From positions 1,719,977 through 1,783,976 of the forward strand of contig NZ_JAFMSY010000001.1 in the NCBI RefSeq assembly GCF_017916455.1: a stretch of 64,000 nt of DNA, read 5' to 3'. Every line of letters starts with the position of its first letter. The stretch's first letter is position 1. This stretch comes from Nocardioides xinjiangensis. Its GTDB lineage: Bacteria; Actinomycetota; Actinomycetes; Propionibacteriales; Nocardioidaceae. Positions 1 through 64,000 of this stretch are shown here, piece after piece. Made by a program: the position numbers and the translations under genes. The notes beneath the pieces are model-generated. The model was given only the letters and a program-made list of their open reading frames with translations, had not been told where the DNA came from and searched no databases.

Positions 1-410
1 ACCTCGTCGTGGAGCTTGACCGTCACCTCGTGGGCACCGAGCGACTTGATCGGGTTGGCCACGACGATCGTGCGGCGGTCCACCGTCTCGCCGGAGACGG
101 CGGTGACCGCGTCGGCGATCTCGGCGGTGGTGACGGCGCCGAACAGGCGACCACCCTCACCGGCACGCACCTTCACGTTGACCGCGTTGGCCTCGAGCTT
201 GCCCTTGATCTCCTGGGCGTGGCTCTCGTCGCGGGCCGCGCGGCTCGCGCGGGCGGACTTGATCGACTCGATGGTCTTCTCGCCACCGCGGGTCCAGCGG
301 ATGCCGAGGCCGCGGGGGACGAGGTAGTTGCGGCCGTAGCCGTCCTTGACCTCGACCACGTCGCCGGGGGCGCCGAGGCCGTCGACCTCCTGGGTCAGGA
401 TGAGCTTCAT
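1..410 (-). CDS. rplI: 50S ribosomal protein L9 (3' end outside window)
   Basis: Ribosomal protein L9 of the large subunit, binding 23S rRNA near the L1 side. The reverse strand reads [21 protein letters not shown] followed by [13 protein letters not shown], the conserved L9 N-terminal domain with its Gly- and Arg-rich RNA-binding loop. About 136 of the usual ~148 residues are visible, so the C-terminal end lies beyond base 1. ATG at 410-408 is preceded by GAGGAG about 8 nt upstream. It is the last gene of the S6 operon (rpsF-ssb-rpsR-rplI), starting 14 nt after the rpsR stop, which is the order normal for Actinobacteria. Confidence 0.97.
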
Positions 411-424
411 GTCCCGTGCTCCTC

Positions 425-661
425 TCAGCGACCGGTGGACGTGTAGGGCAGCAGGGCCAGCTCGCGCGCGTTCTTGACGGCGATGGCCACGTCGCGCTGG
501 TGCTGGACGCAGTTGCCGGTCACGCGGCGGGCGCGGATCTTGCCGCGGTCGGAGATGAACTTGCGGAGCAGCGTGGTGTCCTTGTAGTCGACACCGGTCG
601 CCTTCTCCTTGCAGAACTGGCAGACCTTCTTCTTCGGCTTGCGCAGAATTGCCTTGGCCAT
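425..661 (-). CDS. rpsR: 30S ribosomal protein S18
   Basis: Small-subunit protein S18, which pairs with S6 on the 30S platform. The protein begins [20 protein letters not shown] and has the typical S18 core [25 protein letters not shown]; 78 residues is the normal length. It carries the Cys pair C-x-x-C (CQFC) of the zinc-binding (C+) type of S18. An in-frame extension upstream exists, but ATG at 661 is preferred because AAGGGAG lies 7-13 nt upstream and the homologous N-terminus starts there. Zinc-type S18 is often accompanied in Actinobacteria by a zinc-free paralogue under Zur control elsewhere; none is in this window. Confidence 0.97.
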
Positions 662-731
662 TGTGGTGCTCCCTTTCAGTGAGCCCGGCCCTGAAGGCAA
701 TCAGGGACGGAATGGTGATGGATGAAAGTGT

Positions 732-768
732 CCTCGGGCCCCAGGCAGCGTGCTGCATGTGGCCGAGG
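732..768 (-). promoter_or_regulatory. hairpin in the ssb-rpsR spacer
   Basis: Inverted repeat CCTCGG (732-737) / CCGAGG (763-768) enclosing a smaller GCAG/CTGC stem, in the 110-nt gap between the ssb stop and the rpsR start. It would form in the S6-operon mRNA and could act as a partial terminator or a processing/stability element. No function is known; the structure is read by eye. Confidence 0.35.
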
Positions 769-771
769 GGA

Positions 772-1347
772 TCAGAAGGGCGGCTCGTCGTTCCCGCCGC
801 TGACCCCGGGCGTGGCCCAGGGATCGTTGGTCGGAGCGGACTGGCCGCCACCCTGGGACTGACCGCCCCAGCCGCCGCCACCCTGGGAGGGAGCCGGGCT
901 GGCCCACGGGTCGTCGGCCGGCGCGGACTGACCGCCGCCGCCCGAGTAGCCGCCGCCGGAGTAGCCGCCACCGCCGCCCTGCCGCGTCGTCTTGGTGACC
1001 TTGGCCGATGCGTTGCGCAGCGACGGGCCGACCTCCTCGACGTCGATCTCGAACACGGTGCGCTTCTCACCCTCGCGGGTCTCGTACTGACGCGACTTGA
1101 GGCGACCCTGGACGATCACGCGCATGCCCCGCTGGAGGGACTCGGCGACGTTCTCCGCTGCCTGCCGCCACACCGCGCAGGAGAGGAACAGCGTGTCGCC
1201 GTCCTTCCACTCGTTGCTCTGGCGGTCGAAGGTGCGCGGCGTCGAGGCGATCCGGAAGTTGGCGACGGGCGCCCCCGAGGGGGTGAACCGCAGCTCCGGG
1301 TCGTCGACGAGGTTGCCGATGACGGTGATCGTGGTCTCGCCTGCCAT
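772..1347 (-). CDS. ssb: single-stranded DNA-binding protein
   Basis: SSB coats single-stranded DNA during replication, repair and recombination. Residues 1-115 form the OB fold ([59 protein letters not shown]). Residues 120-185 are a Gly/Ser/Gln-rich linker with repeated DPWA-type segments. The protein ends in the acidic tip DEPPF, the partner-binding tail that contacts replication and repair proteins. At 191 residues it is normal for actinobacterial SSB. GAGGAGA precedes the ATG. It sits between rpsF and rpsR as usual. Confidence 0.97.
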
Positions 1348-1463
1348 GTCAGGTCTCCTCAGAATGTCCTGCTGCTGATCCGGGGTCCGCCCCCGGCGAT
1401 GCGCCCATCAAACAGGCACGCACCGACGGCGGGAAGGGTCTTTCCACAGACGCCCGTGGGCGG

Positions 1464-1754
1464 TCAGTGGGCGTCGGGACGCATGACCTTCGTGCGCAGG
1501 ATCGACTCGTTCAGCGTGAGCTGGCGGTCGAACTCCTTGACCGTCGCGGGCTCGGCCGTCAGGTTGATGACGGCGTAGATGCCCTCGGCGTTCTTCTTGA
1601 TCTCGTACGCCATCCGGCGACGACCCCACACGTCGAGCGACTCGATCGAGCCACCGTCCTTGCGGATCACGTTGAGGTACTTGTCGAGCGACGGCTCGAT
1701 GGTGCGCTCGTCGAGACTCGGGTCGAGGATGACCATCACTTCGTAGGCACGCAC
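1464..1754 (-). CDS. rpsF: 30S ribosomal protein S6
   Basis: Small-subunit protein S6, partner of S18. The 96-residue protein reads [23 protein letters not shown] and retains the S6 fold signature [23 protein letters not shown]. The start is GTG at 1754-1752, with GAGGAGG upstream at a good distance (the next in-frame ATG lies 6 codons inside the conserved N-terminus). First gene of the rpsF-ssb-rpsR-rplI operon; the gap to ssb is 116 nt. Confidence 0.96.
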
Positions 1755-1880
1755 AGCGTCTCCACCTCCTCTGGGCTAGAGCGGCCACGGGCTCTCCGTG
1801 GCAGGAGGACTCTGCGTTCGTGGCCGCGACACCGGTCGCACGCCACGGTCGCCCGAAGGCAACCGGGCAAGATTACCAGC
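1755..1880 (-). promoter_or_regulatory. leader and candidate promoter of the S6 operon
   Basis: Upstream of rpsF on the minus strand there is a -10-like TAATCT (complement of 1870-1875) and, in the leader, a perfect 7-bp hairpin GCCACGG (1784-1790) / CCGTGGC (1796-1802). Many bacteria regulate this operon by S6:S18 binding to an mRNA hairpin carrying a CCG element; this hairpin is a candidate, but the match was judged by eye only. No clear -35 box was seen. Confidence 0.4.
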
Positions 1881-1986
1881 GGCCGCGCGGCAGGCCCGCA
1901 TCGCGGAGCGCCCGGCCGCCCGGTCCCGCCCGACCCGCCTCGCGCGCCCCTGTGGAGGGCGCGCCCGCGGCGGGGCGGCTCGGGGC

Positions 1987-1992
1987 TAGCGT
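1987..1992 (+). promoter_or_regulatory. -10 element, leaderless-type, of the kinase gene
   Basis: TAGCGT lies exactly 6 nt before the GTG at 1999, so transcription would start at or next to the start codon. No Shine-Dalgarno sequence is visible. One of about ten similar arrangements in the window. Confidence 0.5.
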
Positions 1993-1998
1993 CGAGCG

Positions 1999-2937
1999 GT
2001 GTCCAGGACCGCAACGCCCCGGTCCGCCATCGTGGTGGCGGGACGCTACCGCCTGCTCGACCAGGTCGGCACCGGGGGCATGGGCTCGGTGTGGCGCGCC
2101 CGCGACGAGCGCACGGGTCGCCTCGTCGCGGTGAAGGTGCTGGGCCGGCACGGCTCGGCGGTGCTCGCGCGGTTCGTCCGCGAGCAGGCCGTCCGCGTGC
2201 GCCACCCCCACGTCGTGGCACCGCACGGCTGGGCCGCCGAGGACGAGCTGGTGGTGCTCGCGATGGAGCTGGTCACGGGCGGGTCGGTCGCCGACCTGCT
2301 CCGCGAGCACGGCGCGCTCGACGCCGGCACCGCGGGGCTCCTGGTCGGGCAGCTGCTCAGCGGGCTCGCGGCCGTGCACGGTGCCGGACTGGTGCACCGC
2401 GACGTCAAGCCGGCCAACCTCCTGCTCGAGGCGACCGGCGACGGACCACCGCACCTGCGCCTCGGCGACTTCGGCGTCGCCGCCCCGGTGGCCGACCGGC
2501 GCTTCACCACCGTCCCCGGCGCCATCGGCACCGACGGCTACATGGCGCCGGAGCAGGCGCGTGGCGCCCCGCCCGACCCCGCCCAGGACCTCTACGCCAC
2601 GGGTCGCGTCGCCCTCGAGCTGGTCACGGGGCTGCCTCCCGCCCTCCAGCGGGGGATCCCCTCCCACCCGCTGCGGCCCCTCGTCGAGCGGCTGGTCGTC
2701 GACGACCCGGAGCAGCGCATCGCCACCGCCGAGGCGGCGCTCCGCCTGCTCCGCCGGCTCCCCCTGCCGGCGCCCGACGGCCCGCCGGTGCCCGACCGCC
2801 TGGGTCCCCCGCCGCGCCGCCGCACGCCCTCGGCGTCGGTCCGCGGCGACGTCGACTGGGCCGGCTGGACGGCCGTCGCGGTCCTGGCCGGCGTGGTCGT
2901 GGCGTGCCTGTGCCTGCTCCTAGGCTGGACCGCATGA
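1999..2937 (+). CDS. small membrane-anchored Ser/Thr protein kinase
   Basis: Hanks-type protein kinase. All key residues are present: glycine loop GTGGMGS (residues 24-30), VAVKVL with catalytic Lys near 46, HRDVKPANLLL near 133-143 (Asp, Lys, Asn), and DFG near 157-159. The catalytic domain fills residues 15-255. A Pro/Arg-rich linker leads to one C-terminal transmembrane helix (about 289-309) that ends the protein, so there is no extracellular sensor domain. At 312 residues it is much shorter than PknB-type kinases. It overlaps nfo by 4 nt (ATGA). Its target is unknown; it is not the canonical PknB, which lies at the far end of the window. Confidence 0.88.
   Translation: MSRTATPRSAIVVAGRYRLLDQVGTGGMGSVWRARDERTGRLVAVKVLGRHGSAVLARFVREQAVRVRHPHVVAPHGWAAEDELVVLAMELVTGGSVADLLREHGALDAGTAGLLVGQLLSGLAAVHGAGLVHRDVKPANLLLEATGDGPPHLRLGDFGVAAPVADRRFTTVPGAIGTDGYMAPEQARGAPPDPAQDLYATGRVALELVTGLPPALQRGIPSHPLRPLVERLVVDDPEQRIATAEAALRLLRRLPLPAPDGPPVPDRLGPPPRRRTPSASVRGDVDWAGWTAVAVLAGVVVACLCLLLGWTA
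2921..2926 (+). promoter_or_regulatory. -10 element inside the kinase gene, before nfo
   Basis: TAGGCT followed by 7 nt and then the nfo ATG at 2934. It could give nfo its own leaderless transcript from within the last codons of the kinase gene. Confidence 0.4.
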
Positions 2938-3734
2938 GCACCCAGCTTGCCGTCGGCGCCCACGTCGCGCAGGAGGACCCGGTCGGCGAGGCCGTCGCGC
3001 GCGACACCTCGCTCGTGCAGTTCTTCCTCGGTGACCCGCAGGGCTACAAGGGTCCCGAGGTCCGCTTCGACGGCGGGGCGGCCGCGCTGCGCGCCGCGGC
3101 GGAGGACGCCGGGGTCGACCTCTACGTGCACGCCCCCTACGTCGTCAACGTCGCCACGACCAACAACCGCATCAGGATCCCGAGCCGCAAGCTGCTCCAG
3201 CAGCACATGGTCGCGGCGGCGGAGATCGGCGCCAAGGGCCTCATCGTCCACGGCGGGCACGTCAACAAGGCCGACGACCCGGCCGTCGGCTTCGACAACT
3301 GGCGCAAGGCGATCGAGGCCACCGACATCCTGGTCCCCCTGCTGATCGAGAACACCGCGGGCGGCGAGAACGCGATGGCGCGCCACCTCGACCGGATCGC
3401 CGGCGTGTGGGACGCCATCTCCTCGGCCGACGGCGCCGAGCGTGTCGGCTTCTGCCTCGACACCTGCCACGCGTGGGCCGGCGGCATCGACCTCGGTGAC
3501 GCCGTCGAGAAGGTCCGCGGCATCACCGGCCGCATCGACCTCGTCCACGCCAACGACTCGCGTGACGACTTCGGCTCGGGCGCCGACCGCCACGCCAACT
3601 TCGGCCGCGGCCGACTGCCCGCCGACGAGTTCGCGGCGGTGGTCCGCGAGGCCGGCGCGCCCGTCATCTGCGAGACGCCCGGCGGGGCGGCCGACCACCT
3701 CGCCGACTTCGCCTGGCTGCGCGAGCGCCTCTGA
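2934..3734 (+). CDS. nfo: endonuclease IV (AP endonuclease)
   Basis: DNA base-excision repair enzyme that cuts 5' to abasic sites using three Zn ions in a TIM barrel. Expected metal-ligand segments are all visible in order: VHAPYVVNVAT, GLIVHGGHV, LIENTAG, FCLDTCHAWAGG, LVHANDS, DRHANFGRG and VICETPGG. 266 residues is a standard length. The ATG overlaps the kinase stop (ATGA), and a -10-like TAGGCT sits 7 nt upstream. The convergent sortase gene ends 7 nt after its stop. Confidence 0.95.
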   Translation: MSTQLAVGAHVAQEDPVGEAVARDTSLVQFFLGDPQGYKGPEVRFDGGAAALRAAAEDAGVDLYVHAPYVVNVATTNNRIRIPSRKLLQQHMVAAAEIGAKGLIVHGGHVNKADDPAVGFDNWRKAIEATDILVPLLIENTAGGENAMARHLDRIAGVWDAISSADGAERVGFCLDTCHAWAGGIDLGDAVEKVRGITGRIDLVHANDSRDDFGSGADRHANFGRGRLPADEFAAVVREAGAPVICETPGGAADHLADFAWLRERL

Positions 3735-3740
3735 CCGGGC

Positions 3741-4391
3741 TCAGCTCGTGGGGAGAGCGGTCACCACGACGTTGCTGAGGTAGGCGGTCCCGTCCCAGTC
3801 CTCGCAGGTGATCAGGACCAGCCGTGCGGGTCCGCCCCGGCCGAGGACGCGCTCGTTGCGGCGAGCCAGCTCGCCGCGGCCCAGCACCTCGACCGACGCG
3901 ACGGCGTACGACGAGCGGCGGGTGCCGTCGAGCACCAGCACCTCGTCGCCGCGACGCAGGTCCTCGAGGTCGTCGAAGGCACCGCCCCCGCTGCTCACGG
4001 TGTGCCCGGTCAGGACCGTGGCGCCCGTGGCGGAACCGGGGCGGGCCCCATCCGCCCACCAGCCCACGCGACGAGGGTCCGCGGGAGGGGTCAGCACGCG
4101 GCGGACGGCGACGATCGGCGTCACCGCGGCGCGCACGCCGAGGGCGGGGACGACGACACGCCGCGGTCGCCGGGCCGGGACCGAGGACGCCGGCGGCGTG
4201 GCAGCCGTCGGCTCGGCCCGGTCGGCGCGGACGACGCCGGCGGTCTCGCGGGACCGCTGCCCGTCGACGGCCGGAGCCTCGCCGGGGCGCAGCCCGACGA
4301 GGACGCCGGCGACGACGAGCGCCGGCGCGGCGAGCACCGCCCCCAGGTGGAGGAGGCGCTCGCCGCGTCGAGAGGAGGTCGGCTCAGCCAC
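3741..4391 (-). CDS. sortase-like transpeptidase (class E/F type)
   Basis: Sortases attach surface proteins to the cell wall by cleaving a C-terminal sorting signal. The 216-residue reading has an N-terminal transmembrane helix (15-34), a disordered Pro/Arg linker, then a sortase beta-barrel with VLTGHT (catalytic His near 130) and LVLITCEDWDG (catalytic Cys near 196). After the Cys there is no Arg before the end (AYLSNVVVTALPTS), where sortases normally keep an active-site Arg. The chosen GTG at 4391 overlaps the upstream gene's stop by 8 nt, suggesting translational coupling; a longer reading from 4478 would run deep into that gene. Its likely partner is the repeat protein encoded just upstream. 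Confidence 0.78.
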   Translation of the reverse strand: MAEPTSSRRGERLLHLGAVLAAPALVVAGVLVGLRPGEAPAVDGQRSRETAGVVRADRAEPTAATPPASSVPARRPRRVVVPALGVRAAVTPIVAVRRVLTPPADPRRVGWWADGARPGSATGATVLTGHTVSSGGGAFDDLEDLRRGDEVLVLDGTRRSSYAVASVEVLGRGELARRNERVLGRGGPARLVLITCEDWDGTAYLSNVVVTALPTS

Positions 4392-5838
4392 GAGCCCGTC
4401 GGGTCCACGCGAGCCGTCCGGCGACGCCACCGAGCAGGACCAGCAGGAGGGCGAGCAGCGAGGTGCCGGCCGCAGCATCGGAGGCGTCGGAGCCCCCGCG
4501 GGCGTCCACGCCGGCGTCGACCGCGGTGGGGAGCGCGCTCGACGCGCCCTGCTCCGTCGCGAGCGTGGCGTCCGATGCGAACGCCTGCTCCCCGAGGACC
4601 TCGGCGTCGGACGGCCAGGGCGACTCGGGCGACTCGAGCGACTCCGACGGCTCTGTCGACGCGGGAGACGTCGGGGACGTCGGGGACGTCGGCGAGGACG
4701 TCTCGTCGTCCACGTCGGTCGAACCGGGCGTCGTCGACGTGGGGGTGCCCGGCGTCCCCGGCTCGGTCGGCACCGACGACGTGCCAGGCGCGCACTGCTG
4801 CACCCAGAAGACCTTGGTCTTGGTGTCGTTGCCGTTGGAGCGCGGCGTGCTGATCGTCAGGCGCACGTGGTAGCCCTGCTTCGGGTGCGGTTCGCCGGTG
4901 AAGGAGAGAGTGTACGCCTGGCGGCCGTCGAGGCCGGTCTCCGTGCCGGCACCGCTGGCCGGGTCGCCCCCGACGAACACCTGCGCCGGTCCGTCGACCG
5001 TCATGCCGACGCCGGTCGTCGGCGCGTGCTCGGTGAACGTCACCGTCGAGATGATGTCGGCGCCCTGGTCGAAGCCGTACCACTCGACCTGGAAGGTGCA
5101 TCCGGGGTGCGGGGTGTTGTTCGGGATCCGGTCGAGCTCGCCGAGGGGGGCGATCTTCACCGTGCCGTTGTTGCCGGCGGGATCGCCCTGACCGTTGCCG
5201 TTCCCGGCGTTGCCGTTGCCCGGGTTGCCGTTGCCGTTGCCGGGGTTGGCGTTGCCGGCGTTCCCGTTGCCGTTGCCCGGGTTCGCGTTGCCGTTGCCCG
5301 GGTTCCCCTGATGGCCGTTGCCGTTGCCGTTGCCCCGGCCGCCGCCGTTGCCCTGGCCGTTGCCCTGGCCGTTGCCGTTCGCCTGACCGTTGCCCCGGCC
5401 GCCGCCGTTGCCGTTGCCGTTGGCCTGGCCGTTGCCGTTCGCCTGGCCGTTGCCCCGGCCGCCGCCGTTGCCGTTGCCGCTGGCCTGGCCGTTGCCGTTC
5501 GCCTGACCGTTGCCCCGGCCGCCCCCGTTGCCGTTGGCCTGGCCGTTGCCGTTGGCCTGGCCGTTGCCGTTCCCCTGGGCGTTGCCCTGGCCGTTGCCCT
5601 GCGGCGCCGGCGGCTGCTGGGCGGCCGGCGGGGGTGTCGGCGTCGCAGCCTGGGTCCCGCCGATGCCGTTCGTGAGCCCGTGCGCGTTGCCGTTCCCGTT
5701 CCCGTTGCCGGGGTCGGCGGCGGCGGGCGTTGCCGCGAGCCCGAGGCCCAGACCGGTGCTCACGGTGAGGATGGCCGCAGCAGCGAGTCTGGCCTGCGGC
5801 CGGATCCGGTGACCGGCCGAGCGAGACGTGGGTGACAT
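4384..5838 (-). CDS. secreted Gly-Asn repeat surface protein
   Basis: 484-residue secreted protein not recognised as a named family. It has a signal peptide (about 1-41: Arg-rich start, ILTVSTGLGLGLAATPAAA), a Pro-rich stretch, then about 140 residues made almost only of Gly, Asn, Gln, Ala and Arg in units such as NGQANGNGQA and NGGGRG. A globular domain follows (roughly 210-350, including CTFQVEWYGFDQG and KTKVFWVQQCAPG), then a Ser/Thr/Pro/Glu stalk, a hydrophobic helix (SLLALLLVLLGGVAGRLAW) and the basic tail TRRARG. The C-terminus looks like a sortase signal, but no LPxTG is seen. ATG at 5838 has a strong GGGAGGA upstream. The sortase-like gene follows with an 8-nt overlap. Confidence 0.82.
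   Translation of the reverse strand: MSPTSRSAGHRIRPQARLAAAAILTVSTGLGLGLAATPAAADPGNGNGNGNAHGLTNGIGGTQAATPTPPPAAQQPPAPQGNGQGNAQGNGNGQANGNGQANGNGGGRGNGQANGNGQASGNGNGGGRGNGQANGNGQANGNGNGGGRGNGQANGNGQGNGQGNGGGRGNGNGNGHQGNPGNGNANPGNGNGNAGNANPGNGNGNPGNGNAGNGNGQGDPAGNNGTVKIAPLGELDRIPNNTPHPGCTFQVEWYGFDQGADIISTVTFTEHAPTTGVGMTVDGPAQVFVGGDPASGAGTETGLDGRQAYTLSFTGEPHPKQGYHVRLTISTPRSNGNDTKTKVFWVQQCAPGTSSVPTEPGTPGTPTSTTPGSTDVDDETSSPTSPTSPTSPASTEPSESLESPESPWPSDAEVLGEQAFASDATLATEQGASSALPTAVDAGVDARGGSDASDAAAGTSLLALLLVLLGGVAGRLAWTRRARG
5175..5605 (-). repeat. in-frame GC-rich coding repeat (Gly-Asn tract)
   Basis: Degenerate tandem repeat built from the hexamer GTTGCC and longer modules that contain GGCCGCCGCC. 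It encodes the Gly-Asn tract of the surface protein. A module of about 54 bp (NGGGRGNGQANGNGQA-like) recurs three to four times. Such DNA is prone to copy-number change between strains. Confidence 0.85.
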
Positions 5839-5965
5839 GTGTTCCTCCCTGTAGTCCGGCGACGTTGCCGGAGACCTGTACGCGACCCGTCGGCTCAGCC
5901 GTCCCTCCCGAGTGGACTCGAAGCGCCGTAGTCCCGGGTTCAACCACCGGCCCGCCGATGGGTTA
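5839..5965 (-). promoter_or_regulatory. hairpin-rich 5' leader, candidate structured RNA
   Basis: Leader of the Gly-Asn repeat gene. On the minus strand it can fold into several short stems: complement of TCCGGC/GCCGGA (5855-5872), CGGC/GCCG (5891-5901) and CGAGT/ACTCG (5909-5920). The minus-strand segment GGGACGGCTGAGCCGACGGG resembles part of the c-di-GMP-I (GEMM-I) core, which has GACG-x-AGCC-ACGGGTC, but the GCAAA bases of that motif are not conserved here. A riboswitch is therefore only a suggestion. The remainder of this 329-bp gap holds an operator-like pair and a hairpin listed separately. Confidence 0.35.
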
Positions 5966-5973
5966 CGGCTGGT

Positions 5974-6009
5974 CACCCGATCGGGTGGGGGTCACCTCAC
6001 CCGTTCGGG
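5974..6009. promoter_or_regulatory. pair of palindromic operator-like sites
   Basis: CACCCGATCGGG (5974-5985, part of the perfect 14-bp palindrome ending at 5987) and CACCCGTTCGGG (5998-6009) are direct copies spaced 24 bp apart. They lie between the divergent surface-protein and FemX genes. The spacing of just over two helical turns fits a cooperatively bound repressor; the regulator is unknown. Confidence 0.4.
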
Positions 6010-6114
6010 CCATGCGGTGCGGGCCGACCGGGGCGGAGGCTCGCCGGATGAGAGTCGGCAGGAAGTCGGGACGGCCGTGCAACCGAACCGGCGGGCACTG
6101 CGTCTCTCCTCACG

Positions 6115-6153
6115 AAGGGACCAGACACGCACGGGGGTCGTGTCTGGTCCCTT
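6115..6153. promoter_or_regulatory. perfect 15-bp hairpin before the FemX-like gene
   Basis: AAGGGACCAGACACG (6115-6129) and its exact reverse complement (6139-6153) flank a 9-nt loop. The stem ends 14 nt before the GTG of the FemX-like gene. It could be a terminator or attenuator in the leader; there is no T-run, and no gene ends here on either strand. Confidence 0.6.
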
Positions 6154-6167
6154 GTAGCCTTTCCGGA

Positions 6168-7304
6168 GTGACGACCCCCCTGACGCTGCGCCCTGTCTCC
6201 GCGCCCGAGCACCGAGACTTCATCGCCGGCCGGTCGTCCGCCAGCTTCCTCCAGACGCCCGCCTGGGCGCAGGTGAAGGCCGAGTGGAAGGCCGAGTCCA
6301 TCGGCTGGTTCCGCGGCGGCGAGCTGGTCGGTGCCGGCCTGGTCCTCTACCGCCAGCTGCCGAAGGTGAAGCGCTACCTCGCCTACCTCCCCGAGGGTCC
6401 GGTCATCGACTGGTCGGGCGACGACCTCGAGTCCTGGCTGCGCCCGATGGTCGCCCACCTCGCGCGCCGGGGCGCGTTCGCCGTGCGGATGGGTCCGCCC
6501 GTGGTGACCCGCCGCTGGTCCGCCGAACAGGTGAAGGCCGGGATCGCCGACGAGTCGGTGCGGCGGCTCGGCGACGTACCTCCTCTCGAACGCTGCCAGG
6601 ACGGGGCGCGGGTGATCGCGCAGCTGCACGAGCTCGGCTGGCAGCGGCAGTCCGCCGAAGGCGGCTTCTCCGCCGGACAGCCGCAGTTCAACTTCCAGGT
6701 CCCCCTCGTCGACGAGGACGGCCGCCCGCGAGCGGAGTCCGACGTCCTGGCCGGGATGAACCAGCTGTGGCGCCGCAACATCAAGAAGGCCGACAAGGCG
6801 GGCGTGGAGGTCTCCCTCGGCGAGCGGGCGGACCTCAAGGCCTTCCACGACCTCTACGTGCACACCGCCGAGCGCGACGGCTTCACCCCGCGCCGCCTCG
6901 CGTACTTCCAGACGATGTACGACGCACTCGCCGCCGAGGACCCCGACCGGATCCAGCTCTGGCTGGCCCGCCACGAGGGCGACCTCGTCGCCGCGACGAT
7001 CGCGATCCGGGTGGGGACCCATGCCTGGTACTCCTACGGCGCGTCCTCGACGGAGAAGCGCGAGGTGCGCGGCTCGAACGCCGTCCAGTGGGCGATGATC
7101 CGCCACGCGCTGGCGGCCGGCGCGCACGTCTACGACCTCCGGGGGATCACCGAGACCCTCGACGCCGACGACCCGCACGTCGGGCTGATCCAGTTCAAGG
7201 TCGGCACCGGCGGGCAGGCGGTCGAGCACGCGGGCGAGTGGGACCTGCCGGTCAACCGGGTCATCTACAAGGCGTTCCAGCTCTACCTGGCGCGCCGGGG
7301 GTGA
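6168..7304 (+). CDS. FemAB-family aminoacyltransferase (FemX-like)
   Basis: Member of the FemABX/GNAT-fold family, which uses aminoacyl-tRNA to add amino acids to the lipid II stem peptide. In Streptomyces the FemX gene at this position adds the first Gly of the bridge. The 378-residue protein shows the family's N-terminal half with FLQTPAWAQVKAEWKAESIGWF, and the second half with MNQLWRRNIKKADKAGVEV, ATIAIRVGTHAWYSYGASSTEKREVRGSNAVQWAMI and YDLRGI. The GTG start at 6168 begins VTTPLTLRPV; the hairpin just upstream argues against a longer reading. It is followed after 7 nt by the alanine-racemase-like gene, so the two are probably co-transcribed. Confidence 0.88.
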   Translation: MTTPLTLRPVSAPEHRDFIAGRSSASFLQTPAWAQVKAEWKAESIGWFRGGELVGAGLVLYRQLPKVKRYLAYLPEGPVIDWSGDDLESWLRPMVAHLARRGAFAVRMGPPVVTRRWSAEQVKAGIADESVRRLGDVPPLERCQDGARVIAQLHELGWQRQSAEGGFSAGQPQFNFQVPLVDEDGRPRAESDVLAGMNQLWRRNIKKADKAGVEVSLGERADLKAFHDLYVHTAERDGFTPRRLAYFQTMYDALAAEDPDRIQLWLARHEGDLVAATIAIRVGTHAWYSYGASSTEKREVRGSNAVQWAMIRHALAAGAHVYDLRGITETLDADDPHVGLIQFKVGTGGQAVEHAGEWDLPVNRVIYKAFQLYLARRG

Positions 7305-7311
7305 CGGGTCG

Positions 7312-8391
7312 ATGAGCCTCACCCTGACCGTCGACGGCGAGCGCTGGCGCGCACACCTCCTGGCCACCGTCGCGCGCCACCCCGGCATCGTGCCGGTCGC
7401 CAAGGGCAACGGCTACGGGATGTCCGTCGGACGCCTCGCGCGCCGGGCGCAGTGGCTGGCCGACCACGCCGCCGAGACCGGCACCGACGTCGACCTGCTC
7501 GCGGTCGGCACCTACGACGAGGTCGAGGAGGCGGCCAGCCGCTACGCCGGCGACCTGCTCGTCCTCACGCCGTGGCGCCCGTTCGGCGCCGCCCTCGAGC
7601 TCGATGACCGGACGGCCCGCCGGGTCGTGCACACCGTCAGCCGGCCCGAGGACCTCGCCGCCCTGCGGGGGCGACACCCCGACGCCAGGTTCGTGCTCGA
7701 GCAGCTGACCTCCATGCTGCGGCACGGGATGACCCGTCGCGACCTCGCCGCCGTGGCCGAGGCGCTCGGCCCGGGTCGTGGCGGCCTCGGGGGCGTGGCC
7801 ATGCACCTGCCGCTCAACACCACCTCGCACCTCGGCGAGGTCAGCCGGCTCGTCAACGACGTCGTCGCCTCGGGACTGCCCACGCGCACGGTGTTCGTCT
7901 CGCACCTCACCCACGCCGAGCTCGCCCAGCTGGCGGCGGCCTACCCCGACTTCACGGTGCGCCCGCGCATCGGCACCGACCTCTGGCTGGGCGACCGCGG
8001 TGCGCTGCGGGCCACGGCCACCGTGCTCGACGTGCACGAGGTGGAGCGCGGCGACACGTTCGGCTACCGCGGCCGCACCGTGCCCAAGCCCGGGCACATC
8101 GTCGTGGTCAGCGGCGGCACCGCGCACGGCATCGGCCTCGAGGCACCGACCGGGGACCAGTCGCTCAAGGCGCGCGCCGCGACCCTGGCGCGTGGCGGCC
8201 TCGACGCGGTCGGCTTCGTCCGGTCGCCGTTCTCCATCGACGGCAAGCAGCGGCTGTTCGCCGAGCCGCCCCACATGCAGGCGTCGATGCTGTTCGTCCC
8301 CTCAGGGGCGCGCGTCCCGAGCGTCGGCGAGGAGATCGACGTCCGCGTCCGCTTCACCGCCACCGACTTCGACCGCGTCGTCGTCGCCTGA
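7312..8391 (+). CDS. alanine-racemase-fold PLP protein, divergent
   Basis: 359 residues with an alanine racemase N-terminal barrel: VPVAKGNGYG carries the expected PLP Lys (about residue 31, compare AVVKANAYG), and the beta-barrel C-terminal domain follows. However, the segment that normally reads GYADGYPR and holds the second catalytic base Tyr is GGTAHGIG here, and the usual C-M-D-Q segment is replaced by AEPPHMQASMLF. It may therefore be a different PLP enzyme or a regulatory homologue rather than a standard alanine racemase. Linked to the FemX-like gene (7-nt gap), so a role in peptidoglycan precursor metabolism is an inference. Its 3' end overlaps the convergent gene by 90 bp. Confidence 0.75.
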   Translation: MSLTLTVDGERWRAHLLATVARHPGIVPVAKGNGYGMSVGRLARRAQWLADHAAETGTDVDLLAVGTYDEVEEAASRYAGDLLVLTPWRPFGAALELDDRTARRVVHTVSRPEDLAALRGRHPDARFVLEQLTSMLRHGMTRRDLAAVAEALGPGRGGLGGVAMHLPLNTTSHLGEVSRLVNDVVASGLPTRTVFVSHLTHAELAQLAAAYPDFTVRPRIGTDLWLGDRGALRATATVLDVHEVERGDTFGYRGRTVPKPGHIVVVSGGTAHGIGLEAPTGDQSLKARAATLARGGLDAVGFVRSPFSIDGKQRLFAEPPHMQASMLFVPSGARVPSVGEEIDVRVRFTATDFDRVVVA

Positions 8392-9537
8392 GGCGTCCTT
8401 CAGCACCGCGACGACCAGCCACACCAGGCCCAGCACGCGCAGCACGACGGCCAGCCAGTAGGCCCTGCCGTCGTCCTGCACGGTCGGCACGAGAGCCTGG
8501 CCGACGTACCACCCGGTGAGCACCCAGCTGACGAGGTGCAGCCCCTGCCAGACGAGCAGGTCGCGCCAGCGGCGTACGGCGAGCGCGGCCAGCGGGAGCA
8601 GTAGCAGCGCGGTCTCCGGCGGCGCCGACGGCGCGACCACGAGGGCGGCGGCCAGCAGCACCAGGCCGGCACGCGCACTCGCCCGCGGGGTCGGGGGCCC
8701 GCCCCGGATCACCCACCACGCAGCAACCGCGGCGACGGCGAGCACCACGAGCTGCGCGACGGCGCGGGCGGCGCCCGAGCTGCCGACGCCGAGCTGCTCG
8801 AGCAGCAGCCAGATCGAGCCGAGGTCGGGGTCCTCGCCCGTCGCCCGGCCGGGCAGGGTGACGACGACGTACGCCGCCGCTGCCGCGAGGATCGCGTCGA
8901 CGCGGTCGCGCGTGCGGCCACCGACGGCCACCACGCCGAGGAGCGCCACGGCCACCGGCAGCGCGAACGCCGCACCGACACCGGCGCCGACGCCGGCGAG
9001 CCAGGCCCGCCCGGACGTCCAGCCCCAGAGCAGCACCGCGACACCCGCGGCCGCGACGAGCTCCCACGACAGCCAGTGGACGAGCAGGACCGGGCCGAGC
9101 GCCCACCCGGCGGCGGCCCACGGACGCCGGCGGTCGACACGCACGAGCAGCACCGTGGTGAGCAGCGCCAGGGCGGCGAGCAGGACCGCCAGCCCCGCTG
9201 TCGTCGACACCGTGCCCGAGCCCGGGTGGAGCGCCGCGAGGCGCTCGATCCAGGCCGCCACGCGCGGCGGGGTGCCCGCGTCGGCGGAGGCGCCCGCCAG
9301 CTCGGTCCAGCACAGCTCGGCGTAGGGCTGGTCGGGCTTGCTCCACCCCGAGGGCACGCATGCCGCCTTCGTCGCCATGCCGGCCGCCAGCACCACGGAC
9401 GTCGCGCCCACGAGCGCCCGGGACGCGTTCCACCACCGGTGGCCGCCGGCGTGGTCCCCGACCGGTCCGCCGAGCACCTCCGACATCGCGGACGCCACCG
9501 GGTCGGTGCGCGTGGGCGCCTCGCGGTCGGGCCGCAC
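8302..9537 (-). CDS. GT87-like polytopic membrane protein
   Basis: 411-residue integral membrane protein with about ten hydrophobic helices and a C-terminal acidic/Gly tail. The N-terminus DPVASAMSEVLGGPVGDHAG followed by HRWWN and the luminal-type Cys segment CVPSGWSKPDQPYAELCW match the pattern of actinobacterial GT87 (polyprenol-phosphate-mannose-using) family proteins found next to PBP genes. It is divergent, and substrate and activity cannot be inferred. GTG at 9537 is chosen because the conserved N-terminus begins close to it and it lies 2 nt after the PBP stop; ATG at 9486 is the alternative. The last 90 bp are antisense to the end of the alanine-racemase-like gene. Confidence 0.65.
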   Translation of the reverse strand: MRPDREAPTRTDPVASAMSEVLGGPVGDHAGGHRWWNASRALVGATSVVLAAGMATKAACVPSGWSKPDQPYAELCWTELAGASADAGTPPRVAAWIERLAALHPGSGTVSTTAGLAVLLAALALLTTVLLVRVDRRRPWAAAGWALGPVLLVHWLSWELVAAAGVAVLLWGWTSGRAWLAGVGAGVGAAFALPVAVALLGVVAVGGRTRDRVDAILAAAAAYVVVTLPGRATGEDPDLGSIWLLLEQLGVGSSGAARAVAQLVVLAVAAVAAWWVIRGGPPTPRASARAGLVLLAAALVVAPSAPPETALLLLPLAALAVRRWRDLLVWQGLHLVSWVLTGWYVGQALVPTVQDDGRAYWLAVVLRVLGLVWLVVAVLKDASGDDDAVEVGGGEADADVDLLADARDARP

Positions 9538-9539
9538 GG

Positions 9540-11912
9540 TCAGGGTCGGGTGTCCGGCACGGCCCGGCGCGCGGCCGGCGACCACGACGAGCGCGACGTC
9601 GGGGTGGGCGTCGGGGTGGGCGTCGGGGTGGCCGTGGGCGGCGGCGGGGGCGGCACCGGGGTGGTGGGCGGCGGCGGCACCGGGGTGGTCGGCGGCGGCG
9701 GCACCGGGGTCGTCGGCGGCGGCGGCACCGGGGTCGTCGGCGTCTCCGTCGGCGTCTCGGTCGGCGTCTCGGGCACCACGGTGGGCTCCCCGGTCGGGCT
9801 GGGGTTCCGCGTCGGCTGCTGGGTCTGCGACGGCGTGGTCGGCGGCGGGACGTACTCGTGCCCGTCGTCGGGCGCGTCACCGTCGACGAAGACCGGCTCC
9901 GGGAAGTCCTCGACGTCCTTGCCCTCCATCACGCGCTGCATGATCGAGGTCCAGGTCTTGGCCGGGTAGTTGCCGCCGAAGTAGCCGGACCGGCCGTCGG
10001 AGCTGGTCGGCAGCCAGAGGTCCGCGCCGTCGGGGCGCGGGACGTCGAGCCCCTCCCGGCCCTTGCCGCGGACGTACATCACCGCGGTGGAGATCTGCGG
10101 GGTGAAGCCGACGAACCAGGACGACGAGACGTCGCCGTCGTCGTTGGTCGCCGTGCCGGTCTTCGCGGCGGCGGGACGGGCCAGGCCCAGCGCCTCGGTG
10201 CCCGAGCCGCTCTCGACGACCTGCTGCAGCGCGTAGGTCACGTCGGCCGCGATGTCGGGGTCGACGGTCTCCTTGCTGCGCTGCTTCGCCTCGTAGAGGA
10301 CTTCGCCGTCCTTGTCGACGACCTTCTGCAGCACGTGCACCTCGTTGCGGGTGCCGCCGTTGGCGAGCGTGGCGTAGGCGTTCGCCATGTTGATCGGGCT
10401 GACCTGCGCCGTGCCGAGCGTGACGCCGACGTTCTCCTGGAAGTCGATCGAGCGGCGCGGGATGCCCCAGCGCTCGCCCCCGTTCCCCGGGATGCCGAGG
10501 TCCTCGGCCGCCTGGATGACCTTCTGCGGGCCGTCCTCCATCGAGTCGACCATGTCGACGAAGGCGGTGTTCACCGAGTTCTCGGTCGCGGTGATCATCG
10601 AGACCGCCGACCCGTAGTCCTCGTCGCCCTGGTTCTCGAACTCGGTGCCGGCGATGTCGATGGGACTGTTGCCCTCGAAGGTGTCGTTGAGCGAGAAGCC
10701 GTCACGGATGGCGGCGACGTCGGTGGCGGCCTTCATCGTCGAGCCGGCCATGCCGCCGGAGACCGCCCAGTTGATCTGGGACTCGAGGTAGTCCTGACCA
10801 CCGTAGAAGCCGAGCAGCTCGCCGGTCCGGGTGTCGACGGTCGCGGCCCCGACGTGCAGCTCCTTGTTGCCGGCCGGCCCGGGCATGCCGGCGTCGGGCC
10901 GCTGCTCCTCGACCGCCTCCTGGACGTCGGCCATCACCTGGGGGTCGAACGTCGTGGTGATCCGCAGGCCGCCGCCGTCGATCTCGTCCTCGCTCGCGAT
11001 GCCGCGGTCGAGGATCTCCTGCTTCACCAGCGAGAGCATGTGGCCGCGCTGGCCGCCGAACTGGCTCTGGGCCTTCACCTTGGGGAACTTCGGGAGGCGC
11101 TGGACCGCCTGGTCGCGCTCCTCGGTGGTGATCGTCCCCATCTCGGCCATGCCGTCGAGGACGTACTCGTAGCGGACCCTGAGGTCGTCCTTGGCCTCCT
11201 GGCCGTTCGCCGGGTCGTAGCGCGAGGGGTTGTTGAGCACGGTGGCGAGCACCGCGGACTCCCGGAGGCTGAGCTCGCTCGCGTCGTGGTCGAAATAGGC
11301 CTTCGACGCCGCCTGGATGCCGTAGGCGCCGCGGCCGAAGTAGATGGTGTTGAGGTACCCCTCGAGGACCTCTTCCTTGCTGAGCTGCTGCTGGATCTTG
11401 AGGGAGACGATCGCCTCGCGGATCTTGCGCTTGTAGCTCTGCTCGCTGGTCAGGTAGAGGATCTTGACGTACTGCTGGGTGATCGTGGACGCACCCTGGC
11501 GGTCGTTGCCGCGGGCGTTGGAGAACAGCGCGCGCAGGATGCCCTTGGGGTCGATGCCCTTGTCGGTCCAGAACGTGCGGTTCTCGGCGGCGACGACCGC
11601 GTCCTGCATGGTCTGCGGCATCTCGCCCAGGGGGATCGACTCCCGGTTCTGGTCCTCGTAGTAGGTGCCGAGCTGCTGCTTGCCGTCGCGGTAGTACACG
11701 AAGGTGGTCTGCGCCTCGAAGGCGGAGTTGGGCGTCGGGATGCTGATCGCCTGGTAGAGCACCACCACGATCCCGCCCAGCACGAGGGCGCCGACGACGC
11801 CGAGGATCGAGAGGACCTTGACGACCTGGGCTGCTCGCTGCTTCCCCGTACGCCGCGGCTGGGGCCGCCGGGTCTGGGCCTTGCCGTCAGCCCTCCGCTT
11901 CTTCGCACTCAC
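9540..11912 (-). CDS. class A penicillin-binding protein (PBP1-type)
   Basis: Bifunctional peptidoglycan glycosyltransferase and transpeptidase. Order over 790 residues: basic cytoplasmic tail, transmembrane helix (about 33-53), GT51 domain (VVAAENRTFWTDKGIDP with catalytic Glu, then RQGASTITQQYVK), and transpeptidase domain with SxxK as STMK, SxN as SVN and KTGT. The C-terminal ~100 residues are a Pro/Thr tail with repeats of TPVPPPPT that would extend into the wall. GTG at 11912 starts VSAKKRR; no strong ribosome site is seen. It shares a short intergenic region with the divergent PadR gene and is followed by the GT87-like gene, the same order as in Streptomyces. Confidence 0.94.
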   Translation of the reverse strand: MSAKKRRADGKAQTRRPQPRRTGKQRAAQVVKVLSILGVVGALVLGGIVVVLYQAISIPTPNSAFEAQTTFVYYRDGKQQLGTYYEDQNRESIPLGEMPQTMQDAVVAAENRTFWTDKGIDPKGILRALFSNARGNDRQGASTITQQYVKILYLTSEQSYKRKIREAIVSLKIQQQLSKEEVLEGYLNTIYFGRGAYGIQAASKAYFDHDASELSLRESAVLATVLNNPSRYDPANGQEAKDDLRVRYEYVLDGMAEMGTITTEERDQAVQRLPKFPKVKAQSQFGGQRGHMLSLVKQEILDRGIASEDEIDGGGLRITTTFDPQVMADVQEAVEEQRPDAGMPGPAGNKELHVGAATVDTRTGELLGFYGGQDYLESQINWAVSGGMAGSTMKAATDVAAIRDGFSLNDTFEGNSPIDIAGTEFENQGDEDYGSAVSMITATENSVNTAFVDMVDSMEDGPQKVIQAAEDLGIPGNGGERWGIPRRSIDFQENVGVTLGTAQVSPINMANAYATLANGGTRNEVHVLQKVVDKDGEVLYEAKQRSKETVDPDIAADVTYALQQVVESGSGTEALGLARPAAAKTGTATNDDGDVSSSWFVGFTPQISTAVMYVRGKGREGLDVPRPDGADLWLPTSSDGRSGYFGGNYPAKTWTSIMQRVMEGKDVEDFPEPVFVDGDAPDDGHEYVPPPTTPSQTQQPTRNPSPTGEPTVVPETPTETPTETPTTPVPPPPTTPVPPPPTTPVPPPPTTPVPPPPPPTATPTPTPTPTPTSRSSWSPAARRAVPDTRP

Positions 11913-11950
11913 GCGGGCAAGCGTACGGTGACCGGCGCGGCAACCCGGAT

Positions 11951-11980
11951 TCGTCACCGGCGGATATATCGCTACGATAG
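11951..11980 (+). promoter_or_regulatory. padR promoter with palindromic operator
   Basis: TCGTCA (11951-11956), 16 nt, then -10 TACGAT (11973-11978), 7 nt, then the padR ATG at 11986, giving a leaderless arrangement. The perfect inverted repeat TATCG-CTA-CGATA (11967-11979) overlaps the -10, as expected for an autoregulatory PadR operator. It could also affect the divergent PBP gene. Confidence 0.55.
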
Positions 11981-11985
11981 GTCAC

Positions 11986-12582
11986 ATGGCGCGCCGTGGT
12001 GACACCATCGAGCTGGCAGTCCTCGGGCTGCTGCACGAGGGACCCATGCACGGCTACGAGCTGCGCAAGCGGCTCAACCTCATGCTCGGCTGGGGCCGTG
12101 TGCTGTCCTACGGCTCGCTGTACCCCGCCCTGAAGAAGATGCTGCGCGCCAACCTGATCCGCGAGGTCAGCGCCGCTGCCACCCCGACCAGCCGTCGGCC
12201 CCGCATCGTCTACGAGGTCACCCCCGCCGGCAACGAGGAGTTCCAGCGCCTGATGTCCGAGGTCGGCCCCACGGCGTGGGAGGACGACAACTTCGACATC
12301 CGGTTCGCGTTCTTCTCCTCCACCGACATGGAGATCCGGCTCAGGGTCCTGGAGGGTCGCCGCTCGCGGCTGCAGGAGCGGCTGGCGCGCGTCCAGGCCG
12401 AGCTCGCGCGCACCCAGGCCGAGGTCGACCGCTACGCCGGCGAGCTCCAGCGCCACGGGGTGGAGTCGGTGGAGCGCGAGGTCCGCTGGCTCTCCGACCT
12501 GATCCGCGCCGAGCGGGGCGACTCCGAGGCGCCACCGACCCGGTCCGCCGGCACCGCCGGCGTCCCCACCCCGAGCGACTGA
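11986..12582 (+). CDS. PadR family transcriptional regulator
   Basis: Winged-helix repressor of the PadR family. Residues 1-80 carry the DNA-binding domain (ELAVLGLLHEGPMHGYELRKRL, YGSLYPALKKM, RPRIVYEVTPAG). Residues 90-180 form a long helical dimerisation region (EIRLRVLEGRRSRLQERLARVQAEL), placing it in the PadR class with a C-terminal coiled domain. 198 residues. It is divergent from the PBP gene and 69 nt upstream of ino1; in other Actinobacteria a PadR gene precedes ino1, so control of inositol synthesis, envelope genes or itself is plausible. Confidence 0.92.
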   Translation: MARRGDTIELAVLGLLHEGPMHGYELRKRLNLMLGWGRVLSYGSLYPALKKMLRANLIREVSAAATPTSRRPRIVYEVTPAGNEEFQRLMSEVGPTAWEDDNFDIRFAFFSSTDMEIRLRVLEGRRSRLQERLARVQAELARTQAEVDRYAGELQRHGVESVEREVRWLSDLIRAERGDSEAPPTRSAGTAGVPTPSD

Positions 12583-12651
12583 CGGCAAGACCGGCACACA
12601 GACCCCCAACACAGACCCCAGCACAGAGCCAGGACAGAGAAGGAGAGCCCC

Positions 12652-13734
12652 ATGGGTTCGGTACGAGTAGGCATCGTGGGAGTCGGCAACTGCGCCACCT
12701 CCCTCGTCCAGGGCGTGGAGTACTACAAGGACGCGGACCCCGCAGGGACCGTCCCGGGCCTCATGCACGTCGTGTTCGGTGACTACCACGTGCGCGACGT
12801 GCAGTTCGTCGCCGCGTTCGACGTCGACGACAAGAAGGTCGGCAAGGACCTCTCCGAGGCCATCAACGCCTCGCAGAACAACACGATCAAGATCGCCGAC
12901 GTCCCGACCCTCGGCGTCGAGGTCCTGCGTGGGCCGACCCTCGACGGCCTCGGCAAGTACTACAGCCAGACCATCGAGGAGTCCGGCGCGGAGCCGGTCG
13001 ACGTCGTGCAGGCGCTCAAGGACGCCGAGGTCGACGTGCTGGTGTCCTACCTGCCGGTGGGCTCGGAGGAGGCCGACAAGTTCTACGCCCAGTGCGCCAT
13101 CGACGCGGGCGTCGGCTTCGTCAACGCGCTCCCCGTCTTCATCGCCTCCGACCCCGAGTGGGCCAAGAAGTTCGAGGACGCCGGCGTCCCGATCGTCGGC
13201 GACGACATCAAGAGCCAGGTCGGCGCGACCATCACCCACCGCGTGATGGCCAAGCTCTTCGAGGACCGCGGCGTGGCGCTGGACCGCACCTACCAGCTCA
13301 ACGTCGGCGGCAACATGGACTTCAAGAACATGCTCGAGCGCGAGCGCCTGGAGTCCAAGAAGGTCTCCAAGACCCAGGCCGTGACCTCCAACCTCAAGGG
13401 CGAGCTCGCCGACAAGGTCAGCGACCGCAACGTCCACATCGGCCCCTCCGACTACGTCGAGTGGCTCGACGACCGCAAGTGGGCCTACGTCCGCCTCGAG
13501 GGCCGCGCGTTCGGCGACGTCCCGCTCAACCTGGAGTACAAGCTCGAGGTGTGGGACTCCCCCAACTCGGCCGGGATCATCATCGACGCCGTCCGCGCCG
13601 CGAAGATCGCCAAGGACCGCGGCATCGGCGGTCCCATCATCCCCGCGTCGACCTACCTGATGAAGTCGCCGCCGGTGCAGATGCCCGACGACCTCGGTCG
13701 CGCCGAGCTCGAGAAGTTCATCGCCGGGGAGTGA
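12652..13734 (+). CDS. ino1: myo-inositol-1-phosphate synthase
   Basis: Converts glucose 6-phosphate to inositol 1-phosphate (also named inositol 3-phosphate) with NAD, the first step to phosphatidylinositol and mycothiol. The 360-residue actinobacterial form starts [20 protein letters not shown] (NAD-binding glycine motif). It contains [27 protein letters not shown] and [18 protein letters not shown], the conserved active-site segments. A strong AAGGAGAG precedes the ATG. A perfect 17-bp hairpin after the stop ends the unit. Confidence 0.97.
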
Positions 13735-13762
13735 TCTCCCCGCGTCGCACGACGCGCGCAGC

Positions 13763-13803
13763 AGCGGCCCCACAGGTCCACGTCCCGGACCTGTGGGGCC
13801 GCT
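13763..13803 (+). terminator. intrinsic-type terminator after ino1
   Basis: Perfect 17-bp stem (13763-13779 with 13787-13803; arm AGCGGCCCCACAGGTCC) and a 7-nt loop, 28 nt after the ino1 stop. No T-run, as is common in high-GC Actinobacteria. Confidence 0.85.
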
Positions 13804-13818
13804 GTCGTCCCCTGCCTA

Positions 13819-13848
13819 TGGATAGAAGCGCTTCTCGTCGGGTACAAC
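13819..13848 (+). promoter_or_regulatory. LacI-type operator and promoter of the sugar importer
   Basis: AGAAGCGCTTCT (13824-13835) is a perfect 12-bp palindrome with a central CG, the hallmark of LacI-family operators. It sits just upstream of a -10-like TACAAC (13843-13848), in the position expected for repression of the solute-binding-protein operon. The LacI regulator gene itself is not in the window. Confidence 0.65.
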
Positions 13849-13891
13849 CGGACGAGGCCACCGGAGACACCGGTCGGGGAGGAGGACCCAC

Positions 13892-15268
13892 ATGCGAGGC
13901 GTACGACGGATCAGCGTGGCGGCCGCGGCGATGCTGCTGGCGGGGTGCGCGCAGGGCACCGGCGACTCGGAGGACACGTCCGACGCGACGTTCGACAGCG
14001 ACGCGGAGCTGTCGGGCGAGGTGCAGGTGATGGGCTTCGGCGCCGGCGACGAGATCGCCACGGTGCGCCTGGACCGGGCCAAGGAGGCCCTGGGCAGCGA
14101 GGCCGACGTCAAGCTGATCGAGGGCGACCTCGACATCCAGCAGTTCCTCTCCTCCGTGGCCTCGGGCGAGCCCCCGGCCCTCGTCTACGCCGAGCGGTCC
14201 CAGATCGGGACGTTCGCCTCGCGCGGTGCCGTCGTGCCCCTCACCGACTGCATCGAGGGCGAAGGCATCGACACCTCCGTCTTCCGCGAGTCGGCCCTCG
14301 GCGAGGTGACCTTCGACGACGAGGTCTACGGCATCCCCGAGTTCAACGTCGTCCAGCTCACCCAGGCCAACGCCGACCTGCTCGAGCAGTCGGGGCACAC
14401 CATCGAGGACGTCAACGGCTCGGACTGGGACGCCGTCTCCGCGGCCAACGAGGACCTGATGAAGATGGAGGGCGGCAACCTCGCCACCATCGGCTACGAC
14501 AGCAAGCTCCCCGAGTTCCTGCCGCTGTGGGCCAAGGCCAACGGCGCCGACCTGATCTCCGAGGACGGCCGCACCGCGCAGCTCGACGACCCGGCGGTGG
14601 TCGAGGCGCTCGAGTGGGCAGTCTCGATCTACGACGCGCAGGGCGGCTTCGGTGAGGTCAAGGCGCTGCGCGACTCGGCCGACTTCTTCGGCGACGGCAA
14701 CCAGTTCGCCACCGGTGTGCTGGGGGCGATGCCCATGGAGCAGTGGTACGTCAGCGTGCTCAACGACGTCTCGCCCGACGCGCCGATGGCCTTCGACACC
14801 GTCCGCGACCTGCAGGGCGAGCCGATCGCCTGGGCCTCCGGCTCGGCCTGGGCGATCCCGAAGGGCAGCCCCAACCCCGAGGCGGCCTGCCGGCTCGCCC
14901 GCGTGATGACCGAGACCGACTCGTGGATCGCGGCCGCCGAGGAGCGCGTGCGGCTCCGCGAGGAGAGCGGCGGGCTGTTCACCGGCATCCTCACCGCCAA
15001 CGAGGCGGCCGACGAGGCCGTCCGCGAGATGGCGCCCACCGACGGCGACTCCGTGTGGTCGCAGGCCGTCGCCGCGATGTACGAGGCGAACGACCACACG
15101 TTCGCGATGCCGGCCAACCCGGCGGGCGACGAGTTCGAGCAGGCCTGGCAGGACGAGGTCAACAAGGTCCTGACCGACGGCAAGGAGCCGGCCGACGCGC
15201 TGGCCGACGCCCAGACCGCGGCGCAGGAGGCGCTCGACGAGGCCTGGGCGACCTGGGACGAGAAGTGA
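13892..15268 (+). CDS. sugar ABC transporter substrate-binding lipoprotein
   Basis: Extracytoplasmic sugar-binding protein of the carbohydrate uptake CUT1 family. The N-terminus MRGVRRISVAAAAMLLAGC has a lipobox LAGC, with Cys about residue 19 as the lipid anchor. The 458-residue body is a bacterial solute-binding fold (EVTFDDEVYGIPEFNVVQL, MPMEQWYVSVLNDV, GSAWAIPKGSPNPEAACRLARVM). GGGGAGGAGG lies upstream of the ATG. It is first gene of a three-gene importer operon behind a LacI-type operator. The sugar cannot be told from sequence; operators of this type are often linked to alpha- or beta-glucosides. Confidence 0.92.
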   Translation: MRGVRRISVAAAAMLLAGCAQGTGDSEDTSDATFDSDAELSGEVQVMGFGAGDEIATVRLDRAKEALGSEADVKLIEGDLDIQQFLSSVASGEPPALVYAERSQIGTFASRGAVVPLTDCIEGEGIDTSVFRESALGEVTFDDEVYGIPEFNVVQLTQANADLLEQSGHTIEDVNGSDWDAVSAANEDLMKMEGGNLATIGYDSKLPEFLPLWAKANGADLISEDGRTAQLDDPAVVEALEWAVSIYDAQGGFGEVKALRDSADFFGDGNQFATGVLGAMPMEQWYVSVLNDVSPDAPMAFDTVRDLQGEPIAWASGSAWAIPKGSPNPEAACRLARVMTETDSWIAAAEERVRLREESGGLFTGILTANEAADEAVREMAPTDGDSVWSQAVAAMYEANDHTFAMPANPAGDEFEQAWQDEVNKVLTDGKEPADALADAQTAAQEALDEAWATWDEK

Positions 15269-16200
15269 GCGTCGCCGCCCCTCCGGCCCGACGGGCGGCC
15301 GGAGGGCGGCGGCGGCGCGAGGGCCGCGCCGCGCTGCTGTTCATCAGTCCGTGGCTGATCGGCTTCGCCGTCTTCATGGCCTACCCGGTCCTCTACACGA
15401 TGTACCTCTCGCTGACCGACTACGACGTCATCAACGACCCGACGTTCGTCGGCCTGGAGAACTACCGGGAGCTCGTCTCGGACGAGAAGGTCACGCTGGC
15501 CCTGCGCAACACCTTCATCTACACCGCCATGGCCGTGCCCGCCCAGCTGGTGCTGTCCCTCGCCCTGGCGCTGCTGCTCCAGCGGGCGGGGCGGGCGGCC
15601 GGGTTCTTCCGCACCGCGTTCTTCCTGCCCAAGATGACGCCGCCGGTCGCCGTCGGCGTGCTCCTGCTGATGCTGCTCAACGGCCAGAGCGGCCTGCTCA
15701 ACGAGTTCCTCGGCTGGTTCGGCATCAACGGCCCGAACTGGACCACCGACCCGGACTGGGTCAAGCCCGGCCTGGTCGTCATGTCGCTGTGGACCGTGGG
15801 CTCCTCGGTCATCATCCTGCTCGCGGCGCTGCAGGAGGTCCCCGACGAGCTGCTCGACGCCGCGCGCGTCGACGGCGCCGGATGGTGGGGCCGGCTGCGG
15901 CACGTGGTCCTGCCCATCATCAGCCCGGCCATCTACTTCATCGTCGTGGTCGACACCATCGCCTCGCTGCAGTCGTTCACCGAGGCGTACACCGCCTTCT
16001 TCGGTGCCGGCAACACCACCTACAGCAACGACGCGGCGCTGTTCTACGCCATCTACCTCTTCCAGCAGGCCTTCGAGTTCCTGCACATGGGCTACGCGTC
16101 GGCGATGGCGGTGCTGCTCTTCGGGATCGTGATGGTCGTGACCGCCGTGCAGGTGATGCTGAGCCGGCGCTACGTCCACTACACGGGGGGCCCGAGATGA
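15265..16200 (+). CDS. sugar ABC transporter permease (first)
   Basis: Inner-membrane permease of the MalF type: 311 residues, six predicted helices, starting after a short basic N-terminus (REGRAALLFISPWLIGF). The EAA loop that contacts the ATPase reads ELLDAARVDGAGWWGRLRHV followed by LPIISP. GTG at 15265 overlaps the stop of the binding-protein gene by 4 nt (GTGA), indicating tight co-expression. Confidence 0.93.
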   Translation: MSVAAPPARRAAGGRRRREGRAALLFISPWLIGFAVFMAYPVLYTMYLSLTDYDVINDPTFVGLENYRELVSDEKVTLALRNTFIYTAMAVPAQLVLSLALALLLQRAGRAAGFFRTAFFLPKMTPPVAVGVLLLMLLNGQSGLLNEFLGWFGINGPNWTTDPDWVKPGLVVMSLWTVGSSVIILLAALQEVPDELLDAARVDGAGWWGRLRHVVLPIISPAIYFIVVVDTIASLQSFTEAYTAFFGAGNTTYSNDAALFYAIYLFQQAFEFLHMGYASAMAVLLFGIVMVVTAVQVMLSRRYVHYTGGPR

Positions 16201-16205
16201 GCTCA

Positions 16206-16262
16206 CCCCACGTCGTTCTCCGACTCCTCCGCTTCGCTCCCCCGCCGAACAACGACGAGGGG
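16206..16262. repeat. imperfect inverted repeat between the permease genes
   Basis: CCCC-A-CGTCGTT (16206-16217) pairs with AACGACG-A-GGGG (16251-16262) around a pyrimidine-rich loop containing CTCCGCTTCGCTCC. It occupies most of the 70-nt gap between two permease genes that are usually adjacent. The 12-mer CCCGAGATGAGC occurs on both sides of it (first at the end of the upstream gene, then at the start of the downstream gene), as if the element had been inserted with duplication of the junction. It may be a small REP-like element. Confidence 0.5.
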
Positions 16263-16270
16263 ACCCCGAG

Positions 16271-17209
16271 ATGAGCACGCTCGACCGGGCCGGCGAGGTC
16301 GGCCCCACCACGGTTCCGCCCCTCGTCGAGGACGAGGCGGTCACGCCCCCGGCGCCGGCCGCCTCCCGGAGCCGGCGACCGCGCGGGCTCGCCGCGCGCG
16401 TCTTCGTCACCGTGGCGCTCGTGGTCATGACGGTCGCCTTCGTCTACCCGTTCGTCTGGCTGATCAGCGCCTCGCTCAAGCCGCGCAGCGACGTCTTCGA
16501 CAACAGGCTGATCCCCGAGACGCTGACGTTCGACAACTACGTCGAGGTGTGGAACGCCGCCCCGATGGGGGCGTGGCTGCTCAACACGGCGTTCGTCACG
16601 GTCATGGCGACGCTCACCGTGACGCTGTCCAGCGCGCTGGTGGCGTGGGGGTTCGCCCGCTACCGGTTCCGCGGGCGCAACGTGCTCTTCGGGCTCGTCC
16701 TCGCCTCGATGATGATCCCCGGCGCCGCGACGATGATCCCGACCTACCTGATCTGGGACTCGCTCGGCATGGTCGGGACGCTCACGCCGCTGTGGGCGGG
16801 CAACCTGTTCGGCACGGCGTTCTACATCTTCCTGCTGCGGCAGTTCTTCCTCGGCCTGCCGCCCGAGCTCTTCGACGCCGCCGAGATGGACGGCGCCGGG
16901 CACTGGAAGGTGTTCTGGCACATCGCGCTGCCGCTGACCCGCCCCGCGCTGGTCGTGGTCGCGCTGTTCGAGTTCCAGGCCGCGTGGACCGACCTCATGC
17001 GGGGCCTGATCTACCTGCGCGACCGCGAGGACTTCACCGTGCCGCGGGGGCTCAAGTCGATGCTCGACCAGTTCGGGTTCGGCGGCGAGTGGCACTGGGA
17101 GCTCGTCGTGGCGGCCAGCGTGATCGCGACGCTGCCGATGATCGTCGTGTTCTTCATCGGCCAGAAGCAGATCATCCAGGGAGTCGCCAGCACGGGCACG
17201 AAGGGCTGA
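16271..17209 (+). CDS. sugar ABC transporter permease (second)
   Basis: MalG-type permease of the same importer, 312 residues and six predicted helices. Conserved features: FVYPFVWLISASLKP, NTAFVTVMATLTVTLSSALVAWGFARYRF and the EAA loop ELFDAAEMDGAGHWKVFWHI followed by ALPLTRPA. There is no ATPase gene in the operon; in Streptomyces such importers share the general ATPase MsiK, so a distant ATPase is expected. Confidence 0.93.
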   Translation: MSTLDRAGEVGPTTVPPLVEDEAVTPPAPAASRSRRPRGLAARVFVTVALVVMTVAFVYPFVWLISASLKPRSDVFDNRLIPETLTFDNYVEVWNAAPMGAWLLNTAFVTVMATLTVTLSSALVAWGFARYRFRGRNVLFGLVLASMMIPGAATMIPTYLIWDSLGMVGTLTPLWAGNLFGTAFYIFLLRQFFLGLPPELFDAAEMDGAGHWKVFWHIALPLTRPALVVVALFEFQAAWTDLMRGLIYLRDREDFTVPRGLKSMLDQFGFGGEWHWELVVAASVIATLPMIVVFFIGQKQIIQGVASTGTKG

Positions 17210-17305
17210 GCACACCGGCCGCCCACGCGCGAGTAACTTCGCGACCACGACGTCGTTCTCAGGTCGTCGACGCGCCCCCGACGCGTCCTACCACTGAGGA
17301 ACCCG

Positions 17306-20300
17306 ATGTCCCGATCCCGTCGGCTCGCGGCCACCACGGCCGTACGCGCCCTCGCCACCACCACCCTCCTCGCCGGCCTGCTGACCGCCACCACGGTTGC
17401 CACCGCCGGCTCCGCCACCGCCGCCGGCTCCCCCAGCGCCCCGGCCGCGTCCCCCACCGTCGTCTCGGAGGGGGTCGTGGGCGGCCTCGAGGTGGAGAAC
17501 TCCTTCGTCTCCGCCGTCGGCTGGGTCAAGCCCGGCGAGACCTACCCCTCGCGCATCATCGTCCGCAACACCTCCGCGCTCCCCGTCGTCGGGGCGAGCG
17601 TCGCCATCACCGCACCCACCGGCAGCCGCATCCTCAAGGCCGGCGCCACCACGGTGGACGCCCGCAGCCACACCTGGCAGGTCGGCAGCCTCGCTGCCGG
17701 CGCGACCCGCACCCTCGTCCTCGAGAGCCGCGCCGACGACCTCGCCCAGCTGCCCACCGTCGTGTGGCGCGACCTGTCCACCACCGCCACCGTCACCGTC
17801 GCAGGCGCCAGCCGAGCCTTCACCAGCCACGGCCCCAAGGTGATCCCGCCCGGTTCCGAGTACGACACCGCGCGCTACGGCGACCGGCCGTTCCCCGTCG
17901 TCCCGGTCGCCTACACCGACCGCGGCTACGGTGAGCACGAGCGCTCCCTCGACACCGTCATCAACGACCCCTCCTTCGAGGGCTCGACGTTCAACCTGTT
18001 CCAGGAGATGAGCCTGGGCCAGCTCTACCCGGAGGGCACCGTCCCCTCCGCCGGGATCGAGTCCGCGGACTTCGCCTACGAGGGCAACACCGCGACGGGC
18101 GGCCAGAAGGCGTTCCCGTTCACCAAGGTGGTGCCGGGCCAGACCTGCCTCGGCGTGACGCACGCCGACGTGCCGCTGCCCACGAACCCGCTCTACACCC
18201 AGCGGATCCGCGACGGGGTCTACCAGCTTCCGGGCAGCACCGGCTACTACGGCTCCGACGGCAACGGCTCCGCCGTCGTCGGCTCGCTCGCCGGCGCCGC
18301 GGCGCTCATGCAGATCGACTCCGGCTGCGGACCCACCGGGAAGATCGTCGTCGACGCGGCCGCCATCGCCGACCCGGAGATCGACTACTCCGACTACGAC
18401 ACCGACAAGGACGGGGTGGTCGACTTCTTCATGGCCGTGTTCGCCGGGTGCGGCGGCAACGGGTCCTCGCAGCTCGGCCCCGCCGGCTGCGACTTGCCCA
18501 ACCCGACGACCGGCACGCCGGACCTGCCCTACGACAACATCTGGCCCCACTCCTCGAGCCTGGAGTTCTACTACACCGACCCCGTCACGGGCCTGCCCGG
18601 CTTCACCACCGACGACCAGCTGAAGGACCTCGAGGGCCGGCCCCTCTGGTACACCGACGACAGCTACGACGAGATGACGACCACGCCGGGTCCCGACGCC
18701 CTCAAAGTGTTCGTGCGCGTGGGCCCCTACAACCTCAACCCGGAGACGGCCATCGACCACGCGTCGGTCATCTCCCACGAGTACGGCCACTCGCTCGGCC
18801 TGCCGGACTTCTACTCCCTCGGCGGGCGCGAGACCTACGGCGACTGGAGCCTGATGGCGACCGACAAGTCGCACCACATCGACGCCTTCGGGCGCCAGGA
18901 GCTCGGCTGGGTGGTCCCCGAGGTCCTCGACTCCTCACGCACCGAGTCGGGGATCACCGACTCCAAGCAGGACACGAACACCATCACGTGGCAGACGCCC
19001 ACGGGGACGGCGTACACCCTCACCGAGGGCCAAGGCGGCGTCGGCCGGGTGCAGAACTCCCAGATGTACGTCGCGAAGCTGCCGGGCCGCGTCCTCCTCG
19101 ACCCGGCGAAGTTCGACACCGGTGACACCGCCACCGCCTCGCACACCTGGTGGTCGCGCTCCGGCAACGACTTCGGCTGCTCGACCGACGGCGGCGGGCA
19201 CAACATCGACGTCGCCCTTCCCGAGGCGGCCGACCTGCCCGCCGGCACCACGCTCTCGCTCGACTTCAAGTCGATGTGGGACATCGAGTGGGACTACGAC
19301 TACGGCTTCGTGCTGACCTCCGGCGACGGCCGGGACTACGTCTCCCACGCGTCCGCCGAGGGCTACACCACCTCCAACACCGACCTGCTCGCCGGCAACC
19401 CCAACCAGAACGGCTGCCAGGCGGCCTACGACAACGGGATCACCGGCACGTCCGGCTCCTACGCAGCCGGCACCGAGGCCACCGACCGCAAGCTGGGCGA
19501 GACCCCGGAGATGGTCTTCCTCGCCGACTCCTACGACATCTCCGACCTGGTCGGCACCGACGCCCCGGTGCTGCGGTTCAGCTACGCGACCGACCCCGGG
19601 CTGGCGCGCCCCGGCTGGTTCATCGACGACGTCACGGTGACCGCGACCCTGCCCGACGGCACCACGCGGGAGATCTACGCGACCGACTTCGAGACCAGCG
19701 GCTCGTCCGCCGACCCGCGGATCTTCAACGGCGGCTGCCGGGCCGACGGCCCGGGCGGGGACTGCGGACAGGGGTGGCAGTACGTCGCCGCCGGCGCGGA
19801 GGGCCCGTCCGACCACGCGTACTACCTCGAGATGCGTGACCGGTCCGGGTTCGACCTCGACGGCAACGGCCAGGTCGACCGCGACCCGATCGCCTTCCAG
19901 TCCGGGTTCTACACCGCCTACACCGACGAGGCGCACGGCTACGGCAATGCCGGGACCGACGACCCGCCCGCCCAGTCGCCGCTCGACAGCCAGCCGGAGC
20001 CGGGCAGCATCACCCCCGACCTCGGCGACGCGGCCTGGACCGCGGCCGACGGCGACTCCCACTTCTCCGACGGCGGCGAGGGGTGGACCGACAACTACGC
20101 CGACCCGAGCAGCCCGTCGGGCAACTGGGAGTTCCGCCACGACTGCCTCACCTTCGACGTCCTGCGCATGACCGGCAACGGCGACGGCACGGAGACCGGC
20201 GAGGGTCCGCAGCAGGCCGACGGCGACCTGACCGGCGACGTCCGGTTCACCCTCGGGAAGGGCTGCGGCACCTTCGACTACGGCTACGACGAGGAGCCCC

Positions 20301-21070
20301 TGCCGCCGACCAACACCGCGCCCCAGGCGTGGGCGACCGCGACGCCGGCCACCGCCGCCGCGGGGACCGAGGTCACCCTCGACGCCTCCGGCAGCACCGA
20401 CGCCGAGACACCCGGCAGCCTCACCTACTCGTGGGACCTCGGCAACGGCGGCACCACCAAGGACGCCGAGGGCCCGGTGGTGAAGCGCGTCTTCGGCAGG
20501 CCCGGGACGTACGACGTCACCGTGACCGTCTCCGACGCCGAGGGCCTGACCGGCACGGCGACGGTGCGGGTGACGATCACCGAGCGCGGCGGCCCAACCG
20601 GTCCCTCGCCCACCCCGGACCCCACGTCCACCCCGGACCCGGGTGCGGGCGGCGCGGGCCAGCCGACGGTCGCCGTGACCTCTCAGGCGCCCGACGGCCT
20701 CACGCGCCGGCACCCGTGCCAGGGGCGCTCGGTGGGCCACCTCGGCAGCTGGCGGGTGCTGCGGGGCGAGGCCCCCGGCGGTTCCTACTGCGACAACCGC
20801 GGTCGACGCCCGGGACGCGACGTGCTGCGCCTGACCTTCGAGGGCGACGCGGTGGACGTCGTCCTCGGACGCGCGGCGCGGGGCGGCCGGGCCGTGCTGT
20901 TCGTCGACGGCGAGCGGATCGGAACGGTGTCCTTCGCGGGACGGCGGGCGCGTCCCCGCCTCGACCGGCACGCGGTGATCAGCGGCCTCGGCGGCGACCG
21001 CCCGCACCGGCTGCGGCTCGTGGTCACCCGCGGGACGGCGTACGTGGAGGGCTTCCGCACCGCGCGCTGA
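17306..21070 (+). CDS. secreted M6 (immune inhibitor A-like) metalloprotease with PKD domain
   Basis: 1254-residue exported zinc protease. There is a long signal peptide (about 1-40), a prodomain-like region, and an M6 peptidase domain with HEYGHSLGLPDFYSLGG around residue 490 (HExxHxxGxxD), preceded by a Ca-binding-like YDTDKDGVVDFFMAV. Downstream beta-rich segments carry several Cys residues. A PKD domain lies at about 1005-1092 (PQAWATATPATAAAGTEVTL), then a Pro/Thr linker and a final ~135-residue beta-rich module with two Cys of unknown type. GAGGA precedes the ATG. It is a single-gene unit ending at a bidirectional terminator; its likely role is scavenging of extracellular protein. Confidence 0.9.
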   Translation: MSRSRRLAATTAVRALATTTLLAGLLTATTVATAGSATAAGSPSAPAASPTVVSEGVVGGLEVENSFVSAVGWVKPGETYPSRIIVRNTSALPVVGASVAITAPTGSRILKAGATTVDARSHTWQVGSLAAGATRTLVLESRADDLAQLPTVVWRDLSTTATVTVAGASRAFTSHGPKVIPPGSEYDTARYGDRPFPVVPVAYTDRGYGEHERSLDTVINDPSFEGSTFNLFQEMSLGQLYPEGTVPSAGIESADFAYEGNTATGGQKAFPFTKVVPGQTCLGVTHADVPLPTNPLYTQRIRDGVYQLPGSTGYYGSDGNGSAVVGSLAGAAALMQIDSGCGPTGKIVVDAAAIADPEIDYSDYDTDKDGVVDFFMAVFAGCGGNGSSQLGPAGCDLPNPTTGTPDLPYDNIWPHSSSLEFYYTDPVTGLPGFTTDDQLKDLEGRPLWYTDDSYDEMTTTPGPDALKVFVRVGPYNLNPETAIDHASVISHEYGHSLGLPDFYSLGGRETYGDWSLMATDKSHHIDAFGRQELGWVVPEVLDSSRTESGITDSKQDTNTITWQTPTGTAYTLTEGQGGVGRVQNSQMYVAKLPGRVLLDPAKFDTGDTATASHTWWSRSGNDFGCSTDGGGHNIDVALPEAADLPAGTTLSLDFKSMWDIEWDYDYGFVLTSGDGRDYVSHASAEGYTTSNTDLLAGNPNQNGCQAAYDNGITGTSGSYAAGTEATDRKLGETPEMVFLADSYDISDLVGTDAPVLRFSYATDPGLARPGWFIDDVTVTATLPDGTTREIYATDFETSGSSADPRIFNGGCRADGPGGDCGQGWQYVAAGAEGPSDHAYYLEMRDRSGFDLDGNGQVDRDPIAFQSGFYTAYTDEAHGYGNAGTDDPPAQSPLDSQPEPGSITPDLGDAAWTAADGDSHFSDGGEGWTDNYADPSSPSGNWEFRHDCLTFDVLRMTGNGDGTETGEGPQQADGDLTGDVRFTLGKGCGTFDYGYDEEPLPPTNTAPQAWATATPATAAAGTEVTLDASGSTDAETPGSLTYSWDLGNGGTTKDAEGPVVKRVFGRPGTYDVTVTVSDAEGLTGTATVRVTITERGGPTGPSPTPDPTSTPDPGAGGAGQPTVAVTSQAPDGLTRRHPCQGRSVGHLGSWRVLRGEAPGGSYCDNRGRRPGRDVLRLTFEGDAVDVVLGRAARGGRAVLFVDGERIGTVSFAGRRARPRLDRHAVISGLGGDRPHRLRLVVTRGTAYVEGFRTAR

Positions 21071-21106
21071 CCGCCGCCCACGCGGTGCCCACACGGCACC
21101 CACACG

Positions 21107-21137
21107 CGACCCGCCCGGACCCCGTCCGGGCGGGTCG
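21107..21137. terminator. bidirectional terminator between the M6 protease and cca
   Basis: Perfect 13-bp stem CGACCCGCCCGGA (21107-21119) with its complement (21125-21137) and a 5-nt loop, in the convergent intergenic region. Confidence 0.85.
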
Positions 21138-21160
21138 TGCCGTTCCGGCGCCGGTCACGG

Positions 21161-21200
21161 GTCGGCGGGTCAGCGGGTCGGCGGGTCAGCGGGTCGGCGG
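21161..21200. repeat. 16-bp tandem repeat, 2.5 copies, overlapping the cca stop
   Basis: Unit GTCGGCGGGTCAGCGG is present 2.5 times. It spans the stop codon and last five codons of cca, and provides further in-phase-like TGA triplets on the minus strand just downstream. Confidence 0.8.
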
Positions 21201-22667
21201 TTCCTGGTCCTGCCGCCCGGCCCACCAGGCGCGCAGCGCGGCCTCGGCCTGCTCGGGCGTCTGCGGGCCCTCGTCCATCCGCAGCTCGAGCAGGAACGCG
21301 TACGCCTGCCCCACCTCGCGACCGGGTCCGATGCCGAGGACCTCCATGATGCGGTTGCCGTCGAGGTCGGGCCGGATCGCGGCCAGCTCCTCCTCCTCCG
21401 ACAGCCGGGCGATGCGCTCCTCGAGCGCGTCGTACGTCCGGCGCAGGCGGTCGGCCTTGCGCTGGTTGCGCGTGGTGCAGTCGGCCCGGGTGAGGATGTG
21501 CAGCCGCTCCAGCTGGTCGCCGGCGTCGCGGACGTAGCGCCGGACGGCGCTGTCGGTCCACTCGCCCGAGCCGTAGCCGTGGAAGCGCAGGTGCAGCTCC
21601 ACCAGCCGCGAGACCGCCTCGATGTCGTGGTTGGAGAAGCGCAGCGCCTGCATCCGCTTGCGGGTGAGCTTGGCACCGACGGCGTCGTGGTGGTGGAAGG
21701 TCACCACCCCGCCGGCCTCGAAGCGGCGCGTCCTGGGCTTGCCGACGTCGTGCATGAGGGCGGCGAAGCGGCTGATGAAGTCGGGAGCAGCGTCGCGACC
21801 GCCGCCGAGGCGGTGCTCGAGGTCGATGGTCTGCTCGAGCACGGTCAGGGTGTGCTCGTAGACGTCCTTGTGCCGGTGGTGCTCGTCGCGCTCCAGCGCG
21901 AGCGCCGGCAGCTCCGGCAGCACGTGGGCCGCCAGCCCGGTCTCGACGAGGAGCGTCAGGCCGAGCCGCGGGTGCGGGGCGCACACCAGCTTGACGAGCT
22001 CGTCGCGCACCCGCTCGGCCGAGATGATCTCGATGCGCCCCGCCATCGCGGTCATCGCCTCGACGACCTCCGGGGCGACGGAGAACCCGAGCTGCGCGGC
22101 GAACCGGGCGGCGCGCATCATCCGCAGCGGGTCGTCGGAGAACGAGTCCTCAGGAGCACCCGGCGTGCGCAGGACCCGCTCGGCGAGGTCGACGATGCCG
22201 CCGAACGGGTCGACGAACTCGCGCCCGGGCACGCGGACGGCCATGGCGTTCACGCTGAAGTCGCGCCGCCCCAGGTCGCCCTCGAGGCTGTCGCCGAAGT
22301 CGACGTCGGGCTTGCGCGAGGCCGGGTCGTAGGTCTCGGAGCGGTAGGTCGTGATCTCGACCTGCCACGGGCCCTTGCGGCAGCCGATCGTGCCGAAGTC
22401 GCGACCCATGTCCCACACGGCGTCGGCCCACCCGGCGAGCAGTCGCTCCGTGACGTCGGGACGCGCGGAGGTGGTGAAGTCGAGGTCGTTCTGCAGCCGT
22501 CCGATCATCGCGTCGCGGACCGGGCCGCCGACCAGCGCCAGCTCTTCGCCCGCCGCGGCGAACCTCGCGCCCAGCTCGTCGATCACAGACCCGATGCGCG
22601 CGAGCTCGTCGGCGACGCGCGCCTGGATCTCCACGATCGTGAGCGGTTGCAGGGAGGCGTCGGACAC
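21186..22667 (-). CDS. cca: CCA tRNA nucleotidyltransferase with HD domain
   Basis: Adds or repairs the 3' CCA of tRNAs. N-terminal nucleotidyltransferase domain: LVGGPVRDAMIGRLQNDLDF near residues 44-63 with the catalytic Asp pair, then RRDFSVNAMAV and RMMRAARFAAQLGF. An HD hydrolase domain follows (HTLTVLEQT, FAALMHDVGKPRTR, FHHHDAVGAKL), giving the 493-residue actinobacterial PcnA/Cca architecture. Neither tRNA in the window encodes CCA, so such an enzyme is needed. The C-terminal few codons come from a 16-bp tandem repeat. Position before DUF6049 and murJ is conserved. Confidence 0.95.
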   Translation of the reverse strand: MSDASLQPLTIVEIQARVADELARIGSVIDELGARFAAAGEELALVGGPVRDAMIGRLQNDLDFTTSARPDVTERLLAGWADAVWDMGRDFGTIGCRKGPWQVEITTYRSETYDPASRKPDVDFGDSLEGDLGRRDFSVNAMAVRVPGREFVDPFGGIVDLAERVLRTPGAPEDSFSDDPLRMMRAARFAAQLGFSVAPEVVEAMTAMAGRIEIISAERVRDELVKLVCAPHPRLGLTLLVETGLAAHVLPELPALALERDEHHRHKDVYEHTLTVLEQTIDLEHRLGGGRDAAPDFISRFAALMHDVGKPRTRRFEAGGVVTFHHHDAVGAKLTRKRMQALRFSNHDIEAVSRLVELHLRFHGYGSGEWTDSAVRRYVRDAGDQLERLHILTRADCTTRNQRKADRLRRTYDALEERIARLSEEEELAAIRPDLDGNRIMEVLGIGPGREVGQAYAFLLELRMDEGPQTPEQAEAALRAWWAGRQDQEPPTR

Positions 22668-22708
22668 GACAGGCCAGTCTACGTGCCGGCGCGGCTCGGC
22701 CCAGCAAC

Positions 22709-22714
22709 TAGCAT
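22709..22714 (+). promoter_or_regulatory. -10 element, leaderless-type, of the DUF6049 gene
   Basis: TAGCAT, then 6 nt, then GTG at 22721. No Shine-Dalgarno sequence. It would drive the DUF6049-murJ unit. Confidence 0.5.
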
Positions 22715-22720
22715 CGGTGC

Positions 22721-24976
22721 GTGCCCCGCCCGTCCGTGTTCCGTGCTGCCCTGGCGGGGCTCCTGACCTCCGCGGTCGCGGCCGCGGGCCTCGCGGCGCC
22801 GGCCGCCGGCGCCCCGGCGCCCGCCGAGGCCAAGGACGCCGACCCGCTCGTGGTGCACCTCGACGCCATCAGCCCCGAGCTGCCGCGCACGGGCGACGTC
22901 GAGATCACGGGCACGGTCACCAACGTCAGCGACGAGACCTTCACCCGGATCAACCTGCACGCGTTCTCCTCCCAGACGCCGATCCTCGACTCCGCCACGC
23001 TCGGGGTCTCAGCGACCATCGACCCGGCCGAGTACGTCGGCCAGCGGGTGACGGTCCCGGGCACGTTCGACACCGTGGACGAGCTCGCGCCCGGGCAGAG
23101 CGCCACGTTCTCCGACACCGTGCCCGTCGAGCTGCTCGAGACCTCCGGCCAGCCGGGCGTCTACTGGATCGGCATCCACGCCCTGGGCGACAGCTCGGTC
23201 CCGCGTGACGGCGTGGCCGACGGTCGCGCCCGCACGTTCATCCCGATGCGCCCGACCGGCCGCGACACCCAGGAGGTGTCGGTGGTGCTCCCGATCCGCG
23301 GCCGCGTCTGGTTCGACGAGGACGGCGCCGTCGCGGGCACCGAGCGCTGGGCCCGCCGCCTCGCCGAGGGCGGCAGCCTCGACGGGGTGCTCGACATGGC
23401 CGACTCCGCCGGGTCGACGCCGTACAGCTGGCTCGTCGACCCGGCGGTGCTGCTGGCGGTCGCGCGGCTCTCGCACGGGAACGTCCCCCGCAGCCTGGGC
23501 CCGGACCCGAGCGTGCCCGACCAGCAGCCGACGCCGAGCGAGTCACCGAGCGACGGCACGCAGGACCCGGAGTCCCTCGAGACGCTCACCCCGACCGAGT
23601 CGCAGCCCAGCGAGGAGCCGACCGAGGAGGAGGCCGCCCTCGCCGTCGCCGCCGGGGCATGGCTGGCCCGCTTCCAGGACCTGGTCGGCGCCACGCCCGT
23701 GCTGACCCTGCCCTACGGCGACATCGACGTGTCGGCGGCCGTCCGCCACGACCGCACCCGCCTCGACCAGGCCGTGGCCCGCGGCGCGGAGGTGATGGCG
23801 GCCCTCTCGCTGCCGTCGCAGCCGGTGGTGGCGCCGACCAGCGACGTGCTCAGCCCCGAGGCCCTCGCGCAGGTGCCGGCCGGCACGCAGGTCCTGGTGG
23901 GCGACAACGCGTTCGCCGTCCCACCCGCCAGCCCCACCTCGATGGTCCGCGTCCTCGGCCACAAGGTGCTGGTGACGAGCACCGGTGCCGAGGCGGGAGG
24001 CCCCGGCCCCACGGCCGCGAACGACCCGCTCGCCCTGCGGCAGCGGCTGCTCAGCGAGGCGGCCCTGCGGCTGAACGGCGACGACACCGCGCCACTGGTG
24101 GTCACGCTGCCGACGGTGTGGCGCGGCGAGGACGCGCAGGCCTTCTTCGACGACCTGGAGCAGTCGTGGCTCGAGGTCGTGCCGGTCGCCGACGTCACGT
24201 CCCGGCAGGCCTTCGGCGTGCCGGCCTCGAGCCTCGCCTACACCGACGAGGACCTCGCCGCCGAGCTCGACGCCGCGAGCTTCACCGCCGCCAGCCGCGC
24301 CACGCAGGCCGCCACCCTGCTGGAGCAGGTCCTGGCCCTGGTGACCCGGGTGGAGGCCCAGGTGCGCGACGAGGTGCTGGTGACCCTCTCCGAGCAGCAC
24401 CGCGCCCAGCCCGGTCTGGCCCGTGCCGCTGCGGAGCGCGTGGAGGACGCGATGCGCGAGGACCTCGGGAAGATCGACATCGAGGCGCCGGCGGCGGTCA
24501 CGCTGTCCAGCGACTCCGGACCGCTCGGCGCCACCGTCGTCAACGGCCTCGACCAGCCGGTCGAGGTGCGCATCGAGGCCCGGACGGACGGCGAGGTCAC
24601 GCTCACCGGCGGCGGCGTGCGCCAGCTGGGCCCCCGGGCCCGCAGCTCGCTGCGCTTCGTGGCCACCACCCGCCAGCCCGGGGTCCACAACGTCCGGCTG
24701 AGCGTGCTCAGCGTCGACGGCGTACCGCTCGGCTCGTCGGACCAGCTCCCCATCCGCGCGGCCCGCGTCAGCGCGGTGATCTGGATCCTGATGGGCGTCG
24801 GCGCGCTCGTGCTGTTCGGGATGATCGGCTACCGGCTGCCCGGGCAGATCCGGGCCCGGCGCGCGGAGCTCGCGGCGGCCGAGCCACTGGCGGGTGCGCA
24901 GGAGCCCCCCAGTCGCGCCGAGCCGGCCGCCGAGCACCCCCCGGGCCCCACGACCCCGCTCTCCGGACGCCCATGA
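22721..24976 (+). CDS. DUF6049 family secreted/membrane-anchored protein
   Basis: 751 residues: signal peptide (about 1-31), a long extracellular region, one transmembrane helix near 685-707 (AVIWILMGVGALVLFGMIGY) and a short Arg/Pro-rich cytoplasmic tail. The N-terminal part looks like a beta-sandwich (VVHLDAISPELPRTGDVEITGTVTN); a Ser/Pro/Glu-rich insert falls around 270-305. The family has no known function, but it is always beside murJ in Actinobacteria (the Streptomyces order is cca, DUF6049, murJ), which suggests a cell-envelope role. The GTG start gives leaderless spacing. The stop overlaps the murJ start (ATGA). Confidence 0.85.
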   Translation: MPRPSVFRAALAGLLTSAVAAAGLAAPAAGAPAPAEAKDADPLVVHLDAISPELPRTGDVEITGTVTNVSDETFTRINLHAFSSQTPILDSATLGVSATIDPAEYVGQRVTVPGTFDTVDELAPGQSATFSDTVPVELLETSGQPGVYWIGIHALGDSSVPRDGVADGRARTFIPMRPTGRDTQEVSVVLPIRGRVWFDEDGAVAGTERWARRLAEGGSLDGVLDMADSAGSTPYSWLVDPAVLLAVARLSHGNVPRSLGPDPSVPDQQPTPSESPSDGTQDPESLETLTPTESQPSEEPTEEEAALAVAAGAWLARFQDLVGATPVLTLPYGDIDVSAAVRHDRTRLDQAVARGAEVMAALSLPSQPVVAPTSDVLSPEALAQVPAGTQVLVGDNAFAVPPASPTSMVRVLGHKVLVTSTGAEAGGPGPTAANDPLALRQRLLSEAALRLNGDDTAPLVVTLPTVWRGEDAQAFFDDLEQSWLEVVPVADVTSRQAFGVPASSLAYTDEDLAAELDAASFTAASRATQAATLLEQVLALVTRVEAQVRDEVLVTLSEQHRAQPGLARAAAERVEDAMREDLGKIDIEAPAAVTLSSDSGPLGATVVNGLDQPVEVRIEARTDGEVTLTGGGVRQLGPRARSSLRFVATTRQPGVHNVRLSVLSVDGVPLGSSDQLPIRAARVSAVIWILMGVGALVLFGMIGYRLPGQIRARRAELAAAEPLAGAQEPPSRAEPAAEHPPGPTTPLSGRP

Positions 24977-26604
24977 GCGACCAGCGGATCCTCGCCTCCT
25001 CGGCCGTGATGGCCGCCGGCACGGTGTTCTCGCGCGCGTCGGGCTTCATCCGCAGCGCCCTGCTCGTCGCCGCGCTCGGTGGCGTGCTGCGCGCGGACCT
25101 CTTCACGATCGCCAACACGCTGCCCAACATGGTCTACATCCTGCTGGCCGGCGGCATCTTCAACGCCGTCCTGGTGCCACAGCTGGTGCGACGCATCACC
25201 GACGACCCCGACGGCGGCGACGCCTACGCCAGCCGGGTCATCACCTTGTCGGCGCTGTTCCTCGGCACCGTCACGGTCCTGCTGGTCGTGCTCGCACCGC
25301 TGCTGCTGCGGGTCTACCTCGACGGTCGCTTCCTCGAGCCCGACCGGGCCGCCCACCTCGAGTCGATCGTGGACCTGACGCGGTGGTGCCTGCCGCAGGT
25401 GTTCTTCTACGGCATGTACGTCCTGGTCGGCCAGGTGCTCAACGCGCGCGGACGCTTCGGACCGATGATGTGGGCACCGATCGCCAACAACCTCATCGCG
25501 GTCGCCATGCTGCTCACCTACCTCCTCCTCTGGGGTCCCGTCGGCGAGGGACGGTTGCGCGACCAGGCGTTCGACACCGGCCAGGAGGTCCTGCTCGGCC
25601 TCGGCTCGACGGTCGGGATCGTCGCGCAGTGCCTGGTGCTGGTGCCCTACCTGCGCGCCTCGGGGTTCACCTACCGCCCTCGCTTCGACTTCCGCGACCC
25701 CGAGCTGCGCAGGACGCTGTCGCTCGGGATGTGGACCGTGCTCTTCGTCGTCGTCACCCAGGCGGCGTACCTCGTCGTCGTGCGCCTCGCCTCCGGCGGC
25801 GCCGTGGCGGGCGGCACCGGCTACACGGTCTACTCCAGCAGCCTGCTGATCATGATGGTCCCGCACTCGATCGTCACGGTCTCGCTGGCGACCGCGATCC
25901 TCCCGCGGATCTCGGGCTTCGCCCACGAGGGCCGGCTCGCCGACCTCGGGAGCACCGTCGGCTCGACGCTGCGGACGGCGCTCGCGCTGGTGCTGCCGTT
26001 CGCCGTGCTGCTGCCCGTGGTCGCCGAGGACGTCGCCGGCTTCGCCTTCGGGTGGTCCGACCCCGACACGGCAGCCACCTTCGCCCCGACCCTGGCGCTC
26101 TTCGGCCCGGCGCTGGTCCTCTTCACCGTCCACTACTTCATGCTCCGCGGCTTCTACGCCATGGAGATGACCCGGCTGGTGTTCCTCATCCAGGTCGCGG
26201 TGTCGCTCACCAACGTGCTGGTGGCCACGGCGCTGGTGCCCTCGCGGCCGCCGGAGGAGACCGCCCCGATGCTGGTGGTCGCCTACCTCGCGTCGTACGC
26301 CGTGGGAGCGGTCGCGAGCTTCGCCCTGCTCCAGCGCACCGTGGGCGGGCTCGAGGCGCCGCAGCTGGTCCGGTTCGTGGTCCGGATGGCGGTGGTGCTC
26401 GCGGCGGCGGGCACGACCGCCTGGCTGGTCGAGCGCGGCCTGGCCGGCCTCGGCGAGCACCCGGGACCGGTCGTCGCCCTGTTGCGCGGCGGCGCGAGCG
26501 CCGGGGCCGGGCTGCTCGTCGTGCTCGTCGGCGCCCGCCTGCTGCGGGTGCGCGAGGTGATGGGGCTGGTCGACACCGTCGCGGCACGGCTGCGGCGCCG
26601 GTGA
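24973..26604 (+). CDS. murJ: lipid II flippase MurJ (MviN)
   Basis: MOP-superfamily flippase that moves lipid II across the membrane. 543 residues with about 14 helices: SAVMAAGTVFSRASGFIRSALL at the start, DLFTIANTLPNMVYILLAGGIFNAVLVPQ (conserved MurJ segment), RWCLPQVFFYGMYVLVGQVLNARGRFGPMMWAPIANN, and MLRGFYAMEMT. It ends after the last helix, unlike Mycobacterium MviN, which continues into a pseudokinase; here that part is encoded separately by the next gene. 4-nt overlap with the DUF6049 gene. Confidence 0.96.
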   Translation: MSDQRILASSAVMAAGTVFSRASGFIRSALLVAALGGVLRADLFTIANTLPNMVYILLAGGIFNAVLVPQLVRRITDDPDGGDAYASRVITLSALFLGTVTVLLVVLAPLLLRVYLDGRFLEPDRAAHLESIVDLTRWCLPQVFFYGMYVLVGQVLNARGRFGPMMWAPIANNLIAVAMLLTYLLLWGPVGEGRLRDQAFDTGQEVLLGLGSTVGIVAQCLVLVPYLRASGFTYRPRFDFRDPELRRTLSLGMWTVLFVVVTQAAYLVVVRLASGGAVAGGTGYTVYSSSLLIMMVPHSIVTVSLATAILPRISGFAHEGRLADLGSTVGSTLRTALALVLPFAVLLPVVAEDVAGFAFGWSDPDTAATFAPTLALFGPALVLFTVHYFMLRGFYAMEMTRLVFLIQVAVSLTNVLVATALVPSRPPEETAPMLVVAYLASYAVGAVASFALLQRTVGGLEAPQLVRFVVRMAVVLAAAGTTAWLVERGLAGLGEHPGPVVALLRGGASAGAGLLVVLVGARLLRVREVMGLVDTVAARLRRR

Positions 26605-26678
26605 ATCTGCCTAGAGTGGCCGCAACAACGGTGAGGCGGGTCGGGACCGACCGGCCGGACGCGGACGGGAGGTGAGCG

Positions 26679-28697
26679 GTGCCCACGTCGACGCAGGCCG
26701 GTGACGTGCTCGCGGAGCGCTACCGGCTCGACGACCTCCTCTCCGAGAACGGGTCCTGCCGGTTCTGGCGGGCCCACGACCTGGTGCTGCACCGTCCGGT
26801 CTCCGTCCACGTGATCCCGGCCGACGACGAGCGCGCGCAGCCGGTCCTCGACGCCGCCCGGCGCACCGGGCCCGTCATCGACCGGCGCCTGCTGCGGGTG
26901 CTCGACGCCGAGGCCGCGGGCGGGCTCTGCTACGTCGTCAACGAGTGGGGACAGGGCGACTCGCTCGACGCGCTGCTCACGCGGGAGGGCCCGCTGGCCC
27001 CCCGGCGGGCGGCGTGGCTGGTCGCGGAGGTGGCCGACAGCCTCGCGGTGGCGCACGCCGCGGGCCTCGCGCACGGGCACCTTGCGCCGGAGAACGTGCT
27101 CCTCGACCAGAACGGGCACGTCCGGATCATCGGCTTCGGGGTCGAGGCGGCCCTGCGCGGACTGACCCCCGGCCGGCTCAACGTCGACGAGATCGACCTC
27201 GTCGGCCTGCTCTACTGCTCGCTCACCGGCAGGTGGGCCGGTGTGTCACGCTCCGCGGTGCCCCCGGCGCCGGAGGTGCACGGCGAGGTGCTGCGTCCGC
27301 GCCAGGTGCGCGCCGGGATCCCGCGCACCCTCGACGCGCTGTGCGACCAGGTGCTCAACCCCCGCCAGGGTCCCGCGGCCACCCGCCCGTCGGCCCAGAG
27401 CGTCCGCGACCTGCTCCGCGGCTACGTCGGCGAGACCACTGGGACGCTCGTCCCGGTCCCCGGCGGGCACGCACCTGCTACCCGGGCCTTCCCGCCGGTC
27501 GATCCGTCGTCGGTCCCCACCGCCGCGGTGCCGGTCGTGCCCGTCGACGACCCGGCAGCCCGGGCCGGCCGCCCGGAGGCCGCAGAGCCCGCAGAGCCCG
27601 CAGAGCCCGCAGAGCCCGCAGAGCCCGCGGAGCCCGAGCACGAGGACCCGGCGGGCCAGGCGGAGGTCGCGGCACCGCAGGACCCCGGTCCTGCGGCCGC
27701 GTCGACGGCGCCGCCCTCCAGCACGGACCTGCCCACGGAGGCGGGCATGCCGGTCTTCCACGAGGACGACGAGGTCGACTGGCTGCGCGCCCGCACCGAG
27801 AAGCCCACGCCCCCTCCACCGCTCACCGACCCCGATCCGAAGCCGCTCTTCGCCCCCGACCCGCCCGAGGGCCAGCCCGTCCGCCGGCCGCGCCCGGGCA
27901 GCCGCGCGCCGTCGGCCCCCGACTACTGGCCGTGGGACGCCTCCCAGGACTCCGGCCGGGACGCCGGCCGCGACTCCGGCACCGGAGCGGTGGGCCGCGA
28001 CACCGGCTCGTGGGCCTCGGGTTCGTGGGGCACCGGCTCGTGGTCCGACGACCGGTGGGGCACCGGCCAGGGGCTCGACGACACGAACGACCGGGTGCCC
28101 GGGCGCAGCTGGATCCGCCTGGCGCTGATCGTCGCGGCGTGCCTGCTCGTCGGCGTGGCCGCCGTCGCCGCGTACCAGCTCGGCCTCAAGCCGCCCACCG
28201 TCGGGTCGGACGACGACCCCACGGCGACGGCCAGCCCGACGGCCGTGGAGCCGACCCCCCTCGCCGACCTCGTGGCCGACGACTTCGACCCGCAGGGCAC
28301 CGACGGCCGGCAGGAGAACCCCGAGACCGTCCCCAACGTCCTCGACGGCGACCCCGCGACCTCGTGGACCACCTCCACCTACGAGCAGAACTTCGGCCCG
28401 GCCGGCCTGAAGACCGGCGTCGGCCTGGTCGTCGACCTCGGCTCCACCCGGGCGGTGCGCCGCGTGGTGGTGTCGACCGAGGGCGGGCAGACCTCCCTGG
28501 CGGCGTACGTCACCTCCGAGGCGCCGACCGGCGTCTCCGAGCTCACGCCCGTCGGGACGGCGTCGGGCACCGGCGAGCTCACGATCGACCTCAACGAGGC
28601 GGTGTCCGGCCAGTACGTGACGGTCTGGCTGACGCTGCTCCCGCCGGTGGACGGCGGCTTCCGCGGCACGATCACCGAGGTGCAGGTGCTCGGGTGA
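26679..28697 (+). CDS. membrane pseudokinase with discoidin-like domain
   Basis: 672 residues resembling the C-terminal half of mycobacterial MviN. A kinase-like domain (10-250) lacks all catalytic residues: VSVHVI in place of VAVKxL, HGHLAPENVLL in place of HRDLKPxN, and IGFG in place of DFG, so phosphotransfer is not expected. An acidic low-complexity linker follows, with AEP repeated six times (about 303-320), then a transmembrane helix (about 477-500) and an extracellular F5/8 type C (discoidin)-like domain from about 530 (NVLDGDPATSWTT, LVVDLGSTRAVRRVVV, EVQVLG). In Mycobacterium the phosphorylated pseudokinase domain binds FhaA to restrain MurJ; a similar role in trans is an inference. 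The GTG has GGGAGG upstream; sigM overlaps its stop. Confidence 0.85.
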   Translation: MPTSTQAGDVLAERYRLDDLLSENGSCRFWRAHDLVLHRPVSVHVIPADDERAQPVLDAARRTGPVIDRRLLRVLDAEAAGGLCYVVNEWGQGDSLDALLTREGPLAPRRAAWLVAEVADSLAVAHAAGLAHGHLAPENVLLDQNGHVRIIGFGVEAALRGLTPGRLNVDEIDLVGLLYCSLTGRWAGVSRSAVPPAPEVHGEVLRPRQVRAGIPRTLDALCDQVLNPRQGPAATRPSAQSVRDLLRGYVGETTGTLVPVPGGHAPATRAFPPVDPSSVPTAAVPVVPVDDPAARAGRPEAAEPAEPAEPAEPAEPAEPEHEDPAGQAEVAAPQDPGPAAASTAPPSSTDLPTEAGMPVFHEDDEVDWLRARTEKPTPPPPLTDPDPKPLFAPDPPEGQPVRRPRPGSRAPSAPDYWPWDASQDSGRDAGRDSGTGAVGRDTGSWASGSWGTGSWSDDRWGTGQGLDDTNDRVPGRSWIRLALIVAACLLVGVAAVAAYQLGLKPPTVGSDDDPTATASPTAVEPTPLADLVADDFDPQGTDGRQENPETVPNVLDGDPATSWTTSTYEQNFGPAGLKTGVGLVVDLGSTRAVRRVVVSTEGGQTSLAAYVTSEAPTGVSELTPVGTASGTGELTIDLNEAVSGQYVTVWLTLLPPVDGGFRGTITEVQVLG

Positions 28698-29347
28698 GCG
28701 ACCGCTCCGACCAGGCACTGCTGCAGGCCCACGTCGACGGGGACACCGAGGCGTTCGGTGAGCTCTTCGCGCGGCACCGCGACCGGTTGTGGGCCGTCGC
28801 GCTCCGCACGATGGGCAACCCGGAGGACGCTGCCGACGGCCTCCAGGACGGGATGGTCGCCGCGTTCCGCCGGGCCGGGTCGTACCGTGGCGAGGCGGCC
28901 GTGACCACGTGGCTGCACCGGGTCGTCGTCAACGCCTGCCTGGACCGCCTCCGCGCCGCCAAGATCCGCCGCCTCGATGCGCTGCCCGACGACGTCGAGG
29001 ACCGCGGCACCGTCGTCGCGAGCGCCGTGCGCGACGACCAGCCCGACGCCGTCGCCGAGGACACCGAGCGCCGGCAGCGGGTGCTCGCCGCGCTCGCGAC
29101 TCTGCCTGCCGAGCAGCGCGCCGCGCTGGTGCTGGTCGACATGGAGGGCTACCCCGTCGCGGAGGTCGCCGCGATGCTCGGGTGCGCCGAGGGCACCGTG
29201 AAGTCCCGCTGCTCGCGCGGGCGCACCAAGCTCGCGGCGCTCCTCGCCGACCTGCAGCAGGAAGCCGGTGACCAGTCCGGCGGGAACCCCCCGCCCGACG
29301 GACCCGTCCAACCCACCGTGCGTCCGCGCGGACCGCCCGCGTCCTGA
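28694..29347 (+). CDS. sigM: ECF RNA polymerase sigma factor SigM
   Basis: Extracytoplasmic-function sigma factor. Region 2 (residues 10-75): FGELFARHRDRLWAVALRTMGNPEDAADGLQDGMVAAFRRAGSY contains the -10 recognition helix. Region 4 (about 130-185): LPAEQRAALVLVDMEGYPVAEVAAMLGCAEGTVKSR is the -35 recognition helix-turn-helix. 217 residues; the last 30 are a disordered Pro-rich tail. GTG at 28694 overlaps the pseudokinase stop (GTGA). In Streptomyces and Mycobacterium sigM lies between mviN and trxB, as here. The trxB and trxA promoters downstream have ECF-type boxes. Confidence 0.92.
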   Translation: MSDRSDQALLQAHVDGDTEAFGELFARHRDRLWAVALRTMGNPEDAADGLQDGMVAAFRRAGSYRGEAAVTTWLHRVVVNACLDRLRAAKIRRLDALPDDVEDRGTVVASAVRDDQPDAVAEDTERRQRVLAALATLPAEQRAALVLVDMEGYPVAEVAAMLGCAEGTVKSRCSRGRTKLAALLADLQQEAGDQSGGNPPPDGPVQPTVRPRGPPAS

Positions 29348-29436
29348 CCCCGTCCGCACTTCGACCACGCTCACCACGCGCCGCGCCCACGCTCAGCACC
29401 CACCCCCGCACCCACCCCTCGAGGAGGTGACCCGCG

Positions 29437-30204
29437 ATGACCGACGCCGGACTGACGCCCGAGCAGGAGGCCGTACGCCGCCTGCTCGCCGACGCCCGCC
29501 ACGACGGGCCGCCCCCGCCCGAGGTCGTCGCGCGCCTCGAGCGGACGCTCGAGACCCTGGTCGCCGAGCGGGGGTCCACGCCCGACGCCGCACCCGACGC
29601 CCCGAGCCACGCCCCGGCCCACGACAGGCCCCACGACACGCCACCGCGGGTCGTCGACCTCGGGTCCCGGCGCCGCCGCCTCGCCTCGGCAGGCGTGCTC
29701 GCGGCCGCGGCGGTCGTGGTCGCCGGCATCGCCGTGGGCCAGATCCTGCCGCAGGACGGCGGGGACGACGCCGGCGCCGGCTCGAGCGCCACGTCCGCGG
29801 ACTCCACCTCCCCCGGGCTGGCCGGCGGCCGCGGCGCCAACGGCGGCGCCCGCACCGAGGAGGACGCCGGGGCCGACGCCGGGCTCGCGCCGGAGTCCCT
29901 GAAGGGCTCCGCGCCCTCGGCACCCGGGAGCTATCCGACGCTCTCCTCGACCGACGCCGAGCTGGCCCAGCAGCTGCTAACCCTGCGGCCCGGCGCCGTC
30001 CGCCGCTCCTCGGCCACCACCCTGGAGGCCCTCAGCGGCTGCGACGGCCCTCGCCACGGCCCGGGCCGTCGCCTCGTGGCCGAGGTCGACGGGCAGCGCG
30101 GTGTCGTCGTGTTCCGTCGCCCGGACGCGGAGGCGCAGCGGGCCGAGGTCTACGTGTGCGGCACCCCGGACCCGGTGCGCACGTTGACGCTGCCCGCGCC
30201 CTGA
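29437..30204 (+). CDS. single-pass membrane protein, anti-sigma-M-like
   Basis: 255 residues: an N-terminal cytoplasmic part (1-80) with EQEAVRRLLADARHDGPPPPEVVARLERTL, one transmembrane helix (82-103), then an extracellular region with an acidic/Ala/Gly linker and a small domain with two Cys (LSGCDGPR ... VYVCGTPD). No zinc-binding HxxxCxxC motif is present. The place directly after sigM and before trxB is that of the SigM anti-sigma factor (RsmA) in Mycobacterium, so that role is likely but rests on context. GAGGAGGTGA precedes the ATG. Confidence 0.7.
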   Translation: MTDAGLTPEQEAVRRLLADARHDGPPPPEVVARLERTLETLVAERGSTPDAAPDAPSHAPAHDRPHDTPPRVVDLGSRRRRLASAGVLAAAAVVVAGIAVGQILPQDGGDDAGAGSSATSADSTSPGLAGGRGANGGARTEEDAGADAGLAPESLKGSAPSAPGSYPTLSSTDAELAQQLLTLRPGAVRRSSATTLEALSGCDGPRHGPGRRLVAEVDGQRGVVVFRRPDAEAQRAEVYVCGTPDPVRTLTLPAP

Positions 30205-30221
30205 GCGCTCGCGCCACCGGC

Positions 30222-30247
30222 GGAACAACGGTCGCCTACGATCGGTT
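30222..30247 (+). promoter_or_regulatory. ECF-type promoter of trxB (GGAAC-N18-GTT)
   Basis: GGAAC (30222-30226), exactly 18 nt, then GTT (30245-30247), 45 nt before the trxB ATG. This is the SigR/SigH class of promoter (GGAAT/C-N18-GTT) that controls thioredoxin genes in Streptomyces and Mycobacterium. SigM, encoded just upstream, recognises related GGAAC boxes. Confidence 0.75.
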
Positions 30248-30292
30248 GGACAGGCGTACGCCCCATCCGATCCCAGGAGTCACTGACCGCTC

Positions 30293-31321
30293 ATGAGCAC
30301 CAGCACCGCCACCACCGAGTCGACGCCGCGCAACGTCATCATCATCGGCTCGGGGCCCTCGGGGTACACCGCCGCCGTCTACGCGGCCCGCGCCTCGCTC
30401 GAGCCGCTCGTGTTCGAGGGGTCGGTGACCGCCGGCGGTGCGCTGATGAACACCACCGAGGTGGAGAACTTCCCCGGCTTCCGCGACGGCATCATGGGTC
30501 CGGCGCTGATGGACGAGATGCGCGCCCAGGCCGAGCGCTTCGGCGCCGAGCTGGTCGCCGACGACGTCGTCGAGGTGGACCTCACCGGTGACCTCAAGGT
30601 CGTCAGGACCGCCACCGACACCTACACCGCGCGGTCGGTGATCCTCGCGACCGGCTCGGGCTACCGCAAGCTCGGGCTCCCGCGCGAGGACGAGCTCTCG
30701 GGGCGCGGCGTCTCCTGGTGTGCCACCTGTGACGGCTTCTTCTTCCGCGACCAGGCGATCGCCGTGATCGGCGGGGGCGACTCCGCGGTCGAGGAGGCGA
30801 CGTTCCTGACCCGCTTCGCCTCGAAGGTCTACCTCGTCCACCGCCGCGGCGAGCTGCGCGCCTCCAAGATCATGCAGGAGCGGGCCTTCGCCGACCCCAA
30901 GCTCGAGATGGTGTGGAACGCCGAGGTCGCCTCGATCAACGGCACCGACAAGCTCGAGTCGGTCACGCTGCGCGACACCGGGACCGGCGAGGAGCGCCGG
31001 CTCGACGTCACCGGCCTGTTCATCGCGATCGGCCACGACCCGCGCTCGGAGCTGCTGACAGGCCAGGTCGACCTCGACGACGACGGCTACGTGCTCGTCG
31101 ACCACCCCTCGACCAAGACCAACCTGCCGGGCGTGTTCGCCGCCGGCGACCTGGTCGACCACCACTACCGCCAGGCCATCACCGCCGCCGGCACCGGCTG
31201 CGCCGCCGCCCTCGACGCCGAGCGGTTCATCGCCGCCCTCGACCACGAGGCGTCCACCGCCGGCGACGCGGCGGCCACGGTGGCGCTGATCGAGGAGCAG
31301 GTGGAGACCGCCCGCGCCTGA
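30293..31321 (+). CDS. trxB: thioredoxin reductase (NADPH)
   Basis: FAD enzyme that reduces thioredoxin with NADPH. FAD-binding [16 protein letters not shown] near residues 19-34; redox pair CATC at about 143-146; NADPH-binding [16 protein letters not shown]; and the FAD-contacting [33 protein letters not shown]. 342 residues, full length. An AGGAG site precedes the ATG. Own GGAAC-N18-GTT promoter. Confidence 0.97.
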
Positions 31322-31365
31322 TCGAGGGCAGGCCGCCGACGGGCGGCCGCGCCGGGTCCCGGACG

Positions 31366-31391
31366 GGAACAACCGTCGCGAGCCCGGTGTT
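31366..31391 (+). promoter_or_regulatory. ECF-type promoter of trxA (GGAAC-N18-GTT)
   Basis: GGAAC (31366-31370), exactly 18 nt, then GTT (31389-31391), 75 nt before trxA. It has the same boxes and spacing as the trxB promoter, so the two genes are probably induced by the same sigma factor even though trxA also follows trxB. Confidence 0.75.
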
Positions 31392-31465
31392 GACCCAGAC
31401 GTCGGTCGTTGGAGACCGTTCAACGACCCGGACCATCGAAGAGACCCACGAAAGGGGCAACCGCC

Positions 31466-31789
31466 GTGGCCAACATCGCCGCCGTGACCGACGCCGAGTT
31501 CGAGGCGCAGGTCCTCAAGTCCGACAAGCCCGTCCTGGTGGACTTCTGGGCCGAGTGGTGCGGCCCGTGCCGCCAGGTCGCCCCCATCCTCGACGAGCTC
31601 AACGCCGAGCACGGTGAGAAGCTCACCTTCCTCAAGATGAACGTCGACGAGAACCCGGTGACGCCGTCGTCCTACCGTGTCACCGGCATCCCCACCATCA
31701 ACGTCTACCAGGGCGGCGAGGTCGTGAAGTCGATCGTCGGCGCCAAGCCCAAGGCCGCGCTCCTCAAGGAGCTCGAGGGCATCATCTGA
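31466..31789 (+). CDS. trxA: thioredoxin
   Basis: 107-residue thioredoxin with the active site WAEWCGPCRQVAP (Cys about 32 and 35) and the conserved cis-Pro loop YRVTGIPTINVY. It reduces disulfides in the cytoplasm with electrons from TrxB. GTG at 31466 gives the family's usual N-terminus (VANIAAVTDAEFEAQVL) and has AAAGGGG about 9 nt upstream. Its own ECF promoter lies in the 144-nt gap after trxB. Confidence 0.97.
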   Translation: MANIAAVTDAEFEAQVLKSDKPVLVDFWAEWCGPCRQVAPILDELNAEHGEKLTFLKMNVDENPVTPSSYRVTGIPTINVYQGGEVVKSIVGAKPKAALLKELEGII

Positions 31790-31802
31790 GCGACGCGCAG
31801 TC

Positions 31803-31818
31803 GACGAGCACGCTCGTC
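31803..31818. terminator. short hairpin between convergent trxA and GNAT genes
   Basis: GACGAGC (31803-31809) / GCTCGTC (31812-31818), a 7-bp stem with a 2-nt loop, overlapping the stop codon of the minus-strand gene. Confidence 0.45.
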
Positions 31819-32461
31819 AGTCGCGAGAGGCGACCCGCACCGATCCGATCGGGCGGGTCGCCTTCTGCGTGGGGCGCACGACGCCCCACACCCGCTCGAG
31901 AGCCAGCTCGACCTCGTCCTTCCAGCTCAGCGTGGTGCGGAGCTCCATCCGCATCCGCGGGGTCGTCGGGTGCGCCCGCTGGGTCGCGAAGCCGACGCTG
32001 CCGAGGAACTCCGCGGGGAGCACGCAGCCGTTCGGTCGGCCCCGCGTGTCGCCGTACGCCTCGATCGCCGTGTGCCCGCGCTCGACGAGGTCGGCCGCCA
32101 TCGACTGCACGAGCAGCCGCCCCAACCCGCCGCGGCGGTGCCGCGGCTCGATCCAGGCCGTCGCCGCGAGCACGGCGTCGGGCGAGCCCGGCGCGGTGGG
32201 GAGCGCCGCGGCCCCGGGCAGCAGCGCCGCGGGGGCGTACACGATCAGCCCCACGGTGCGGCCGTCGACGCGGACGACCCGCCCACAGGAGCCCCAGTCG
32301 CGCAGCGTGCCCGCCAGCCACTCCTGCTTCGCCGCGGCCCGTTCCTGCTCGTCGAGGCGGGCACGCTCCACCGGTGGAAGCTCCCAGAACAGGCAGGAGC
32401 GCACCGGGTCACCCAGGTCGACGAGGTGGTCGACCGTCAGCGCTGCGGTCTTGCGGGACAC
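31817..32461 (-). CDS. GNAT family N-acetyltransferase
   Basis: 214-residue acetyltransferase-fold protein. The acetyl-CoA site is visible as AATAWIEPRHRRGGLGRLLVQSMAADLVERG (R-x-x-G-x-G loop), followed by AIEAYGDTRGRPNGCVLPAEFLGSVGF. The N-terminal VSRKTAALTVDHLVDLGD leads into FWELPPVERARLDEQ. GTG at 32461 is supported by a minus-strand TAGCAT 7 nt upstream (leaderless type). Substrate unknown. Similar genes sit near trxA and parB in other Actinobacteria. Confidence 0.85.
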   Translation of the reverse strand: MSRKTAALTVDHLVDLGDPVRSCLFWELPPVERARLDEQERAAAKQEWLAGTLRDWGSCGRVVRVDGRTVGLIVYAPAALLPGAAALPTAPGSPDAVLAATAWIEPRHRRGGLGRLLVQSMAADLVERGHTAIEAYGDTRGRPNGCVLPAEFLGSVGFATQRAHPTTPRMRMELRTTLSWKDEVELALERVWGVVRPTQKATRPIGSVRVASRD

Positions 32462-32468
32462 GCAGTCG

Positions 32469-32474
32469 ATGCTA
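32469..32474 (-). promoter_or_regulatory. -10 element, leaderless-type, of the GNAT gene
   Basis: Minus-strand TAGCAT, 7 nt before the GTG at 32461, in the 42-bp divergent spacer shared with the aminotransferase gene. Confidence 0.45.
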
Positions 32475-32503
32475 GCCCCGGTGGGCGCCTGAGAGGATGC
32501 AGC

Positions 32504-33718
32504 GTGCGCCCGATCCGACAGAGCAAGAAGCTGCAAGGTGTCCGCTACGACGTGCGCGGGCCGATCCTCGTCGAGGCGCAGCGCCTCGAGGCCGAGGGCC
32601 ACCGCATCCTCAAGCTCAACATCGGCAACACCGCTCCGTTCGGCTTCGACGCCCCCGAGCAGATCGTCGCCGACATGGTGCACCACCTGCCGCAGTCCCA
32701 GGGGTACGCCGACAGCCAGGGCATCTGGTCGGCCCGCACCGCGGTGATGCACTACTACCAGTCGCGAGGACTGCGCGACGTCGGCGTCGAGGACGTCTAC
32801 ATCGGCAACGGCGTCTCCGAGCTGATCTCGATGGTGCTCCAAGCGTTCGTCGACGACGGGAACGAGATCCTGGTGCCGGCACCGGACTACCCGCTGTGGA
32901 CCGGCGCGGTGACGCTCGCGGGCGGGGTGCCGGTGCACTACCGGTGTGACGAGGAGGACGGCTGGAACCCCGACCTCGCCGACATCGAGTCGAAGATCAC
33001 GGAGAACACCCACGCCATCGTCATCATCAACCCCAACAACCCCACGGGCGCGGTCTACAGCGAGGAGACCGTGAAGGGGCTGGTCGACATCGCGCGTCGC
33101 CACCAGCTCGTCGTGATGTCCGACGAGATCTACGAGAAGATCCTGTTCGAGGACGCCCAGCACCACCACGCGGCGACCTACGGCGGCAACGACGTGCTGT
33201 GCCTGACGTTCTCGGGCCTCTCCAAGGCCTACCGCGTGTGCGGCTACCGCGCCGGCTGGGTCATGGTGTCGGGCCCCAAGGAGATCGCCACGGACTTCCT
33301 CGAGGGCCTCACGCTCATCGCCAACATGCGCATGTGCGCGAACGTGCCGGCTCAGCACGCCATCCAGACCGCGCTGGGCGGCTACCAGTCGATCGAGGAG
33401 CTCGTCGGACCCGGCGGACGCTTCTACGAGCAGTCGATGCTCGCGCACCGCCTGCTCAACGAGATCCCCGGCGTCACGAACGTCAAGCCGCGCGGCGCTC
33501 TGTACTGCTTCCCCCGGCTCGACCCGGAGGTCTACGCGATCGACGACGACCAGGCACTCGTCATCGACCTGCTCCGGGCCAAGAAGATCCTCGTCACCCA
33601 CGGCACCGGCTTCAACTGGCCGGCCCCCGACCACTTCCGGCTGGTGACCCTGCCCGAGGCGAGCGTCCTGGAGGAGGCGATCGGACGGATCGCCGACTTC
33701 CTGGCCACGCGTCGCTGA
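32504..33718 (+). CDS. alaA: alanine/pyruvate-type aminotransferase (AlaA-like)
   Basis: PLP-dependent class I aminotransferase, very close to E. coli AlaA (glutamate-pyruvate transaminase) along its whole length: YDVRGPILVEAQRLEAEGH, LNIGNTAPFGFDAP, IYIGNGVSELI-type VYIGNGVSELIS, LVPAPDYPLWTGAV, IINPNNPTGAVYS, SDEIYEKILFEDA, and FSGLSKAYRVCGYRAGW with the PLP Lys about residue 241. 404 residues. GTG at 32504 has GAGAGG 7 nt upstream. Likely makes alanine from pyruvate and glutamate. Confidence 0.93.
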   Translation: MRPIRQSKKLQGVRYDVRGPILVEAQRLEAEGHRILKLNIGNTAPFGFDAPEQIVADMVHHLPQSQGYADSQGIWSARTAVMHYYQSRGLRDVGVEDVYIGNGVSELISMVLQAFVDDGNEILVPAPDYPLWTGAVTLAGGVPVHYRCDEEDGWNPDLADIESKITENTHAIVIINPNNPTGAVYSEETVKGLVDIARRHQLVVMSDEIYEKILFEDAQHHHAATYGGNDVLCLTFSGLSKAYRVCGYRAGWVMVSGPKEIATDFLEGLTLIANMRMCANVPAQHAIQTALGGYQSIEELVGPGGRFYEQSMLAHRLLNEIPGVTNVKPRGALYCFPRLDPEVYAIDDDQALVIDLLRAKKILVTHGTGFNWPAPDHFRLVTLPEASVLEEAIGRIADFLATRR

Positions 33719-33752
33719 CCACCTCGGTTCGCGGGCGGTCACGGCGCGACCC

Positions 33753-33758
33753 TAGGCT
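33753..33758 (+). promoter_or_regulatory. -10 element, leaderless-type, of the PlsC gene
   Basis: TAGGCT, 6 nt, then ATG at 33765. Identical hexamer and spacing to the gnd promoter. Confidence 0.5.
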
Positions 33759-33764
33759 CTCGTC

Positions 33765-34547
33765 ATGCGCGACGTGACCTACCCGGCCATCATCGTCACC
33801 GCCAAGGCGGCGTTCCGCGCGCTTGGCCAGCGCATCCACCTCAGCGGCACCGAGCACGTGCCGCGGGAGGGCGGCGTGCTGCTGGCCTGCAACCACGTCA
33901 GCTACGTCGACTTCGTCTACGGCGGGCTCGCGGCGAACCCGTCGGGCCGGCTGGTGCGCTTCATGGCCAAGCGCGAGGTCTTCGACCACCCGGTGGCCGG
34001 ACCGGTCATGCGCTCGATGCACCACATCGAGGTCGACCGGGGCGACGGCGTCGCGAGCTTCCGCACCGCGGTCGACCGCCTCCGCGAGGGCGAGGCGGTC
34101 GGCATCTTCCCCGAGGCGACCATCTCGCGCGCGATGGAGCTCAAGGAGTTCAAGACCGGGGCGGTCCGCATCGCCGCAACGGCCGGCGTACCCGTCGTCC
34201 CGGTCATCCTGTGGGGAACCCAGCGGATGATGACCAAGGACCGCCCACGCGACTTCTCCCGGGGCAGGTCGATCGTGATCAAGGTCGGCGAGCCGCTCCA
34301 CCCCACCGGCGCGGACCCCGTCGCGGAGACGGCCACGCTGCACGCCCGCATGTCGCAGCTGCTCGGCGAGGCGGTCCGGGAGTACCCCGCCGATGAGCAG
34401 CCCCCCGGCTCCTGGTGGGTGCCCGCGTCGATGGGCGGCTCCGCCCCGACGCTCGAGGAGGCGGCCCGCCTCGACGCCGAGGAGATGCGGGCGCGGGCCC
34501 GGAGGCGGGCGGAGCGCGCGGCGGCGAAGCGACAAGGCAACAAGTAG
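33765..34547 (+). CDS. 1-acyl-sn-glycerol-3-phosphate acyltransferase (PlsC family)
   Basis: 260-residue membrane-associated acyltransferase of phospholipid synthesis. Motif I is NHVSYVD (His about 44, Asp about 49), motif III is FPEATISRA (usually FPEGT, here with Ala), and motif IV is VPVVPVILWGTQ. The C-terminal 60 residues form an Arg/Ala-rich basic tail. It starts without a Shine-Dalgarno sequence. The gene converges on parB with a repeat-filled spacer between. Confidence 0.9.
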   Translation: MRDVTYPAIIVTAKAAFRALGQRIHLSGTEHVPREGGVLLACNHVSYVDFVYGGLAANPSGRLVRFMAKREVFDHPVAGPVMRSMHHIEVDRGDGVASFRTAVDRLREGEAVGIFPEATISRAMELKEFKTGAVRIAATAGVPVVPVILWGTQRMMTKDRPRDFSRGRSIVIKVGEPLHPTGADPVAETATLHARMSQLLGEAVREYPADEQPPGSWWVPASMGGSAPTLEEAARLDAEEMRARARRRAERAAAKRQGNK

Positions 34548-34559
34548 ATCCGTCGACAG

Positions 34560-34608
34560 GTCGACGTGTCGCTTCGTCGTTTAGTCCCTTTGCCGGTTTG
34601 TCGACATT
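34560..34608. repeat. GTCGAC-bounded imperfect repeat, related to a segment in dnaA
   Basis: The sequence opens with GTCGACGTGTCGC and closes with CGGTTTGTCGACATT; 40830-40870 inside dnaA opens with GTCGACGAATCGC and closes with CGGTATGTCGACAAT. The two share both ends and the general layout but differ in the middle. Judged by eye; the remainder of the 34548-34764 gap holds the palindromic element and a terminator. Confidence 0.35.
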
Positions 34609-34631
34609 ACCGCGCGCGGTTGTCGTCCCTG

Positions 34632-34715
34632 ATCCCCCGCTTAAGCGGGGGATTCGAAACTTATTGGGGCATGCAGACCCCTCGAAGTTCACAATCCCCC
34701 GCTTAAGCGGGGATT
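34632..34715. repeat. palindromic intergenic repeat, copy 1
   Basis: A perfect 22-bp palindrome (34632-34653, arm ATCCCCCGCTT), a larger imperfect palindrome (GGGGGATTCGAAACTT ... GAAGTTCACAATCCCCC, 34646-34700, centred on TGCA) and a second small hairpin (34693-34715, arm AATCCCCCGCTT). A second copy of the large palindrome plus one hairpin lies at 60948-61018. Both copies are in convergent intergenic regions beside terminators. Confidence 0.8.
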
Positions 34716-34731
34716 TGCGAGAGGGCCCGTA

Positions 34732-34748
34732 CGCCCGTACCACGGGCG
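34732..34748 (-). terminator. hairpin after parB
   Basis: CGCCCGT-ACC-ACGGGCG, a perfect 7-bp stem 17 nt past the parB stop on the minus strand. Confidence 0.6.
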
Positions 34749-34764
34749 CGCGGGCGAAGGGCCT

Positions 34765-35775
34765 TCAGATCGGGCGGTCGCCGCGGTTGCGCGGGTCCAT
34801 GATGTCGACGATGCGGCGGAGGTCGTCCAGGCTGGCGAACTCGACGGTGATCTTTCCCTTGGCCTTGCCGAGGTCGACCTTGACGCGCGTCTCGAGGCGG
34901 TCCGAGAGCCGGTCGGCGAGCTCGGTGAGGCCGGGGGCGACGGGCTTGCGCCGCATCACGCGTGGAGCGGCTTCCTCCTCCACACCGAGGGACACGATCT
35001 CCTCGAGCCCGCGCACGGAGATGCCCTCAGCCGTGACCCTGGCGGCGAGCTTGTCCTGGAGAGCCGGGTCCTCGACGGACAGCAGGGCGCGGGCGTGACC
35101 GGCGGACAGCACGCCCGCCGCAACGCGGCGCTGGACCGCCGGCGAGAGCCGGAGCAGGCGCAGCGTGTTGGAGATCTGGGGCCGCGACCGACCGATGCGC
35201 TGGGCCAGCTCCTCATGGGTGCACCCGAAGTCCTCGAGCAGCTGGCCGTAGGCCGCGGCCTCCTCGAGCGGGTTGAGCTGCGAGCGGTGCAGGTTCTCCA
35301 GCAGCGCGTCGCGCAGCATGTCGTCGTCGTCGGTCTCCCGGACGATCGCCGGGATCGTGTCGCGACCTGCCTGCTGCGACGCCCGCCAGCGCCGCTCTCC
35401 CATGATCAGCTCGTAGGAGTCCTCACCGGTCCTGCGCACCACGACGGGCTGCAGCAGGCCCACCTCGCGGATCGAGTGCACCAGCTCGGCGAGGGCCTCC
35501 TCCTCGAAGACCTGTCGCGGCTGCCGGTGGTTCGGGCGCACCTGCGCGATGGGCAGCTCGGCGAAGTAGGCGCCCGCCACGGTGCCGGCCGTCCCGGCCT
35601 GGCTGGTCGGCGCCGGGGTGGACGCCGCGCCTGCAGCGGGTCCGGTGCCGGTGGTGCCTGCCCGCGGCGCGGTCGCGGTGGTGCCGGCCCCGCCGTCCGC
35701 CGGGCTGCTCGGAGCGGTCGGGATGAGGGAGCCGAGGCCGCGTCCGAGGCCGCGACGGGGCGGGGTGGCGTTCAT
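34765..35775 (-). CDS. parB: chromosome partitioning protein ParB
   Basis: CTP-dependent DNA clamp that loads at parS and spreads to organise the origin. 336 residues: N-terminal [13 protein letters not shown] (ParA-stimulating segment), a Thr/Ala/Gly-rich linker, then the ParB/Srx domain ([42 protein letters not shown], the CTP/arginine patch), helix-turn-helix ([27 protein letters not shown]) and a C-terminal dimerisation domain. The ATG overlaps the parA stop by 4 nt. Three parS sites lie within 2 kb upstream. Confidence 0.96.
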
Positions 35776-36935
35776 GCGCGTGGGGCTCCCTTGCTGGCGA
35801 TCTCTCGGGCGGCCTCGAGGTAGGAGAGTGCTCCGGCCGACGCCGGATCGTAGGTCATCACGGTCTGCCCGTACGACGGTGCCTCCGAGACCCGCACGGA
35901 GCGGGGCACCGCGGTCTTGAGCACCTGGTCGCCGAAGTGCCCGCGGACCTCCTCCGCGACCCCCGCGGCGAGCCGCGTGCGCGCGTCGTACATGGTCAGC
36001 AGGATCGTCGAGATCGTGAGTCGCGGGTTGAGGTGCTGGCGCACCATCTCGACGGTCTCGAGCAGCATGCCGAGGCCCTCCAGCGCGTAGTACTCCGCTT
36101 GGATCGGGATGAACATCTCTCGTCCCGCGACCAGGGCGTTCAGCGTCAGCAGGCCCAGCGACGGCGGGCAGTCCACCAGGACGTAGTCGAACCGGTCGTC
36201 GCCCACCTCGGCCGCCGTCCCCACCAAGGGGTGCGCCGCGATCGCCCGGGCGAGGCGCTGCTCGCGCGCGACGACGCTCACCAGCTCGATCTCGGCGCCC
36301 GCGAGGTCGATGGTGGCCGGGACGACCCAGAGGCCGGGGAGGTCGGCACACTCGGTCATCACCTCGGCCAGGGGCCGGCCCTCCACGAGCATGTCGTACG
36401 TCGAGGGGACGCCGCGGTGGTGGTCGACGCCGAGCGCGGTGGAGGCGTTGCCCTGTGGGTCAAGGTCGATCACGAGGACCTTCTGACCGAGCTGCGCCAG
36501 ACCGGCTGCCACGTTCACGGTCGACGTCGTCTTGCCGACGCCACCCTTCTGGTTCGCGACGACGAGCACCCGGGTGGCCGCGGGGCGCTCCACTCCCTGG
36601 CGCCGGAGCCCACCGGAGCGGGCCAGCACGGAGTGCTGGGCGGCTTGGGCGAGCGGCGTCCCGGGGTCCGTGAACTCGCTGTCCTGGGCCGCGATCTCCG
36701 CGGCCGTGCGTACGTGCCGCAGCGGGTTGGTTTCACGTGAAACGCCGGCGTGGCCGGCAGATCCGGACGCATCGGATGCTGTTTCACGTGAAACGTCGCT
36801 GTCCACGCCCTGTGGATGAATCGCGACGTCCTGTGGACGGCCGCGCTCAGCCGGGCGGTCTGAGCCGGTGGAAAACGGGTACGGCGCGCCCTCGACGGCG
36901 CGCCACCCGGCGTCCTCGGTAGGACCCTCGCTCAA
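35772..36935 (-). CDS. parA: chromosome partitioning ATPase ParA
   Basis: Deviant Walker-A ATPase that segregates ParB-parS complexes. [17 protein letters not shown] (signature Lys about 130, Walker Lys about 135), [14 protein letters not shown], and [16 protein letters not shown]. 387 residues, longer than the ~260-330 usual, because of a ~120-residue disordered N-terminal extension. Two parS sites fall in this extension and force the repeated peptide VSRET (48-52 and 65-69). TTG at 36935 is chosen since GAGAGGTGAG lies just upstream and the gene then starts 1 nt after the rsmG stop; a shorter start inside the extension cannot be excluded. Confidence 0.93.
36729..36744. promoter_or_regulatory. 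parS site 1 (inside parA)
   Basis: GGTTTCACGTGAAACG matches the parS consensus TGTTTCACGTGAAACA at 14 of 16 positions; the 14-bp core is perfect. Confidence 0.93.
36780..36795. promoter_or_regulatory. parS site 2 (inside parA)
   Basis: TGTTTCACGTGAAACG, 15 of 16 match to parS. Centre-to-centre distance from site 1 is 51 bp. Confidence 0.95.
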
Positions 36936-36936
36936 C

Positions 36937-37683
36937 TCAACTCACCTCTCGGCTCGCTCGGCGGTCGCGGCGCGACGAGCGCCGCGGGGACCGCTTCTTC
37001 TCCGTCCGCGGAAGGGGCCAACCTATCCGGCCGGGGTCCGCCCAGGGCACCCGCACCACGGTGGTCGCGGGATCGACCACGCCGACCCCGACCTCGAACA
37101 CCTCGGGCTCACCACAGCGCCACTCGCTCAGGAACGCGCGCGCCTCGGCGATCTCGTCGCGCACGCCCCGGCCCTTCATCGCCACGAGGGCTCCCGTCGG
37201 CGCCACGAGCGGCATCGACCAGCCGAGCAGACGCTTGAGCGGGGCGACGGCGCGCGAGGTGACCACGTCGAACGTCGCCCGCCCGTGCAGGTCCTCGGCC
37301 CGTCCCCGGACCACGGTGACGTGGGCCAGCTCGAGCTCGGCCACCACCTCGTCGAGGAACGTCGTCCGCCGCAGCAGGGGCTCGACGAGCGTCACGTCGA
37401 GGTCGGGGCGGGCGATCGCCAGCACCACGCCTGGCAAGCCGGCGCCGGTCCCGATGTCACAGACGGATGCCTCGGCCGGAGCCGCGTCGCTGAGCACCGC
37501 CGAGTTGAGGACGTGGCGCTCCCAGAGGCGCGGCGCCTCCCGGGGACCGATCAGCCCACGGACGACGCCCTCGGTCGCCAGCAGCTCGGTGTAGCGCTCG
37601 GCGAGCGGGAGCCGGTCGGACGCGAACACCCTCCGCGCCTCGGGAGGCACGGAGGGTGTTCCACGTGAAACGTCCTCGCTCAC
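36937..37683 (-). CDS. rsmG: 16S rRNA (guanine-527-N7)-methyltransferase
   Basis: SAM-dependent methyltransferase (GidB) that modifies G527 of 16S rRNA; its loss gives low-level streptomycin resistance. The SAM motif [21 protein letters not shown] is clear, with RHVLNSAVL before it and [15 protein letters not shown] after. 248 residues including a basic C-terminal tail ([20 protein letters not shown]). GTG at 37683 overlaps the jag stop (GTGA). A parS site covers codons 4-9. Confidence 0.95.
37657..37672. promoter_or_regulatory. parS site 3 (inside the rsmG 5' end)
   Basis: TGTTCCACGTGAAACG, 14 of 16 match to parS. It lies about 0.9 kb from sites 1 and 2 and 2.4 kb from the dnaA end of the block. 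Confidence 0.88.
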
Positions 37684-38234
37684 GCGGGCAGGATCACCAC
37701 GTGGCGCCTCGGCTCCGCGCCCTCGGACTCGGAGGTCAGGCCGGCGGCGGCCACGACGTCGTGCACCACCTTCCGCTCGAACGCGCTCATGGGCTCGAGG
37801 GAAACCGCCTCGCCCGTCTCCCTCACCTGCGCGATCGACGTCTCCGCCAGGGCGACGAGACGGGTGCGCTGCTGCGCCCGGTGGCCACTGATGTCGAGCA
37901 TCAGGCGCGACCGCTCGCCGGTCTCGCGGTACACCGCGAGCCGCGTGAGCTCCTGAAGCGCCTCGAGCACCTCGCCGTTGCGCCCCACGAGGAGGCTCAG
38001 GTCCGCGCCGCCGATCTGCACGCTCGCCCGGTCGCCCTCGACGTCCATGTCGAGGTCGCCGTCCAGGTCGGCGATGTCGAGGAGCTCCTCGAGGTAGTCC
38101 GCGGCGATGTCGCCCTCGTGCTCGAGGCGCTCCACCTTCGACGGGCGGGCCTTGCCCGTGGCGGCGTCCTCGGAGGCGGACGCATCGGCGTCGGTGCTCT
38201 CGACGGACTCGCCGTCGGTCAGCTGCTCAGTCAC
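37680..38234 (-). CDS. jag: Jag/KhpB-like KH-R3H RNA-binding protein
   Basis: 184 residues: an acidic N-terminus (1-45), a KH domain (about 50-115: [40 protein letters not shown]) and an R3H domain (about 120-175: [37 protein letters not shown]) with the conserved Arg and His. Beside yidC in most Gram-positive bacteria; the KhpA/KhpB pair binds RNA and affects cell elongation in Streptococcus. GTG start at 38234. Confidence 0.93.
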
Positions 38235-38300
38235 GTGTGTCTCCTGCTTCTCGATCAGGTACGACGGCAGCCACGCGGGCGCCGTCGCGGGATGTCTGGG

Positions 38301-39278
38301 TCAGCGCTTCTTCTTGCTCTTGGTGCGCTGTGCCTTCGTCTGGCGCTGCGGCTGCTGACGGATCTGCGCCTTCTCCTCGCGCCGCGCCTCCGCCTCGGCC
38401 GCGAGCCGCTCCTCCTCGAGCTGCGCCGGCGTCTTCAGGCCCTTGCGCGCGGCCTTGGCACGGTCGCGCTCCTCCTTGGCATCGGCCGCCGGGGTTCCCG
38501 GGGCGGGGTTGTTCCGGATGACGTAGAACTGCTGGCCCATGGTCCACAGGTTCGAGGTCGTCCAGTAGAAGAGGACGCCCACGGGGAAGGCGATGCCACC
38601 CACCGCGAAGACGATGGGCAGGACGTAGAGCAGCATCTTCTGCTGCTGGGCGTAGGGACCCGAGAGCGCGTCGGCGGGCATGTTCTTGCTCATCAGCTGT
38701 CGCTGCGTCAGGAACGTCGTCGCGGTCATGGCCAGCACCAGGACGGCGGCGAGCACCCGGACCTCGACGCCGTCGGCGTTGAGGAACGTGTCGGAGATCT
38801 TGCCGCCGGCGAACACCGCCGAGCGGAGCTGCTCGTTGAGCTCCGGCGTCATCAGGCCGCGCTTGTCCTCGGGGTTGCGCGCAGCCTGGTCGAGGATGCG
38901 GAAGAGCGCCAGGAAGATCGGCATCTGCAGCAGGATCGGCAGGCAGGAGGCGAACGGGTTCGTCCCGGAGTCCCGGTACAGCTTCATCGTCTCCTGCGCG
39001 AGACGCTCCCGGTCGTGCCCGTACTTCTTCTGCAGCTCGCGGACCTTGGGCTGGATCAGCTGCATGTTCCGGCTGGACTTGATCTGCTTGACGAACAGCG
39101 GGATCAGGGCCGCCCGCACCACGAGCGTGAGTCCGATGATCGACAGCACCCACGCGAGTCCGGAGGTCGGGCCGAAGAGACCGCCGAACACGTTGTGGAA
39201 GCCCACCAGCACGAAGGAGATCGCGTAGTAGAGCGGCGTCATGATGGCGCTGCCGATCGCGCCGAAGAAGTCGAGCAC
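38301..39278 (-). CDS. yidC: membrane protein insertase YidC
   Basis: Oxa1/YidC-type insertase for membrane proteins. 325 residues: helices with [48 protein letters not shown] (hydrophilic-groove Arg and cytoplasmic hairpin), [23 protein letters not shown] and [20 protein letters not shown] long basic C-terminal tail ([23 protein letters not shown]) may contact ribosomes. GTG at 39278 directly follows the yidD stop. Confidence 0.96.
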
Positions 39279-39533
39279 TCATGCTCCTCGAGTTGCAGGG
39301 GACTCCGCGGCCTGGGCGGCACGGGAGGGAACGGGGTCGTAGCCGCCGGCGGCCCACGGGTGGCACCGGCACAGGCGACGTACGGTGAGCCAGGAACCGC
39401 GCATCGACCCGTGCTGGGTGACGGCCTCGAGGGCGTACGCCGAGCAGCTCGGGTGGTAGCGGCACACCTGGCCGTAGAGCGGGCTGATGGCGAAGCGCCA
39501 CGCACGGATCAGGCCGATGAGCAGGTGCTTCAT
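39279..39533 (-). CDS. yidD: membrane protein insertion efficiency factor YidD
   Basis: 84-residue peripheral membrane protein: [20 protein letters not shown] followed by [19 protein letters not shown] and [17 protein letters not shown], the complete DUF37 signature with its conserved Cys and Pro. It helps YidC-dependent insertion. The ATG overlaps the rnpA stop by 4 nt. Confidence 0.95.
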
Positions 39534-39883
39534 GTGGCGCTCACCCTGCCCAAGGTACGGGCCAGGTCGGTACCGAGGGCGGCGTACGGGGCCTGCGCCG
39601 CGGCGGGGAGCGCCCGCACCACGAGCACAGCACGACCCGGGAGCTCCTCCAGTGCAGGGAGGTGCTCCCGGGTCAGGTGCCGGAGTCGTCTCTTCACACG
39701 GTTGCGGGTGGCGGCGTTGCCCACGGCCTTGCTGACCGTGAACCCCACCCGCACCGGGCCGGGCGCGGCGTCCGGGTCGGTCCACAGGTGGACGACCACG
39801 GTCGAGCAGCCCGAGCGACGCCCGCTCCGGACCGCGCGACGGAAACCGTCGCTGTCGGTCAGGCGGTTGACGGCGGAGAGCAC
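39530..39883 (-). CDS. rnpA: ribonuclease P protein component
   Basis: Protein cofactor of the RNase P ribozyme, which matures tRNA 5' ends. 117 residues from GTG 39883 ([23 protein letters not shown]). The RNA-binding signature reads [27 protein letters not shown] reading frame extends upstream but homology starts here. 25 nt after rpmH. Confidence 0.94.
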
Positions 39884-39908
39884 GGCGGGCGCCGTGAGCC
39901 CGGGGCCG

Positions 39909-40046
39909 TCAGACGGCCAGGCTCTTGCGGCCCTTGCGGCGACGGCTCGACAGGATCGCGCGGCCGGCACGGGTCCGCATGCGCAGGCGGAAGCCGTGCA
40001 CCTTGTGACGGCGACGGTTGTTCGGCTGGTAGGTACGCTTGCTCAC
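39909..40046 (-). CDS. rpmH: 50S ribosomal protein L34
   Basis: 45 residues, [20 protein letters not shown] then [20 protein letters not shown], a perfect L34 pattern, among the most conserved markers of the dnaA region. GTG start at 40046 with GGAGAAA upstream. First gene of the minus-strand block leading to parB. Confidence 0.97.
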
Positions 40047-40457
40047 GGCTATTTCTCCGAAGGTTTCGAGGGATGTCCACTCCACGCGAGTCGGTGCTCG
40101 GCCCGGGTCAGGGCTTTCGGCCGGCACCGCCCACCCACGCGGCCGCCAGGTGGCGGATCGTGGACATGCGGCACCCGTCGACACGGAGCGACCGGCCAAC
40201 GGTACGCGGTCGGGAAACAGAGGGTCAAACCCACGACGGCGGCCTCCCGCCGGCCTGTGGATGACGTCTTGCCCGCGCGCGGACCCGGTTGTTACGTTCC
40301 CCTTCTCCGAGGTCTGTGGAAATCGCGGTCTCGTCAGGTTCACCGAGGTGCTGTGAGCCGGGTCACGCGCACGCGCAACCCGGCTCTGACCTGCGGAAAC
40401 ATCGACGAGACGCGCTTGCGCGGCATCGCGGGTGGTCCGATCCCGACGGTCGGTCCG
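40047..40457. promoter_or_regulatory. rpmH-dnaA divergent regulatory region
   Basis: 411 bp without a gene. It holds DnaA-box-like TGTGGATGA (40256-40264) and TGTGGAAAT (40315-40323), a -10-like TACGTT (40293-40298) on the dnaA strand, and an inverted repeat AGCCGGGT (40356-40363) / ACCCGGCT (40378-40385) with a 14-nt loop. Two more boxes, TGTGGACAA (40472-40480) and TGTGGACTC (40484-40492), fall just inside the annotated dnaA start, consistent with DnaA autoregulation. Confidence 0.6.
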
Positions 40458-41996
40458 ATGAGTTCACAGCTTGTGGACAACTCTGTGGACTCGGTGGGCA
40501 GGCGCCAGCCGCGACCTGGGCCCAGACAACTCACGGTGGAAGCGAAGGCGGGTCCGGTGGACGACCAGGTAGATCTCGGAACGGTGTGGCAGCAGATCGT
40601 CGCGGACCTCCAACCCAACCAGCGCGCGTGGCTGCGCCCCAGCGTGCCGATGACGCTGCACGAGAACACCGCGATCATCGCCGTCCCCAACGACTTCACC
40701 CGCAACCAGCTCGAGGGCCGCCTGCGCAGCCATATCGAGGACGCGCTCACCGAGCGCTTCGGCCGGGAGATCCGGATGCTGGTGACCGTCAACCCCGCCC
40801 TCGAGGACGCGGAGCCCGCGCACGCGGCCGTCGACGAATCGCCAGATCGATCTGTCGGTATGTCGACAATGGAGCCGAGCTACGAGCCCGCCGCGCCGAT
40901 GGCGGCCGAGCAGCACGAGCCGTCCGCGACCGCCACCGAGCGTCGCCCGTCGGCGCTCGAAACCCGGCTGAACCCCAAGTACACCTTCGAGACCTTCGTC
41001 ATCGGCTCCTCGAACCGCTTCCCGCACGCGGCGGCGGTGGCGGTGGCCGAGGCGCCCGGCAAGGCCTACAACCCGCTCCTGGTCTACGGGGAGTCCGGGC
41101 TGGGCAAGACCCACCTGCTGCACGCGATCGGCCACTACGTCCGCAGCCTCTACAGCAACGCCAAGGTCCGCTACGTCTCGAGCGAGGAGTTCACCAACGA
41201 GTTCATCAACGCCATCCGTGACGACCGTCAGGACCGGTTCAAGCGGCGCTACCGCGACGTCGACGTCCTGCTCATCGACGACATCCAGTTCCTCGAGGGC
41301 AAGACCCAGACGCAGGAGGAGTTCTTCCACACCTTCAACACGCTCCACAACGCGAACAAGCAGATCGTCCTGACCTCCGACCGGGCGCCGAAGCGGCTCG
41401 AGGCCCTCGAGGACCGGTTGCGCAACCGCTTCGAGTGGGGGTTGATCACCGACGTCCAGCCGCCTGACCTCGAGACCCGCATCGCGATCCTGCGCAAGAA
41501 GGCGGCAATGGACCGCCTCACCGCGCCGCCGGACGTCCTGGAGTTCATCGCCTCGAAGATCCAGACCAACATCCGCGAGCTCGAGGGGGCCCTCATCCGG
41601 GTGACGGCCTTTGCGAACCTCAACCGCCAGGAGGTCGACATGACCCTGGCCGAGATCGTGCTCAAGGACCTGATCCCCGAGGGCGGCGAGCCGGAGATCA
41701 CGCACGCACTGATCATCGCGCAGACCGCGGCCTACTTCGGCGTCTCCCTCGAGGACCTCACCGGTCCCTCGCGCGGCCGGCACCTCGTCATGGCCCGGCA
41801 GATCGGCATGTACCTCTGCCGCGAGCTCACCTCGATGTCGCTCCCGCAGATCGGCCGCGAGTTCGGCGGCCGCGACCACACCACGGTGATGTACGCCGAC
41901 CGCAAGATCCGCCAGCTGCTCGCCGAGCGCCGCGCGGTGTTCAACCAGGTCAGCGAGCTCACCAACCGCGTGAAGATGCAGGCACGCCAGGGCTGA
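40458..41996 (+). CDS. dnaA: chromosomal replication initiator DnaA
   Basis: AAA+ initiator that melts oriC. 512 residues from ATG 40458. Domain I around [22 protein letters not shown] (about 37-120), a disordered domain II (about 125-170), the AAA+ domain with [17 protein letters not shown] (Walker A about 210) and [15 protein letters not shown] (Walker B), and domain IV with [19 protein letters not shown] and [15 protein letters not shown], the DnaA-box-binding signature. The start is uncertain: GTG at 40539 or 40557 would begin nearer domain I and leave the two DnaA boxes at 40472-40492 in the untranslated region. Confidence 0.97.
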
Positions 41997-42446
41997 CCCG
42001 TCCCGCACGGACCGGACGGACCCGACGGACCGGACCGGACGGCTCCCGGGGCGTCCGGCGAGGTGCCGCGTGTGGAGAAGTTGTGATGCGCCCCGACGTG
42101 TCGTCCCCAGACCCTGTGGACACCGGGGGACGAACCACACGACGGCGGCGCCCGTCCACACGGGCCGCAGGTCCGGCGAAGCGCGTCCACATCCGTCGTC
42201 CACAGGGCGCCACCGCCCTGACCTGCGCAGATCGTGGCCGTCCACAGTTTCCACGGACCCTATGACGACTGTGAACCTCAAGACTGGTCCCATCTCCCAC
42301 GAACACCGGACCGACCTCCCTCTGGGGAGAACCGTGCCGCCGGCGCGACGGCGCGTGGCAGGATGCACTTCCCACGTGCACGCGTGTGGTTCCCGCCTGC
42401 GTGCAGCCGCTCGTTGCCCGCACCACCTCTCGTCGAGGAGATCCCC
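41997..42446. other. oriC: origin of replication oriC (dnaA-dnaN intergenic region)
   Basis: 450 bp without a gene between dnaA and dnaN, the standard oriC place in Actinobacteria. DnaA-box-like 9-mers (consensus TTGTCCACA or TTATCCACA): TGTGGAGAA 42071-42079, TGTGGACAC 42115-42123, CCGTCCACA 42152-42160, GCGTCCACA 42183-42191, TCGTCCACA 42196-42204, CCGTCCACA 42238-42246, and a weak GTTTCCACG 42247-42255. Boxes occur in both orientations. A relatively AT-rich stretch (about 42240-42290) beside the last boxes is the best candidate unwinding element. The region ends with the GAGGAG ribosome site of dnaN. Confidence 0.88.
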
Positions 42447-43583
42447 GTGAAGTTCCGCGTCGAACGCGACGTCTTCGCCGATGCCGTCGCCTGGGCTGCC
42501 CGCAGCCTGCCGGTCCGTCCCAGCTCGCCGGTGCTCGCCGGCCTGCTGATCGAGGCGAGCGACGCCGGCCTGGTGCTCTCCACCTTCGACTACGAGACGT
42601 CGGCGCGCGCCACCCTCTCCGCGGAGGTCAACGACGAGGGCCGGGCGCTCGTCAGCGGCCGCCTCCTGGCCGACATCTGCCGCAGCCTGCCGGCCAAGCC
42701 CGTCGAGCTGACGCTCGAGGGCCCGCGCGTCTCGCTGACCTGCGGCTCGGCACGCTTCAGCCTCCAGACGATGCCGGTCGAGGACTACCCGACCCTGCCG
42801 GAGATGCCGTCGGCCACCGGCACCGTGTCCAGCGCCGACTTCGCGCACGCGGTCGCCCAGGCGGTCACCGCCGCGGGCCGCGACGACATGCTCCCCGTGC
42901 TCACCGGCGTCAGGATCGAGATCGACGGCTCGACCATGGCGCTGCTGGCCACCGACCGCTTCCGGCTCTCGCACCGTGAGCTGACCTGGAACCCCCAGTC
43001 CCCCGACGAGTCCGTCGCCGCCCTCGTCCCGGCCAAGGTGCTCGGCGACACCGCCAAGTCCCTCACCTCCGGCGCGGAGGTCACGATCGCGCTGAGCGCG
43101 AGCGGTGCCGGCGAGGGCCTGATTGGCTTCGAGGGCACCGGCCTGGGCGGCGTACGCCGCACCACCACCCGGCTGCTCGACGGCGAGTTCCCCAAGGTCC
43201 GCTCGCTCTTCCCGGCCGAGCACCTCACGGTCGCGAAGGTCAACAAGGCCGAGCTCATCGAGACCGTCAAGCGCGTCGCGCTCGTGGCCGAGCGCAACAC
43301 GGCGGTGCAGATGAAGTTCGCCGACAACCAGATCGTGCTCGACGCCGGCTCGGGCGACGAGGCCATGGCCACCGAGGCGGTCGACGCCGACATCACCGGC
43401 GACGACCTCACGACCGGCTTCAACCCCCAGTTCCTGCTCGACGGGCTGACCGCCATCGACGGCGAGCACGTCGACCTCGCCTTCACCCAGGCGACCAAGC
43501 CGGTCGTCATCTCGGGCACCGACGCCGACGACGACACCAGCTCCTTCCGCTACCTGCTGATGCCTCGGCGACTGCTCAGCTGA
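42447..43583 (+). CDS. dnaN: DNA polymerase III beta subunit (sliding clamp)
   Basis: Ring-shaped processivity clamp of the replicative polymerase. 378 residues in three similar domains; MKFRVERDVFADAVAWAARSLPVRPSSPVLAGLLIE at the start, LPVLTGVRIEIDGSTMALLATDRFRLSHREL in the middle, and the C-terminal FRYLLMPRRLLS typical of actinobacterial clamps (PVRL/MPxR end). GTG at 42447 with GAGGAG upstream. Confidence 0.97.
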   Translation: MKFRVERDVFADAVAWAARSLPVRPSSPVLAGLLIEASDAGLVLSTFDYETSARATLSAEVNDEGRALVSGRLLADICRSLPAKPVELTLEGPRVSLTCGSARFSLQTMPVEDYPTLPEMPSATGTVSSADFAHAVAQAVTAAGRDDMLPVLTGVRIEIDGSTMALLATDRFRLSHRELTWNPQSPDESVAALVPAKVLGDTAKSLTSGAEVTIALSASGAGEGLIGFEGTGLGGVRRTTTRLLDGEFPKVRSLFPAEHLTVAKVNKAELIETVKRVALVAERNTAVQMKFADNQIVLDAGSGDEAMATEAVDADITGDDLTTGFNPQFLLDGLTAIDGEHVDLAFTQATKPVVISGTDADDDTSSFRYLLMPRRLLS

Positions 43584-43639
43584 GCACCCGCGCGAGCGCT
43601 CGTCCCCGCTGGGCTGCTCGCGCGGCGAGGAGGGGAGGC

Positions 43640-43645
43640 TAGGCT
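43640..43645 (+). promoter_or_regulatory. -10 element, leaderless-type, of gnd
   Basis: TAGGCT, 6 nt, then ATG at 43652, with no Shine-Dalgarno sequence in the first position upstream. Confidence 0.5.
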
Positions 43646-43651
43646 CCGAGC

Positions 43652-44626
43652 ATGGACATCGGACTCGTCGGACTCGGCAAGATGGGCGGCAACATGCGCG
43701 AGCGCATGCGCCGCGCGGGACTCACCGTCGTGGGCTACGACCGCAACCCTGACGTGAGCGACGTGGACTCGCTGTCCGCGCTGGTGGAGGCCCTGCCCAG
43801 TCCCAAGGTCGTGTGGGTGATGGTGCCCGCCGGTGACCCCACGCGCGCCACGGTCGAGGAGCTCGCCGGGCTGCTCGGCGAGGGCGACGTGGTGGTCGAC
43901 GGCGGGAACTCGCGCTGGACCGACGACCTCGTCAACGCCGAGCTGCTGGCGGAGAAGGGCATCGGCTACGTCGACTGCGGCGTCTCCGGCGGCGTGTGGG
44001 GTCTCGAGAACGGCTACGCCCTGATGTACGGCGGCGACGAGGCCGACATCGCCCAGGTGCAGCCGGCGTTCGACGCCCTCGCCCCCGAGGGCGACTTCGG
44101 CTCGGTCCACGCGGGCAAGGTCGGAGCGGGCCACTTCTCCAAGATGGTCCACAACGGCATCGAGTACGCGATCATGCAGTCCTACGCCGAGGGCTGGGAG
44201 CTGCTCGAGGCGGCCGACGTGGTCGAGAACGTGACCGAGGTGTTCCGCTCGTGGCGTGAGGGCACCGTCATCCGCTCCTGGCTGCTCGACCTCATGGTCG
44301 CCGCGCTCGACGAGGACCCGGGCCTGAGCAAGGTCGCCGGCTACGCCGAGGACTCGGGCGAGGGCCGCTGGACGGTGGAGGCCGGCATCCAGCACGCCGT
44401 CGCCACGCCTGCGATCACCGCGGCGCTCTACGCACGCTTCGTCTCCCGGCAGGACGACAGCCCCGCGATGAAGGCCGTGGCGGCGATGCGCAACCAGTTC
44501 GGCGGGCACGCCGTGCGCACGCCCGCACCGAAGGGCGGCGACGTCGAGGACGGCGGCACGGCCGCCCAGACCGAGACCGCGCAGCAGGCCGGTGCCGGCA
44601 CCGATCAGGAGCCCAGCGAGAGCTGA
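43652..44626 (+). CDS. gnd: 6-phosphogluconate dehydrogenase, short (NAD-type) form
   Basis: Oxidises and decarboxylates 6-phosphogluconate to ribulose 5-phosphate. Rossmann motif MDIGLVGLGKMGGNM, DGGNSRWTDD, CGVSGGVWGLENGYALMYGG and GHFSKMVHNGIEYAIMQSYAEG (catalytic Lys and substrate contacts). At 324 residues it is the short form, which in many bacteria prefers NAD; the last 35 residues are a disordered tail. Its place between dnaN and recF is conserved in Streptomyces and related genera. Probably transcribed without a leader. Confidence 0.94.
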   Translation: MDIGLVGLGKMGGNMRERMRRAGLTVVGYDRNPDVSDVDSLSALVEALPSPKVVWVMVPAGDPTRATVEELAGLLGEGDVVVDGGNSRWTDDLVNAELLAEKGIGYVDCGVSGGVWGLENGYALMYGGDEADIAQVQPAFDALAPEGDFGSVHAGKVGAGHFSKMVHNGIEYAIMQSYAEGWELLEAADVVENVTEVFRSWREGTVIRSWLLDLMVAALDEDPGLSKVAGYAEDSGEGRWTVEAGIQHAVATPAITAALYARFVSRQDDSPAMKAVAAMRNQFGGHAVRTPAPKGGDVEDGGTAAQTETAQQAGAGTDQEPSES

Positions 44627-44632
44627 CGGCCC

Positions 44633-45790
44633 GTGCACGTCGCGCACCTGTCCCTCCACGACTTCCGCTCCTACGTCGACGTCGACGTCGCGCTGGAGCC
44701 GGGAGCCACCGCGTTCATCGGGCGCAACGGCCAGGGCAAGACGAACCTCGTCGAGGCGATCGACTACCTCTCGCGGCTGTCGTCGCACCGGGTGGCCACC
44801 GACGCCCCGCTGGTCCGCGCCGGCGCGGACCAGGCGGTCGTCCGGGCGTCGGTGGTGAAGGAGGGGCGCACCGCCCTGCTCGAGGTCGAGCTGAACCCGG
44901 GTCGCGCCAACCGCGCCCGCATCAACCGCTCCGCGCTGCCGCGCCCGCGCGAGATCATCGGGCTGGTGCGGACGGTGGTGTTCGCGCCGGACGACCTGAC
45001 CCTCGTCAAGGGTGACCCGTCGGACCGGCGGAAGTTCCTCGACGACCTGCTGGTCCTGCGTGCTCCCCGGCTCGCCGGTGTGCGCTCGGACTACGACCGC
45101 ATCCTCAAGCAGCGCAACAGCCTGCTCAAGACCGCCGGCATCGCCCGCGGGTCGTCGCGCGACGCCGCCCTGTCGACGCTCGAGATCTGGGACGACAACC
45201 TGGCGCGCACCGGCGCCGAGCTGCTCGGCGCCAGGCTGGCGCTGGTGGAGGACCTGCGGCCCTACCTCGGCAAGGCCTACGAGGCGGTCGCCCGGGGGGC
45301 CAGCCGCGACGACGCCGACCTGGAGTACCGCGCCAGCGTGGACCTCGACTCCGTGGGCCCGCAGCAGGAGGCGCTGCGGCAGGCGCTGCAGGAGGTGCTG
45401 CTGGGCGCGATCGCGTCGCGGCGCAAGGAGGAGCTCGACCGCGGCATCTCGCTCGTCGGACCGCACCGCGACGAGCTGCTGCTCACCCTCGGCGACCCCG
45501 AGCTCCGGCTCCCGGTCAAGGGGTACGCCTCGCACGGGGAGTCCTGGTCGTTCGCGCTCGCCCTGCGGCTGGCGTCCTACGACCTGCTCCGAGCCGACGG
45601 CGACGACCCGATCCTCGTCCTCGACGACGTCTTCGCCGAGCTCGACGCCGAGCGGCGCAACCAGCTCGCCCAGCTCGTGGCCGGCGCCGAGCAGGTGCTG
45701 GTCACCGCCGCCGTGGCAGCGGACGTGCCTCCGTCGCTCCAGGGCGTGCGGTTCCTGGTCGCGGACGGGACGGTCACCCGTGACGAGTGA
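44633..45790 (+). CDS. recF: DNA replication and repair protein RecF
   Basis: SMC-like ATPase that helps RecA load at gaps. 385 residues: [22 protein letters not shown], Walker [20 protein letters not shown] (about 27-45), signature region [13 protein letters not shown] and [20 protein letters not shown], and Walker [22 protein letters not shown] start at 44633, 6 nt after the gnd stop, with no clear ribosome site, so it may depend on translation from gnd. Confidence 0.96.
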
Positions 45791-46364
45791 GGAGACGCCC
45801 GGTCCGGGCGGCGAGGACCACGAGGAGGCCGGCGTCGGCACGCCGGCTCCGGAGCACCACCCCGACGGTCTCGACCTCGCGCGCGCCGCCGCGCGCGCCG
45901 CGGCCACCGGTCCCGGCACCCCGCCCGCCCGCCGCGGGTCCTCCGCCGCGCGTCGGCGTACGACCGGACGCGTGAGGAGCAGGGCGTCCGGGGCCAGGCC
46001 CGACGACCGCGACCCGCAGCTGCTCGAGGAGGCGATCGGTCGCCTCGTCGCCAGCCACGGCTGGGAGGTCGACCTCAAGGTGCAGGGCGTGTTCGGCCGG
46101 TGGGTCGAGCTGGTGGGGACCGAGGTGGCCGACCACTGCACGCCGGAGTCCTTCGACGACGGGCGGCTCGTCGTGCGCACCGACTCCACCGCCTGGGCGA
46201 CCCAGCTCAAGCTGCTCGCGCCCACCGTCGTACGCCGGCTCAACGAGGAGCTGGGGCACGGCACCGTGACGGTGATCGACGTGCTCGGTCCGCACCTGCC
46301 GAGCTGGAGCAAGGGCCGGTTCTCCAGCCGCGACGGTCGCGGCCCGCGCGACACCTACGGCTGA
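45780..46364 (+). CDS. DciA-like protein (DUF721)
   Basis: 194 residues: a disordered N-terminus (1-75, acidic then Ala/Arg-rich) and a C-terminal DUF721/DciA domain (about 85-175: [65 protein letters not shown]). DciA loads the replicative helicase in bacteria without DnaC. The GTG lies within the recF 3' end (11-nt overlap), so the two are co-translated. Conserved recF-DUF721-gyrB order. Confidence 0.9.
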
Positions 46365-46658
46365 GGCGTCGGGACGCGCGGGCCCCGGAGGCCCGCTCTG
46401 CCGATCTGGGAGGTCGTCGACCGCATGGGGGCCCACCGACCCCCCTGTTCGTCCGGCTGACAGGCCCTCACGGGGCCGTCAGGGGCACTTTTTCCGCCGG
46501 ATCCATCCCCAACCCCGGGTCGGTCCTTCGGTCCAGGGGCGCTGGCGGGTAGTATGGGCTCACGAGTCGCACGTCGTGTTGCCGTCGCAACCGCCGCGAC
46601 TCGACTCATGTCGAGCGTGCCCGGCGAAGGCCGGGCGCGATGAGCAGAAGGCCGTGCC
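46365..46658 (+). promoter_or_regulatory. gyrB upstream region
   Basis: 294 bp with no gene. It contains a -10 TAGTAT (46550-46555), about 100 nt before the gyrB start, then a long leader with a 7-bp hairpin GCCCGGC (46619-46625) / GCCGGGC (46630-46636) close to the ribosome site. Such a structured leader is compatible with supercoiling- or attenuation-linked control, but nothing in the sequence proves it. Confidence 0.5.
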
Positions 46659-48899
<2,241 letters not shown>

Positions 48900-48956
48900 G
48901 TCGCTAGTCCCCTCTACGACCAGCCCTAGACATCGTCAGACAGCAGGAGAGAACCC

Positions 48957-51680
48957 ATGACCGAGATCCCGACCGACCTCACCGCCGGACCCGGCGACGG
49001 CGGTGGCGACGAGCGCGTCGAGCAGGTCGAGCTGCAGCAGGTGATGCAGCAGTCCTACATCGACTACGCGATGACCGTCATCGTCGGTCGCGCGCTGCCC
49101 GACGTACGTGACGGGCTCAAGCCCGTGCACCGGCGCATCCTTTACGCGATGTACGACGGCGGCTACCGGCCCGACCGCGGCTTCTCGAAGTGCTCGCGCG
49201 TCGTCGGCGACGTGATGGGTCAGTACCACCCGCACGGCGACTCGGCGATCTACGACACCATGGTCCGCCTCGCCCAGCCGTGGGTGCTGCGCGCGCCGCT
49301 GATCAACGGGCAGGGCAACTTCGGCTCGCCGGGCAACGACTCCGCCGCCGCCATGCGGTACACCGAGTGCCGGATGGCGCCGCTGGCCATGGAGATGGTC
49401 CGCGACATCGACGAGGACACCGTCGACTTCCAGCCCAACTACGACGGTCGCTCGCAGGAGCCGACCATCCTGCCCAGCCGGTTCCCCAACCTGCTGGTCA
49501 ACGGCTCGGCCGGCATCGCGGTCGGCATGGCCACCAGCATCCCGCCGCACAACCTCGTCGAGGTCGCCGAGGGCGCGCGGTGGGCGCTCGAGCACCCCGA
49601 CGCGACCAAGGAGGAGCTGCAGGACGCGCTCGTCGAGCGGATCAAGGGCCCCGACTTCCCCAACGGTGCGCTGATCGTCGGCCGCCAGGGCATCGAGCAG
49701 GCCTACCGCACCGGCCGCGGGTCGATCACCCAGCGCGCGGTGGTGGAGATCGACGAGGACAGCAAGGGCCGCACGATGCTCGTCATCAGCGAGCTGCCCT
49801 ACCTCGTCAACCCCGACAACCTCGCGCTCAAGATCGCCGAGCTCGCCGACTCCGCTCGGGTGCAGGGCATCTCCGACGTCCGGGACGACACGTCCTCGCG
49901 CACCGGCCAGCGGCTGGTCGTCGTGCTCAAGCGCGACGCCGTCGCCCGCGTCGTGCTCAACAACCTGTTCAAGCACACCGAGCTGCAGACCAACTTCTCG
50001 GCCAACATGCTGGCGCTGGTCGACGGCGTGCCGCGCACGCTCAGCATCGACGCCTTCATCAGCCACTGGGTCACCCACCAGATCGAGGTCATCCAGCGGC
50101 GCACCCGTTTCCGCCTCGCCGAGGCCGAGCGCCAGGCCCACGTCTACCGCGGCCTGGTCAAGGCGCTCGACGCCCTCGACGAGGTCATCGCGCTCATCCG
50201 CCGCAGCCCCGACGTCGAGGAGGCGCGCACCGGGCTGATGGGGCTGCTCGAGATCGACGAGATCCAGGCCAACGCCATCCTCGAGATGCAGCTGCGCCGG
50301 CTCGCCGCCCTGGAGCGCCAGAAGATCCTCGACCGCCTCGCAGAGCTCGAGCGGGTCATCGCCGACCTCGAGGACATCCTCGCCAACGAGGCACGGCAGC
50401 GGCAGATCGTCTCCGACGAGCTCACCGAGATCGTCGACAAGTACGGCAACGAGCGGCGTACGCAGATCATCGCGGCCGACGGCGACCTCTCGATGGAGGA
50501 CCTGATCCCCGACGAGGACCTCGTCGTGTCGATCACCCGCGGCGGCTACGCCAAGCGCACCCGCGCCGACCAGTACCGCCTGCAGAAGCGCGGCGGCAAG
50601 GGCGTGCGCGGCGCGACGCTGCGCGGCGACGACGTCGTGCAGCACTTCATCGCGACCACCAACCACCACTGGCTGCTGTTCTTCACCACGGCCGGCCGGG
50701 TCTACCGCACCAAGGCCTACAACCTGCCGGAGGCCGCGCGCGACGCGAAGGGTGGACACGTGGCGGGGCTGCTGAGCTTCCAGCCCGACGAGGACATCGC
50801 CCAGGTGCTCGCGATCCGCGACTACGAGCAGGCGCCCTACCTCGTGCTCGCCACCCGCACCGGACTGGTGAAGAAGACCAGGCTCGCCGACTACAACAGC
50901 CCGCGGCAGGCGGGCGTCATCGCGATCAACTTCCGCGAGGACGACGACGAGCTGATCGGCGCCGAGCTGGTCAACGGCGACGACGACATCCTGCTCGTCT
51001 CGCGCAAGGGCCAGTCGATCCGCTTCAAGGCCGACGACGAGCAGCTGCGCCCGATGGGCCGGGCCACGGGCGGGGTGCGCGGCATGAAGTTCCGCGACGG
51101 CGACTCGTTGCTGTCCATGTCGGTGATCCGCGCCGCACAGATCGAGGCCGAGGAGGCCGTCGAGGGCGACGCCGCGGACTCCGACGAGGTGAAGGAGCAG
51201 TACGTCTTCACGATCACCGACGGCGGTTTCGCCAAGCGCAGCCGCATCAGCGAGTACCGGCTCCAGACCCGCGGCGGCCTGGGGATCAAGGCGATGTCGC
51301 TGTCCAACGAGGACCGCGGCGGCCTCGTCGGAGCCTTCATCGTGGAGGAGGGCGACGAGGTCCTGTCGATCACCAGCGGTGGTCAGGTCGTGCGCAGCCC
51401 CATCGACGAGAACTTCCGGCCCACCGGCCGCTCGACCATGGGCGTGAAGTTCGTGTCGCCCAAGTCCGGGGACTCCGTCGCCGTGGTCGCCCGCTCGGTC
51501 GAGGCCAAGGTCGCCGAGGAGGTGGAGGAGCAGGTCGCGGAGAGCGCCGCCGCCGTGGACGCCGAGGCCCGCGAGTCCGCAGCCGTTTCGCCCGACGTGG
51601 TCGACGATGCAACAATCGAGGGTCAGGACGCTGTCGAAGCACCTGCCGACGCCCCCGACGAGCACCCCGAGGATGAGTGA
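48957..51680 (+). CDS. gyrA: DNA gyrase subunit A
   Basis: DNA-cutting subunit of gyrase. 907 residues: breakage-reunion domain with [21 protein letters not shown], the quinolone region [20 protein letters not shown] (Ser and Asp at the sites where resistance mutations occur are wild type) and [11 protein letters not shown] with catalytic Tyr. A long coiled region leads to a C-terminal beta-pinwheel with GyrA box QKRGGKG. The final ~70 residues are an acidic Ala/Glu tail. The 57-nt gap after gyrB contains an AGGAGAG ribosome site. Confidence 0.97.
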
Positions 51681-51683
51681 GCC

Positions 51684-52229
51684 ATGTCGGAACGCACCGC
51701 GACTCCCCGACGTACGTCCGGGAACGAGCCGGAGAAGCGGTCCCTGACGGGGCGGCTCCAGGACACGCTGTCCAACGCGGCCGAGGAGCACCGCGCGAAC
51801 GCCACGCCGCGTGACGCCCGGGGCAACCGCGTGCGTCGTACGCCGGGGCGCCAGCCGCGGCGCGCCCGCCTGCGGCTGACCCGCATCGACCCGTGGTCGG
51901 TGATGAAGACGTCGTTCCTGCTCTCGGTCGCCTTCGGTGTCGTCACCTTCGTCGCCATCTTCATGGTGTGGTCGGTGCTCGGCGCGGCCGGCGTGTGGGA
52001 CTCCATCAACTCCGCCGTGGCCAGCATCGTCGAGGGCGACAGCGGCAACTCCTCCTTCGACGTCACCGACTACGTCGGCATGTCGCGGGTGCTGGGCTTC
52101 ACCCTCCTGGTGTCGGTGCTCGACGTCGTGCTGATCACCGCGATCGCGACGCTGACGGCCTTCCTCTACAACCTCGCGGCCGCCCTGCTCGGCGGCATCG
52201 AGGTCACCCTCGCAGAGGACGAGAAGTGA
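51684..52229 (+). CDS. DUF3566 family membrane protein
   Basis: 181 residues: a disordered, Arg-rich N-terminus (1-65), then two transmembrane helices (about 75-100 and 137-160) and a short acidic end. The conserved part reads RLTRIDPWSVMKTSFLLSVAFGVVTF and DYVGMSRVLGFTLLVSVLDVVLITAIATLTAFLYNLAAALLGGIEVTL. This family follows gyrA throughout Actinobacteria (as Rv0007 in M. tuberculosis); function unknown. It starts 3 nt after the gyrA stop. Confidence 0.92.
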   Translation: MSERTATPRRTSGNEPEKRSLTGRLQDTLSNAAEEHRANATPRDARGNRVRRTPGRQPRRARLRLTRIDPWSVMKTSFLLSVAFGVVTFVAIFMVWSVLGAAGVWDSINSAVASIVEGDSGNSSFDVTDYVGMSRVLGFTLLVSVLDVVLITAIATLTAFLYNLAAALLGGIEVTLAEDEK

Positions 52230-52265
52230 GCCGGAGCCGAGCGGTGCTCCTGGGGCGACCCTCGA

Positions 52266-52296
52266 TTGGCACCGCCTGACCGCGGTCAGGTAACCT
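52266..52296 (+). promoter_or_regulatory. tRNA-Ile promoter with a palindrome in the spacer
   Basis: -35-like TTGGCA (52266-52271) and -10-like TAACCT (52291-52296), separated by 19 nt, of which 52275-52290 is the perfect 16-bp palindrome CCTGACCGCGGTCAGG. The tRNA starts 27 nt after the -10. Confidence 0.5.
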
Positions 52297-52322
52297 TCGG
52301 CGTCGCCGCTTGCGGCGCATGC

Positions 52323-52396
52323 GGGCCTATAGCTCAGACGGTTAGAGCGCTTCCCTGATAAGGAAGAGGTCACAGGTTCAAGTCCTGTTAGGCCCA
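52323..52396 (+). tRNA. tRNA-Ile (GAT anticodon)
   Basis: 74-nt cloverleaf: acceptor GGGCCTA / TAGGCCC, D-arm AGCTC...GAGC, anticodon stem CTTCC / GGAAG with loop CTGATAA (anticodon GAT at 52357-52359), and T-arm ACAGG-TTCAAGT-CCTGT. CCA is not encoded. Confidence 0.97.
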
Positions 52397-52430
52397 CTCC
52401 CGTTCGTCGTCCGATCCCGAGGAGAGTGGC

Positions 52431-52556
52431 GTGAAGAAGCTCCTGCTGGTCGCCCTCGCCGCCGCCGGCGCGGCGTTCGCGAAGCGGAAGATGGACGAGG
52501 GCAGGAACGAGCAGGCCCTGTGGGCCGAGGCCACCGACCCCGTCGACAAGGCCTGA
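52431..52556 (+). CDS. DLW-39 family small protein
   Basis: 41-residue protein [20 protein letters not shown] then [21 protein letters not shown]. The hydrophobic N-terminus, basic KRK and conserved E-Q-x-LWxEATD end match the tiny DLW-39 family found between the tRNA-Ile and tRNA-Ala genes after gyrA in Actinobacteria. GTG start with GAGGAGAG about 8 nt upstream. Function unknown. Confidence 0.88.
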
Positions 52557-52586
52557 GCCCGATCCACCCGGCGCCGCAGGCGCTGC

Positions 52587-52659
52587 GGGGCCTTGGCGCA
52601 ATTGGTAGCGCACCTGCTTTGCAAGCAGGGGGTTAGGGGTTCGAGTCCCCTAGGCTCCA
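52587..52659 (+). tRNA. tRNA-Ala (TGC anticodon)
   Basis: 73-nt cloverleaf: acceptor GGGGCCT / AGGCTCC (one G-T pair), anticodon stem CCTGC / GCAGG with loop TTTGCAA (anticodon TGC at 52620-52622), T-arm AGGGG-TTCGAGT-CCCCT. CCA is not encoded. Confidence 0.97.
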
Positions 52660-52716
52660 CCGACAGGCTGACGGCGTGCGTCGGCGATCCCGAAGCGGCC
52701 GCATCCTGCCGAGCGG

Positions 52717-54528
52717 TCAGCAGACGCGGAGGCGGAAGGTCCGCCGTGTCGACACGTCCGACCCGACGAGGGTCACCTGGACGTCGAACCGACCGCGCCG
52801 CCGGGCCGCTCCCACGACGACGATCCGCCCACCGCGCCGGCGCGCCTCGAGGCCGGGCGCCAGGCCGCGGATCCTGGCTGTCACGGCAGTACCGGTGAAC
52901 TCGATGACCCCGCGGTAACGCTCCTTCCGCGTCGCCCGTGGCAGACGAGGGTCCGTGGTGAACGTCGGCGGCCGTGCGACGACAGTCGTGGACACGGAGG
53001 TCGCGGAGCCGGTCGGAGCGGCCCCGGGGGTGGGGCCTGGGGTGGGCACCGGGGTGGGCACCGGGGTGGGCGTCGGGGTGGGCTCCGGCTGCGTGGTGTC
53101 GCTGCTCGCGTGCAGGACCACCTGGTAGGCGCCGAGCGACCCGTAGTCGTCGTAGCCGCCCGGCGCGAGTGGGTCGCCGAAGCCGGTGCCGTCCACCAGG
53201 GCGACGTACGTCCTGGGGGTGTCGGGCAGCGTCACGTTCCACGTCGCGTGCAGGGAGGCGTCGTTCGCCGTGTCGCTCGTCGGGTTGACGGTGGCCACGC
53301 GGGCGCCCGCCTCGTCCAGGACGGTGAGCGCGATGTCGCTGTCCGACACCCCCTGGCCTCCTGCGACCGAGAGCTGCGTCGCGCCTGACGCGACGAAGGC
53401 GAAGGCGTCCACGTCGGTGCGCGAGCCGATGATCCCGCCGACGGGGACGTCTGCGACGAGACGGGTGGCGCCGGCGGAGGTGGCGCCGTGGTCGTCGACC
53501 CGCAACGGCGCCGCACCGGCGACGATCGCGATGTCGTCCTCCTTGTTGGTGGCGCCGGCGTACCGCCCGTTCGACCACTGGGACAGACGCTTGTTGTACG
53601 ACGCCCCCATGAGCGGCGCCCAGCCGTTGGCACCGGCGTAGTACGCCGAATTCGACGTCCCGTCGTGGTGCAGGCCGAAGTTGTGGCCGACCTCGTGGGA
53701 GATGGCCTGGGCGACGTTGTACCCGTTGAGGCCCGTGCCATCGGTGAAGACCCACGCCGGTTGGTAGTAGCCACCACCCACGCTGTCGAAGACGTCGATG
53801 TAGGCGACGCCGCCACAGCTGCAGCGCTCGCGCACAGCGTTGGTGGGGGTGATGACCACACGTGTGCCGTACGTCGTGTCCGAGGGCGAGGACCTGACGA
53901 TCGCCGCGGGGTCGGGTTCACGCGTCGTGACGTTGACGTCGAACGCGGCGAAGTCCTCGGCGACCGTGCGCCAGGCCAGGTGGATCGCAGCGCGCTCGGC
54001 GTCGTCGAACCTCGCGTCGACCGGGGCGTTCAGGGAGTATGCGGGCGAGGTGATGGTGGTGCCGTACGTCTGGTTCCACGCGGTGCCGGTGGTGGTGTCG
54101 CCGGTGAAGTCGAGGTAGATGGTGCGCGCCGACCCAGGCAGCGACGAGAGGTCCAGCACGTCGGACGGCACCGCCGCACCGGCGGTCGCGGGGGCGGCGC
54201 TGCTGGGCGCACCCTCCCCGGCGTGCTCGTCGTGACCGCGGGCGGGCTCGGTGTAGAACACCGCGCCGCAGCGGTCGACCCAGGCGCGGGGGTCCGCGAC
54301 CACCGTGGACAGACCCGTGGCGGTGAGGTCGTTGCGCTCGCGCACGGCGGCGAGGTCGGCGTGCCGCACCTTGCTGGCGCGCACCGGCTCAGCGAAGGCG
54401 TCCGTGGAGCATCCGGCAGCCCCGCCCCGGGGCTGCGACGCCTGCCCGGCCGAGACCGGAGGGGCGGCCGTCACCACAACGGACACGACGGCGGCGAGCA
54501 CGAGGAGGGCGGAGCACGAGCGGAGCAT
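52717..54528 (-). CDS. secreted metzincin-type zinc metalloprotease
   Basis: 603-residue exported protein: signal peptide (about 1-27, MLRSCSALLVLAAVVSVVVT), a Cys-containing propeptide-like region, a metalloprotease domain with YNVAQAISHEVGHNFGLHHD (HExxHxxGxxHD; three zinc His and an Asp) and a Met-turn-like GWAPLMGASY. Beta-rich domains follow (DDHGATSAGATRLVADVPVGG, DVDAFAFVASGATQLSV, like bacterial pre-peptidase C-terminal domains), then a Thr/Pro linker and a final basic module. A longer reading from 54561 exists, but ATG 54528 gives a clean signal peptide. Not part of the conserved origin set, so probably an accessory gene. Confidence 0.88.
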   Translation of the reverse strand: MLRSCSALLVLAAVVSVVVTAAPPVSAGQASQPRGGAAGCSTDAFAEPVRASKVRHADLAAVRERNDLTATGLSTVVADPRAWVDRCGAVFYTEPARGHDEHAGEGAPSSAAPATAGAAVPSDVLDLSSLPGSARTIYLDFTGDTTTGTAWNQTYGTTITSPAYSLNAPVDARFDDAERAAIHLAWRTVAEDFAAFDVNVTTREPDPAAIVRSSPSDTTYGTRVVITPTNAVRERCSCGGVAYIDVFDSVGGGYYQPAWVFTDGTGLNGYNVAQAISHEVGHNFGLHHDGTSNSAYYAGANGWAPLMGASYNKRLSQWSNGRYAGATNKEDDIAIVAGAAPLRVDDHGATSAGATRLVADVPVGGIIGSRTDVDAFAFVASGATQLSVAGGQGVSDSDIALTVLDEAGARVATVNPTSDTANDASLHATWNVTLPDTPRTYVALVDGTGFGDPLAPGGYDDYGSLGAYQVVLHASSDTTQPEPTPTPTPVPTPVPTPGPTPGAAPTGSATSVSTTVVARPPTFTTDPRLPRATRKERYRGVIEFTGTAVTARIRGLAPGLEARRRGGRIVVVGAARRRGRFDVQVTLVGSDVSTRRTFRLRVC

Positions 54529-54830
54529 GCCCCCATTCCATCGGTAACAAGACATCCACAAACGAGTAACAGAATAGGATGGTCAGAACGGACCATGCCG
54601 GACCCCCCGGGTGGGTCGCGCGCCGCAGCACCACGCCGGGGCGAGCGCGGAGCATCCGGGTCACCCGGTGGCACTGATCCTCCACGATGTCGCATGACGT
54701 CGGGCCGCCCGGCGTCCGTCCGCGGCGACCCGGCTGACCGGCACCGCCGAGATGGCGTACCTCACGCGCAGGAGGCACGAGCTCGCGGCCGCCGGGGGTT
54801 GCTGACCGGCCGGCTGGGACAATCGGCGGC
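54529..54830. other. metalloprotease-SURF1 divergent spacer
   Basis: 302 bp, no convincing gene. It includes an unusually AT-rich patch (54541-54585) with a minus-strand -10-like TATTCT (complement of 54571-54576), probably the metalloprotease promoter, an imperfect inverted repeat (54696-54716), and GACAAT (54818-54823) 7 nt before the SURF1 GTG. Confidence 0.5.
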
Positions 54831-55559
54831 GTGACCGCACCCCGCCGACCCGGCCTGCTGACCGACCTGGGCGCGGCGGCCCTGGCGCTGGTGCTCGTGG
54901 TGATCGCGGGCCTGCTCGGCAAGTGGCAGTACGACGCGTGGCAGGCGCACCGGGACGCCGAGGCGCGTGACCTGACGGGCCTGGCCCCCGTGCCGATGAC
55001 CGACGTCCTCGACAGCGACGACCCCTTCCCCGCACCCGACGTCGGCCGGCCGGTCGAGGTCGCCGGCGAGTGGCTCGACGGCGGCTTCTGGGTGGCCGAC
55101 CGCGAGCACGACGGGGTCCCCGGCTACTGGGCCGTCGCCCCGCTCGACATCGGCGACGCCGCGGTGCTCGTCGTACGCGGCTGGGCGCCGCAGCCGGACG
55201 ACGACCTGCTCCTCGCGACCGGCGAGGCCGACGTCACCGGGTGGCTGCAGCCGCCGGAGGGCAGCCTGGTCACCGACGACGACCCGAACGACGACGTCTT
55301 CCCCGAGATCCGCGTCGCGGACGCCGTGCAGCGCGTGGACGTCGACCTCTACTCGGCCTACGTCATCAGCCAGGAGCCGGCCGGGGGGCTGGAGGACGCC
55401 GAGCTCGAGGCGCTGCCCAGCCCCAGCCGCTTCACCGGCGTCCGCAACCTGCTCTACGCCTTCGAGTGGTGGGTCTTCGGTGCGTTCGCGGGCTACATCT
55501 GGTGGCGCTGGCGGCGCGACGCCACCGCTGCGGAGGTCGCCTCGCCGACGGTCCAGTAG
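54831..55559 (+). CDS. SURF1 family protein
   Basis: 242-residue membrane protein with two helices, one near the N-terminus (LGAAALALVLVVIAGLLGKWQYDAW) and one near the C-terminus (LLYAFEWWVFGAFAGYIWWRW). Between them is the SURF1 soluble domain (GRPVEVAGEWLDGGFWVADREHDGVPGYWAVAPL, VLVVRGW). SURF1 proteins assist assembly or haem insertion of cytochrome c oxidase. GTG start with -10-like GACAAT directly upstream. Confidence 0.88.
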   Translation: MTAPRRPGLLTDLGAAALALVLVVIAGLLGKWQYDAWQAHRDAEARDLTGLAPVPMTDVLDSDDPFPAPDVGRPVEVAGEWLDGGFWVADREHDGVPGYWAVAPLDIGDAAVLVVRGWAPQPDDDLLLATGEADVTGWLQPPEGSLVTDDDPNDDVFPEIRVADAVQRVDVDLYSAYVISQEPAGGLEDAELEALPSPSRFTGVRNLLYAFEWWVFGAFAGYIWWRWRRDATAAEVASPTVQ

Positions 55560-55570
55560 GCGCTGCCCGA

Positions 55571-55576
55571 TACGTT
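55571..55576 (+). promoter_or_regulatory. -10 element, leaderless-type, of the DUF3817 gene
   Basis: TACGTT, 7 nt, then GTG at 55584. Confidence 0.45.
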
Positions 55577-55583
55577 GGGCGCC

Positions 55584-55964
55584 GTGTCACGCAACCTCAC
55601 CGCCTACCGCGTCATGGCCGCCGTCGTGGGCGTCCTGCTCGTGGTGCTCTGCCTGATCGGCGTGCCGCTGGCCAACTTCGACGGCTCCCCCATGTGGGGC
55701 GTCTTCGACAGCACGCCGGCTTGGTTCGCGACGGGATCCGACGCCCAGCACGCGGGCGACCTCATCACGACGTACCTCGGTGTCGCGCACGGCTGGCTCT
55801 ACATGATCTTCCTGTTCAGCGCCTTCCTGCTCTCGCGGCGGGCCGGGTGGGACCTGCCCTTCACGCTGGTGACGCTCGCCTGCGGCACCGTCCCGGTCCT
55901 GTCCTTCTGGGCCGAGCGCCGCGCGACCAGGCGGGTGCGCGCCGAGCACCCCGAGCTGGCCTGA
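55584..55964 (+). CDS. DUF3817 family membrane protein
   Basis: 126 residues with three predicted helices: NLTAYRVMAAVVGVLLVVLCLIGVPLANF, HGWLYMIFLFSAFLLSRRAGWDLPFTLVTLACGTVPVLSFWAERR. This is the DUF3817 integral-membrane pattern common in Actinobacteria; function unknown. GTG at 55584 is preferred over a TTG three codons upstream because the -10 TACGTT overlaps the latter. Confidence 0.85.
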   Translation: MSRNLTAYRVMAAVVGVLLVVLCLIGVPLANFDGSPMWGVFDSTPAWFATGSDAQHAGDLITTYLGVAHGWLYMIFLFSAFLLSRRAGWDLPFTLVTLACGTVPVLSFWAERRATRRVRAEHPELA

Positions 55965-55971
55965 CCCTCAC

Positions 55972-55977
55972 TACGCT
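55972..55977 (+). promoter_or_regulatory. -10 element, leaderless-type, of the patatin gene
   Basis: TACGCT, 6 nt, then ATG at 55984. Confidence 0.5.
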
Positions 55978-55983
55978 CGGGCC

Positions 55984-56814
55984 ATGACCACCGCGTTCGT
56001 GCTGGGGGGCGGGGGAGTCCTCGGCGCCGTGGAGGTCGGCATGCTGCGCGCCCTGCTGCAGCGCGGCATCGGGCCCGACCTCGTCCTCGGCACCAGCGTG
56101 GGCGCGCTCAACGGCGCGATGGTCGCGCGCCAGCCCGACGTCGGAGTCGTCGAGCGGCTCACCAGCCTGTGGGCGGCGACCGCCGAGAGCCGCGAGGTGT
56201 ACGGCGACCGGCCGCTGCGCACCGTCCGGCGCGTCGTGTCGACCGGCACCCACATCTACTCCGCCACCCCGCTGCGCCGCCGGCTCGAGGAGGAGCTCGG
56301 CGACGCCCGCTTCGAGGACCTCCCCGTGCACCTGGAGGTGTGCGCGGCCAGCATCGAGCGCGCCGCTGAGCACTGGTTCACGAGCGGACCGCTCGTGCCG
56401 GCCATCCTGGCCAGCGCCGCCGTTCCGGGGCTCCTGCCGCCCGCTGAGGTCGACGGCGAGCACTTCCTCGACGGCGGACTGGTGAACTCCATCCCGGTCG
56501 GCCGCGCGGTCGAGCTCGGCGCCACCCGCGTCTTCGTGCTGCAGGTCGGCCGCATCGACCGGCCGCTCAAGCCGCCGACCCGGCCGTGGGAGGTCGCGCG
56601 GGTCAGCTTCGAGGTGGCCCGGCGGCACCGGTTCATGCGCGACATGGCCACGATCCCCGACGGCGTCGAGGTGCACGTGCTCCCGGCCGCCGGCACGTCC
56701 GCGCGGGACGACTCGCTGTGGGCCCACCGCGACTTCCGCGGGGTGCAGGAGCGGATCGACGCGACGTACGCCGCCTCCCGGGCCTACCTGGACGAGCGGC
56801 TCGGCCGCTCGTGA
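55984..56814 (+). CDS. patatin-like phospholipase
   Basis: 276-residue patatin-family lipid acyl hydrolase with a Ser-Asp dyad: oxyanion loop GGGGVLGAVEVGML (about 8-21), nucleophile elbow GTSVGALNGAM (GxSxG, Ser about 38) and DGGLVNSIPVGRAVELGA (catalytic Asp). It overlaps the following acyltransferase gene by 4 nt (GTGA), suggesting a joint role in lipid remodelling. Confidence 0.93.
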   Translation: MTTAFVLGGGGVLGAVEVGMLRALLQRGIGPDLVLGTSVGALNGAMVARQPDVGVVERLTSLWAATAESREVYGDRPLRTVRRVVSTGTHIYSATPLRRRLEEELGDARFEDLPVHLEVCAASIERAAEHWFTSGPLVPAILASAAVPGLLPPAEVDGEHFLDGGLVNSIPVGRAVELGATRVFVLQVGRIDRPLKPPTRPWEVARVSFEVARRHRFMRDMATIPDGVEVHVLPAAGTSARDDSLWAHRDFRGVQERIDATYAASRAYLDERLGRS

Positions 56815-57827
56815 GCCGCCTGCTCGTCCGAGCCCTCCGTCGGCTGGTGGTCGCGCCCGCCGTGGTCCTCGTCACGGTGGCGATGTGGGTGACCCTGCCG
56901 CTGTGGCTGCTCGCCACGGCGGCGCTCTCCCCGATCCTGCCCGGACGGTGGCGCGCCCTGCGCCTGCTGTGGCTGGTGGTGGTCTACCTGACCTTCGAGA
57001 CGCTGCTGCTCCTGGTGCTGCTGGGGCTGTGGCTGGCGAGCGGCTTCGGATGGCGGATCCGGTCGCCGTACTTCACCGGGATCCACTACGACCTGGTGCA
57101 GGGCACGCTCATCGTGTTCTTCCGCGAGGCCCGCCGCGTGCTGGCGCTGCGGATCCGCACCGACGGCCCCCACCCCTCGCGCGTGCCCGACGAGCCAGTG
57201 CTGGTGATGTGCCGGCACGCGGGACCGGGCGACTCGTTCATCCTGATGTACGCCCTGCTCCACTGGTACGCCCGCGAGCCGCGGGTGGTCCTGAAGAACA
57301 CGCTGGCCTGGGACCCGGCCATCGACGTGATCCTCAACCGGATCCCGGCCCGCTTCATCTCCCCGAACCCTGCGGCCGGCGAGGACCTGGAGTCGCAGAT
57401 CGCGGCCCTGGCGACCGGGCTGGACGTCAACGACGCGTTCGTGATCTTCCCCGAGGGCGGCAACTTCACCCCCGGGCGCCGCGACCGTGCGATCGCGCGG
57501 CTCCGCCGGCTGGGCCTGGAGCGGATGGCGGTGCGCGCGGAGGAGATGACGCACGTGCTGGCGCCGCGACCCGGCGGCGTGCTCGCCGCCCTCGAGGCGG
57601 CGCCGGGGGCCGACGTCCTCATGGTCGCGCACACCGGGCTGGACCACCTGCTCACCGTGGCCGACCTGTGGCGCGAGCTGCCGATGGACAAGCAGATCAC
57701 CATGCGGTGGTGGCAGGTGCCGCGGGAGGACATCCCCGCGGACCGGGACGCGCGCATCGACTGGCTCTACGCGTGGTGGGAGCGGATCGACGACTGGATC
57801 GAGGAGAACCGGGTCCCCGCGCCCTGA
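56811..57827 (+). CDS. lysophospholipid acyltransferase-like membrane protein
   Basis: 338 residues. Two N-terminal hydrophobic stretches (about 15-45 and 52-75) anchor a glycerolipid acyltransferase domain with RHAGPGDSF (HxxxxD motif) and FPEGGNFTPGRR (FPEG motif III), then THVLAPRPGG and DVLMVAHTGLDH. It is coupled to the patatin gene by a 4-nt overlap. Precise substrate unknown. Confidence 0.85.
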   Translation: MSRLLVRALRRLVVAPAVVLVTVAMWVTLPLWLLATAALSPILPGRWRALRLLWLVVVYLTFETLLLLVLLGLWLASGFGWRIRSPYFTGIHYDLVQGTLIVFFREARRVLALRIRTDGPHPSRVPDEPVLVMCRHAGPGDSFILMYALLHWYAREPRVVLKNTLAWDPAIDVILNRIPARFISPNPAAGEDLESQIAALATGLDVNDAFVIFPEGGNFTPGRRDRAIARLRRLGLERMAVRAEEMTHVLAPRPGGVLAALEAAPGADVLMVAHTGLDHLLTVADLWRELPMDKQITMRWWQVPREDIPADRDARIDWLYAWWERIDDWIEENRVPAP

Positions 57828-57834
57828 GACGACG

Positions 57835-57889
57835 CGAGCGGCGCGCCGGCCACCGGCCCGCGGACGGGGAGTGGCCGGCACGCCGCTCG
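57835..57889. terminator. bidirectional terminator, long stem
   Basis: 19-nt arms 57835-57853 and 57871-57889 (CGAGCGGCGCGCCGGCCAC type) pair at 18 of 19 positions around a 17-nt loop, between convergent genes. Confidence 0.85.
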
Positions 57890-57912
57890 GTGTGCCGCGG
57901 GTGCTGCTCTCG

Positions 57913-58782
57913 CTACGACCGCTTGGTCGCGTCGTCGATGTCGATGACGTCGGCCGGGTCGTCCGGCGTGGTGGACTCGTGCGGGTCCTCCACCGCGTCG
58001 CTGATCGCCTCGCCGGGCGCACCGCCGCCGGCGTCCTGGGTCGCGGGCGGGTCGACGGTCACCACGTCGTCGGCGGTGACCTCCTCGGCGGTGACGTCGG
58101 GCAGCGGGTCGGTGAGCGGGTCGCTGAGCTGGTCGGTGAGCGGGTCGGTGAGCGGGTCGCCGACCGGCGCTGCCGGCGCGGCCGCTGCCGTCGAGGTGGT
58201 GGCGGGCGAGGCCGGCGTGGGGGGCGGCGTCGGCGCGGTGGGCGCCGGCGGGGCCGGAGGCACGTAGGTGGACTGCCAGTTCGCGTCCGCGTCCTGCTTG
58301 CCGCGCAGCTTGCTGAACACGATCCCGCCGATGGCGAGCAGGCCGCCGAGCAGCAGCAGCCGCTTGAGCCGGCTGCCCCGGGGCTCGGACTCGACGCCGC
58401 GCAGCTCGTTGATCCTGGTGGCCGCCACCTCGCGGGCCTCGGCGGCCCGCTCGGCGGCGAGCGCCGCGGCGACGGCCGCCTTGTCTGCCCCGGTGGCGCG
58501 AGCCTCGGCGAGGATCGGGGCGGCCTTCTCGCGGACCTCGGCGGTCTTCAGCGCGGCCAGCGCGGCGCCGGCGGTGGCCGCCTCGGCCGCGCGCACGCGA
58601 CCCTCCTCGATGAGCGGCGTGGCCTTCTCACGTGCATCGGAGATGGCGGGTGCGGCCTTCTCCACGGCCTGCTCCCACGCCGACTCCAACTGGGGGATGA
58701 CGGTCTCGGTGACGGTGTCCGACAGCTGCTCGACGTAGTCGTGGGCCCGGTCCATGAGGGACTTCCTGCGGCCGAAAGGCAT
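57913..58782 (-). CDS. hypothetical Ala-rich helical membrane protein
   Basis: 289 residues, family not recognised. Residues 1-125 are Ala/Glu/Arg-rich and likely a long amphipathic helix bundle (DRAHDYVEQLSDTVTETVIPQLESAWEQAVEKAAP). One transmembrane helix lies near 139-156 (LLLLGGLLAIGGIVFSKL). A Pro/Ala/Thr linker and an acidic tail with DPLTDQLSDPLTDPL-type repeats (about 208-222) follow. The ATG at 58782 is preceded by GAGGTC. Possibly an envelope-associated scaffold; no function can be assigned. Confidence 0.75.
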   Translation of the reverse strand: MPFGRRKSLMDRAHDYVEQLSDTVTETVIPQLESAWEQAVEKAAPAISDAREKATPLIEEGRVRAAEAATAGAALAALKTAEVREKAAPILAEARATGADKAAVAAALAAERAAEAREVAATRINELRGVESEPRGSRLKRLLLLGGLLAIGGIVFSKLRGKQDADANWQSTYVPPAPPAPTAPTPPPTPASPATTSTAAAAPAAPVGDPLTDPLTDQLSDPLTDPLPDVTAEEVTADDVVTVDPPATQDAGGGAPGEAISDAVEDPHESTTPDDPADVIDIDDATKRS

Positions 58783-59006
58783 GCGTGACCTCCTCAGTCA
58801 GTGTGTCTCCATCTCACCATGCCCACCCTGACGCGACCAGCCCCGTCCGGAGCAGCGCGGAGGCGGGCCCGGGTGGGCAGCCGCGGCGGCGCCGGCGTAC
58901 GGCGGCGTACGACGGCGGGGCGAGGCCTGCGTGCGCCGCGTGTGGGCGGTGCGTGGCAGGATCGAGTCGCACACGCGATCGAGACCCACAGCTGAGAGGC
59001 ACTTTC

Positions 59007-59519
59007 ATGGCCGACCCCAAGGCGACCTTCAAGACCAACCGGGGCGACATCGTCGTCAACCTGTTCCCGAACCACGCCCCCGAGACGGTCGACAACTTCG
59101 TCGGCCTGGCCGAGGGCACCAAGGACTACCGCGACGACGCCGGACGCTCGGGCGAGAAGTACTACGACGGTCTCGGCTTCCACCGGGTCATCGACGGCTT
59201 CATGATCCAGGGCGGCTGCCCGCTCGGCACCGGCACCGGCGGACCGGGCTACACGTTCAAGGACGAGATCCACCCCGAGCTGGTCTTCGACAAGCCCTAC
59301 CTCCTCGCGATGGCCAACGCCGGCCCGGGCACCAACGGCTCGCAGTTCTTCATCACCGTCGGCGCCACCCCGTGGCTCAACCGCAAGCACACGATCTTCG
59401 GCGAGGTCGCCGACCAGTCCAGCCGCGACGTGGTCGACGCGATCGCCACCACGCCCACCGGCGCGATGGACCGTCCCGTCGAGCCCGTCGTCATCGAGTC
59501 GGTCACGATCGAGCGCTGA
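59007..59519 (+). CDS. ppiA: peptidyl-prolyl cis-trans isomerase (cyclophilin)
   Basis: Cytoplasmic cyclophilin, 170 residues: FKTNRGDIVVNLFPNHAPETVDNFVGLAEG, FHRVIDGFMIQGGCPLGTGTGGPGYTFKDE (catalytic Arg in FHRV), AMANAGPGTNGSQFFIT and WLNRKHTIFGEV. The start at 59007 has GAGAGG 7 nt upstream; no signal peptide. Found at this place downstream of gyrA in Mycobacterium (ppiA, Rv0009) and Streptomyces. Confidence 0.95.
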   Translation: MADPKATFKTNRGDIVVNLFPNHAPETVDNFVGLAEGTKDYRDDAGRSGEKYYDGLGFHRVIDGFMIQGGCPLGTGTGGPGYTFKDEIHPELVFDKPYLLAMANAGPGTNGSQFFITVGATPWLNRKHTIFGEVADQSSRDVVDAIATTPTGAMDRPVEPVVIESVTIER

Positions 59520-59543
59520 GCCGGTCCGCGACCGGTCCACGGA

Positions 59544-59588
59544 CCGACCGATCGACCGACTGATCGACTGACTGATCGACTGACTGAG
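59544..59588. repeat. tandem repeat before the rhomboid gene
   Basis: TGATCGACTGAC repeats twice (59561-59584), preceded by related CGACCGATCGACCGAC. It ends 6 nt before the rhomboid ATG, leaving no ribosome-binding site. Rich in TGA triplets in several frames. Confidence 0.8.
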
Positions 59589-59593
59589 CCACC

Positions 59594-60559
59594 ATGACCC
59601 AGCCGCCCGAGGGGCCGACTGCGGACACGACCGCGGCCGGGGTGCCGACCTGCTACCGGCACCCCGACCGCGAGACGTGGATCCGCTGCCAGCGTTGCGA
59701 CCGTCCCATCTGCCCCGACTGCATGCGCGACGCCGCTGTCGGGTTCCAGTGCCCCGACTGCGTCAAGCAGGCCAACAAGGGCTCGCGCCAGAACCGCGCG
59801 ATGTACGGCGGCGAGCGCAGCGCCGACCCGCGGCTGACGTCGTACGTCCTGATCGCCCTGAACGCGCTGGTGTGGCTGGCGATCACCGCGACGGGCGGCC
59901 GCCTGTCGCGCGTCGTGGAGCTGCTGGCGCTGGCCCCGACCGGGCTCTGCGGGTCGGCGTCCACGCCCAACCAGTACTACCCGGCCATCACGGATTCCCG
60001 GATCTGCGAGACCTTCACCTCCGGTGACGGGGTGTGGCGTGCCGGTGTCGCCGACGGCGCCTGGTGGCAGCTGGTCACCAGTGCCTTCACCCACGTCGAG
60101 ATCTGGCACGTCGTGATGAACATGTTCGCGCTGTTCGTCTTCGGGCCGGCCCTCGAGGGCATCCTCGGGCGCGCGCGCTTCCTCGCGGTGTACCTCATCG
60201 GCGCACTGGGCTCGTCGGTGCTGGTCCTCTACCTCGCCGACGCCGACTCCAGCACGGTGGGCGCGTCCGGTGCCCTCTTCGCCCTGCTCGGCGCGCTGCT
60301 CGTCACGGCCCGCAAGGCCCGGCTCAACTCCCAGTGGCTCGTGCAGAACCTCGTGCTCGGCGTCGTGATCACGGTCGTGGGCTGGCGGATGATCTCCTGG
60401 CAGGGACACCTCGGCGGCTTCCTCGCCGGAGTGGCTGCCGCCGCCGTCATCGCGTACGCCCCGAAGTCGCGCCGCTCCCTCGTCCAGTGGGCGGGGCTGG
60501 GCGCGCTCGCCGTCGTGCTGCTCGTGCTGGCCGTGGTGCGCGCCGGCGCGCTGTCCTGA
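59594..60559 (+). CDS. rhomboid family intramembrane serine protease
   Basis: 321 residues. A zinc-finger-like N-terminus (CYRHPDRETWIRCQRCDRPICPDCM and FQCPDCVKQ, about 20-60) precedes the rhomboid fold: WWQLVTSAFTHVEIWHVVMNMFALFVFGPALEGILGRARFLAVYL, catalytic Ser in STVGASGALFALLGALL, catalytic His in WQGHLGGFLAGVAAAAV. About seven helices. Rv0110-type actinobacterial rhomboids have this same Cys-rich head. It follows ppiA by 74 nt of mostly repeat DNA and lacks a visible Shine-Dalgarno sequence. Confidence 0.93.
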   Translation: MTQPPEGPTADTTAAGVPTCYRHPDRETWIRCQRCDRPICPDCMRDAAVGFQCPDCVKQANKGSRQNRAMYGGERSADPRLTSYVLIALNALVWLAITATGGRLSRVVELLALAPTGLCGSASTPNQYYPAITDSRICETFTSGDGVWRAGVADGAWWQLVTSAFTHVEIWHVVMNMFALFVFGPALEGILGRARFLAVYLIGALGSSVLVLYLADADSSTVGASGALFALLGALLVTARKARLNSQWLVQNLVLGVVITVVGWRMISWQGHLGGFLAGVAAAAVIAYAPKSRRSLVQWAGLGALAVVLLVLAVVRAGALS

Positions 60560-60709
60560 CGCCGGGTCCCGCTGCGCGGCTCGACCCGGCGCCCCGCCCA
60601 TTTTCTGCCCGGCCGGCGTCATACGAACCGGCACATATGGGTACGCCTTCGTCTGACGCCGGCAGCACCGGCCGCGTCGGCCCAGGAAACCCACAGGTGT
60701 GCACATTGC

Positions 60710-60764
60710 TGTGGACAACTACACCGGTGTAATTCTCCACAACGGTTTTCCACAGTGTGGAGAA
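60710..60764. other. cluster of four DnaA-box-like sites
   Basis: TGTGGACAA (60710-60718; exact complement of TTGTCCACA), TTCTCCACA (60733-60741), TTTTCCACA (60746-60754) and TGTGGAGAA (60756-60764), the last three each one mismatch from TTGTCCACA or TTATCCACA. Between the first two sits the perfect palindrome TACACCGGTGTA (60720-60731). Locally AT-rich for this genome. Confidence 0.7.
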
Positions 60765-60947
60765 CCGAGCGGACGTTCGATCCGCTGACCGGCGGCCCTC
60801 CTAGCGCCCGACATGCGGCTAACCGGCGCCAGCTCCGCGTCCTGGGTGGTCATGTGCCGGCGCGAGGCGGCCGGCGGCGTCGGGCGCGCCGGGGCGGCGT
60901 ACGACCTCTGCCGCGCCGAAGGCCCCGCGCCCCGGGCCGGACTTCCC

Positions 60948-61018
60948 GGGGGTTGTGCGAACTTCTCGGGGTCTGCACGCCACCGGAAGTTCGCAATCCC
61001 CCGCTTGAGCGGGGGATT
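60948..61018. repeat. palindromic intergenic repeat, copy 2
   Basis: Large imperfect palindrome from GGGGGTTGTGCGAACTTC through the centre TGCA to GGAAGTTCGCAATCCCCC (60948-61002), followed by the hairpin AATCCCCCGCT-TG-AGCGGGGGATT (60995-61018). Same design and much of the same sequence as 34632-34715, but lacking the first small hairpin. Confidence 0.8.
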
Positions 61019-61045
61019 CGAAGCGCCGCCCCCCCCGAAAAGCGG

Positions 61046-61105
61046 CTCGAGCGGTGAGAGAGACGCCTCCCCTTCCCCAGGAAGGCGCCTCACTCACCGC
61101 TCGAG
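61046..61105. terminator. large bidirectional terminator hairpin
   Basis: 13-bp perfect outer stem CTCGAGCGGTGAG (61046-61058) with 61093-61105, and an inner hairpin CCTTCC-CCA-GGAAGG (61071-61085). It lies 37 nt past the crgA stop on the minus strand. Confidence 0.75.
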
Positions 61106-61141
61106 TCGACGAGTGCCCCGCTCAGCGGGACGAGGGAGAAC

Positions 61142-61594
61142 CTACTCCCACTTGGTGGCGAAGCTGAACCCCACCGCCATGAAGGCGATGCCGACGACGA
61201 GGTTCCACTGGCCGAGGTCGTTGAGGACCCACAGGCTCGAGAGGTCGTCGGAGAAGACGTAGAACGTGCAGATCCACAGCAGGCCGATGAGGAAGCACGC
61301 CAGCATGCCCGCCACGACGCCGCGGCCGCGGCCGAGCGGGGTGGAGCGGTGCGCGGAGACGACGAGGCCGAGCATGAGCAGGCCGAAGCCGATGACGTAG
61401 TTCCACCGGCCCAGGTCGGCCACGGCCTTGGGGCTGCCGGCGACCGGGGGGACCGCCGTCGGGTTGCCGCGGCCCTGGACGTAGTAGAAGACAATCCAGG
61501 CGATGCCGGCGACGATCAGCAGCAGGGCGATCAGGAACCTGGCGGTGAAGAGCGAGGTCTTCTCCTCGGTGGCGATCGTCTTGAACTTGGACAC
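61142..61594 (-). CDS. crgA: CrgA-like cell division protein, duplicated
   Basis: CrgA is a small two-helix membrane protein that recruits septal peptidoglycan factors in Actinobacteria. Family members have about 84-95 residues and two helices; this one has 150 residues and four helices. Residues about 14-80 (FLIALLLIVAGIAWIVFYYV ... LGRWNYVIGFGLLMLGLVVS) and about 88-150 (GMLACFLIGLLWICTFYVF ... LGQWNLVVGIAFMAVGFSFATKW) are two copies of the same unit, each with helix, G-x-WN, helix; the second keeps the canonical end FATKW. GTG at 61594 has AGGAG upstream. Position next to DUF881 and near pknB is conserved. Confidence 0.88.
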   Translation of the reverse strand: MSKFKTIATEEKTSLFTARFLIALLLIVAGIAWIVFYYVQGRGNPTAVPPVAGSPKAVADLGRWNYVIGFGLLMLGLVVSAHRSTPLGRGRGVVAGMLACFLIGLLWICTFYVFSDDLSSLWVLNDLGQWNLVVGIAFMAVGFSFATKWE

Positions 61595-61675
61595 TGCTGC
61601 TCCTGGGGTTGGGCTGGACGGGTCGCGGCGGGTCAGGGCGCGCCGGTCACGGGGCCTCGGCGCCCGACGGGGGGT

Positions 61676-61681
61676 TAGCGT
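61676..61681 (+). promoter_or_regulatory. -10 element, leaderless-type, of the DUF881 gene
   Basis: TAGCGT, 7 nt, then ATG at 61689. Same hexamer as before the kinase gene at 1999. Confidence 0.5.
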
Positions 61682-61688
61682 AGTCGCC

Positions 61689-62441
61689 ATGCCGTCGCCG
61701 TCACACTCGTCCCCCGGGCGCCGCCGCGCCTGGCGGGCCGCGACGCCCGTGGTCGTGCTGCTCAGCGGAGCGCTCTTCGCCGTGAGCGCCGAGCAGAGCG
61801 ACGGCTTCGACCTCCGGGGCGGACGCCTCACCGACCTGGCGTCGGTCGTGCGTGCCGAGCGCGACGAGGCGGGCGACCTGACGACGCAGGTCGCGGCCCT
61901 CAACGCCGAGGTCGAGGCGCTCAGCACGAGTCTCGGCGACCGATCGGTCGGGCGGGTGCAGGACGAGATCGCCACCCTCGTCGACCCGGCCGGACTCACG
62001 GAGAAGTCGGGGCCCGCGGTGCAGGTGACCCTCGACGACGCGTCGATGGAGGCGCGGCTGGCCTACGAGGGCGACCCCGGGGACCTTGTCGTCCACCAGC
62101 AGGACATCCAGGCCGTGGCCAACGCGATGTGGAACGCCGGCGCGGTGGCGGTGACCATCCAGGGCCAGCGCCTCATCTCCACGACCGGCATCAAGTGCGA
62201 GGGCAACCAGGTCACCCTCCACGGCCTGCCCTACTCGCCGCCCTACGTGATCGTCGGGATCGGCGACCCCGCCCGCCTCGAGGCCGAGCTCGGCGCCGAC
62301 CCGATCCTGGCGACCTACCGCGACTACACCGACATCCCCGGTGGCGGCGTCTCGTGGGAGATGACCCCGCTGGAGTCCGCGGTCGCCCCGGCGTACGACG
62401 GCCTGCTCGACCTCACCTATGCGACACCGATGACCGACTGA
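61689..62441 (+). CDS. DUF881 family membrane-anchored protein
   Basis: 250 residues: one N-terminal transmembrane helix or uncleaved signal (about 13-35, RAATPVVVLLSGALFAVSA), a coiled-coil segment (about 55-90, VVRAERDEAGDLTTQVAALNAEVEALSTSL), then the DUF881 domain (VTLDDAS, VVHQQDIQAVANAMWNAGAVAVTIQGQRLISTTGIKCEGN). In M. tuberculosis this is Rv0012, placed between crgA and pknB. Function unknown, probably extracytoplasmic and linked to division. Confidence 0.92.
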   Translation: MPSPSHSSPGRRRAWRAATPVVVLLSGALFAVSAEQSDGFDLRGGRLTDLASVVRAERDEAGDLTTQVAALNAEVEALSTSLGDRSVGRVQDEIATLVDPAGLTEKSGPAVQVTLDDASMEARLAYEGDPGDLVVHQQDIQAVANAMWNAGAVAVTIQGQRLISTTGIKCEGNQVTLHGLPYSPPYVIVGIGDPARLEAELGADPILATYRDYTDIPGGGVSWEMTPLESAVAPAYDGLLDLTYATPMTD

Positions 62442-62496
62442 GCGGCGCTGGTCGTCCGCGGCCGTCGTCGGCGGCGCGACCGAGCCGTCGGAGCCC

Positions 62497-64000
62497 TCAG
62501 GGCCGCGGCGGTGCGGTCGTCGGGGTCTCGGTGGGCGTCTCGGTGGGGACCTCCGTCGGCGTCTCGGTCGGGGTCTCCGTGGGGGTCTCGGTCGGCGGCT
62601 CGGTCGGCGGCTCGGGCTCCTCGAACACCGAGACGAAGATCGTGACGGTGCTGCCCTGGTCGGCGGTGCCGCCGACAGGGATCTGGTCCACGACGGTGCC
62701 CTTAGGCTCGGTCGACGCAGGGTCGGTGCGCACGTCCGGCACGAAGCCCACGGCGCGGATCGCGCGCTCGGCCTCGCGCTGCGTCAACCCGCGGACGTCG
62801 GGCACCTGCTCGGGACCGTCGGAGAAGACGATCGTGACCAACGTGCCCTCGGCGAGCGGCGTGCCGGCCGGGGGGTTGGTGCTGAGCACCTGGTTGCGCG
62901 GCGCGTCGGCGTCCTCCTGCTGGAACCGGACCCGGAGGTTCTGCTCGAGCATCGCGGCCCGGGCGTCCTTGCGCATCGTGCCCACCACGTAGGGCACCTC
63001 GACCTCGGGGCGGCCGAGCGACAGCACGAAGTCGATCGCGCTGCCCGGCTCGGCGAACACGTCACGGTTGGGGTCCTGCTCGATCACCGTGTCGGCCTCG
63101 ACGGTCTCGGAGGTCTCCCGGTCGACGCGGCCCACGCGGAAGCCGGCGTCGACGATCGCGAGCCTCGCGTCGTCCTCGGTCATGCCGACGACGTTGGGCA
63201 CGGGGTCGCGCTGCGGCGCCTCCTCGAACAGCACCCCGTTGAGGACGTACGCGCCACCCGCGAGCAGCGCGACCGCGAGGATGCCGGCCAGCACCCACCA
63301 GGCGGTGCGGCGTCGCGACGGCTCGTCGCGGCGCGGCGGCGGGGCCGCGCCCAGGGCGCTCGTCGCGTCCGGCGGCGGCACGGGCGGCACGTACTGCGTG
63401 TCGGCCGGCGGCGGCACCACGGCCGGGGCCTGGATCGGGTGACCGGCGAGGTAGCGCTCGATGTCGGCCTTCATCGCCGCGGCGCTCTGGTAGCGGTCCT
63501 CCACGCGCTTGGCGAGGGACTTCATCACGATCGCGTCGATCTCGGCGTCGAGCTCGTCGTCGAGGTCCGACGGCGGCGCCGCCGGCTCGCGGACGTGCTG
63601 GTACGCCACCGCGACGGGGCTGTCCCCGACGAAGGGCGGCCGCCCGGTGAGGAGCTCGTAGAGCAGGCAGCCGGTCGAGTAGACGTCGGACCGCGAGTCC
63701 ACGGTCTCGCCCCGGGCCTGCTCCGGGGACAGGTACTGCGCCGTGCCCACGACGGCGGCGGTCTGGGTCATCGTCGAGGAGGCGTCGGAGATCGCCCGCG
63801 CGATGCCGAAGTCCATGACCTTGACGTCGCCCGACGGCGTCAGCATGACGTTGCCCGGCTTGATGTCGCGGTGGATGATGCCGGCGCGGTGGCTGTAGTC
63901 GAGCGCCGAGAGCACGCCCGCGGTGATCTCCAGGGCCCGCTCGGGCAGGATCTTGCGGCCCTCCCGCAGGATGTCGCGCAGGGTGCGTCCCTCGACGCAC
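62497..64000 (-). CDS. pknB: Ser/Thr protein kinase PknB with PASTA domains (5' end outside window)
   Basis: Receptor-like kinase sensing peptidoglycan fragments. The visible 501 codons begin inside the kinase domain (VEGRTLRDILREG), then HRDIKPGNVMLTPSGDVKVMDFGIARA and the activation loop TMTQTAAVVGTAQYLSPEQARGE. A juxtamembrane linker, a transmembrane helix (WWVLAGILAVALLAGGAYVL) and three PASTA repeats follow (starting near VPNVVGMTEDDARLAI, VPYVVGTMRKDARAAM and VPDVRGLTQREAERAI), ending in a Thr/Pro/Glu tail of TETP repeats. The N-lobe with the ATP-binding Lys lies beyond base 64000. It is convergent with DUF881; in most relatives pabA, often with a sortase gene, lies between them. Confidence 0.95.
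   Translation of the reverse strand, partial: CVEGRTLRDILREGRKILPERALEITAGVLSALDYSHRAGIIHRDIKPGNVMLTPSGDVKVMDFGIARAISDASSTMTQTAAVVGTAQYLSPEQARGETVDSRSDVYSTGCLLYELLTGRPPFVGDSPVAVAYQHVREPAAPPSDLDDELDAEIDAIVMKSLAKRVEDRYQSAAAMKADIERYLAGHPIQAPAVVPPPADTQYVPPVPPPDATSALGAAPPPRRDEPSRRRTAWWVLAGILAVALLAGGAYVLNGVLFEEAPQRDPVPNVVGMTEDDARLAIVDAGFRVGRVDRETSETVEADTVIEQDPNRDVFAEPGSAIDFVLSLGRPEVEVPYVVGTMRKDARAAMLEQNLRVRFQQEDADAPRNQVLSTNPPAGTPLAEGTLVTIVFSDGPEQVPDVRGLTQREAERAIRAVGFVPDVRTDPASTEPKGTVVDQIPVGGTADQGSTVTIFVSVFEEPEPPTEPPTETPTETPTETPTEVPTETPTETPTTAPPRP

Follow-up and report, generated by a model that had tools for sequence, protein, structure and literature searches.

A palindrome-associated cluster of DnaA boxes in the rhomboid-crgA spacer of Nocardioides xinjiangensis is conserved among Actinomycetota and may be a DnaA-control locus

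Introduction

Why should a dense group of DnaA-box-like sites lie between two convergent genes, away from the presumed origin of replication? The question is raised by a stretch of 64,000 nucleotides of the Nocardioides xinjiangensis genome (hereafter the window, i.e., the whole stretch of DNA that was analysed), for which the initial annotation suggested DnaA titration, DnaA reactivation or a regulatory target. To our knowledge, the control that limits initiation to once per cycle in actinobacteria, Streptomyces and mycobacteria among them, remains largely open. In the literature searched, judged on titles and among the matches listed, we found no crgA-linked or actinobacteria-wide DnaA-box locus, nor did the matches listed include a locus of the datA or DARS type common to different actinobacteria. 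The papers found there that name both crgA and the DnaA box do not connect them in the portions available.

Results

Layout of the element

The features of the window relevant to this work are the following:
41997 to 42447 (right end approximate): dnaA-dnaN spacer, presumed oriC (dnaA TIGR00362, dnaN TIGR00663)
59594 to 60559, plus strand: rhomboid protease gene, convergent neighbour (PF01694, E 1.2e-32)
60691 to 60766: whole element, DnaA boxes flanking a palindrome, matched by profile R1
60698 to 60705: TGTGCACA, degenerate box-like palindrome, weak, its assignment being an inference
60710 to 60718, minus strand: DnaA box, exact TTGTCCACA
60720 to 60731: palindrome TACACCGGTGTA, adjacent to a box
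60733 to 60741, plus strand: DnaA box TTCTCCACA, one mismatch, first core box (+0)
60746 to 60754, plus strand: DnaA box TTTTCCACA, one mismatch, middle core box (+13)
60756 to 60764, minus strand: DnaA box TTCTCCACA (read on the minus strand), one mismatch, last core box (-23)
61142 to 61594, minus strand: crgA, convergent neighbour (PF06781, E 4.2e-26; start codon inferred, 5' end approximate)

The initial annotation had described four DnaA-box-like 9-mers within 55 bp, on both strands and around a palindrome, in a non-coding AT-rich patch about 18 kb from oriC, with a higher density than most of the dnaA-dnaN spacer. All of this stands. Indeed, one box is exact and three carry one mismatch, the palindrome TACACCGGTGTA lies amid them, and the 55-bp cluster, inside the 582-bp spacer between the convergent rhomboid and crgA genes, has a G+C content of 47% against 68-77% in 2-kb windows of the sequence. 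The distance of about 18 kb to the presumed oriC agrees with the positions of dnaA and dnaN, and the dnaA-dnaN spacer contains three boxes with at most one mismatch in 449 bp, none of them exact. What the annotation missed is the conservation of the palindrome and of the box spacing. The site extends further than was first described, and its conservation is much stronger.

The element was also described with a sequence-only profile, R1, built from 42 elements including the one studied here. On the window, R1 matched positions 60721-60766 on the plus strand (44.0 bits, E 9.5e-13) and 60691-60735 on the minus strand (23.4 bits, E 2.8e-6); the only further matches up to E 10 (60691-60720 and 60743-60767) fall on the same element. 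The dnaA-dnaN spacer was not matched in this window search up to E 10, and the element, 18 kb away, does not have the location expected of oriC.

Rarity within the genome

Boxes with at most one mismatch number 15 in the window versus 5.06 in shuffles, and 257 in the whole genome versus 219 for the reversed motif, so that single boxes are hardly enriched and can be taken as background. Clustering is a different matter. Under a Poisson model with 257 sites, about 1.4e-6 clusters of four boxes in 55 bp are expected, and the pattern TCCACA-N0-30-TCCACA-N0-30-TGTGGA occurs once in the 3.7-Mb genome, at the element (reversed control, 0). Cores diverging from one another across at most 30 bp were found at five places including the element (control, 0). 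Besides the element, a single place, upstream of dnaB, has facing cores no more than 30 bp apart, and the facing-pair pattern alone is not over-represented (three forward matches versus six for the reversed control). The pattern searches found no second cluster like the element in this genome. The genome-wide scan that had been proposed as a check thus agrees with the initial annotation, since clusters of such density are not common, and the general requirement for a non-oriC DnaA-box cluster, that several boxes lie closer together than chance allows and away from the dnaA-dnaN spacer, is satisfied.

Conservation in Nocardioides

We compared the spacer in 30 rhomboid loci of the genus, own genome included. 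At least one box was found downstream of the rhomboid gene in 29/30 loci and at least two in 26/30, the locus without any being L023; crgA was not found in three stretches (L014, L018, and L023), for which the whole available 3' flank was counted. Wherever both genes were found, they are convergent (27/27). The three-box core is present in 25 of the 30 loci.

The 23-bp and 13-bp steps between boxes are kept exactly in the six closest congeners (L002-L007). In these, the site corresponding to 60710-60718 reads TTATCCACA (L002-L004) or TTGTCCACA (L005-L007), and tgtgcacaca stands at the place of 60698-60705 (in L007, a close variant). Boxes flank the palindrome on both sides in L001-L007 and in several other Nocardioides loci, and TTG/TTA swaps occur at one site among the genus loci. 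According to the accessible part of the Kutzneria genome paper, TT(G/A)TCCACA is the classic box, and the Kutzneria oriC has none.

Exact boxes are more numerous in the crgA spacer than in dnaA-dnaN in all eight genus genomes, own included, in which both spacers were examined. The rhomboid gene lies 13.6-54.6 kb from dnaA (median 19.6 kb; 31 genus genomes, own included), which meets what we required of a datA-type location, a place doubled soon after initiation.

Conservation across the class and the phylum

CrgA (PF06781) was found in 254/256 genomes of the class, and we studied a sample of 122 crgA loci (17 + 25 + 80), the last 80 of which were picked for family spread, among the matches listed, before their flanks were seen. 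A 3' flank of 400 bp was available for 119/122 loci. The numbers of flanks with boxes were:
400 bp 3' of crgA (n=119): at least one box 109, at least two 92, at least three 48, exact 84
5' flanks of crgA (n=119): at least one box 9, at least two 2, at least three 0, exact 1
stretch 400-800 bp 3' of crgA (n=118): at least one box 5, at least two 1, at least three 0, exact 1
reversed motif, 3' flanks (n=119): at least one 25, at least two 2, at least three 0, exact 2

Altogether, the 3' flanks hold 285 boxes versus a mean of 11.3 in resampled flanks. Within 500 bp 3' of crgA, some member of 29/32 families has a box, and two boxes are found in 27/32. No box was found in these 500 bp in families f5, f10, and f89 (four loci in all), in 4/12 loci of f77 and in 2/15 of f71; two of those four f77 loci (L083 and L136) still match R1 beside crgA.

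The arrangement of the boxes is conserved as well. The core (+0, +12/13, -22 to -24), counted with up to four mismatches in total across its boxes, is present in 91/122 class loci from 27 families, and was absent from the stretches 400-800 bp away (0/118), from the 5' flanks (0/122) and from 10 resamples. A second count with a slightly shorter scan gave 81/122, and six other geometries were found in 0-5/122 loci. Furthermore, an ACA-N3-5-TGT motif abuts the core in 73/91 class and 24/25 genus loci, a count for which there was no separate control.

At E up to 0.001, R1 matches in 193/256 class genomes and does not in the other 63. Among the matches listed, 90 genomes had both a place for crgA and a best R1 match; in 84 of them the best genome-wide match lies 0-382 bp 3' of crgA, with a median of 55.5 bp. 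The same holds for 46/52 genomes not used to build the profile, though many of the 52 are related to genomes that were. Family f3, which belongs to the order of Nocardioides, is an exception: among the matches listed, R1 has none near the rhomboid gene in 8/8 genomes.

In other classes of the phylum, R1 matches 3' of crgA in 6/12 loci (E 2.3e-12 to 1.1e-5), and weaker matches in others fall on either side of the gene. A strict composite pattern searched over 84,980 genomes returned 23 stretches, all from Actinomycetota judging by title and 15 of them from Nocardioides; this pattern is narrow, so that the figure is a minimum and is evidence of specificity rather than of range. The comparison of the spacer in relatives proposed in the initial annotation therefore shows a cluster conserved far beyond the genus. 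One locus from another class (L050) carries its boxes 5' rather than 3' of crgA, four of them lying within 1 kb.

The palindrome and its occurrence upstream of nrdR

Many elements share one plan, a palindrome abutting the three-box core, and the palindrome consensus over the 42 elements is AATTACACCnGTGTAATT. Either end of the core may carry the palindrome: when the 125 elements scored are read from the palindrome side, the middle box falls on the plus strand in 56 and on the minus strand in 69, although a clear palindrome is missing from some of them. Families f6 and f71 keep the boxes, mostly without the palindrome.

In the genome studied, TACACNNNTGTA occurs at five places, and by eye a DnaA box abuts it only at the element and at a site upstream of nrdR (G000:C1:1145125-1145171, i.e., L201:2526-2572; 30.8-30.9 bits). 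At the other three (L252-L254), inspection by eye of 60 bp on either side revealed no abutting DnaA box, so that the palindrome may be an ordinary operator; it may have an independent regulator.

The pair of palindrome and DnaA box recurs upstream of nrdR beyond this genome. Among the matches listed for R1, we chose 20 loci of this type, own included, and nrdR lies 93-151 bp downstream of the pair in 18 of them, the two without nrdR downstream being L217 and L218. In L201, a TIGR00244 match confirmed NrdR. Inspected by eye, this locus shows a pair of NrdR-box-like sites with a spacing of 31 bp; the palindrome falls inside the pair and the DnaA box overlaps the second site. This layout resembles the NrdR operators of nrdRJ promoters, for which the available text of the published work gives a spacing of 31 bp (PMC9110341) and a need for two boxes (PMC9110341, PMC12051234). 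The possibility that the palindrome itself is an NrdR box was rejected on comparison with the accessible parts of these sources (PMC9110341, PMC12051234); by eye, the NrdR-box-like sites of L201, 31 bp apart, flank it. The crgA element differs from such operators in that, by eye, it has no CTACATCTAG-like pair about 31 bp apart, and it does not qualify as an NrdR operator.

Among the sites of this genome without an abutting DnaA box are the palindromes GAACTACACGCTTGTAGTTC (L253, approximately 1495-1514) and ATTACACGTCTGTAGT (L254, approximately 1500-1515).

Discussion

A candidate DnaA-control locus

What has been observed is how the element is arranged, how rare it is in the genome, how well it is conserved and that it does not depend on the neighbouring genes. 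On these grounds we put forward, with somewhat less than even confidence, that it is a non-oriC DnaA-control locus working like datA or DARS together with an unidentified partner that binds the palindrome. DnaA binding, for which conserved box letters and spacing are the only evidence, and function are inferred, and so are the partner, the sign of the effect and its biochemistry. Three to four DnaA molecules would occupy boxes of fixed orientation and spacing, and the abutting palindrome would be bound by the partner protein or by extra DnaA on low-affinity sites. Such a complex could alter the activity or the nucleotide state of DnaA and thereby help to set the time at which oriC fires, acting through its specific assembly and not by soaking up DnaA. 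That the palindrome consists of plain DnaA boxes is not excluded on its letters: it fits TTRTCCACA poorly, yet it resembles box III of DARS2.

As to the sign of the effect, we lean slightly towards a negative, datA-like role, because in the genus about 14-55 kb separate the locus from dnaA, so that it is duplicated shortly after initiation. The core of three boxes, on the other hand, looks more like that of DARS. No protein of the genome passed the cut-off of the Hda model, a narrow one that is passed in 1/14 control genomes.

Several points weigh against a DnaA-control locus. There are no binding or mutant data, the facing gap differs from that of DARS, and R1 misses the E. coli loci. Moreover, f6 and f71 mostly lack the palindrome, f3, f5, f10, and f89 are exceptions, 63/256 genomes are unmatched, and three further copies of the palindrome in the genome have no DnaA box beside them.

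Titration and datA

According to a simpler account, which we regard as unlikely while keeping it in play, the element is a plain titration site whose high-affinity boxes hold DnaA away from oriC, the site being doubled soon after initiation. It lies near oriC, and its boxes are closer to the consensus than those of dnaA-dnaN, as titration would have it; the boxes are few, though (one to six in the genus spacers having any), and neither their exact spacing nor the extra palindrome would be necessary. By inference, the combination of a few boxes in exact register with a palindrome favours a defined complex over titration.

The datA locus of E. coli lies about 0.47 Mb from oriC. As far as the available sources describe it, datA combines, like the element, intergenic DnaA boxes with a site for a second protein. 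In our scan, a triplet near datA reads (+0,+12,-24), with a weak first box, and the datA stretch has a facing pair 12 bp apart, as some elements do; which of the datA boxes these are is not established. The datA locus needs IHF and is defined by promoting DnaA-ATP hydrolysis, where the element has a second conserved site, the palindrome, with an unidentified ligand; datA is not matched by R1.

In the parts that could be consulted, non-oriC clusters of DnaA boxes analogous to datA are reported for S. coelicolor (PMC10950094, PMC5742627), and for Bacillus subtilis the source text at hand says that datA-like clusters repress untimely initiation. The element resembles the latter in being a chromosomal cluster of DnaA boxes. 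A difference from the Streptomyces clusters is that family f6, which may be Streptomycetaceae, has boxes in the crgA spacer mostly without the palindrome. Smulczyk-Krawczyszyn et al. in 2006 reportedly described the S. coelicolor clusters H69, H24, and D78, located near oriC, with deletion of D78 said to raise initiation. Since crgA presumably lies on the S. coelicolor cosmid H69, cluster H69 may be the same site as the crgA spacer element; if so, one member of the element has been seen before.

DnaA reactivation

The element could otherwise be a reactivation site of the DARS kind, where DnaA-ADP oligomers on the three boxes would release ADP and yield DnaA-ATP, a reading that we consider rather improbable. 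The likeness is real as far as the three boxes go, one opposed to a tandem pair, and it meets that part of the definition of DARS: the DARS1 and DARS2 cores of E. coli MG1655 scan as (+0,+12,-26), as does a further triplet about 0.3 kb from the DARS2 core, the actinobacterial one as (+0,+12/13,-22 to -24), so that the tandem pitch is 12 bp in the former and 12-13 bp here. A review, in the portion available, similarly describes box I as opposed to the two others, II and III, and the spacing as equal in DARS1 and DARS2. Furthermore, box III of DARS2, TCTTACACC, shares 7/9 letters with the palindrome half-site AATTACACC, and DARS2, according to partly accessible text, combines its core with sites for other proteins as the element combines core and palindrome, although nothing shows that the latter is an IHF or Fis site.

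Against this, the facing pair is 14 bp apart in DARS and 10-12 bp apart in the element. The third box stands at -22 to -24, the DARS spacing (+0,+12,-26) is not met, and the geometry (12/13, 26-28) was found in only 2/122 loci. Because its facing gap is 2-4 bp shorter, we do not file the element as a DARS. DARS sites lie far from oriC, whereas the element is near it. The E. coli scan was moreover loose: over 8.2 kb it returned three triplets not assigned to a DARS core. Extra triplets such as these, one of them near datA, mean that geometry alone cannot decide between DARS and datA. R1 does not match the E. coli stretches around DARS1 or DARS2.

Action on the neighbouring genes

It is also conceivable, if quite unlikely, that the element serves crgA or the rhomboid gene in cis, as a DnaA road-block, an insulator or a terminator between convergent genes. 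Its steady place (median 55.5 bp 3' of crgA) and orientation (79 same versus 5 opposite) would suit such a role, and RNA of both strands folds better than shuffles (z -3.2 and -4.1). The scan of the element, which for promoters covered sigma-70-type sites only, found however no terminator-like or promoter-like site and no T-run after a GC stem, and no Rfam family reaches its gathering score. With one element per family, covariation between the box arms is absent (facing arms 6.84 versus 6.84; outer arms 6.90 versus 6.79); without family correction, the outer arms gave 7.10 versus at most 7.03 in 500 shuffles. An RNA hairpin or terminator was rejected on these grounds, i.e., no T-run, no Rfam family and no covariation with one element per family.

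The element is also kept where these neighbours are not. At least two boxes are present in 71/83 loci with a convergent rhomboid gene and in 24/39 loci where rhomboid was not detected in the stretch examined, and six of the 90 genomes depart from the crgA-adjacent R1 match. G288 has its match at a distance of 1.6 kb, and in four small f77 genomes (G271, G297, G363, and G399; L221-L224) the element lies 9.3-10.4 kb from crgA; in L221 and L224, where the open reading frames were read, it stands between gyrB, confirmed by family search in L221, and a response-regulator gene. In G285 the match begins at the end of a rhomboid-like open reading frame (below the NCBIfam cut-off), with crgA far away on the same contig. 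An element kept away from crgA makes a crgA-specific function unlikely. Control of neighbouring promoters is likewise unlikely, since the spacer is convergent in 27/27 genus loci without a promoter-like site and the element persists away from crgA or without a detected rhomboid gene.

Remaining alternatives

An accessory part of the origin, or an anchoring or segregation site joining DnaA at oriC to the element, seems very unlikely: the locus is near dnaA in 31 genus genomes, and contacts through DnaA domain I have been proposed, in the part of the study available, to join distant box clusters within the Streptomyces oriC (PMC13270200), but dnaA-dnaN has boxes of its own, unmatched by R1. A chance cluster or artefact, for which we found no supporting point, can be set aside given the unique triple pattern, the boxes 3' of crgA, the core counts and the positions of the best R1 matches, the counts elsewhere in the class (109/119 versus 9/119; 91/122 versus 0) in particular disfavouring chance.

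Reach of the DnaA-control reading

A wider form of the DnaA-control reading, which we offer as a possibility and with clear reservations, is that the element controls DnaA throughout the phylum Actinomycetota, is ancestral there and has so far not been described in this role, with a DARS-like core and a dedicated palindrome, and that the pair upstream of nrdR ties initiator activity to deoxynucleotide supply through a shared partner. Kept beside crgA in many actinobacteria, the arrangement is a strong candidate for a switch, hitherto overlooked, over the timing of chromosome copying, and it offers a possible link between initiation and the ribonucleotide reductase genes. In practice, an element of constant layout, about 55 bp long and found where one expects it, is a direct deletion target in many genera, and it can serve as bait for a palindrome-binding protein.

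Minor observations

Two exact DnaA boxes forming a perfect inverted pair, TTGTCCACAggctcTGTGGACAA (L196:3030-3052), stand in the same genome upstream of dnaB, the replicative helicase gene, on the opposite side of dnaA at about 50 kb. A further exact DnaA box, at 40472-40480 of the window, falls in the first codons of dnaA (codons 5-8, numbered from the inferred start at 40458) and is a possible autoregulatory site.

Within the rhomboid-crgA spacer, TCATACGAACCGGC at 60619-60632 is found again in the genome at L253:1452-1465, where it stands at the edge of a 63-bp tandem array of 6.8 copies (L253:1046-1472); it is possibly a dispersed repeat. Lastly, CrgA matches PF06781 twice within a single open frame (window 61148-61582), and 12/13 other genus genomes examined also show two matches, which suggests a duplicated domain.
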